Shown: one piece after another, positions 1-37,767 of the stretch
Layout of the letters: each line of letters begins with the position of its first letter
How positions within the stretch are numbered: position 1 is the first letter of the stretch
Assembly (NCBI GenBank): GCA_903960135.1
Contig: CAJBZP010000092.1
Span: 1 to 37,767, forward strand
Length of the DNA: 37,767 nt
Origin: an uncultured Actinomycetes bacterium
GTDB lineage: Bacteria > Actinomycetota > Actinomycetes > S36-B12
Direction: 5' to 3'
Made by a program: the position numbers and the translations under genes
Notes under the pieces: generated by a model
The model's database searches: none
Told to the model about the DNA's origin: nothing
The model's input: only the letters and a program-made list of their open reading frames with translations

Positions 1-21
1 AGTCCCGCGAGACATAAACAA

Positions 22-53
22 CTGGCCCCAAACCAACAGCGGTCAGGGGCCAG
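22..53 (-). terminator. Terminator-like hairpin downstream of small ORF A
   Basis: Inverted repeat CTGGCCCC (22-29) / GGGGCCAG (46-53); minus-strand read-out continues TTGTTTAT. Confidence 0.6.
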
Positions 54-61
54 AGCAGGGT

Positions 62-85
62 TTAAACACCCCACCTAGTGGTAGG
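62..85 (-). repeat. Conserved 24-nt 3' UTR block, copy A
   Basis: Minus strand CCTACCACTAGGTGGGGTGTTTAA matches 21/24 to 25534-25557 (CCTACCGCTAGATGAGGTGTTTAA); both copies begin 8 nt after the small-ORF stop codon. Confidence 0.75.
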
Positions 86-93
86 CAAGGGTG

Positions 94-273
94 CTACTCC
101 TCATTACCCTCAAAGCAAAACAGGACCCCGAAGCACAAATGGGGGTTCGCGGTTTGGGGTGCCACCGATACCCCGCCGAGACCGGCTGCACCGGGCCGCA
201 CCCAACCAACACCGAGAACCAACCGCTCACTAGCCACCGAACTAACCGGGGCACTAACTTCCACACTAGGCAT
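94..273 (-). CDS. Small protein A (59 aa), paralogous to 25352-25525
   Basis: Manual translation MPSVEVSAPVSSVASERLVLGVGWVRPGAAGLGGVSVAPQTANPHLCFGVLFCFEGNEE*; SD-like GAAAGGA upstream; paralog with mostly third-position differences. Below the length cutoff of the ORF track. Confidence 0.7.
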   Translation of the reverse strand: MPSVEVSAPVSSVASERLVLGVGWVRPGAAGLGGVSVAPQTANPHLCFGVLFCFEGNEE

Positions 274-465
274 TTAAATGTCCTTTCCGAAGGGGTAGCG
301 GCCCGCAGGTGAGCCCCAACCAAAGGGGAACACCGAAACCACCAAAAAGCAATAGCGAAACGCCAAGTGATTCCAAGGGAAGGTCCACTTGTTGGTCCAC
401 TTGAAGAGCGGTTGGCCCGGTTTCACACTGGTGGTATGCACGTCTGGGAAGCCACCAGTTAAGTG

Positions 466-1143
466 CTAGTTAACACCCGGCAGATTCCAAGAGACCCGAT
501 GCAGTGGGCTCGGGCCGAGGTCGCGCAACGCCGCCAGGTGCTCCGGCGCTGCATATCCCTTATTTCCGTCCCAGCCAAAGGCTGGGTAATCCTTCGAGTG
601 GTTGACCATTTGCGCATCGCGCTCAACTTTGGCCAACACACTTGCGGCGGCTACCGCCGAGCAGGTCATATCGGCCTTGACTTTCATGACCACCGGGGGT
701 GGCTGCCAATAATCGGCGAGATCATCGAAGAGACCCGGGCGAGGTGGCGTCAGCCAGTCGTGACTTCCGTCAAGGAGCACCACGGCTGGACTTGCCCCAG
801 CGTCGGCTAGGGCCAAAAGGGCTCGACGACCCGCAAGTCTCAGCGCTGAGATAATTCCGACGTCATCAATCTCCGCGTTGGTGGCGTGACCAACACTCGC
901 AGCCACACACCAGGCCAAAATCAACGGTGCCAACTCGACTCGGCGCGAAGCCGTTAGCAACTTCGAATCGCGGACGCCATCGGGCGCCGGAAACGTCTGC
1001 GCGGAGATAACCACCACCCCAACGCTGACCGGCCCCGCTAATGCACCGCGACCGACCTCGTCCATGGCTGCCAGCGTGCCACCGTGCTCACGCATCAGTG
1101 CTCGCTCCACCCGCAGGGTCGGAGCAGTCGCAGTGGAGGTCAC
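466..1143 (-). CDS. rnhB: Ribonuclease HII
   Basis: AAMDEVGRGALAGPVSVGVVV and VKADMTCSAVAAASVLAKVERD motifs typical of RNase HII. Confidence 0.95.
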   Translation of the reverse strand: MTSTATAPTLRVERALMREHGGTLAAMDEVGRGALAGPVSVGVVVISAQTFPAPDGVRDSKLLTASRRVELAPLILAWCVAASVGHATNAEIDDVGIISALRLAGRRALLALADAGASPAVVLLDGSHDWLTPPRPGLFDDLADYWQPPPVVMKVKADMTCSAVAAASVLAKVERDAQMVNHSKDYPAFGWDGNKGYAAPEHLAALRDLGPSPLHRVSWNLPGVN

Positions 1144-1207
1144 GACGCAACTATCGCCGAAAGCTCACCTGCCCGGGTAGTCAGGTCCCAGCACATAGAG
1201 TGCCCAC

Positions 1208-2305
1208 ATGGTTTGCCCTTCGGTTGACAAAGTCCGCATCGGCCTCGCTGCATTAGGCGCCACCGTGCTCCTTTCCTCCTGCAGCCCCGGCCCATCGGCC
1301 AGTGCGCCAGAGCCAGGTTCCAGTTCCAGTAGCCCGGCCGCGAACCCGGCGCCGACCAGTGCACCACCCACCACAACACCGACGCCTACACCCACTCCAA
1401 CACCGACACCGACACCGATTGTTTTACGGTCGCCATTGACCGGCCTACCCGAACCCAGCCCGAAGCCGGTGCTGGTAGTAAAACTCGATAACACAGGCAA
1501 TGCACAGCCACATGCCGGACTTAGTTCTGCCGACGTCATTTACATCGAGGAGGTCGAATGGGGCCTGACCCGCTTAGCCGCCGTGTTCTCCGCCACCATC
1601 CCTGACCGAATCGGTCCGGTGCGATCGGCCCGCATCACCGACATCGACTTGCTGGCGCAGTACGGCAGCCCCGCATTTGCCTTCTCTGGCGCACAGCGCA
1701 AACTTTGGCCGATGCTCGATGCGGCCGACTTCGAGGATGTCTCGGCCAATAAAGGTGGCGAAGGCTACTCGCGCGACTCCGGCCGACGCGCGCCCTACAA
1801 CTACTTTGCCGACGGCAGCACAATGCTAGAAAGAGCGCCAGAAGCCTCACTCAGTAGCGATATCGGATTCATCTTTGACGAAGCCACCCCCCTTGGTGGC
1901 CGGTCAGCAAGCAAAGTTTCCACGGAATGGCCATCGGCCAGCGCCCGTTTTGTTTACGACCCGATCATGGGTAATTACAACGTCCGGCTAAACGGTGAGC
2001 CGGCCAAGGGTGAGGAGATTGACGGCAGCCAACAGGCCGGCACCGTCGTCATCCAGTTTGTCCAGCAAACCGCCTCGAAATTCCAGGACCGCAGCGGCGG
2101 CGTCACCCCGGTCGCCAAGACCGTAGGAACAGGTAAAGCACTTATTTTGCGTGATGGCAAGGCCTGGGATGTCACCTGGAATCGTCCGAGCGAGGAACTT
2201 GGTACCACATTCGCACTAGCCGATGGCACGCCGATGCAATTTAAGCCCGGGCAAGTTTGGGTCGTGCTGGTAGACCGCGACCGAACGGCGAAGATTATTC
2301 CTTGA
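1208..2305 (+). CDS. DUF3048 (YerB-like) lipoprotein
   Basis: Lipobox LLSSC, Ser/Pro/Thr linker with (PT)n, then SPLTGLP...ARPVLVVKLDN-like and RIGPVRSARITD motifs of DUF3048. Confidence 0.85.
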   Translation: MVCPSVDKVRIGLAALGATVLLSSCSPGPSASAPEPGSSSSSPAANPAPTSAPPTTTPTPTPTPTPTPTPIVLRSPLTGLPEPSPKPVLVVKLDNTGNAQPHAGLSSADVIYIEEVEWGLTRLAAVFSATIPDRIGPVRSARITDIDLLAQYGSPAFAFSGAQRKLWPMLDAADFEDVSANKGGEGYSRDSGRRAPYNYFADGSTMLERAPEASLSSDIGFIFDEATPLGGRSASKVSTEWPSASARFVYDPIMGNYNVRLNGEPAKGEEIDGSQQAGTVVIQFVQQTASKFQDRSGGVTPVAKTVGTGKALILRDGKAWDVTWNRPSEELGTTFALADGTPMQFKPGQVWVVLVDRDRTAKIIP

Positions 2306-2834
2306 CGAATGGGTCATTTAGAGTAACGGCCCAATGATGCAGGACGCTGGTGCGCAAAACGGTATCTTGAATCGAACGGTTGGTTGGGCTCACCACGACC
2401 CAAAGCAACCCAATCGGTAAACCTATTGAGAAAATGGCTCGGGCAGCCGAAAGGGCCCATGACAACCGATTGCCTTGGTGGTCCACCACGAGCAACCCCA
2501 TCATGTGATTGCCTAATGTTCGACCCGATAACGCCCACGATGCTGTCCAGTAGGCCCACAGCAACACGAAGCCCGCAGCAAAGAACCAGGTAGTTACCGG
2601 CATCTGAAACACATGGATTGGGGCTAGTAATAAGAGGAACAACCAGAGCAGCCCATAGCTAATGAGCATGACGATCAGGACAACCGCGATATCGATCCCG
2701 ACGGCCACGGCCCTGGTCACCAATCCCGACCGCTTCCCCTGCACCGCCTGCGCCGCCTTGGGGATTGTTATTGCAGCTGGGTTAACCACCTCACCGGATG
2801 CCAGTTGCCTCCGAAATTTCTGAAAGCTCGTCAT
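2295..2834 (-). CDS. RDD family membrane protein
   Basis: RAVAVGIDIAVVLIVMLISY...SGRTLGNHMMGLLVVD, RDD-like pattern with TM helices. Confidence 0.8.
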   Translation of the reverse strand: MTSFQKFRRQLASGEVVNPAAITIPKAAQAVQGKRSGLVTRAVAVGIDIAVVLIVMLISYGLLWLFLLLLAPIHVFQMPVTTWFFAAGFVLLWAYWTASWALSGRTLGNHMMGLLVVDHQGNRLSWALSAARAIFSIGLPIGLLWVVVSPTNRSIQDTVLRTSVLHHWAVTLNDPFVKE

Positions 2835-3373
2835 GGCTGGTCTTCCAAATCAAATTTGAGTGGCGATTCAACTTTGCGACCCTTGCGCCGCAACAGCAAA
2901 GAATCTGCAATCTTGTTAACTAAATTATCAACAGAAAGCGCCTGCAGCCGCGCCGCGTTCACCGCATCTGTCGCAACTCCACCGGTTGACTCGCGAATTA
3001 TCTTAGGTAGATCTATCTCAGCGATAATGTAATCCGCAATATCAACCATCGGCACCCGGTCAATGATTTCGTCCATGTTGGCCTTGGCAACAATCGCGTC
3101 GATGTCAACATGGTCGAGCACGATTTGGGTCAGGTCTATTCGATCGATGATGGCACTTACGGCGAGCGGGACAACTCGATCGAGTGCGGCATTGACTCCG
3201 TTGGAGACTGTGCTTTCGATTGCGGATGTAACGGCCCCAACTATCCCGGTTGCCACCCCCAATAACGCACTCACCGAATTAGCGGCCGGGACCTCAACTC
3301 CCACGATGGGGTTTGTCACCAAGACAACTTCCTGCCCCAGCCCAGAGTCAGTTTGGCTCCCCGGGATCGTCAT
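2831..3373 (-). CDS. Hypothetical protein, translationally coupled to the RDD gene
   Basis: 4-bp overlap with the downstream RDD ORF; repetitive amphipathic stretches (IIDRIDLTQIVLDHVDIDAIVAKANMDEIIDRVPMVDIADYIIAEIDLPKII). Confidence 0.6.
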   Translation of the reverse strand: MTIPGSQTDSGLGQEVVLVTNPIVGVEVPAANSVSALLGVATGIVGAVTSAIESTVSNGVNAALDRVVPLAVSAIIDRIDLTQIVLDHVDIDAIVAKANMDEIIDRVPMVDIADYIIAEIDLPKIIRESTGGVATDAVNAARLQALSVDNLVNKIADSLLLRRKGRKVESPLKFDLEDQP

Positions 3374-3403
3374 AGGCCAATCATGTCCTAAACCCGGGCT
3401 CGG

Positions 3404-4723
3404 GTGGGCTTAGGTATCAATCAAGCGCCAACCGGCCCCTTTCGATCATCTGTCGATCACCGACCGGATATCGTGCAGCCTGTGCGAGCCGCCAAATGGA
3501 CCCTACTGGTAGTCGGTGCCGTGATCTTTTCACTGCTGATGACGTTGATCGCCGCATTCGTCTCGAGCACCCAACAGACCGAGGCGACTCAAAGTGGCCT
3601 GGAATCGTTCTACACCCCGCCAAACCCGATTCCGACCAAGCCCGGAACCTTGATTAGAACTGAGCGGCTCGACGTCGATGTCCCCGGAGCGACCGCGTAC
3701 CGCATGCTCTATTCATCGCAACGGCCAGACGGTGCACCAGCAGTTTCCGGCGGCATGATGTTTATTCCCGACGGGCCCGCGCCCACCGGTGGCCGCAAGG
3801 TGGTGGCCTGGGCGCACGGCACGGTGGGGCAAGGGGATGCCTGCACCCCGTCACGTTCGACCAATCCACTTCAGGACACCACGAACTGGCTCGATCAGAT
3901 GATGCAACTGGGATGGGTGGTTGTCTCCACCGATTACGCGGGGATGGGCACCCCCGGGCCTAATCTCTATCTGGTAGCGCAGGCCGAGGTGCGCGACGTC
4001 GTCAACTCAGTTCGTGCACTTCAGGAGTTCCCGCCCGGCAACGCAAGTACCGACTACGTTGTTTGGGGGCACTCACAAGGTGGGCATTCATCGCTTTGGG
4101 CTGGCCACCTCGCACCGGAGTTAGCGCCGGAGTTAAACCTGATCGGGGTGGCCGCAGCGGCCCCCGCCGGTGAACTCGCTTTGATCATGGGGGCGCAATG
4201 GGATACCGCAGTCGGTTGGGTGATCGGGCCGGAAATTGTCGAGTCCTGGCCCGTTGTGTACCCAAACCTGCCACTCGATGGAAGCATCTCGCCGGCCGGC
4301 CTAGCAAACTTTGCCCGATTAGCAAACGAATGTATCGCCCCGGCAGCGATTGAGGGTATGGTCCGCACCGACTTAGGCGACAAGTTCTTCATGGTGGATC
4401 CGACAAACACCGAGTGGGACACCAAGGCACGTGAGCAAACCCCGCCACCGCTTCCGGCTTCAATGCCAGTTTTCATCGGGCAAAGTACCGCCGATGCGGT
4501 CGTCCTGCCCTGGCCTAATGCGGTGCTCCAAGAAAAGTGGTGCCAAGCTGGATCCACGATCGAGCTACTTTGGATTGGCGTGGTGAGCCATCAGGACACC
4601 GCGATGACGATCGGACCCGCCGTTGTGGATTGGCTAGCCGATCGTTTTGCCGGACGACCGGCAACTCGCACCTGCGATGTAGCTCCGCCGGTTAGTGCGC
4701 CGGCTGGCAAAATTACCGGCTAG
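3404..4723 (+). CDS. Secretory lipase-type alpha/beta hydrolase with N-terminal membrane anchor
   Basis: N-terminal TM segment; WAHGTVGQGDACTPS, VVWGHSQGGHSSLWAG nucleophile elbow (GHSQG); C-terminal H in VVSHQDT. Confidence 0.85.
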   Translation: MGLGINQAPTGPFRSSVDHRPDIVQPVRAAKWTLLVVGAVIFSLLMTLIAAFVSSTQQTEATQSGLESFYTPPNPIPTKPGTLIRTERLDVDVPGATAYRMLYSSQRPDGAPAVSGGMMFIPDGPAPTGGRKVVAWAHGTVGQGDACTPSRSTNPLQDTTNWLDQMMQLGWVVVSTDYAGMGTPGPNLYLVAQAEVRDVVNSVRALQEFPPGNASTDYVVWGHSQGGHSSLWAGHLAPELAPELNLIGVAAAAPAGELALIMGAQWDTAVGWVIGPEIVESWPVVYPNLPLDGSISPAGLANFARLANECIAPAAIEGMVRTDLGDKFFMVDPTNTEWDTKAREQTPPPLPASMPVFIGQSTADAVVLPWPNAVLQEKWCQAGSTIELLWIGVVSHQDTAMTIGPAVVDWLADRFAGRPATRTCDVAPPVSAPAGKITG

Positions 4724-4739
4724 TGCGCCTGCTGGCGGA

Positions 4740-5276
4740 TTAGGCGGTTAGCGGCCCGGTCTTCGCGGTCGGGAAATAATTCTGGCCGATACCAGAAGTC
4801 CGCTTGGGAATCATCACGGACCGAAACCATGAGACGATTTCATCACCATCTTGATTCAACCCGCGGGTCTTCATCCGAATTATGCCAAGTTCAGGCCTCG
4901 ATGAGCTCTCACGTTTTTCCAAGCAGATAGATTCTGCATACAACGTGTCACCGATGTAAACGGGATGGGTCAATTTAATATCGGTCCACCCGAGATTCGC
5001 GACTGCGTTTTGGCTCATGTCGATTACCGACAAGCCAAGGACCAGCGCCACGGTAAATCCGGAGTTAACTATGACTCGGCCGCCAGTAATCGGATTACTT
5101 TTGGCGAGATCTGCGTTGAAGTGGTTCTGATTAGTATTGCAAGTCAATAGCGTGAACCAAGTTGAGTCCGCTTCGGAAATGGTGCGCCCGAATGGGTGCT
5201 GATAGGTGGTTCCGACCACGAAGTCTTCATAGAAAAGACCAAGAACGGCTGGTTGCACAGCATCCGAAGTTGTCAT
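4740..5276 (-). CDS. MaoC-family dehydratase (hotdog fold)
   Basis: GTTYQHPFGRTISEADSTWFTLLTCNTNQNHFNADLAK, MaoC-like pattern. Confidence 0.85.
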   Translation of the reverse strand: MTTSDAVQPAVLGLFYEDFVVGTTYQHPFGRTISEADSTWFTLLTCNTNQNHFNADLAKSNPITGGRVIVNSGFTVALVLGLSVIDMSQNAVANLGWTDIKLTHPVYIGDTLYAESICLEKRESSSRPELGIIRMKTRGLNQDGDEIVSWFRSVMIPKRTSGIGQNYFPTAKTGPLTA

Positions 5277-5291
5277 GCGGGCAAGTATGGA

Positions 5292-5678
5292 CTATTGCCC
5301 GGGCGTGCCATCACCGCGGTTACGCCAACGATCTTCCATTCGATCCATGAAGCCGTTTGACGACTTTTGCTTGCGCGGGGCTGCCGGCAGATCACTCTCG
5401 GTTGCCACCGGCGCCGGCGCCTTGAATGCGGAATAAGCAATAAACGCGCTCACGAGCATTACCGCAAACCCGGCGATGCCAATTGCGATCATCATGGTCG
5501 CCACGCCGGTCAAAACCAGGCCCATTCCAATAAGTACACCCAATACGCCAAGGGCGGCCCGACCGCGGGAGGCCCGACTATTCGCCGACCGCAAACTGGT
5601 GGCGAATTTAGGGTCCTCGGCGTAGAGGGCTTTCTCCATCTGCTCTAGGAGGCGCTGCTCATGCTCAGAAAGTGGCAC
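5292..5678 (-). CDS. DUF3040 membrane protein
   Basis: N-terminus MPLSEHEQRLLEQMEKALYAEDPKFATSLR characteristic of DUF3040, followed by TM segments. Confidence 0.9.
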   Translation of the reverse strand: MPLSEHEQRLLEQMEKALYAEDPKFATSLRSANSRASRGRAALGVLGVLIGMGLVLTGVATMMIAIGIAGFAVMLVSAFIAYSAFKAPAPVATESDLPAAPRKQKSSNGFMDRMEDRWRNRGDGTPGQ

Positions 5679-5762
5679 CGCTACTCCTCTCGCGCCCGTG
5701 GCCGGATCTACCTACTAAGGAACACAATAGGCTGGACTTGCCAGAAGCGAAACCCAGCCACC

Positions 5763-7028
5763 TCATTCGGTTGAATTATCTGCCGGGTCAGCCCGCTCCA
5801 CCAGCCGGCCCGGAAGTACCGCACCGGCCCCAAATCTGGCCCGCAGCGCGTCGACCGCCACCTCGGCTTCCCGCCGGCCTTGGGCTGGCGCCCCTAAAAC
5901 CAACTGCTGGGCGGCCCCATCGGCGGACCGGAGCCCCTCCGCCCGCACCCCCACTAGCCGGACCCGGACCCGCTCCAGCCCCAGGCTGTCGTAAAGGGCT
6001 CGGGCGGTTTCATAGAGCTCCTGGGTGACGTCGGTCGGGCTGGTCAGGGTCCGGGAGCGGGAAACGGTGGTGAAGTCCGAAAATCGGACTTTGATTGCAA
6101 TAGTGCGGGTGACGTATCCGGCGCTGCGGACCCGGGTGCCGACTTCATCAGCTAGGTGCAGGAGTTTTGCGTAAATCAACTCCGGGTCGTCAATGTCTTG
6201 ATTAAAAGTCTCTTCGGCACTAATGCTTTTTTCCGGTTCATGTGGCGTGACCGCGCGCGGGTCAATCCCCCACGCCAACGTATGCAGGTGGGTACCGGTG
6301 GCCTGCCCCAAGGCCCGCCGCAGGGTGGCAACTGGCATATTGGCGATATCGCCAACCGTGTAAAGACCCAACCGGGTCAACTGCTCCTCCGTCCGCTCCC
6401 CAACCCCCCATAAGACGGCAACCGGCAATGGGTGCAAGAAGGCCAGGACTTGGTCAGCCGGCACCACCAGGACCCCATCTGGCTTGCATCGAGCCGACGC
6501 AATTTTCGCAACAAACTTCGTGGTGGCAATGCCCACGGAACAGGTAATGCCCTGTTCGTCTACCACCCGCGATCGGATTAGTTCCGCTATTGCAATCGGC
6601 GAGCCTAGGCGCCTGATCGTGCCTGAGATGTCCAAGAATGCTTCATCAAGACTCAGTGGTTCTACCAATGGCGTAACCGAATTAAACAGTGCCATCACAT
6701 TTCGACTTACTTCTGCGTAACGTCGGTGATCTGGGGCTATAACTACCGCCTCCGGGGCCAGGCGCCGGGCCCTTGACATGGGCATCGCGGAGTGCACCCC
6801 GAGGGCTCGAGCTTCATAGGTTGCCGACAACACCACCCCTCGGCTGCCACCACCTACGATGACCGGCTTGCCTTGTAGTTCGGGGCGAGTACGCAACTCA
6901 ACTAGTGCGAAGAATGCGTCCATATCGATATGCAAAATGGTGCAGCCGGCGTCGTCACCGTGCTTCTGCGGACCGCGCTGCGCGAGGCCGCCGGACCGAC
7001 GCACCTGGTTGCGGCTCATGCCGACCAT
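5763..7028 (-). CDS. dinB: DNA polymerase IV (Y family)
   Basis: ILHIDMDAFFALVELRTRPELQGKPVIVGG; EPLSLDEAFLDISG; both catalytic acidic motifs intact; C-terminal QQLVLG clamp-binding-like motif. Confidence 0.93.
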   Translation of the reverse strand: MVGMSRNQVRRSGGLAQRGPQKHGDDAGCTILHIDMDAFFALVELRTRPELQGKPVIVGGGSRGVVLSATYEARALGVHSAMPMSRARRLAPEAVVIAPDHRRYAEVSRNVMALFNSVTPLVEPLSLDEAFLDISGTIRRLGSPIAIAELIRSRVVDEQGITCSVGIATTKFVAKIASARCKPDGVLVVPADQVLAFLHPLPVAVLWGVGERTEEQLTRLGLYTVGDIANMPVATLRRALGQATGTHLHTLAWGIDPRAVTPHEPEKSISAEETFNQDIDDPELIYAKLLHLADEVGTRVRSAGYVTRTIAIKVRFSDFTTVSRSRTLTSPTDVTQELYETARALYDSLGLERVRVRLVGVRAEGLRSADGAAQQLVLGAPAQGRREAEVAVDALRARFGAGAVLPGRLVERADPADNSTE

Positions 7029-10000
7029 CTTCCACCAACATTGGGCTCATCCGCTATCAGCTCGAAAACTGCACTTGGTCCCCCCGCGAGCCAGTGTTCT
7101 CGAATTGAACCCAAACTCCAGCATCCGGTCGCCCGGATCGAGACCCCCCGCGGCCCGGTTCGCCTAATGTGCCCGCGCACCAAAACCAGCCAAGAACTGA
7201 AGACGGTGCTCGCATATGCGCCTTGGGCGTCCTCAAAGAATGTCGCGTCAACCGGCCCGGTGCTGTCGTCAAGAGTAAGAAAGATAACCCGGCGACCAGA
7301 TCGAATCGGTGGAGTCTGGGTCGCTACTTTAACTCCGGCGACTAATACTTCCTGCTCGGACCTACATGACAAAATATTGCTTGACCAAACAGTGCCGAGG
7401 GATTTAAGCATCGGAGCATAAAAATCAATAACATGACAGCGAACATCCATCTGGAGCACCTCAAGTTCGGCCCGCACCAACTCGGTAGTTGTCATCTCCG
7501 GTAGGCCGGATGGCTCAACTAGTACTGGCTCACCGCCTAGGTCGAGGGAAAGTTGCGTCGTACAGTCATTGCGAGTGCGCTCGTACTGAGCGAGATCAGC
7601 GATCTGCAGCAATAGATCGCGTCGGGTCAATTGACCCCGGCGCTTGGCCCGCCCCTCAAACCCGAAACCGTACAGTGAATCAAAAGCGCCAGCGACGACA
7701 ATGCGCTCAATGATTGGACGCGATATCCCGGCGCGCTGCCAAGTATCGACAATTGATGAGTACGGCTGGCCGGCAATAATGCCTGCACACTCACTCGCCG
7801 AGATGCCTTTGACATCAGTGAACGGAACCCGGATGGAATCAGCTTCAACAAGGTAGGTATCGGACGACGCATTGATATCAAGGCCCAGTACCCCTACCCC
7901 GTGGTTGCGCGCATCGTCAAGAAGCAACCGCTTCGGATACATGCCTGGATCATGGGTAAGAATCCCGGCGTAGAAAGCCGCTGGGTAATGGGTTTTGAGC
8001 CACGCCGACTGGTAAGTCGGTAGCGCAAATGCAGCGGCATGCGCTTTACAGAATCCAAAAGCTGCAAATGCCCGCAGGATCTCCCAGACCTCCTCGACAA
8101 CCGTTAGCTGGTAGCCACGGGTTAAGGCTGCTGGATAGAACCAGGCGCGCACATCATCTAGCCCTTCGGTTGAGTTCATACTTCGCCGGGTCTCATCTGC
8201 TTCAGCAAGTGAGCAACCGGTCATCACCGATAGCACTCGGAGTACTTGTTCATGGAAGACCACTACTCCGTAGGTTTCGGCCAGCGCCGGACGTAAGTCT
8301 TGATGCAGATAGTGCGCCTGACTCCACCCTTGCCGCGCTCGCAGGAACGGCGTAATCATGTCGGATTTAACAGGGCCAGGGCGAAATAGTGAGATATCAA
8401 TGATGAGGTCATCGAAGGTTTCTGGGGCGAACTTGCCTATTAGCTCACGTTGCCCGGGTGATTCGATTTGGAAACAGCCAAGAGTGCGAGTTGACCTAAT
8501 TAACTCGAAAGTCGCACGATCATCAAGGGGTTCGTCATCAAGAATTATGCGCCTGCCGGATGTGCGCTCAACCTCGTCGATGGAATGGGCGATTGATGAC
8601 TGCATGCGCACACCAAGTACATCAAGTTTGAGTAAGCCCATCTCCTCGACATCGTCTTTGTCGAACTGACTCATCGGATACCCAGCGGCACTTGGCTCCA
8701 CCGGAGTGCGATTAAGAAGCGAGATATCTGACAGCAATACTCCGCAAGGATGCATAGCCACATTGCGCGGCAAACCATCAAGGGCCTCAACCAAGCCAAG
8801 AAAGCTATCCAATTGACCGCTCGCAGCCAACCGACCAAACCCCGATGACCGCAACTCGGGTAAATCACTCAAGGCTGCGCGCGCATCGCGGGCTCGAATG
8901 CGCGGGAAGGATTTCGCAAATGCATCAATTTCGGTTGGCGGTAACCCAAGCGCTGCACCAACATCACGGACCGCATGCCGCACCCGATACGTCTCCATCA
9001 TTGATACGCAGGCCACCCGCTCGGTACCAAAACGTTCATAGATCCAGTCATAAACCTCAAGTCGCCTCGCTGATTCGACATCTATATCAATATCTGGCAG
9101 TACCCGGCGTAACGGTGACAAGAAGCGCTCCATCAACAACCCATATCGAATCGGGTCAACACCGGAAATCCCAAGTAGATGATTGACGAGGCAGCCCGCA
9201 CCGGAGCCACGTGCAGCTACTCGAACACCCCGGCCTTTGATCATGCTTACGACCTCGGCGACCGTCAAAAAGTAGCCGGCAAAGCCTAATCGCCCGATAA
9301 CATCAAGTTCATCCGTAAGTCGATCCCGCGCGAGTCGCTGCTCAGTGCGAACCGAATAGCGTTTCGGGATTTGCTGTTCGCACTGCCACTGCAGTTGCGC
9401 CTGCGCTGTCATTTGCTCAACCGCAGACCCGACCAACACCGCACGCTCTGGGACATACACCTCACCAAGACCAAGATCGCGGCGCCCATCAATCACGGCG
9501 GATTCGGCAAGTGTTCGGGTATTTCGTAGAAGCTCCGCCGCACTGCACCCAGCAGCGCTGGCAATATCTTCGGCAATAGCGGCCATCGCTGAAGTGCCCT
9601 TGAAGGCGGCGGCGCCATTCCCGAGTTCAAGCTGACGTGAATTCAGTGGCACTAACTGACGGGAGGCGTCCAGCACATCGGCGGTGCGGGCATCTTCACT
9701 GCGCAGATAGCGCACCGCGTTAGTCAGCACCGGGGTGAGCTGCGACTGCGTCGCCCAACCCAGCAGCCGAGCAGCGGTGGCTTTCGAATATGGGTGCCGG
9801 CCTACCCGATGGTGGTTAGCGACGGCAATGAATAGGTTCGAGCCGAAGATCTCACGCCAAGGCTCGACTATGGCCGCGGCTCCAGTTTGACCGTGCTTGG
9901 TGAAGTGTCGGCCAAGTGCCGAGTCGGGACCAAGTAGCGCAACAACATCTGCTGAATTAGCGGGTATCGCAGCCCACGGTACCCAAGGGGTGCCGCGATC

Positions 10001-10378
10001 TGCATGGGCCGCGGAGATCAATCGGCAAAGCCCCGCCCACCCACGAGCACCACGCGCAAGGAAAACCACCCGTGGACGCTGCTCATCAACCCAGCTGCCC
10101 CCATGCGCCGGGGTACGACGCTTTTTCGGCCCACGGGCGAGGTGGTCGGTTTCAATTGCCAACTCAACCCCAAGTACCGGGCTAATGCCGACCTGCCGGC
10201 AGGCCTGCACCCACCGCACTGCTCCATAAACCCCATCGCGATCGGTCAAAGCAACGATGTCCTGGCCAAGTTCAGCCGCATGTTGGGCCAAAGCCAGTGG
10301 AGTTGCGGTGCCGTATTGCAGCGAAAAGCTCGATGCCACCTGAAGATGTGCATAAACCGCTGCGCCAGACCGTGCCAT
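7016..10378 (-). CDS. DNA polymerase III alpha subunit, DnaE2/ImuC-like
   Basis: C-family catalytic PDIDIDVES and GLLKLDVLG; PHP-like N-terminus; C-terminal OB-like region; overlaps dinB by 13 bp. DnaE2 rather than DnaE1 is inferred from context and the divergent PHP domain. Confidence 0.88.
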   Translation of the reverse strand: MARSGAAVYAHLQVASSFSLQYGTATPLALAQHAAELGQDIVALTDRDGVYGAVRWVQACRQVGISPVLGVELAIETDHLARGPKKRRTPAHGGSWVDEQRPRVVFLARGARGWAGLCRLISAAHADRGTPWVPWAAIPANSADVVALLGPDSALGRHFTKHGQTGAAAIVEPWREIFGSNLFIAVANHHRVGRHPYSKATAARLLGWATQSQLTPVLTNAVRYLRSEDARTADVLDASRQLVPLNSRQLELGNGAAAFKGTSAMAAIAEDIASAAGCSAAELLRNTRTLAESAVIDGRRDLGLGEVYVPERAVLVGSAVEQMTAQAQLQWQCEQQIPKRYSVRTEQRLARDRLTDELDVIGRLGFAGYFLTVAEVVSMIKGRGVRVAARGSGAGCLVNHLLGISGVDPIRYGLLMERFLSPLRRVLPDIDIDVESARRLEVYDWIYERFGTERVACVSMMETYRVRHAVRDVGAALGLPPTEIDAFAKSFPRIRARDARAALSDLPELRSSGFGRLAASGQLDSFLGLVEALDGLPRNVAMHPCGVLLSDISLLNRTPVEPSAAGYPMSQFDKDDVEEMGLLKLDVLGVRMQSSIAHSIDEVERTSGRRIILDDEPLDDRATFELIRSTRTLGCFQIESPGQRELIGKFAPETFDDLIIDISLFRPGPVKSDMITPFLRARQGWSQAHYLHQDLRPALAETYGVVVFHEQVLRVLSVMTGCSLAEADETRRSMNSTEGLDDVRAWFYPAALTRGYQLTVVEEVWEILRAFAAFGFCKAHAAAFALPTYQSAWLKTHYPAAFYAGILTHDPGMYPKRLLLDDARNHGVGVLGLDINASSDTYLVEADSIRVPFTDVKGISASECAGIIAGQPYSSIVDTWQRAGISRPIIERIVVAGAFDSLYGFGFEGRAKRRGQLTRRDLLLQIADLAQYERTRNDCTTQLSLDLGGEPVLVEPSGLPEMTTTELVRAELEVLQMDVRCHVIDFYAPMLKSLGTVWSSNILSCRSEQEVLVAGVKVATQTPPIRSGRRVIFLTLDDSTGPVDATFFEDAQGAYASTVFSSWLVLVRGHIRRTGPRGVSIRATGCWSLGSIREHWLAGGPSAVFELIADEPNVGGRWSA

Positions 10379-10402
10379 CAGTGATCAAGCCCTCTTTTTT
10401 GA

Positions 10403-10430
10403 TAGTTGCTAGTTGCTAGTTGCTAGTTGC
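10403..10430. repeat. (TAGTTGC)x4 tandem repeat in the dnaE leader
   Basis: Four perfect 7-bp units at 10403-10409, 10410-10416, 10417-10423 and 10424-10430. Confidence 0.95.
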
Positions 10431-10458
10431 TAACCGTCAATTGACTTACCGAAGATTC

Positions 10459-10504
10459 AGCGGTCGAAGCCCAGCGGGAGACGGGGAACTGGGCTTCGAC
10501 CGCT
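10459..10504. repeat. 16-bp perfect inverted repeat in the HEPN-dnaE intergenic gap
   Basis: AGCGGTCGAAGCCCAG (10459-10474) / CTGGGCTTCGACCGCT (10489-10504), 14-nt loop. Confidence 0.95.
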
Positions 10505-10509
10505 ACTGG

Positions 10510-10533
10510 ACCGGTTGTGGGGGAGCAACCGGT
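10510..10533. repeat. 8-bp perfect inverted repeat immediately after the HEPN gene
   Basis: ACCGGTTG (10510-10517) / CAACCGGT (10526-10533), 8-nt loop. Confidence 0.9.
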
Positions 10534-10543
10534 ACGTATTTGG

Positions 10544-11005
10544 TTAATTCGTACTTAAAATTTCCGCCAGCAGCATCGGCTGGTGGGGTAAACCCAAGGA
10601 CCCGACGACCCGGGCTAGGAAAGTGTCCGCATCGCGAAGGAGGTCATCGGCTTCGCGTTCGCTAACGCAGGCGACCCCGGCTTCGGCCGCAGCTCGTTTG
10701 CGCGCACCAGCCGCAAAGAACATTGCCCACTCGGTGAACTCGGCGGCCACCTCGGGCAGCACCACCCACACACTGCGCACCCGGCGGCGACGCCGGCCCA
10801 CCGGCTGGCTGCGGGCTGCGAGCACCGCGGCAGCGGCCCGAAGGGCGGCAAGGTGCGCGGCGGCATAGCGTGCACTTGGGGCCTGCGCCAACATCGCCTC
10901 GGTCAAACTACGGCGCGCTGACATCACCAAATCGAGGGCGGCGCTGGGGACTGGGGCGCTGGGGACTGGAGTAGCAGGCAACTGGCGCTCTAGCAGGACC
11001 GTCAT
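10544..11005 (-). CDS. SAV_6107-like HEPN domain protein
   Basis: SARYAAAHLAALRAAAAVLAAR (R-x4-H) and WAMFFAAGARKRAAAEAG; start placed at MTVLLERQL (11005) with GGAG upstream, not the longer ORF start at 11071 which would run through the SOS box. Confidence 0.75.
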   Translation of the reverse strand: MTVLLERQLPATPVPSAPVPSAALDLVMSARRSLTEAMLAQAPSARYAAAHLAALRAAAAVLAARSQPVGRRRRRVRSVWVVLPEVAAEFTEWAMFFAAGARKRAAAEAGVACVSEREADDLLRDADTFLARVVGSLGLPHQPMLLAEILSTN

Positions 11006-11020
11006 GGCAATCTCCTTAAC

Positions 11021-11044
11021 ATATTCGAACAGGTGTTCGAATAT
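11021..11044 (-). promoter_or_regulatory. LexA/SOS box
   Basis: ATATTCGAACAGGTGTTCGAATAT; contains TCGAAC-N4-GTTCGA (11025-11040), the actinobacterial/Gram-positive LexA operator type; palindromic except the central two bases; 19 nt upstream of the HEPN start. Confidence 0.9.
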
Positions 11045-11097
11045 GGCTAACTTAAACCCGCCCCCTGACATTCGTCAACCCCACTAGCATTTAACCC

Positions 11098-11631
11098 ATG
11101 TCACCAGCCCGCTCCCCCGGCTTTGTGCGCCTTGGCCGCGCCGCAGCCTTGGGGTCGGCCACTTTGCTACTGACCTTGACGGCCCACACCGCCGCCCAAT
11201 CGACGCTGCCCGCCCCCTTCGAAATCGGGCTACTACTTCCGCTGGCGCTGGCGCTGGGCTACGCGGCAGGTGACCGGCGCCGATCCATGCCTTGGCTGAC
11301 GGCATATGTGCTCGCGGTGCAGGTGTTATTCCATGTACTGCTGATAGCCACCGGATCCCACTTAACCCATGAATCGTGGCTACCGGCACCCAACATGCTC
11401 GTCTGCCACCTCCTCGCCGCATTGGCACTCGCCTGGGTCATCACCCAGGGCGAAAGCACCTTGGCCCGCTGGGCCGGCTACCTCGGCCAGGTGATCGGCC
11501 TGACCCCGCCAGTGGCCACTGCCAGCTTTGAACAACTCTGCTCCCCAGCAGATCACAAACCACAGCACACCGAGCACGCGGCTACCCATGCCATCTCGCG
11601 CCGCGGGCCACCGCTGCTCAGCGCCAACTAA
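11098..11631 (+). CDS. Integral membrane protein upstream of ycnI-copC
   Basis: Several hydrophobic segments (LGSATLLLTLTA; IGLLLPLALALGYAAG; LTAYVLAVQVLFHVLLIA; LVCHLLAALALAWVI). Confidence 0.65.
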   Translation: MSPARSPGFVRLGRAAALGSATLLLTLTAHTAAQSTLPAPFEIGLLLPLALALGYAAGDRRRSMPWLTAYVLAVQVLFHVLLIATGSHLTHESWLPAPNMLVCHLLAALALAWVITQGESTLARWAGYLGQVIGLTPPVATASFEQLCSPADHKPQHTEHAATHAISRRGPPLLSAN

Positions 11632-11712
11632 GAACTAATAACTCCCCCGCATCGGCGGCCGGGAGGTAATTTCCGTATCCGCAAAAACTTATTTAGAAAA
11701 AGGTGTTAATTC

Positions 11713-12456
11713 ATGTCTGCAAAAAAAAGAGTTATTCGTACCACCGCACTATTAGCCGGCGCAGTTGGCGTATTGCTCGTAAGTGCAGCACCGGCAAGTG
11801 CCCACATGGGTATTGAGTTACACGGTGGCACCCCCACCGCTGGTAGCAGCAGCAGCATCTTCCTGCGGCCCGGCCATGGTTGCGATGGCGACAGCACCAA
11901 CGCTCTAACAGTTGAGATACCGGCCGGTGTCACCGGAGCCAAACCTCAGCCAAAAGCCGGCTGGAAACTATCGGAGACGGCGACGACCATCACCTGGTCG
12001 GGCGGCGAACTCGCAGATGATGAATTTGATGAGTTCGGTATCAGGGTCACTTGGCCGAAGTTAGCGGCCGGTGTGTCATCGCAGAAGTTCTACTTCAAGT
12101 CCGTTCAAACTTGCAATGCCGAACTAAAGGTGGCAGTAAGTGGCAAGGATGCCACCATCACGGGCTGGCTACCAAGTTATGCCGGTCAGAAGGCGGCACT
12201 TTTCGTTGACGATATTCCGCTAACCGCCCACGATGTCACCATCGGATCAAGCGGCGCATTCACCATCAAGACCAAGTCGGCGAAAGTGCCCGAGGGCAGT
12301 GAAGTAACCGCCAAAATAAACGATCGCCTAGTCGGTACTTCGGTTGCCGGCTCCGATAACTGGATCGAACTGCCGGTAACTGGATCAACAGCGACACTGG
12401 CCAGTCCGGCACCGTCGGTTACCGTGATCGCAGCCACCACCACCGCCGCTCACTAA
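11713..12456 (+). CDS. YcnI-family (DUF1775) exported copper-binding protein
   Basis: Signal peptide ending SAAPASA then H-M-G-I-E-L; VEIPAGVTGAKPQPKAGWKLS and YFKSVQTC fit DUF1775. Confidence 0.85.
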   Translation: MSAKKRVIRTTALLAGAVGVLLVSAAPASAHMGIELHGGTPTAGSSSSIFLRPGHGCDGDSTNALTVEIPAGVTGAKPQPKAGWKLSETATTITWSGGELADDEFDEFGIRVTWPKLAAGVSSQKFYFKSVQTCNAELKVAVSGKDATITGWLPSYAGQKAALFVDDIPLTAHDVTIGSSGAFTIKTKSAKVPEGSEVTAKINDRLVGTSVAGSDNWIELPVTGSTATLASPAPSVTVIAATTTAAH

Positions 12457-13103
12457 TGCGCAAAGCCCTTGTGGCCGTGCTGTTGGGCTCACTAGCACTC
12501 CTAGTGAGCCCAACACCTGCGTTCGCACATGCCGAGTTAGTGACCAGCTCACCGCGTAACGGTTCACAGCTCTTACTTGCACCAAGGAACATCACCCTTA
12601 CTTTTGGCGAGGATGTGGCCCTAGACACCGCCCAGATATTGGATCAGTCCGCGGTTGTGGTTCCCGCAACAGCGGTGCTGAGTGGATCCCGATTGACGGT
12701 TACCCCCAGCGAAAAACTGGCCAACGGGCGATACGCCGTCAGTTGGCAGGTAACCAGCGAGGATGGGCACGTTGTTGCCGGGGCCATCGCCTTCACCATC
12801 AAAGTTGCCAATCCGCCGGGCCAGCCGACCACTTTGGCCTTGCTGCCGGCCATCAAGGCCCGGATTAGCTCACCACAGGTCGGCGCGCGCACCATTACGT
12901 TTGCCTCCAAGGCAAAAAGCGGGGAGGTACTTCTCACCAATGACGCCTTGCCCGGACCGATAACCTGGCGAGTCACGGGAAACGGCAAGCTGGCCAAAGC
13001 CAGTGGGGTAATCCCCTTCGCCGGCACCTGGGCTATCGAAGCGAGCCTCTTTGCGGGCGCGCTAGATTTCGTCGTTGCGAAAGGAACCCAGACTTTTAGA
13101 TAG
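12456..13103 (+). CDS. CopC-domain exported protein
   Basis: Signal peptide then HAELVTSSPRNGSQLLLAPRNITLTFGEDV and VSWQVTSEDGHVVAGAIAFTI; TAATG stop/start overlap with ycnI. Confidence 0.85.
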   Translation: MRKALVAVLLGSLALLVSPTPAFAHAELVTSSPRNGSQLLLAPRNITLTFGEDVALDTAQILDQSAVVVPATAVLSGSRLTVTPSEKLANGRYAVSWQVTSEDGHVVAGAIAFTIKVANPPGQPTTLALLPAIKARISSPQVGARTITFASKAKSGEVLLTNDALPGPITWRVTGNGKLAKASGVIPFAGTWAIEASLFAGALDFVVAKGTQTFR

Positions 13104-13162
13104 CCCGCGGTTAACAGCCATTACGGTAGCCGGGTGCCTAGTATTCAAAGCCCGTTGCTGCC

Positions 13163-13894
13163 ATGGAGTTAACCGGCGAGCGCACCATGCCTGGAGTACC
13201 CACTGAGTCATATTGGTTCGCTCGTCACGAAGTGGTCTACCGGTGGGTTGCCGAGAATTACGCACTCGATCGAATATGCGGTGATATCGGTAGTGGTGAG
13301 GGTTTCGGCCCACAATTGCTGTTGAGCGCAGGTGCTCGAAGTGTCTTCGGCATTGAGTTGGACGCAAGCGCTGTGTCACATAGCGCAACTACTTATCCCG
13401 GCAGCAACTTCATCAGAGCCAACGTCGTGGCCTTACCGATTGCCACAAAATCTACCGATATCGTCGTGTCACTACAGGTCATAGAACATCTCTGGAATGT
13501 CGAGACCTATCTGCAGGAAATGCACAGAGTGCTTCGCGTTGGTGGGTTCCTCGTAATATCAACACCGAATCGGCCTATCTTCTCACCCGGACTAGCCCGT
13601 AAGTCCTCTCCCGTGAACCCCTTCCATGTTGAGGAGTTCGACGCTGAGCAGGTCCACGACCGGTTAACAGACTGTGGGTTCACCCAGGTCACAATCCGTG
13701 GCTTGCACCACGGCGAACGCATAGCCGAGTGGGAGCACGCGCACGGTCCTATTGTTGCGGCCATGGTAACCGCCGGGCAAACAAACTGTTGGTCACCAGA
13801 GTTGATTGACTTTGTCTCATCCGTAACTTCCGCGGACTTTCTCTTTTCCGATGCAGCCGAAGCTCAGGATCTAATTGCACTGGGTGTCAAGTGA
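13163..13894 (+). CDS. SAM-dependent methyltransferase, Rv3030-like
   Basis: MELTGERTMPGV...YWFARHEVVYRWV; GDIGSGEGFG motif I; 4-bp overlap with GH57 gene; Rv3030/Rv3031 order. Confidence 0.8.
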   Translation: MELTGERTMPGVPTESYWFARHEVVYRWVAENYALDRICGDIGSGEGFGPQLLLSAGARSVFGIELDASAVSHSATTYPGSNFIRANVVALPIATKSTDIVVSLQVIEHLWNVETYLQEMHRVLRVGGFLVISTPNRPIFSPGLARKSSPVNPFHVEEFDAEQVHDRLTDCGFTQVTIRGLHHGERIAEWEHAHGPIVAAMVTAGQTNCWSPELIDFVSSVTSADFLFSDAAEAQDLIALGVK

Positions 13895-15438
13895 GCAAAC
13901 CAATTGGCACCTTTTGCCTAGTGCTCCACACCCACCTGCCCTGGCTGGCCCATCACGGAGCTTGGCCCGTTGGCGAGGAGTGGCTTCACCAGGCCTGGTC
14001 TGCCTCCTACCTGCCGGTTATTGAACTTCTGGAGACCCTTGCTGATGAAGGCCAACGCAATGTGTTGACCCTAGGAGTGTCACCAGTGCTCGCAGCACAA
14101 CTTGATGACCCGTATTGCATCAAAGAGCAACGCACTTGGCTGGCCAACTGGCAGTTGCGCGCACAGGGCATGGCTGGTTCCCGCGAGCAGTGGCGGCGCG
14201 ACGCTGGCACGCGTGAGTTTAGAAGTGCACTTGCTGCGCAGCACCTATTCGAAGCTCGGTGGCAATCTGGTGCTTCACCTGTCTTACGAAGACTTCTCGA
14301 CGCTGGTGTAATCGAAATTCTTGGTGGACCAGCAGCCCACAACTTTCAGCCACTTAATCAAGGCGCAACGGTACGAGCTGCACTGCGCATTGGCCATGAT
14401 GATGCCCTGCTGCGCCGGGGTAGTTCACCTACGGGCCTATGGGCCCCGGAGTGTGCATACACCCCGGGCCTGGAACACCACTATGCCGAAGTTGGTATCA
14501 CCCACTTCATGGTTGATGGCCCGACGATGAACAGTGCCGGACGCTCCACCGGGGCCGCGTGGCAAGTAGCCGATAGCGAGGTAGTTGCGTTCGCACGGGA
14601 TCTTGATGTCACCTATCGAGTTTGGTCGCCACGTAAAGGCTACCCGGGGGGCAAGTGGTACCGAGACTTTCACAGCTTCGACCATGAATGGGGGTTTCGG
14701 CCGGCTCGCGTAACAAGTACGACAACACCCGCCCACGAAAAAGCCCCGTACAACCCAGTGCGTGCCATGCAGGCGGTCGAACGCGACGCTCGCGATTTCG
14801 TCCGGGTCGTCCGAGACCGCCTCCTCGAACTGGGGGCGACGATGGGATCAAGGAAGGGGGCGAATCCGCTGGTTGTCGCCGCTTACGACACCGAGCTTTT
14901 CGGCCACTGGTGGCATGAAGGACCCCAGTGGTTGGGGCAAGTGCTCCGCCTACTCCCCGAGTGCGGGGTGACGGTAACGACATTACAAGGGGCCATGGAT
15001 CTTGGCCATGTCGCCGGTCGAGTGGACTTAGCAAACGGGTCCTGGGGTTCGGGCAAGGATTGGCGCGTCTGGGAAGGTGATCAGGTTAAGGATCTAGCGC
15101 GCACCAACAGCGATCTTGAGGTCCAGGTCCTCGAAACCTTACGAAAGTACTTCGATGAGCCTGCGCATCGGCGTACTCGCAGTTTTGCCGCGGACCAACT
15201 CGCCCGTGAGCTGCTTCTTACCCTTGCAAGTGACTGGGCTTTCATGGTCTCGAAGGATTCAGCAGCCGAATATGCTCGGGGGCGAATCGGCGTTCACCTT
15301 TGCGCCGCCAAGGATCTGGGTAACTTGCTTGCCTCCGGACACACCATCGCCGCCGAGACTCTCGCGAAGAAACTGCATTCCCGCGATTACGCACTAGCTA
15401 GTCTCGACGCACGTACCTTCGCTCAATTCATGGACTGA
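13891..15438 (+). CDS. GH57 alpha-1,4-glucan branching enzyme, Rv3031-like
   Basis: FCLVLHTHLPWLAHHG; GLWAPECAYTPGLE; AAYDTELFGHWWHEGPQWL, hallmark GH57 branching-enzyme motifs. Confidence 0.9.
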   Translation: MSKPIGTFCLVLHTHLPWLAHHGAWPVGEEWLHQAWSASYLPVIELLETLADEGQRNVLTLGVSPVLAAQLDDPYCIKEQRTWLANWQLRAQGMAGSREQWRRDAGTREFRSALAAQHLFEARWQSGASPVLRRLLDAGVIEILGGPAAHNFQPLNQGATVRAALRIGHDDALLRRGSSPTGLWAPECAYTPGLEHHYAEVGITHFMVDGPTMNSAGRSTGAAWQVADSEVVAFARDLDVTYRVWSPRKGYPGGKWYRDFHSFDHEWGFRPARVTSTTTPAHEKAPYNPVRAMQAVERDARDFVRVVRDRLLELGATMGSRKGANPLVVAAYDTELFGHWWHEGPQWLGQVLRLLPECGVTVTTLQGAMDLGHVAGRVDLANGSWGSGKDWRVWEGDQVKDLARTNSDLEVQVLETLRKYFDEPAHRRTRSFAADQLARELLLTLASDWAFMVSKDSAAEYARGRIGVHLCAAKDLGNLLASGHTIAAETLAKKLHSRDYALASLDARTFAQFMD

Positions 15439-16139
15439 GAAGACCCCTCGGCGACCGCACGCTGTGTCTTGCGGGCAATATCTTGCAGTGCCGCGCGGCG
15501 CAGCTCCTGTTGCGCGTAGATCTCACGCCGGTCTTTGAGAATTCGGGCCGGCACCCCCCCCATAACGGAAAATGGTGGAACCGATCCACGCACCAGACTG
15601 TGGGCCCCAAGCACACTGCCATTGCCAATCGTGGTCCCTCGCAACACGGTTGCCTTCGTGCCTATCCAAACATCGGGGCCAATGCGTACCGGTGACTTCA
15701 CGATGCCTTGATCTTTAATAGGTAGGTAGATGTCATCGATCGAATGGTCGAAGTCACAGATATATACCCAATCGGCGACAATCGAACCAGCGCCTATTTC
15801 GATGTCGAGGAAGGCGTTGACGGTGTTATCACGACCAAAAACACATTTATCACCAATTGCCAAGGTGCCTTCGTGGCACCGCACTCGATTGTCATCGCCA
15901 AGGTGCACCCAGCGGCCCAGAATCATCCGCCCATACCCCTTGCGGGCATTGACCTCAACATGCTTACCGAAGAACACGAATCCGGTAGTGATGATGTGCG
16001 GATTTCTAACTTTGAATACGAGAAAGCGCCAATAGCGAATCAGGTACCAAGGTGACCAGGCCCGGTTTCGTAACACCCACCGCAAAGATGCCACCGTTAA
16101 AAACCGCGCCTGTCGCGGATCTCGTGGGCTCACGACCAC
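15423..16139 (-). CDS. Left-handed beta-helix (hexapeptide) acyltransferase, Rv3034c-like
   Basis: Hexapeptide repeats (VHLGDDNRVRCHEG, IGPDVWIGTKATVLRGTTIGNGSVLGAHSLVRGSVPPFSVMGGVPARIL). Confidence 0.85.
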   Translation of the reverse strand: MVVSPRDPRQARFLTVASLRWVLRNRAWSPWYLIRYWRFLVFKVRNPHIITTGFVFFGKHVEVNARKGYGRMILGRWVHLGDDNRVRCHEGTLAIGDKCVFGRDNTVNAFLDIEIGAGSIVADWVYICDFDHSIDDIYLPIKDQGIVKSPVRIGPDVWIGTKATVLRGTTIGNGSVLGAHSLVRGSVPPFSVMGGVPARILKDRREIYAQQELRRAALQDIARKTQRAVAEGSSQSMN

Positions 16140-16155
16140 GAAGACTACCGAGCCG

Positions 16156-17427
16156 CTAAGAAAGCGCGCCGGTCAGCAGGTTCCCTGGCAACGGTGCCGG
16201 TGCCTTGACCGGCACAGACACCTTGCCCGCCAGGTTTGTTGTGAGCCGACGCTCATCGGCTACCGCCTCCCGGTATACCTCCACAGTTTGAGCAGCAATC
16301 GCAGGCCAGCCGAAATCGCTCTTCACTTTGGCACGAGCCGCCCGCGCGAAAGTTGCCGCTAGTTGCGGGTCAAGTAATACCTGCGCCAGTGCGCCGGAAA
16401 GTTCTACCGAACTTCCTGGCATAAAAGTACGCCCGGTCACGCCGTCTTCGACCAACTCCGCCAAGCCACCCGTGCGGGCGACCACAAGCGGTGCACCTAC
16501 TGACGCGGCCTCAAGGGCGACAATGCCAAAGGGTTCATATAGGGAAGGCACGACCACGGCATCGGCCGCTGCGACCAATGCATGTAATTGCTCCTCCGGC
16601 AGCCACCCTAAAAAGCTCACCCGACGTTGCAAGCGTTTGGCCCTAACCTGCTCAATCAATTGGGTGTCAGCGCTCCCCCGGCCGGCGATCACTAGATGCA
16701 CCCCGGGCACCTGCCGACGCAGCCGTGGCAGCGCATCAATGAGCGTATGCACCCCCTTCTCCCACTCCAAGCGCCCGGTGAAAACCACCAGCGGGCTTGG
16801 GTACTGCGTGCGCGCAATCTGCCGCTGCTTAGCGGTTACGCGCCAGCGCTCGGGGTCGATGCCATTTGCGATCACCACTGTCTTATCCACCGGAGGGCTA
16901 AAGAGTTGCCCCACCTCCCAGCGCATGTGCTCGCTGCAGGCAATTACTCGACGGGCTTCATAAGTGGACCACCATTCAATGCTGTGGATACTTCGCGATA
17001 GATCCGCCGGCAGCCAACCTTGGTGCCGACCCGCCTCGGTCGCATGCATCGTCGTCACATACGGGATGCGGCCCGCTTCCTTTAAAACTGCGGCCGCATG
17101 TGCCACCAGCCAGTCGTGACCATGCACAACCTGCGGCTGCCACGTACGCATCAGCCGGAGCCCCGCGCGCGCAACGGCGCTGTTAAAACCAGCCACCCAA
17201 GCCAGCAAGTGTTCCTCGTCCAAGGGCACATGCGGTGCATCCGGGGTGACACGCAACACCCGAACACCGTTTACGATTTCGTCCGGGCTCGCACCCTCGC
17301 TGCCTTGCGTGATTACGGTAACGTCGAAGCCGAGTGCCGCTTGAGTCTGTGCCATGGCGTGCACGTGCCGCCCCAAGCCGCCGTACACCACCGGTGGGTA
17401 CTCCCACGAGAGGTGAAGAATTCGCAC
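16156..17427 (-). CDS. GT4 alpha-glucan glucosyltransferase, Rv3032-like
   Basis: MRILHLSWEYPPVVYGGLGRHVHAMAQ; VVFTGRLEWEKGVHTLIDALP; VVPSLYEPFGIVALEAASVGAPLVV. Confidence 0.88.
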   Translation of the reverse strand: MRILHLSWEYPPVVYGGLGRHVHAMAQTQAALGFDVTVITQGSEGASPDEIVNGVRVLRVTPDAPHVPLDEEHLLAWVAGFNSAVARAGLRLMRTWQPQVVHGHDWLVAHAAAVLKEAGRIPYVTTMHATEAGRHQGWLPADLSRSIHSIEWWSTYEARRVIACSEHMRWEVGQLFSPPVDKTVVIANGIDPERWRVTAKQRQIARTQYPSPLVVFTGRLEWEKGVHTLIDALPRLRRQVPGVHLVIAGRGSADTQLIEQVRAKRLQRRVSFLGWLPEEQLHALVAAADAVVVPSLYEPFGIVALEAASVGAPLVVARTGGLAELVEDGVTGRTFMPGSSVELSGALAQVLLDPQLAATFARAARAKVKSDFGWPAIAAQTVEVYREAVADERRLTTNLAGKVSVPVKAPAPLPGNLLTGALS

Positions 17428-17458
17428 AGCAGCAGCATAAGGCCATCAATGGGCTCTT

Positions 17459-17477
17459 AAACCTGCTAGTTCCGTCA
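17459..17477 (+). repeat. Extra half-copy of the 19-bp palindrome arm
   Basis: AAACCTGCTAGTTCCGTCA; 17/19 match to 17490-17508 (AAACCTGCTTATTCCGTCA). Confidence 0.85.
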
Positions 17478-17489
17478 CCGGAGGTCCGT

Positions 17490-17543
17490 AAACCTGCTTA
17501 TTCCGTCACTTCTGTGGTGGATTATGACGGAACGAGCAGGTAT
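17490..17543. repeat. 54-bp palindromic element, left copy
   Basis: AAACCTGCTTATTCCGTCA (17490-17508), 16-nt loop, TGACGGAACGAGCAGGTAT (17525-17543); ACCTGCT/AGCAGGT and CCGTCA/TGACGG pair. Confidence 0.9.
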
Positions 17544-17578
17544 CAGCCTGTGGATAGTCATTTGGCACTAAGTGACTA

Positions 17579-18544
17579 ATGCTGAACGCTGTCACCATGA
17601 CATTGGACAACTCCAACGACTCAATTTCACTGCCCGAAATCTTCACCATGTCCGAGGCCGTGGCCGCAGGTATGACCGCTGACCAAGTGCGGCAGCGGGT
17701 TCGTTCAGGGCGCTGGGCCGCACTTGGATCAGGTACCTATTCGAGGAGTTTGCCCCCGGCCGACGATCTTGATCCATTCGCCCAACGTCGCAATTTACAT
17801 GTGCAACTAGCCGTTGCCCGTGCGCTGAAAGTCTCGGGCAGTGTCATTGCCTTTGGTTCTGCAGCAATGCTGCATCAGTTGCCACTCGTGACTGGCACAC
17901 CCAAAAATGTTGAACTTCTTGTTCAACCTGGGGCATGGACTGGGACTCGCACGGGCACGCGGTACCGATCCGGCGCCTTAGCTTCGACGGAAATATCTCA
18001 CCTGCCTGCTCCGGTGACAACCCCATTACGAACGTGGCTCGATATCGCCCGCAGCCATCCCTTCGCCGACGCGATTTGTTGCGGTGATGCGGCACTTCAC
18101 TCCGGACTGTTCACCGTTGCAGCACTCGATGCTGCTCTACCCAGCACCGATATTCGTGGCAGCAGTCGCGTACACCGCGCCTCGCGTCACCTGAACATGC
18201 TTCGAGAATCGGCTCTAGAGTCACTCTCGTGGGTTAGATTCCTTGACTGGGATATCGAACTTCCGACCTGTCAATTTCAGGTGACTGATAGGGGTGGGCG
18301 ATTCGTCGCGCGGGTGGATTTCTGTTGGGAGGACAAAATGGTCATCGGCGAGGCTGACGGCCGCCTCAAATACACCAACAAAGACAGTCTGTATCAGGAG
18401 AAGTTGCGCGAAGATCGCCTACGCGAATTGGGCTTCGAGGTGATTAGGTGGAGTTGGAGCGACTTGCTAGAGCCGGCTGCCGTACTCAAGAGGCGCATAT
18501 CCACTGCCCTCACACCATCGCACCACACCTTACGTTCGGCTTGA
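17579..18544 (+). CDS. AbiEi-antitoxin-like N-terminal domain + DUF559 (Vsr-like endonuclease fold) protein
   Basis: N-terminal FTMSEAVAAGMTADQVRQRVRSGRWAALGSGTYSR; C-terminal VARVDFCWEDKMVIGEADGRLKYTNKDSLYQEKLREDRLRELGFEVIRWSWSDL. Confidence 0.8.
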   Translation: MLNAVTMTLDNSNDSISLPEIFTMSEAVAAGMTADQVRQRVRSGRWAALGSGTYSRSLPPADDLDPFAQRRNLHVQLAVARALKVSGSVIAFGSAAMLHQLPLVTGTPKNVELLVQPGAWTGTRTGTRYRSGALASTEISHLPAPVTTPLRTWLDIARSHPFADAICCGDAALHSGLFTVAALDAALPSTDIRGSSRVHRASRHLNMLRESALESLSWVRFLDWDIELPTCQFQVTDRGGRFVARVDFCWEDKMVIGEADGRLKYTNKDSLYQEKLREDRLRELGFEVIRWSWSDLLEPAAVLKRRISTALTPSHHTLRSA

Positions 18545-18596
18545 ACCTGCTGAAACCGTCAAAAAATGCCCCAAAAATGACGGAACGAGCAGGTAT
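18543..18596. repeat. 54-bp palindromic element, right copy
   Basis: GAACCTGCTGAAACCGTCA (18543-18561), 16-nt loop, TGACGGAACGAGCAGGTAT (18578-18596); right arm identical (19/19) to 17525-17543; left arm begins within the stop codon. Confidence 0.9.
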
Positions 18597-18635
18597 AACG
18601 CCCGCCCACGATCAGGCCGCTGCTGGCGCAAGGAG

Positions 18636-19580
18636 TTACGCGCGAATGCCGGTCACACATACGTTGTAGAACAATTCATCGGGTACTACCCGTTCCAGGA
18701 CATGCTGATCCAGCCACGAGAGTCCCAGCCACCCTCGATAGGCGAACTGCGCCCAATTCCAGCCCAGAGCACCAGGTTTAACTGCCGCTTCAAAAGTTCG
18801 AACCGGCCAACCGAACCACGATGCCGTGAGTTCCTCGGTGACGGTCTTAACATCCACCGCCCCTGCGCGCAAGCACAGGCGAGCCAACTGGTCCGGGTCA
18901 AATGTATGCAGATCGACCACCGACTCTAGTAAGGCCACTTGCGAGGATTTCGCTAATTCATCAGCCGGCCGAGCCCAGCGATCGCGCCACATCGGTAAGC
19001 GCGTTGCCCGTGCGGCCGCCCACCAAGTCAACCGCGACAATCTGCGTGCAACAAAGTCACCGTAGTTCGTCGGTTCGCCACAGAAAACAAAACGGCCGCC
19101 TGGCTTCAGCACACGCAGTACCTCGCGCATCGCCAACTCAACATCGGGTAGGTGATGCAGAACCGCGTGGCCGACGACTAAGTCAAATGACGCATCTGAA
19201 AATGGCAGTTGTTCAGCATCAGCGACTTGCCCGGTGACGTCAAGACCCAATTCTCGACCACCGCGCACCGCGACATCTACCATCCCAGGTGAGATATCCG
19301 TGAGCACGCCGGTGGTTGCCACCTTGGCCTGCATGAGATTCAGTAGGAAGAACCCGGTGCCGCTGCCAAGCTCAAGGGCCCGGGCGTAGGGCGCATCCAC
19401 AGCTCCGGCTACGTGTTCAAATCTGTCGTTAGCGTAGTCAATGCAGCGTTGGTCGTAGGAAATATTCCACTTCGCGTCATAGGTGGACGCTTCCCAATCG
19501 TGATACAACACGTTTGCGAGCTTCGGGTCACTTTGCGCCCGCGTTATTGCATCAGAGTCCGGGTCGTTCATCTTGGTCAT
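18636..19580 (-). CDS. Class I SAM-dependent methyltransferase, Rv3038c-like by position
   Basis: ALELGSGTGFFLLNLMQA; VGHAVLHHLPDVELAMREVLRVLKPGGRFVFCGEPTNYG. Confidence 0.85.
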   Translation of the reverse strand: MTKMNDPDSDAITRAQSDPKLANVLYHDWEASTYDAKWNISYDQRCIDYANDRFEHVAGAVDAPYARALELGSGTGFFLLNLMQAKVATTGVLTDISPGMVDVAVRGGRELGLDVTGQVADAEQLPFSDASFDLVVGHAVLHHLPDVELAMREVLRVLKPGGRFVFCGEPTNYGDFVARRLSRLTWWAAARATRLPMWRDRWARPADELAKSSQVALLESVVDLHTFDPDQLARLCLRAGAVDVKTVTEELTASWFGWPVRTFEAAVKPGALGWNWAQFAYRGWLGLSWLDQHVLERVVPDELFYNVCVTGIRA

Positions 19581-20356
19581 CGACCGGTGAACTTGGCCTT
19601 GCCCGGACCGTTCTCCATGAACGATGTCATGCCGATGAGGCGGTCATCGGTCGCGAAGAGGCCGGTGAACTCACCGCGCTCGATTTCTAGGCCCGTATTG
19701 AGATCCACCTCGAGCCCGAAGTTTATGGCGCGCTTGGCCGCCCGCAAGGCTGTACTCGACCCTGCGGCAAATTGCTCAGCCCACGTGATTGCCTCGGTAT
19801 AGACATCATCGGGCGCTACGACTTTGTTGACGAGGCCAATTTGCATTGCTTCGTCAGCCCCCACGAAACGGCCGCTGAAAATTAAATCTTTTGCCCGTGA
19901 CGGCCCAATCAAGCGTGCGAGTCGCTGGGTGCCACCGGCACCGGGGATGATGCCCAACAACACCTCGGGTTGACCCAATTTCGCGTTGTCACCAGCAACG
20001 CGCAGGTCACAGCAAAGCGCCAACTCACAGCCACCACCTAGGGCATAGCCGGTTACCGCAGCGATCGTCGGTACCGGGATGCTGGCAATCGCGGTGAATG
20101 CGGACTGGAGATCACGCGACTGCAGGGCCATCTCCTGGTAGTCCATGTCGGCCATTTCCTTGATGTCGGCGCCCGCCGCGAAAACCTTCGGGCCGCCGTA
20201 GACAACCACGGCACCGATCTCGCGGCGCGCACTCACCTCAACCGCGGCAGCCCGCAATTCCTCCTGCATCTGGCGCGAGAGAGCGTTCATCGGGGGGCGC
20301 GCCAACATGATCGTTGCAACCTTGCCGGCCAGCTCCAAAGACACGTATTCACCCAT
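19577..20356 (-). CDS. Enoyl-CoA hydratase/isomerase, EchA17-like by position
   Basis: VFAAGADIKEMADMDY; VTGYALGGGCELALCCDLRVAGDNAKLGQPEVLLGIIPGAGGTQRLARLIG; 4-bp overlap with the methyltransferase. Confidence 0.9.
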   Translation of the reverse strand: MGEYVSLELAGKVATIMLARPPMNALSRQMQEELRAAAVEVSARREIGAVVVYGGPKVFAAGADIKEMADMDYQEMALQSRDLQSAFTAIASIPVPTIAAVTGYALGGGCELALCCDLRVAGDNAKLGQPEVLLGIIPGAGGTQRLARLIGPSRAKDLIFSGRFVGADEAMQIGLVNKVVAPDDVYTEAITWAEQFAAGSSTALRAAKRAINFGLEVDLNTGLEIERGEFTGLFATDDRLIGMTSFMENGPGKAKFTGR

Positions 20357-20405
20357 GCGCCTGAGCCTACTGACCGGTCAGTCTTGATCCGGCTCGGCCT
20401 GTAGC

Positions 20406-22475
20406 GTGGGCCCGGTGAGCACCGGTTGGGATCCCCTTGGCGTGCACCCCGATGGGCATGGTGGTGCAAATGTCGCGCTCTGGGCGCAGTCCGCGTCCGC
20501 CGTCGATCTGTGCGTCTTTCCTGATGGCGCAGCTGAATATCGCATTCCCTTGACCCACAAGGTCTTCAATATTTTCCACGCCCACGCGCTGGACCTGCCG
20601 GTTGGCACCCGCTATGGGTTTCGTGTTGAGGGCCCTTGGCAACCGCGCATCGGGCAGCGCTGGAACCCGAACAAGTTGCTCCTTGATCCGTATGCGCGCG
20701 CGATAGACGGTGACTTCAAATTGCACCCGGCAGTTTTCGGCCACGTCGATCGCGATGACCTAAGCATGAACACCAGCGATTCGGCTCCGTACGTCCCGCG
20801 CAGCGTGGTCACCGACAACTGGTTCGATTGGGGAAACGATCGGCACCCACATATCCCTTGGGGCGACACCCTCATCTATGAGGCGCACGTGCGGGGCTTG
20901 ACCATGCGCAACCAATTTGTGCCGGAGCAGCTACGCGGAACATACGCCGGGCTCGCCCACCCCGCGATCATCGATTACCTTTTGAGCCTCGGAGTCACCG
21001 CCATCGAGTTGATGCCGATCCAGCATTTCGTCGATGAAACCCATCTCCTGGAGCTTGGCCTAACAAACTACTGGGGATACAACTCAATTGGTTTCTTCGC
21101 CCCGCACGCCCGCTATTCGTCATCCGGGTCGCGCGGTGAGCAAGTGCGCGAGTTCAAGGAGATGGTGAAAGCCCTGCACAGCGCCGGCCTCGAGGTGATC
21201 CTTGATGTCGTCTACAACCATACGGCCGAAGGTAGCGAACTTGGGCCAACTCTTGCGTTCCGCGGCATCGGTAATGACGATTACTACCGCCTGAAGGATC
21301 AAGGCCGTCGGTATACCGACTACACCGGCACCGGCAATACTTTTGATGTCTCGCACCCACACGTTCTGCAGCTGGTTATGGACTCACTTCGCTACTGGGT
21401 AACTGAGATGCATGTTGATGGCTTTCGCTTTGATTTGGCTTCAGCCCTCGCTCGGTCATTTCACGACGTTGACATGCTCGGAAACTTCATGACGACCATC
21501 CAGCAGGATCCGGTGCTTCGGCGCGTGAAGCTCATTGCCGAGCCATGGGATGTTGGTCCGGGTGGCTATCAAGTCGGCGAGTTCCCGCCGCTTTGGACCG
21601 AGTGGAACGGCAAGTACCGTGATTGCGTGCGCGACTATTGGCGTGGGGCAGCCGGCATCGGTGAACTGGGTTGGCGCCTAACCGGGTCAGCTGATCTGTA
21701 CGCAAGCGAGGGGCGTCGCCCATTTGCCTCGATCAATTTCGTGACTGCTCATGACGGCTTCACTATGCGCGATCTCGTCTCCTACGACCATAAACACAAT
21801 GAGGCAAATCTCGAAGGGAACCGAGATGGCACCGATGACAATCGGTCGATGAATTTCGGGGTCGAAGGTGAGACCGACGACGAAACGGTAAATGATCTTC
21901 GGCAACGCCAAATACGAAACCTGATGGCCACTTTGCTGTTGTCGACTGGCGTGCCAATGTTGACTGCCGGTGATGAGTTCGGCCGCACGCAGTCAGGCAA
22001 TAACAATGCCTACTGCCAAGACAATGAGATTTCTTGGCTCGATTGGGATTGGGAGCCATGGCAGCAGGACTTACACACATTCACCAAGTCTTTAGTTCGA
22101 TTGCGACATGACCATCCAGCTTTCCGGCAGCGCTACTTCTTCGATGGCCGCCCCATTCACGAAGGCGGGCCAAAGGATTTGGCCTGGATTTCGCCGACCG
22201 GCTATGAGCTAACGGTCGAGGACTGGAACTCGACCACCGCTCGAGCCCTAGGGATGTTTATCGCTGGGGTTGACGGTGGCAGCTCATTCTTGGTACTGAT
22301 GCACGCCGGCAACGAGGATATCCCGTTCGCCTTGCCCGGCGCGCCTTACGGCACGAAGTACCACCGGGTGATCGACACGGTAATGGCGTCCGCGAAATCG
22401 ACGAACCCGGCAACGGCGGGCAGTGAAATCAAATTGGTGGCCCACAGCATGCTCGTCTTCGAAGTAGTGGGCTAA
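20406..22475 (+). CDS. glgX: Glycogen debranching enzyme (isoamylase-type)
   Basis: ELMPIQHFVDE, NYWGYNSIGFFAPHARYSS, DVVYNHTAEGSELGPTLAFRGIGNDDYYRL, GFRFDLASALAR; a GTG at 20415 is an alternative start. Confidence 0.93.
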   Translation: MGPVSTGWDPLGVHPDGHGGANVALWAQSASAVDLCVFPDGAAEYRIPLTHKVFNIFHAHALDLPVGTRYGFRVEGPWQPRIGQRWNPNKLLLDPYARAIDGDFKLHPAVFGHVDRDDLSMNTSDSAPYVPRSVVTDNWFDWGNDRHPHIPWGDTLIYEAHVRGLTMRNQFVPEQLRGTYAGLAHPAIIDYLLSLGVTAIELMPIQHFVDETHLLELGLTNYWGYNSIGFFAPHARYSSSGSRGEQVREFKEMVKALHSAGLEVILDVVYNHTAEGSELGPTLAFRGIGNDDYYRLKDQGRRYTDYTGTGNTFDVSHPHVLQLVMDSLRYWVTEMHVDGFRFDLASALARSFHDVDMLGNFMTTIQQDPVLRRVKLIAEPWDVGPGGYQVGEFPPLWTEWNGKYRDCVRDYWRGAAGIGELGWRLTGSADLYASEGRRPFASINFVTAHDGFTMRDLVSYDHKHNEANLEGNRDGTDDNRSMNFGVEGETDDETVNDLRQRQIRNLMATLLLSTGVPMLTAGDEFGRTQSGNNNAYCQDNEISWLDWDWEPWQQDLHTFTKSLVRLRHDHPAFRQRYFFDGRPIHEGGPKDLAWISPTGYELTVEDWNSTTARALGMFIAGVDGGSSFLVLMHAGNEDIPFALPGAPYGTKYHRVIDTVMASAKSTNPATAGSEIKLVAHSMLVFEVVG

Positions 22476-25102
22476 CTCCCCAAGTGCGGGCTCTCGGGAT
22501 CATCTGGGCCGACCGAAATACCTTGAGCTAGCACCTGGAGGCCGAGCTCCTCCGGAGAAGCCAAACCGATATGTGCCGGCAAAATCCGCACGGTGTACCC
22601 AAATGGACCGTTTTGATCCAAGGTCATGGTGATCTGATACTGCCAGCGGTTGCCCTCATATTGCTCAACCGGAGCAAGTACCGCATGCCCCGGCCGCAAG
22701 ATTCGATCATCGGCGTCGACTCGACCATAGACAACTTGCACAACGACATCATCGGTGCGCAGATCCGCCAAGGATACGTAGGCGCGAACGGTGATAGGGG
22801 TGCCGAGCAGTACCGCGTCACCAACTCCATGCGACTCGACATGCTCAACTCGAAGCTGGGGCCAAATATCTCGGACATGGGATTTCCATGCTGAAACATC
22901 GGTAGCGAGGGCGTAGTCGTCAATTTTCATGGCCCGGGCCGAAAGCGCCGCCGGGGCGTAAAGACGCAGGACATATTCGCGCACCATTCGGCTGGCCAGC
23001 ACTTTCGGCCCCAAGGTACCCAGCGTATGACGCACCATGGAAATCCATGTCCGGGGAATTCCATGGTCGTCGCGATCATAAAAAGTCGAAGCGACCGATT
23101 GCTCAATTAGGTCATAAAGTGCCGCGGCTTCAATATCATCACGGCGATTAGCATCATCGATCCCGTCGGCAGTCGGAATAGCCCAACCATTTTGGCCGTC
23201 GAACCATTCATCCCACCAGCCATCGAGGATCGAAAGATTAAGGGCGCCGTTAAGGGCCGCCTTCATTCCGGAGGTGCCACTCGCCTCAAGGGGCCTAATT
23301 GGGTTGTTTAGCCAGACATCGCACCCGGGATACAGCAAGGTAGCCATACCGATGTCGTAGTCGGGCAGGAAGACAATGCGGTGACGCACATCGGCTTCGT
23401 CCGCGAATTTCACCAATTGCTGGATCAATTTCTTGCCGCCGTCATCGGCCGGATGCGACTTACCGGCTATCACCAATTGGATTGGGCGGTCCGCATCCAG
23501 CAGCAAGGTTCGCAACCTCTCAGGATCGCGAAGCATCAGCGTCAAACGCTTATAGGACGGCACCCGGCGCGCAAACCCAATCGTCAGCACATCTGGATCG
23601 AGCACGCCATCAATCCAATTCAATTCCAGATCACTGGCACCGCGACCCAGCCAGGATATCCGCAATCTTTCGCGGGCCATCGAGATGAGTTGCTCCCGCA
23701 AGGTCCGCTTTATTGCCCACAAGTGCTCGTCATTTGTTTTGGCGATTACTTCCCAGGCGACAGCTTCATCGGCTTGGTCCAAGCCGACCGAGCCAGCCGC
23801 TAGCTCCAGAATCTCGCGGGCCACCCAGGTAGGTGCATGCACACCGTTGGTGATGGATGTGATGGGGACGTCATCACCATCAAATCCTGGCCATAACCCG
23901 GAAAACATCTCGCGGGAGACCTGACCGTGCAGCAAACTCACCCCATTCGCACGCTGCCCGAGGCGTAGCCCCATGACCGCCATGTTGAAGACAGACGGAT
24001 CGCCCCCAGGAAAAGTCTCGGCCCCTAGTGCCAATATGCGATCAACGGGTAGACCCGGCTCGCCGTTCTCCCCGCCCAGATACTGCGCGACTAGATCCCG
24101 CGGAAACCTGTCAATGCCCGCGGGCACTGGAGTGTGCGTGGTAAATACCGTACCCGCGCGCACGACCTCAAGTGCTTGGTCAAAGCCAAGATTGGATCCT
24201 GCTGCCAGCAATTCGCGAATCCGCTCAAAGCCCAAGAATCCCGCATGGCCTTCATTGGTGTGAAACACCTCAGGCGCGACGCGGCCGGTGATTCGGCAGT
24301 ATGCCCGAAGGGCACGGACACCGCCGATACCGAGCAGCATTTCCTGCTGCAGTCGGTGCTCACCACCACCACCGTAAAGGCGGTCGGTAACCTCGCGCTC
24401 CGCCTGACCGTTTTCTTCTACATCGGAATCAAGCATGAGCAGCGGCACCCGGCCAACCTGCGCTATCCAGATCCGTGCCCAAATTTTTCGGCCGCCAGGC
24501 AGACCGACGCTGACTTTGGTGGAGGAGCCATCTGCTTCCCGTAAAAGTGAAACCGGGCTGCCGTCTGGATCACAAACCGGGTATTGCTCCTGCTGCCAGC
24601 CATCAATAGACAGGGATTGCCGAAAGTAGCCCGCCCGATAAAAAAGGCCAAGCGCAATGAGCGGTACTCCGAGGTCACTCGCTGCCTTCAGGTGATCGCC
24701 GGCCAAAATACCCAGGCCCCCGGAATATTGCGGGAGCGCTGAAGTAATGCCGTACTCCGGTGAAAAGTAGGCAATGCCCGCGGGCGCGTCGGCACCGAGG
24801 GTCTGAAACCAGCGGTCCGCGGTCAAGTAGTGGGTTAGATCATCAGCCCGTTCGCGCACCCAGCCCACAAAACCCTGGTCTGCGTCTAACTCGGACAACC
24901 GCTCGGCCGACACCTCACCAAGTAGCCGAACCGGGTCGTGGCCGCAGGCAGCCCAAAGGTCGGCATCGATGGCGGCAAATAGGTCGCGAGTCGCCGCGCT
25001 CCAAGACCAGCGCAGGTTGTGCGCCAGTGGCTCAAGGGGGGCCAGTGACCCTGGCAGAACAGCACGAACACTAAACCGACGAATGGCTTTCATGGCGCCC
25101 AA
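22472..25102 (-). CDS. glgP: Alpha-glucan (glycogen/maltodextrin) phosphorylase
   Basis: AYFSPEYGITSALPQYSGGLGILAGDHLKAASDLGVPL; VFHTNEGHAGFLGFERIREL; PIRPLEASGTSGMKAALNGALNLSILDGWWDE. Confidence 0.93.
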   Translation of the reverse strand: MGAMKAIRRFSVRAVLPGSLAPLEPLAHNLRWSWSAATRDLFAAIDADLWAACGHDPVRLLGEVSAERLSELDADQGFVGWVRERADDLTHYLTADRWFQTLGADAPAGIAYFSPEYGITSALPQYSGGLGILAGDHLKAASDLGVPLIALGLFYRAGYFRQSLSIDGWQQEQYPVCDPDGSPVSLLREADGSSTKVSVGLPGGRKIWARIWIAQVGRVPLLMLDSDVEENGQAEREVTDRLYGGGGEHRLQQEMLLGIGGVRALRAYCRITGRVAPEVFHTNEGHAGFLGFERIRELLAAGSNLGFDQALEVVRAGTVFTTHTPVPAGIDRFPRDLVAQYLGGENGEPGLPVDRILALGAETFPGGDPSVFNMAVMGLRLGQRANGVSLLHGQVSREMFSGLWPGFDGDDVPITSITNGVHAPTWVAREILELAAGSVGLDQADEAVAWEVIAKTNDEHLWAIKRTLREQLISMARERLRISWLGRGASDLELNWIDGVLDPDVLTIGFARRVPSYKRLTLMLRDPERLRTLLLDADRPIQLVIAGKSHPADDGGKKLIQQLVKFADEADVRHRIVFLPDYDIGMATLLYPGCDVWLNNPIRPLEASGTSGMKAALNGALNLSILDGWWDEWFDGQNGWAIPTADGIDDANRRDDIEAAALYDLIEQSVASTFYDRDDHGIPRTWISMVRHTLGTLGPKVLASRMVREYVLRLYAPAALSARAMKIDDYALATDVSAWKSHVRDIWPQLRVEHVESHGVGDAVLLGTPITVRAYVSLADLRTDDVVVQVVYGRVDADDRILRPGHAVLAPVEQYEGNRWQYQITMTLDQNGPFGYTVRILPAHIGLASPEELGLQVLAQGISVGPDDPESPHLGS

Positions 25103-25210
25103 CTTAGTAGGTCTACAAACGCTTACATCCCTAGCCCTACCTAGGCCATCCGGGGTGCGAATGAAGGGTGAAAATTGCGTGAAATGACGTACCTGGTGCT
25201 GTCGGTGCAG

Positions 25211-25254
25211 GGTTCGCCAAGCCGAACCTTTTGTAAAGGCTGGGGGTAGCCCCC
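25211..25254 (+). promoter_or_regulatory. Cluster of short hairpins upstream of small ORF B
   Basis: GGTTCG-ccaagc-CGAACC (25211-25228), CCTTT-tgt-AAAGG (25227-25239), GGGGG-tag-CCCCC (25242-25254). Confidence 0.45.
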
Positions 25255-25351
25255 TAAATCTTGAACCACAACGATTCCTTTCTTGCGCTCACCCCGGGTC
25301 CGTGTTCCTATGGCCTAGCACAAATCGGCAGCCCCAAATGAGGAGAGTGCT

Positions 25352-25525
25352 ATGCCAAATTCGAATATTGCGGTCCCTGTTAGTTCGGTTGCGTGTGATC
25401 GGTTGGTTCTTGGTGTTGGTTGGGTGCGGCCCGCAGCGGGCAGTATCGGCGGCACCCTAAACCCCTTGACGGCCACTGGTTGGGTGAATGCGTGCTACGG
25501 GTGCTTTGAGGGTAGTGAAGAGTAA
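25352..25525 (+). CDS. Small protein B (57 aa), paralogous to 94-273
   Basis: Manual translation MPNSNIAVPVSSVACDRLVLGVGWVRPAAGSIGGTLNPLTATGWVNACYGCFEGSEE*; SD GAGGAGAG upstream; absent from the ORF track because short. Confidence 0.75.
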   Translation: MPNSNIAVPVSSVACDRLVLGVGWVRPAAGSIGGTLNPLTATGWVNACYGCFEGSEE

Positions 25526-25533
25526 CGCCGTTC

Positions 25534-25557
25534 CCTACCGCTAGATGAGGTGTTTAA
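25534..25557 (+). repeat. Conserved 24-nt 3' UTR block, copy B
   Basis: CCTACCGCTAGATGAGGTGTTTAA, 21/24 identical to 62-85 minus strand, same 8-nt spacing from the stop. Confidence 0.75.
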
Positions 25558-25579
25558 CCACCGTTGTTTTTTTGCAGTG

Positions 25580-25611
25580 CCGACCCCAGACCACCCTTGG
25601 CTTGGGGTCGG
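25580..25611 (+). terminator. Terminator-like hairpin downstream of small ORF B
   Basis: CCGACCCCA (25580-25588) / TGGGGTCGG (25603-25611), followed by TTGTCG. Confidence 0.55.
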
Positions 25612-25714
25612 TTGTCGTCGGGCGGTGGGCCCGGCGCCCAAAGTTGACCGAAAAGGCCGGGATTGCCGCGATGGCAACAGCTACATCTTTATGCACGGGT
25701 ACTCTTAACCCACT

Positions 25715-27706
25715 ATGGCTGCTGCGTCGAAAGACCCGAGCGCACTTTTGGACGTACCACCGCTGTTGACCGGACGTTTGGCCATCACTGATGTCAACCC
25801 GTCTGTGCTCAGCGGTCGCCGCCCGGCGGCGGCCGTGGTTGACGAGGCCGTACGGGTTCGCGCTACCTGCTTTCGCGAGGGCCCTGGTGCACTCAAGATC
25901 GCAGCGGTACTCCACCGACCGGACGGCACCTGTCACTCACGAGTTGACTTGCAGCCAAGTGGCCCAAACGCTTGGGCCGGAATCGTCCGGCCTACCGACG
26001 TAGGTCAATGGACTTTCTCCATCGAGGCGTGGAGTGATCCTTGGCAGACTTGGTTGCACCGGGCAGAAGTCAAGATTCCAGCTGGCATCGATGCCGAACT
26101 TGAGCTCAGCGAGGGTGCTTTGCTTTTGGAAGGAGCGATTACTCCTAAGCATCCAGCACGGGCCGACCTTCAGTCGGCACTGACCACGATGCGAACCGGC
26201 TCGCTGCCGCCGCCAGTACGACTCGCCGCCGCGATGGATCCGCGAGTGGCTTTGGCGCTTTCGAATTCCCCCCTTCGTGAACACCTGACCACAAGCGGCC
26301 CTTGGCCCCTTGCTGTACAACGGCGAAGGGCTCTGGTTGGTGCGTGGTACGAATTTTTCCCGCGCAGCGAAGGCGCGACCCTGGACCCACCGAAATCTGG
26401 CACATTCATCACTGCTGCGGATCGGCTGCCCGCCATTGCGGAAATGGGATTCGACGTTATCTACCTACCACCGGTGCACCCCATCGGTTTAAGCAACCGC
26501 AAGGGACAAAATGGCGATCTGGTCGCAAGCGCGAACGACCCTGGATCCCCGTGGGCCGTTGGCTCGCCAGCAGGGGGGCATGATGCGGTACACCCCGACC
26601 TTGGCACCTTGAAAGATTTTGACGCTTTCGTCTCGTCAACTAATGCCCTTGGCATGGAAATCGCCCTCGATCTAGCATTGCAGGCATCACCTGATCACCC
26701 TTGGGTCACAGAGCACCCCGAGTGGTTCACGGCCCGAGCCGATGGGTCCATCGCATACGCGGAGAATCCACCGAAGAAGTACCAAGATATCTACCCGTTG
26801 AATTTCGATAATGACCCGGAAGGTATCTACGCGGAGATCGAGCGGGTCGTACGCTTTTGGGTTTCCCACGGTGTACACATCTTTCGCGTCGATAATCCAC
26901 ACACCAAGCCCATCTGGCTCTGGGATCGACTCATTACCGCAATCAACGACGATCACCCGGATGTCATCTTCTTAGCCGAAGCATTCACTAATCAAGCGAT
27001 GATGCAGGCACTCGCTGAAGTCGGGTTCCAACAAAGTTACACCTATTTCACTTGGCGCACGGGTAAGCAGGAGCTCGAGGAGTACGGCAATGAACTTGCC
27101 GGCCCGGCTGCGGCTTATATGCGCCCGAACTTCTTCACCAATACCCCAGACATTCTGCATGCGTACTTACAGCACGGCGGTCCGGGCGCATTCGCAATCC
27201 GCGCGGTGCTTGCGGCGACTCTTGCGCCCAGTTACGGCATCTACAGCGGCTTTGAAATTTACGAGCATGTGGCACTTCGCCCGGGCGTCGAGGAGTACCT
27301 AGACGCCGAGAAATTTCAGTATCGACCGCGCGACTGGGCGGCGGCCAAAAGGCAGGGCCGGAGCCTGGCTCCCCTTTTGACACTTATCAATGGCGTGCGG
27401 CGTGAGCACAGGGCGCTTCAGGATCTGCGGTCGCTCCACTTCCACCACTGCGATAACCCAAATATCATCGCGTTTTCAAAGCAGGATGGCGATGACACCA
27501 TCTTGGTGGTTTGCACACTTGACCCGCACCATGTGCAAGAGGGCACTGTCTGGTGGGATCTAATGGCTATCGGGGTAGATCCCCAATCCCTCTTCATCGC
27601 GCACGACCTGCTGTCCGACACAAGTTGGACTTGGGGCCAAACCTCTTACGTACGACTTACTCCTTGGGAGCAAGTCGCGCACATAGTCCACGTGCAGCAA
27701 GAATGA
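25715..27706 (+). CDS. glgE: Alpha-1,4-glucan:maltose-1-phosphate maltosyltransferase
   Basis: [67 protein letters not shown]. Confidence 0.95.
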
Positions 27707-29886
27707 CTAAGCCCGCGGCGGCACCGGCTGCACTGGCAGACCTCGACCGACTTGTTGATGGATGGCATGAGAATCCACACGAAATTTTAGGGCCCCACCA
27801 GTATCGCGGTGCCGTCACTGTGCGGGTCTTGCGCCCGATGGCGGACTCCGTGACCGTGGTAACCGAGCACGGAGCCATTCAACTCGATCACGAGTTCCGC
27901 GGTATTTGGTGCGGGGTTATACCTGTGCAGCAGGTGCCTAACTACTCGATAGAAGTGCAGTACGGAGCTGATTTAGTACCGGCCGATGATCCGTACCGCT
28001 TTCTGCCAACACTTGGTGAGATCGACCTGCATCTAGTACACGAAGGTCGCCACGAGCAGCTTTGGGAAGTGCTCGGCGCGCACACCCACAGCTATCCGAC
28101 TCCGAACGGTCTTGTAACAGGTGTCTCATTCGCCGTTTGGGCGCCTAATGCTCGCGGGATCCGAGTGGCGGGCGACTTCAACTACTGGGACGGCATCGCT
28201 CATCCCATGCGCAGCCTTGGTGCTTCTGGGATTTGGGAGTTATTCGTCCCAAATATTGCTGACGCAACCAGATACAAATTCCAAATCCTCGGACGCGATG
28301 GAATCTGGCGACAAAAAGCCGACCCATTCGCCTTCGCCACCGAGATCCCGCCCGCCACCGCATCGGTAGTTTTCACCTCAAGTCACCTTTGGCAAGATTC
28401 AGCATGGCTTGCGAAGCGCGCGAATACCGATGCACTCGCGGCGCCAATGAGTATCTATGAAGTCCACCTAGGCTCCTGGCGCGCCGGGCTTGGCTACCGC
28501 CAACTGGCCGACGAGCTAGTCGACTATCTAGGTGAAACCGGGTTCACCCACGTTGAGTTTCTCCCTGTCGCCGAGCATCCGTACGGGCCATCCTGGGGCT
28601 ACCAAGTTACTTCGTATTTCGCTCCCACCTCACGCTTTGGCTCCCCAGATGACCTCCGATACCTAATTGACCGGCTGCACCAGGCCGGGGTCGGGGTATT
28701 GGTTGACTGGGTGCCCGCGCACTTCCCCAAGGACGACTGGGCACTTGCCCGCTTTGATGGCACGGCTCTCTACGAACATGCTGACCCCCGCCGTGGCGAG
28801 CATCCCGATTGGGGCACGTACGTCTTTGATTACGGCCGGCCTGAAGTCCGAAACTTCCTGGTTGCCAATGCCCTCTACTGGCTTGAGGAGTTTCATGTTG
28901 ACGGATTACGCGTTGACGCTGTCGCTTCAATGCTGTACCTCGATTATTCGAGGGGGCCCGGCGAGTGGGACCCGAATCAATACGGTGGCCGGGAGAATCT
29001 CGACGCCGTTGCCCTATTACAAGAGGTAAATGCCACCGTCTACAAGCGGGTTCCCGGCGTGGTGATGATCGCCGAGGAATCCACCGCTTGGCCAGGGGTC
29101 ACCAAACCCACTGACGTTGGCGGGTTGGGCTTTGGGCTCAAATGGAATATGGGCTGGATGCACGACTCTTTGGACTACATCAAGCGCGAGCCAATTCACC
29201 GCCAGTACCACCACAATGAGTTGACGTTCGCGATGGTCTATGCCTATAGCGAGCATTTTGTGCTGCCTATTTCCCATGATGAAGTTGTTCATGGCAAGAG
29301 TTCCCTCATTGGGCGGATGCCCGGTGATCGTTGGCAGCAGCTGGCGAATCTGCGGGCATTCTTGGCCTTCATGTGGGCACACCCCGGAAAGAAACTACTT
29401 TTCATGGGTTCGGAGTTTGCCCAGTCCGGCGAATGGGCAAGTCAGCGCAGCCTGGACTGGTCCGTCTTGCAATTTGCTGAACATGCCGGTGCTTTGCGCA
29501 CGGTCTGCGACCTCAATAGCGTGTATCGCGCCACCCCAGCCCTTTGGCAGCGTGATGACGACCCCGGCGGCTTTGAGTGGATTGACGCTGGTGACGCGGC
29601 GGGCAATATCTTCACGTGGCTGCGCTGGGATAACGCCGGCCGCCCCCTTGCCTGCGCCGTCAACTTCTCCCCAACCCCGCACGAGGGCTATCGCATCGGT
29701 TTGCCACTACTTGGCAGGTGGACCGAAATACTCAATACCGATGCCGATGTTTATGGTGGCAGCGGGGTTGGCAATCTTGGTGGGGTAACCGCAGACTCAG
29801 TGCCTTGGCAGGGCAGGCCGGCATCGGCCCAGGTCGTACTCCCGCCGCTGGCAGCTATCTACCTGCGCTTTGACCCAAACCCCTAG
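27703..29886 (+). CDS. glgB: 1,4-alpha-glucan branching enzyme (GH13)
   Basis: [79 protein letters not shown] at 27703 overlaps the glgE stop (ATGA). Confidence 0.95.
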
Positions 29887-29895
29887 CCCAACCCA

Positions 29896-29914
29896 AACCC
29901 CGCCCAGTGGGGTT
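29896..29914. terminator. Hairpin between convergent glgB and thioredoxin genes
   Basis: AACCCC-gcccagt-GGGGTT. Confidence 0.55.
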
Positions 29915-30899
29915 AGAACAGGGCATTGGCCAATGCCGTGCGAGCGCCTGCGACCGAGGGGTCATCACCCGCAAGGATGAACAACTCAAGTAACCGTGCA
30001 CGCACCAACTCCCGATCCGGGCCTGCCGTCACTCGCACACATGCAATTAGTCGATCAAAGGCGGGCGACCAGCGCCCGGCCAACGCATCAAAGTCCGCAG
30101 TTGCGCATTGCACTCGCACATCGCCTGCAGCATCAACCTGCTCGGCAATGGCCCGAAGCGCCCCCTCGTCTTCACCTTCGGTGCGCCGATAAAGACCAAC
30201 CATGGCTAACCCGGCCTGCGCGTCAGGGTCGGCCGCGTTGGTATCGAGGATCAACCGATAAGCCGATTCAGCTGCATCCCAATTGCCGGCTTCTATCGCA
30301 GCAAATGCTGCGTCGAAACGAGGATCAGTTTCCGGCTCGTGCGGCATCTCATTGTCAGGCGTCAGCTCCGCTGGCTGCTGGTCGTCGTCGGTCAAAGTTC
30401 CGGTTACTCCCTGCTCCGCCGCTACTTTCAGTAACTCATCAAGTATCTGCCGGATTTGGGCCTCTGGGTAGGCGCCTTGAAATAGCGGAACCGGTTGGCC
30501 CTTTATAACCGCAAAAACCGCCGGGATGGACTGCACCTGGAAAGCCGCGGCAACCCGTTGCTCGGCATCGACGTCGACTTTGGCAAGTATCCACCGACCG
30601 GCGTATTCGGCCGCCAACTTCTCCAAGACCGGAGACAACTGCTTGCAGGGCCCGCACCAGTCAGCCCAGAGGTCAAGTACCACGGGCACCGTCAAGGACC
30701 GGTCAATGACCGCGGATTGAAAGGTAGCTTCGGTGACGTTGATCACCACCCCGGCCGGGGCCCCCGCGACCGCGGCTGCTGCCTTTTGCTGGTTTTGCCG
30801 CGCGGTAGCAAGTGCCCCGAGGTCAATCGCCCCGCGCCCGGAAAATGGAGTTGATGTCACGCCCCTATCTTCTACCATGGGCCCCCCAACACAATCCAA
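29913..30899 (-). CDS. Thioredoxin / YbbN (CnoX)-like protein with TPR-like C-terminus
   Basis: VVLDLWADWCGPCKQLSPVLEKLAAEYAGRWILAKVDVDAEQRVAAAFQVQSIPAVFAV; helical repeat C-terminus. True start may be internal. Confidence 0.88.
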   Translation of the reverse strand: MDCVGGPMVEDRGVTSTPFSGRGAIDLGALATARQNQQKAAAAVAGAPAGVVINVTEATFQSAVIDRSLTVPVVLDLWADWCGPCKQLSPVLEKLAAEYAGRWILAKVDVDAEQRVAAAFQVQSIPAVFAVIKGQPVPLFQGAYPEAQIRQILDELLKVAAEQGVTGTLTDDDQQPAELTPDNEMPHEPETDPRFDAAFAAIEAGNWDAAESAYRLILDTNAADPDAQAGLAMVGLYRRTEGEDEGALRAIAEQVDAAGDVRVQCATADFDALAGRWSPAFDRLIACVRVTAGPDRELVRARLLELFILAGDDPSVAGARTALANALF

Positions 30900-30922
30900 T
30901 ACCCGGCGAGGACACTTAGCGG

Positions 30923-31396
30923 ATGCATATTTCAGCCAAGGCCGACTATGGGATGCGCGCCCTGTTGGTTCTCGCCGCGGCCTATGCCGATGAGCCGACC
31001 CGATTGGTTAAGGGTGAAAATATCGCCGTCGCGCAGGGGATCCCGGTGAAATTCCTTGAGGGTATCCTGCGGCAATTACGACAGTCTGCGATTGTCGCCA
31101 GCCAGCGCGGGGCCGAAGGCGGCTACCGCCTAGATCGCGATCCCGCTGAGGTCACCATTGCCGATGTCGTCCGGGCACTTGATGGCCCCCTAGCCGCAGT
31201 TCGCGGGCAACGTCCCGAGGATGTTAATTATGACGGGGCCGCCGAACACCTCCGCGAGGTCTGGATTGCCGTGCGTGCCTCAATGCGTCATATCTTGGAA
31301 AACATCACGTTGGCCGACGTTGCCGCCAACAAACTGCCCGCCGAAGTGACCGGTCTTCTGGCTGAGCCTGGCGCTTGGCAACGAAGAACTAACTAA
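30923..31396 (+). CDS. Rrf2-family transcriptional regulator
   Basis: MHISAKADYGMRALLVLAAAYA...GIPVKFLEGILRQLRQSAIVASQRGAEGGYRLDRDPAEVTIADVVRALDGPL. Confidence 0.92.
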   Translation: MHISAKADYGMRALLVLAAAYADEPTRLVKGENIAVAQGIPVKFLEGILRQLRQSAIVASQRGAEGGYRLDRDPAEVTIADVVRALDGPLAAVRGQRPEDVNYDGAAEHLREVWIAVRASMRHILENITLADVAANKLPAEVTGLLAEPGAWQRRTN

Positions 31397-32336
31397 GTTG
31401 CTCAGCCGCTTGATAGGCGTCCATAGACCCATCAAGCACGGCGGAACTGAGTGCATCAAGTTCAGCAGCACGCACCGAGAGTCTCGCCCGGGTCTCGCCA
31501 ACAACTAATGCGCAGATCTCGTCGCTAATTCGACGAAGCCTCCGCTTGCGGTCCTGCCCGCTACCAATTAGCCATTCCCGATGCTCGTCCATCGCGGCGA
31601 CTACCTCTTCGATTCCGGTACCGGTTGATGCAACTGTTTTCAGCACCGGCGGCGCCCAGCCATCATGCTGCCCAAGTGCGATCATGTGGCGGAGCTCGCG
31701 GACCGTGGTGTCGGCCCCATCACGATCGGCCTTATTGACAACGAAGATGTCACCGATTTCCAGAATTCCGGCTTTTGCAGCTTGAATACTGTCGCCCATA
31801 CCAGGAGCAATTAGCACGATGGAAGTATCAGCGGTGGCTGCGATTTCGACTTCGGATTGACCGACACCCACAGTCTCGATTATTACCGCATCGAAATCCG
31901 CCGCATCAAGTACCCGAATTACTTGCGGGGTAGTCGCGGCTAGCCCACCGAGATGCCCGCGCGATGCCATAGACCTGATAAAAACACCATCATCGGTCGC
32001 ATGCTGCTGCATCCGGATCCGATCCCCCAATAGGGCGCCACCAGAAAATGGTGATGATGGATCCACCGCGAGTACGGCGACGCGATTGCCGCGTGCCCGC
32101 AATGCCGTCACGAGAGCCGACGTAGTGGTGGACTTACCAACCCCGGGTGCCCCCGTGACGCCAATGACGTGAGCACGCCCGGTAAAACCCGATAGAGCGG
32201 CCATCGCCTCGCGGGCATCGGTTGCGCCGTCTTCAATCCGCGAGATCAACCGGGCTATATCGCGCTGCTGCCCGGCCCGTGCGCCGACGATCAGATCAAG
32301 GACACTCACCCGCTGATCATCTCGCAACTTCTTCAA
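31389..32336 (-). CDS. meaB: Methylmalonyl-CoA mutase-associated GTPase MeaB
   Basis: VIGVTGAPGVGKSTTTSALVTALRARGNRVAVLAVDPSSPFSGGALLGDRIRM; VIIETVGVGQSEVEIA. Confidence 0.95.
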   Translation of the reverse strand: MKKLRDDQRVSVLDLIVGARAGQQRDIARLISRIEDGATDAREAMAALSGFTGRAHVIGVTGAPGVGKSTTTSALVTALRARGNRVAVLAVDPSSPFSGGALLGDRIRMQQHATDDGVFIRSMASRGHLGGLAATTPQVIRVLDAADFDAVIIETVGVGQSEVEIAATADTSIVLIAPGMGDSIQAAKAGILEIGDIFVVNKADRDGADTTVRELRHMIALGQHDGWAPPVLKTVASTGTGIEEVVAAMDEHREWLIGSGQDRKRRLRRISDEICALVVGETRARLSVRAAELDALSSAVLDGSMDAYQAAEQLS

Positions 32337-33533
32337 TCAGGCTTTAGGCACGCGCAGCAACAGCGCATCACCTTGGCCGCCACCGCCGCAGAGCGCCGCC
32401 GCACCGGTGCCACCACCGCGTCGCTGTAGTTCCAGTGCTAGGTGCAAGACAATTCGGGCACCGGACATACCGACCGGGTGTCCTACCGCAATCGCACCAC
32501 CATTGACGTTGACCTTGTCGGCTGAAACTCCTAGTGCTTTACTCGACACCACCCCGACTGCAGCAAACGCCTCGTTGATTTCGAGCAGATCTAGATCGCT
32601 GACCGCAATGCCCTCACGCTGACAGGCCTTGATGATGGCGTTGGCCGGCTGCTCCTGAAGTGAGGCATCCGGGCCAGCCACCACCCCGTGGCTGCCGATT
32701 TCGGCGAGCCAGGTTAGACCGAGCTCATTGGCTTTCTTCTTGCTCATGACGACAACCGCGCAGGCGCCGTCGGAGATCTGCGATGCACTACCGGCGGTGA
32801 TAGTGCCGTCCTTGCTGAATGCCGGACGCAGGGCAGCCAACGACTCGGCCGTAGTGTCGGCGCGCACACCTTCATCGGCACTGAAAATTATCGGGTCGCC
32901 TTTGCGCTGCTTGATTTGCACGGGCGTGATCTCGTCATCGAATATCCCTTTGATTTGTGCCGCCGCGGCTCGCTGGTGAGATGCGGCCGAAAAAGCATCC
33001 TGCTCCGCGCGAGTTAAGTCATAGCGCGAGTTGTGATTTTCGGTGCTCTCCCCCATTCCGCACTGATCAAATGCACAGGTGAGTGCGTCGTAGGCCATCG
33101 AATCGACCATGGTCCAATCGCCGTACTTGATGCCCTCACGCGACCCAAGCAGCAGGTGGGGTGCATTTGTCATTGACTCCATGCCACCGGCCACGATGCA
33201 GTCAAACTCACCGGCCCGGATCAACTGGTCGGCAAGGGCAATGGCGTCGATCCCCGAGAGGCAAACCTTGTTGATCAGCAACGATGGCACGTTCATGCTG
33301 ATGCCGCCCTTGACCGCCGCTTGCCGCGCCGGCATTTGGCCCGCACCGGCTTGCAGCACCTGCCCCATGATCACGTAGTCGACCTGCTCCGGTGCCACCC
33401 CGGCCCGCTCCAGGGCGCCCTTGATTGCGAGGCCACCTAGATCGGTGCTGCTAAATGACTTTAAGGAGCCAAGTAGTCGACCAATAGGCGTCCGTGCCCC
33501 GGCCACGATTACTGAACCATTGTCAAGCGACAT
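32337..33533 (-). CDS. Acetyl-CoA C-acetyltransferase (thiolase)
   Basis: [25 protein letters not shown] active-site Cys; [34 protein letters not shown]. Confidence 0.93.
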
Positions 33534-33593
33534 GCGGGCTCCTTAAACTCATCCGGGTAAGCGGTTTGACCTCGGGAATGCGACCATTGGACT

Positions 33594-34091
33594 ATGCCGA
33601 CACATTCTACGAATCCGACCGCCCCGACACATCCGGCCCCAGCAGAAGTGACACCGGCGGGTCTCCCGGGCGAAGCACTGCTCACCCAGGTAGACCACGT
33701 GGGCTTCGCGGTGCCCGATCTTGACGCGGCCAAGGAGTTTTATGCCAGGGTATTTGGCCTGCAAGTCGTGCACGAGGAGGTCAACGAGGCTCAGGGCGTG
33801 CGGGAGGCGATGCTTGGTGTCGGCGATAGCTGCATCCAATTACTCGCACCGCTGACCCCCGAATCAACCATTGCCAAATTCATCGACCGGTCCGGACCGG
33901 GGATCCAACAGGTGGCGTACCGGGTTACCGACGTGCGCGCTGTTGCCACCACCTTGCGTGCCCGCGGGGTCCGGGTGCTCTACGAGGAGCCCAAAATTGG
34001 CACCGCGGGCTCCCTCGTGAACTTCGTCCACCCCAAAGACTGCGGCGGGGTCCTGATCGAGCTCGTGCAACCCGCCAACGCAAAGACCTAG
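33594..34091 (+). CDS. mce: Methylmalonyl-CoA epimerase
   Basis: VDHVGFAVPDLDAAKEFYARVFGLQVVHEEVNEAQGVREAMLGVGDSCIQLLAPL; HPKDCGGVLIELVQ. Confidence 0.93.
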   Translation: MPTHSTNPTAPTHPAPAEVTPAGLPGEALLTQVDHVGFAVPDLDAAKEFYARVFGLQVVHEEVNEAQGVREAMLGVGDSCIQLLAPLTPESTIAKFIDRSGPGIQQVAYRVTDVRAVATTLRARGVRVLYEEPKIGTAGSLVNFVHPKDCGGVLIELVQPANAKT

Positions 34092-34180
34092 TTGGCCAAT
34101 AGTCAGGGCCTTGACCCCCAATAGGTTGCTAATAGTGGGCTGGTGAGGCACCCGGAAGCGACCTCTGACATTCTTTCTCG

Positions 34181-35518
34181 ATGCAATCCCTCATTGATGC
34201 CATAGCTCAAGGGGCACCCAGCGCTGACTTCGCGGCACTGCCGGTGCCGGATTCATATCGCGCCATCACCGTGCACAAGGACGAGGCCAACATGTTCGAG
34301 GGCCTGGCCTCCCGTGACAAAGACCCGCGCCTGTCCCTCCATCTCGATGACGTCCCCGTGCCTGACCTGGCGCCGGGTGAGGCGCTCATTGCCGTTATGG
34401 CCTCCAGCATCAACTACAACACGGTGTGGACCTCAATTTTCGAACCGGTCTCAACATTTGGCTTCCTTGAGCGGTACGGAAAGTTGAATCCGTATGCGAA
34501 GCGCCATGACCTGCCCTATCACATCATCGGCTCTGACGCGGCCGGCGTGGTGCTCCGCACCGGGCCCGGAGTGCACCTTTGGCAAGCCGGCGACGAGGTC
34601 GTTGCCCACTGCCTAAGTGTCGAACTGGAATCCCCACTCGGTCACAACGACACCATGCTGGATCCCGAGCAGCGCATCTGGGGCTTTGAAACAAACTTTG
34701 GCGGCCTAGCCGAACTGGCTATCGTCAAATCGAATCAACTGCTGCCAAAACCCGCGCACCTGACCTGGGAGGAAGCCGCAGCCCCCGGGCTCGTCAACTC
34801 CACCGCTTATCGCCAACTGGTTTCACGTAACGGGGCTGGCATGAAGCAGGGCGATGTAGTTCTCATCTGGGGCGCATCCGGAGGGCTTGGCTCATACGCC
34901 ACGCAATACGCGCTAAACGGCGGGGCGACTCCGGTTTGCGTGGTATCCAGCCCGCAGAAAGCACAAATCTGCCGGGACCTAGGTGCGGACTTGATAATCG
35001 ATCGCTCGGCTGAGGATTATCGCTTCTGGAAGGACGAAAACACCCAAGACCCAAAGGAGTGGCAACGCCTAGGCAAAAGGATTCGTGAGCTAACCGGTGG
35101 CGACGACGTCGATATCGTCTTTGAGCATCCCGGCCGTGAAACCTTCGGCGCCAGTGTCTATGTGGCTCGAAAAGGCGGCACTATCGTGACCTGCGCGTCT
35201 ACCTCGGGATATATGCATGAATACGACAACCGCTATTTGTGGATGAACCTTAAGCGAATTATCGGTAGCCACTTCGCTAATTACCGTGAGGCTTACGAAG
35301 CCAATCGGATGGTCGCCCGCGGAATGATCCACCCCACACTTTCGAAGACATTTAGTCTCGAAGATGCCGGTGCGGCCGCATATGAAGTTCATCGCAACCT
35401 TCACCAGGGCAAGGTCGGCGTACTTTGTCTGGCACCGCAGGCAGGACTTGGAGTCAGTGACCCCGAACTTCGGGCCAAGCACCTCGCCAAGATCAATCGC
35501 TTTAGTGGATCCAACTGA
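34181..35518 (+). CDS. ccr: Crotonyl-CoA carboxylase/reductase
   Basis: MASSINYNTVWTSIFEPVSTF; RIWGFETNFGGLAELA; LIWGASGGLGSYATQYA; GGTIVTCASTSGYMHEYDNRYLWMNLKRIIGSHFANYREA. Confidence 0.95.
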   Translation: MQSLIDAIAQGAPSADFAALPVPDSYRAITVHKDEANMFEGLASRDKDPRLSLHLDDVPVPDLAPGEALIAVMASSINYNTVWTSIFEPVSTFGFLERYGKLNPYAKRHDLPYHIIGSDAAGVVLRTGPGVHLWQAGDEVVAHCLSVELESPLGHNDTMLDPEQRIWGFETNFGGLAELAIVKSNQLLPKPAHLTWEEAAAPGLVNSTAYRQLVSRNGAGMKQGDVVLIWGASGGLGSYATQYALNGGATPVCVVSSPQKAQICRDLGADLIIDRSAEDYRFWKDENTQDPKEWQRLGKRIRELTGGDDVDIVFEHPGRETFGASVYVARKGGTIVTCASTSGYMHEYDNRYLWMNLKRIIGSHFANYREAYEANRMVARGMIHPTLSKTFSLEDAGAAAYEVHRNLHQGKVGVLCLAPQAGLGVSDPELRAKHLAKINRFSGSN

Positions 35519-35538
35519 AGAACGCTTAACATCAGCAC

Positions 35539-37407
35539 ATGAGCACCGCCGTGACTCCTGCCATGCCGTGGCAGGTGCGCCGAGCCGGCTCGCCTTTGGG
35601 CTATCTCCCTGGGCTTGATGGCATTCGCGCCCTAGCTGTCATCGGTGTGCTGCTTTATCACGGTGATGTCGGCGGGCTGCGAGGTGGATTTCTCGGGGTC
35701 GACGTCTTCTTCGTTCTCAGCGGGTTCCTCATTACGTCAATCATCCTTGAGGAGTTCAACAAGTGCGGGCGCATTGACTTTAAACAGTTCTATCTAGGAC
35801 GTGCTCGGCGCCTCCTGCCAGCGTTGGTTCTGATGTTGATTGTCGTCGGAATAGCCACTGCTATCTTCTACCGCGATGCAGCCCACCAATTCGCCAGTGA
35901 TGCACTTGCCTCAATCTTCTACGTAAACAACTGGTGGTACATCTTCGCTGACCAGTCATACTTTGCGTTCACCGGCCGACCCCCATTCCTAAAGCACCTG
36001 TGGTCACTTTCAGTCGAAGAGCAGTTCTATTTGATTTGGCCGGCAATCGCCTACCTATGCGTACGAAAGTTCGGCCGCCGCGGAGTAGCCATACTCGCCG
36101 CAGTCGTTGCACTGCTGTCAACCGCGTGGATGCTCTACCTCACTATCGCAAATGGTTACCCCGATGTCGCGGATCCCAGCCGCGCCTACTTCGGCACCGA
36201 TTCACATATCTCAGGACTACTTGTCGGAGCGCTGCTAGCCACCTTCTGGCGCCCCGCGCGCATGACCGCGGTCATGCCGAAAAGCGCTCGGATCCTCGGC
36301 ACCACGATTGGCGTCCTGGCCTTCGCGGCCATCATCTGGGTATTTGTCGCGGCCGGCGAGTTCAGTCCGTGGCTTTATCGGGGTGGCTTTTTTGGGATAG
36401 CCATTGTCACGGCGGTTCTCATTGCCAGTTCAACCCATCCGGGGTTGCCACTTGGTCGCTGGGTTGGCTCACAGCCATGGCGTTATATCGGGCAGCGCTC
36501 CTACGGTCTTTATCTTTGGCATTGGCCGATCTTCATGGTCACCCGACCCATGCTAGATGTCGCGCTCGATGGTCCCGCCCTGCTGGCCCTGAGGTTGGCA
36601 TTGACATTTGCGATTGCTGAGGCCAGCTTTAGATTCATCGAGCTACCCATTCGCCGTGGGGTAATCGATCGATGGGTGCACTCTTGGCGAGAATCCACCG
36701 GACCTGATCGACAACGCCTGACTCGAATCGGCGTGCGGGTGGCCGTGTGGTCAAGCGTTGGCGTCGTGGCCCTTGGTGCCGCTTTGGCAACTGCCGAAGT
36801 CGCGGTCGCCCCCGATGTTGTGGCCGCCATCGAGGACGGGCAGCCTGGCACCACCGAGGTCACCTTTGACGACACCCCGATTCCGGATGGCAGCGCAATT
36901 CCGGCTCCCAGCACGCCTTCGTCTCCAACGCCAACCCCTGATCTTGGCCCGGCCAGCGCCATCGGCGATTCCGTGCTGCTCGGCGCCCGAAGCGCGGTCA
37001 AGGAAGCGATACCGGGAATCCGGGTCGACGCATCGGTAGCTCGGATGCCCGGTGCATTTATCGGCGATATTCGGGCGCTAGTCGCGGCGGAGAAACTCGC
37101 TCCGGTTGTCGTAATCCACCCCGGCACCAATGGCGTACTAACCGAGAAGATGTTGCGAAATATGCTCGATCAACTCACCGGGTATTCCCGGGTCGTCGTG
37201 GTGAATGCAGATGTCCCAAGGGTTTGGCGCGACCCGAATAACGAGGTTGTCGCCCAGGTCGTACCTGACTACCCAAATGCCGTCATCGCCGATTGGTTTA
37301 CGGCAAGTACCGGTAAGCGCGACTACTTCGTCTCTGATGGGGTACACCTAACGGCGAAGGGGGCCGCAGCGTACGCCAAGGTCATTAAGGAAGCGACCGG
37401 TCTATAG
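35539..37407 (+). CDS. OafA/YrhL-type acyltransferase with C-terminal SGNH-like domain
   Basis: YLPGLDGIRALAVIGVLLYHGD; LGVDVFFVLSGFLIT; HLWSLSVEEQFYLIWP; C-terminal AIGDSVLLGAR...HPGTNG...DGVHLTAKGAAAYA. Confidence 0.92.
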   Translation: MSTAVTPAMPWQVRRAGSPLGYLPGLDGIRALAVIGVLLYHGDVGGLRGGFLGVDVFFVLSGFLITSIILEEFNKCGRIDFKQFYLGRARRLLPALVLMLIVVGIATAIFYRDAAHQFASDALASIFYVNNWWYIFADQSYFAFTGRPPFLKHLWSLSVEEQFYLIWPAIAYLCVRKFGRRGVAILAAVVALLSTAWMLYLTIANGYPDVADPSRAYFGTDSHISGLLVGALLATFWRPARMTAVMPKSARILGTTIGVLAFAAIIWVFVAAGEFSPWLYRGGFFGIAIVTAVLIASSTHPGLPLGRWVGSQPWRYIGQRSYGLYLWHWPIFMVTRPMLDVALDGPALLALRLALTFAIAEASFRFIELPIRRGVIDRWVHSWRESTGPDRQRLTRIGVRVAVWSSVGVVALGAALATAEVAVAPDVVAAIEDGQPGTTEVTFDDTPIPDGSAIPAPSTPSSPTPTPDLGPASAIGDSVLLGARSAVKEAIPGIRVDASVARMPGAFIGDIRALVAAEKLAPVVVIHPGTNGVLTEKMLRNMLDQLTGYSRVVVVNADVPRVWRDPNNEVVAQVVPDYPNAVIADWFTASTGKRDYFVSDGVHLTAKGAAAYAKVIKEATGL

Positions 37408-37460
37408 AGAACCACGATCATTGGGATACCCAGTTTGCGTCAACTAGTTTTTTGGGGTTG

Positions 37461-37767
37461 GTGGTGGGTCGGCGGCTACGTATTTTGGCGGACGAGCATT
37501 GTCATCATGTGACTGTGCGTTGTAACAATCGGGATTTTTTATTGCACCGCAGCCAGTGCCGTGATGTGCTACTCGGGGCGGTTTTTCGGGCTAAGGCCAG
37601 GTATCACTTTCACGTGTATGGGGTGTGCGTGATGAGTAATCATGTTCACTATCTGATCGCCCCGAAAGTCGCCTCGGAGTTACCGAAAATCATGCAGGCG
37701 ATCAATTGGTATTCGGCGATGTGTATGAACCGGATCCTTAAACGTAAGGGCCACTTCTGGGAAGCCC
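37461..37767 (+). mobile_element. REP-associated tyrosine transposase-like (RAYT / Y1_Tnp), truncated by window edge
   Basis: Manual translation VVGRRLRILADEHCHHVTVRCNNRDFLLHRSQCRDVLLGAVFRAKARYHFHVYGVCVMSNHVHYLIAPKVASELPKIMQAINWYSAMCMNRILKRKGHFWEA; MSNHVHYLI is the HUH motif. Not in the ORF track because there is no stop in the window. Confidence 0.85.

Follow-up and report, generated by a model that had tools for sequence, protein, structure and literature searches.

Cyanobactin pathways combine PatA- and PatG-type proteases with a LynD/TruD-type cyclodehydratase and a ThcOx-type oxidase (PMC4663559). An RSI motif in the precursor leader directs heterocyclisation (PMC4663559), the cleavage site lies after G(L/V)E(A/P)S for PatA-like enzymes and before AYDG for PatG-like ones (PMC10885120), and PatG needs Pro or a thiazoline directly before the tag (PMC5708355). 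Reported clusters come from cyanobacteria and hold up to 10 precursor genes (PMC4663559, PMC4603692). In the prochlorosins and synechococsins, ProcM and SyncM each serve many dispersed substrates, 29 and 79, respectively (PMC10783134). A third group, the NHLP/Nif11 TOMM clusters, lacks PatA/PatG proteases (PMC4603692).

We analysed a window of 37,767 nucleotides on one contig from an uncultured Actinomycetes bacterium, in which two short open reading frames had been singled out. From the analysis below it is very probable that both encode RiPP precursors for a cyanobactin-type pathway whose enzymes act in trans from a single locus elsewhere. All of the enzyme types named above for cyanobactins recur in this genome, and as in patellamide, trunkamide and cyanothecamide the peptides consist of a leader, a hypervariable core ending in Cys and a C-terminal recognition tag. 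In contrast to cyanobactins, the host is an actinobacterium, the leader sequence is unrelated, every short gene carries a single core, and about 50 unlinked precursor genes are present instead of the reported maximum of 10. With prochlorosins and synechococsins the system shares one promiscuous enzyme set, numerous precursor genes that are dispersed and in tandem, conserved leaders, hypervariable cores and a small-genome planktonic host. It differs from them in phylum, in having a conserved follower, in lacking a Nif11 leader, and in its predicted chemistry, with YcaO azolines and S8 proteases rather than LanM thioethers. NHLP/Nif11 TOMM clusters have a YcaO cyclodehydratase similar to that of cyanobactins, but their nitrile-hydratase-like leader is not homologous to the precursors described here.

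The precursor genes

A sequence-only reading had described the two frames as paralogous genes of an apparently undescribed family. Retranslation returned exactly the two peptides that it reported, and over codons 10–27 the genes differ, as stated there, at five nucleotides, four of them in third positions (one of these four changes Asp to Glu). The Shine-Dalgarno-like sites upstream of both frames are likewise present. The features of the window are as follows.

25340..25345, + strand: Shine-Dalgarno-like GAGGAG of gene 1, read from the sequence
25352..25525, + strand: precursor gene 1, 57 aa, from its translation and homologues in the same assembly
25352..25468, + strand: leader of gene 1, residues 1–39, MP...DRLVLGVGWVRPAAGSIGGTLNPL, of a constant 39-aa length in the family
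25469..25504, + strand: hypervariable core of gene 1, TATGWVNACYGC, with a predicted N-terminal boundary and a conserved C-terminal Cys
25505..25522, + strand: follower or C-terminal recognition tag of gene 1, FEGSEE, by family consensus
25580..25611, + strand: terminator-like hairpin 3' of gene 1, present also after the final copy in many arrays
25715..27706, + strand: glgE, downstream of gene 1
94..273, − strand: precursor gene 2, 59 aa, perhaps recombined or chimerically assembled from two tandem copies on contig C147
157..273, − strand: leader of gene 2, residues 1–39
115..156, − strand: hypervariable core of gene 2, QTANPHLCFGVLFC, with a predicted N-terminal boundary
97..114, − strand: follower of gene 2, FEGNEE
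281..288, − strand: Shine-Dalgarno-like GGAAAGGA of gene 2, conserved upstream of copies
22..53, − strand: terminator-like hairpin 3' of gene 2
1..459, − strand: window part of an inserted unit adjoining RNase HII; in seven congeners this site is empty

The gene 1 peptide matches that of gene 2 at E = 4e-13, far above chance likeness. Paralogy thus stands, but not the number two: within its own assembly, which spans 2.32 Mb in 152 contigs at 95.5% completeness, the gene 1 peptide finds 49 copies at E <= 2e-5, distributed on 26 contigs and often in tandem, many with gaps of 49–78 bp. A contig end lies within 600 bp for 28 of the 49, which suggests that the assembly breaks at these repeats, and the count is therefore probably an underestimate. 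A profile search gave 4–49 copies per genome in the genus, where, as throughout this study, all genomes compared are MAGs or drafts. Those relatives that carry names are MAGs of freshwater actinobacteria; one bears the label acSTL and another acI.

The family does look undescribed, since Pfam and NCBIfam hold no match for it. Stops in the frame, or kinship with a known family or non-coding RNA, had been named as observations that would speak against a new protein family; none of the listed copies has an internal stop, and Rfam, like the two protein databases, returned no match, in its case anywhere in the window. A PDB profile search with the precursor gave noise only, and comparison of the leader with known cyanobactin E-peptides yielded no database match.

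The anatomy of the family was derived from 80 distinct complete precursor genes. With the leader boundary set at WVRP plus 12 residues, the leader measures 39 aa in all 80, followed by a core of 7–16 aa and a follower that reads F[EA]G-x-EE or close to it (consensus FEG[NSTD]EE). The residue directly before this tag is Cys in 79 copies and Pro in one, which at the sequence level is what the PatG rule predicts (PMC5708355). The leader also contains the stretch DRLALGVGWVRP and, at its centre, DRLALGVGWVRPG, which we propose as docking segment. Of the two-part leader/core plan put forward earlier, the conserved leader and the variable core are borne out; the split is incomplete because the C-terminal follower is conserved too.

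Conservation at the codon level, suggested earlier as a check, is evident from pairwise Nei-Gojobori comparisons. pN lies well below pS in the leader (0.185/0.404; 0.19/0.42 within the genome), particularly over residues 10–28 (0.118/0.419), and in the follower (0.085/0.337); both are under purifying selection. Cores of equal length gave 0.689/0.741, which is saturated. Leaders share a mean pairwise identity of 69% and cores about 7%, with 75 distinct cores among the 80. Relative to shuffled core DNA, the cores show an excess of Tyr (z 10.6), Gly (8.5), Asn (8.3), Cys (5.6) and Thr (5.6) and a deficit of Arg (z −8.4), Glu and Asp. They contain no stops, against 3.5% expected. This absence and the biased composition show that the cores are not neutral noise.

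These data bear on the idea that the copies are a selfish, MITE-like repeat or a structured non-coding RNA with an incidental reading frame. Such an element would fit the high copy number, the empty insertion site with its 13-bp direct repeat (see below), and the conserved flanks, namely an upstream element resembling TGTTC[CT]CATTGG common to array starts and terminator-like hairpins common to array ends. Nevertheless, we consider it very improbable, given that core length changes by whole codons only and the frame is kept, that pN is so far below pS on either side of the core, that core stops are missing, and that Rfam found nothing in the window.

The enzyme locus

The earlier remark that no maturation enzyme is adjacent to the two genes was accurate: the enzymes are encoded at a separate locus. 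Searches for YcaO and S8-protease genes led to one place in the assembly, contig C39, with rpsG and fusA as neighbours.

C39: PatA-like protease, 631 aa, TIGR03895 at 723 bits (cut-off 421)
C39: PatG-like protease, 677 aa, TIGR03895 at 453 bits (cut-off 421), PatG_C at 2e-35, PatG_D
C39, opposite strand: fused E1-like/YcaO cyclodehydratase, 761 aa, TIGR03604 and TIGR03882 over cut-off
C39: ThcOx/SagB oxidase, 762 aa, ThcOx at 1e-18 and PDB CyaGox at 2e-46
C39, L101:8862-10091: sulfotransferase with C-terminal PqqD domain, 409 aa, Sulfotransfer_1 and PqqD
C39: MFS exporter
C39, L101:3346-3729: 127-aa protein
C39: 264-aa protein, before the sulfotransferase

The cyclodehydratase matches LynD at 5e-148 over nearly its whole length and TruD at 2e-142, and the PatA-like protease matches the PatA structures in the PDB at about 1e-82 (4h6w, E = 3e-82). 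The 127-aa protein ends in RGLTHR and lies ahead of the PatG-like gene in almost all loci (orthologues in L102, L103, L107–L109 and L167–L171); it has no Pfam or NCBIfam family match. The 264-aa protein belongs to no family either and by eye resembles a degenerate HPr-kinase-type protein. No prenyltransferase was found in the locus, a further difference from cyanobactins, as is the PqqD-fused sulfotransferase. The C39 genes scanned include no LanM-type protein, and Pfam and NCBIfam detected no Nif11 leader.

YcaO clusters also occur in the relatives G020, G042 and G046 (L104, L105 and L106). They were set aside as being of the NHLP type, without precursors of the window's kind. In L104 and L106 the precursors are Cys-rich and nitrile-hydratase-like and end in CTGAVSHETW or similar, with luciferase-like monooxygenases next to them.

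The PatG-like protease matches PatG (4h6x) at 1e-58 and keeps the hallmark motifs IIHCAFC and E-x-WC-x-PA. At seven loci, both proteases have the catalytic Asp, His and Ser. The spacing of Asp and His in the PatG-like enzyme is about 35 residues versus 70 in PatG. This gap, judging from the alignment, is presumably the position of the PatG capping helices, and the insertion is absent in all seven loci checked. In PatG, the insertion with the capping helices has been described as needed for ligase activity (PMC6010433). Macrocyclisation is therefore doubtful here, and the products may be linear or macrocyclic. Whether the same RiPP family gives linear products, with the PatG-like enzyme acting as a protease only and the peptides bearing azol(in)es and possibly sulfate but not being closed head to tail, we regard as a matter of even chances: linear cyanobactins are known (PMC4663559), and the missing insertion points the same way, but Cys or Pro before the tag is a requirement of the macrocyclase PatG (PMC5708355) and the PatG motifs have been retained.

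A PqqD-fused sulfotransferase in a cyanobactin-type locus suggests leader-guided sulfation of a RiPP, an idea based on this domain fusion and on the Tyr-rich cores. Sulfation of the core is a weak reading, because the cores of G012 and G021 also contain Tyr and their clusters show no sulfotransferase.

Linkage and co-occurrence of precursors and enzymes

In the window's genus, no precursor gene lies in the enzyme locus. The sequence-only reading had proposed looking for homologues near modification enzymes, and in other genera these exist. In G012 (genus g4), eight related precursors lie on either side of the YcaO gene within the enzyme cluster; they read MP-x-T-x-I-x-TPE...R..LGI..R..., followed by a core ending in Cys and an [SA]A-x-EDE-like tail. 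Five precursors lie in or beside the cluster both in G423, with CFEG-like tails, and in G021, with CFADD-like tails and in one case Pro before the tag. In G446 and G463 one precursor each adjoins PatA. Contamination of the MAGs does not account for the association in G012, G423 and G021, whose enzymes are mostly 40–75% identical to those of this genus; it could underlie the linkage in G446 and G463, where identities are mostly 70–89%.

Within the class, PatG_C occurs only sporadically, in 13 of 396 genomes. Across 79 genomes of the taxonomic family, with precursors called at E <= 1e-4 and enzymes by strong PatA/PatG matches, 14 have both, three only precursors, two only enzymes and 60 neither (Fisher p = 6e-11, calculated as though the genomes were independent, which they are not). 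The three precursor-only genomes are 79%, 57% and 70% complete, the last with a single weak match. G029 and G429 have PatA homologues without the window's precursor family. Their PatA/PatG-type pair is a different one (G029:C3:1405412-1409527 and G429:C99, genera g10 and g11) and probably represents a different cyanobactin-like system.

Homologous precursors inside enzyme clusters, together with this co-occurrence, indicate that the window genes are RiPP precursors modified in trans, and the lack of neighbouring enzymes is explained by their action from one locus in this genus. The earlier RiPP-precursor hypothesis thereby gains strong support. Its counterpart, a small regulatory or stress protein, had been called equally possible. 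On that account the enzyme cluster would be unrelated, and the dispersed sites beside housekeeping genes such as glgE, with no maturation gene nearby, would fit. Such a function hardly suits peptides whose middle is hypervariable up to a fixed Cys or Pro and a fixed tag, tandem copies that differ in just that middle, and precursors that occur within clusters of other genera and together with PatA, PatG and YcaO; we give it very little credence. A related question is whether the peptides are RiPP precursors with another main modifier, the PatA/PatG/YcaO locus being only partly responsible. Precursors and enzymes are unlinked in this genus, and G001 (C40, C36, C31, C32) keeps the full enzyme locus with almost no precursors: only remnants are left, some with stops, through either decay or loss of copies at contig breaks. 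In view of the direct linkage in three divergent genera, a different main modifier is nonetheless very unlikely.

Genomic sites and evolution

Seven congeners have a readable region upstream of glgE. At this site, precursors with other cores are present in G004, G006, G007, G008 and G009, a remnant in G002, and in G003 a pseudogene with an in-frame stop that has lost its core. The RNase HII site of gene 2 is the empty one mentioned above. The insertion is split between the window (1-459) and contig C147 (L060:2926-3904), with a 13-bp direct repeat, TAACTAGC[AG]CTTA, at both junctions. C147 carries two tandem copies; apart from one or two SNPs, gene 2 has its N-terminal half in common with one of them and its C-terminal half with the other. 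This hybrid could be genuine, a strain variant produced by recombination, or a chimera that arose at the repeat during assembly. Furthermore, identical or near-identical cores, for example YATSGGIGRPTYAC, TTMGGCWCCIC and SNSPGMLCGC, occur in different species under leaders of 67–85% identity. Taken together, the differences at the glgE site, the hybrid copy and the shared cores make duplication, loss and leader-core recombination all appear active. The 80-aa ORF beside the C147 copies is absent from other loci, and thus no mobile-element gene came to light. Viral contigs hold no relative, which leaves carriage by phage unsupported.

Discussion

The family, its architecture and selection pattern, the enzymes, their linkage and their co-occurrence are read from the genomes themselves. 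For the pathway that they outline, we infer every chemical step, the order of steps and the cleavage sites. About 50 precursor genes, single or in short tandem arrays, are spread through the genome of this freshwater actinobacterium of the acSTL lineage. The leader centre would dock on the fused cyclodehydratase of the single locus, which would turn core Cys, and perhaps Ser/Thr, into azolines, the invariant terminal Cys becoming a thiazoline. Further steps may be azole formation by the ThcOx-like oxidase and sulfation of the core by the PqqD-fused sulfotransferase. The PatA-like protease would cleave after the ..NPS end of the leader and the PatG-like protease before FEG-x-EE, with the MFS pump exporting the product. 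The G(L/V)E(A/P)S and AYDG sites of cyanobactins are missing, but the plan of ..NPS, core Cys and FEG-x-EE is analogous to theirs at each place. One enzyme set would thus read many hypervariable cores, a library in which duplication and recombination generate the diversity. That the whole picture holds, a recombining library of some 50 cyanobactin-like precursors served by one trans enzyme set, with sulfated azol(in)e products that are linear or macrocyclised by a PatG lacking the cap, we judge slightly better than even.

A literature search limited to open-access papers retrieved no description of such a system. It unites cyanobactin-type enzymes, an apparently new precursor family and prochlorosin-like dispersal. 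Precursors that fall outside Pfam and NCBIfam and lie apart from their enzymes are likely to be missed by cluster-based genome mining. For peptide engineering, the system offers a cyclodehydratase apparently tolerant of very diverse cores, a cap-less PatG homologue, a PqqD-fused sulfotransferase and the leaders.

Prochlorosins raised the question of why a streamlined planktonic genome should make tens of peptide products with one promiscuous enzyme. Such libraries in compact plankton genomes were previously known mainly from cyanobacteria, and the family described here suggests a second solution of this kind, in a freshwater actinobacterial lineage and with cyanobactin-type enzymes. If this is true, it would be an independent counterpart of the prochlorosin system in another phylum and with another chemistry, and comparing the two could reveal what selects for such libraries.
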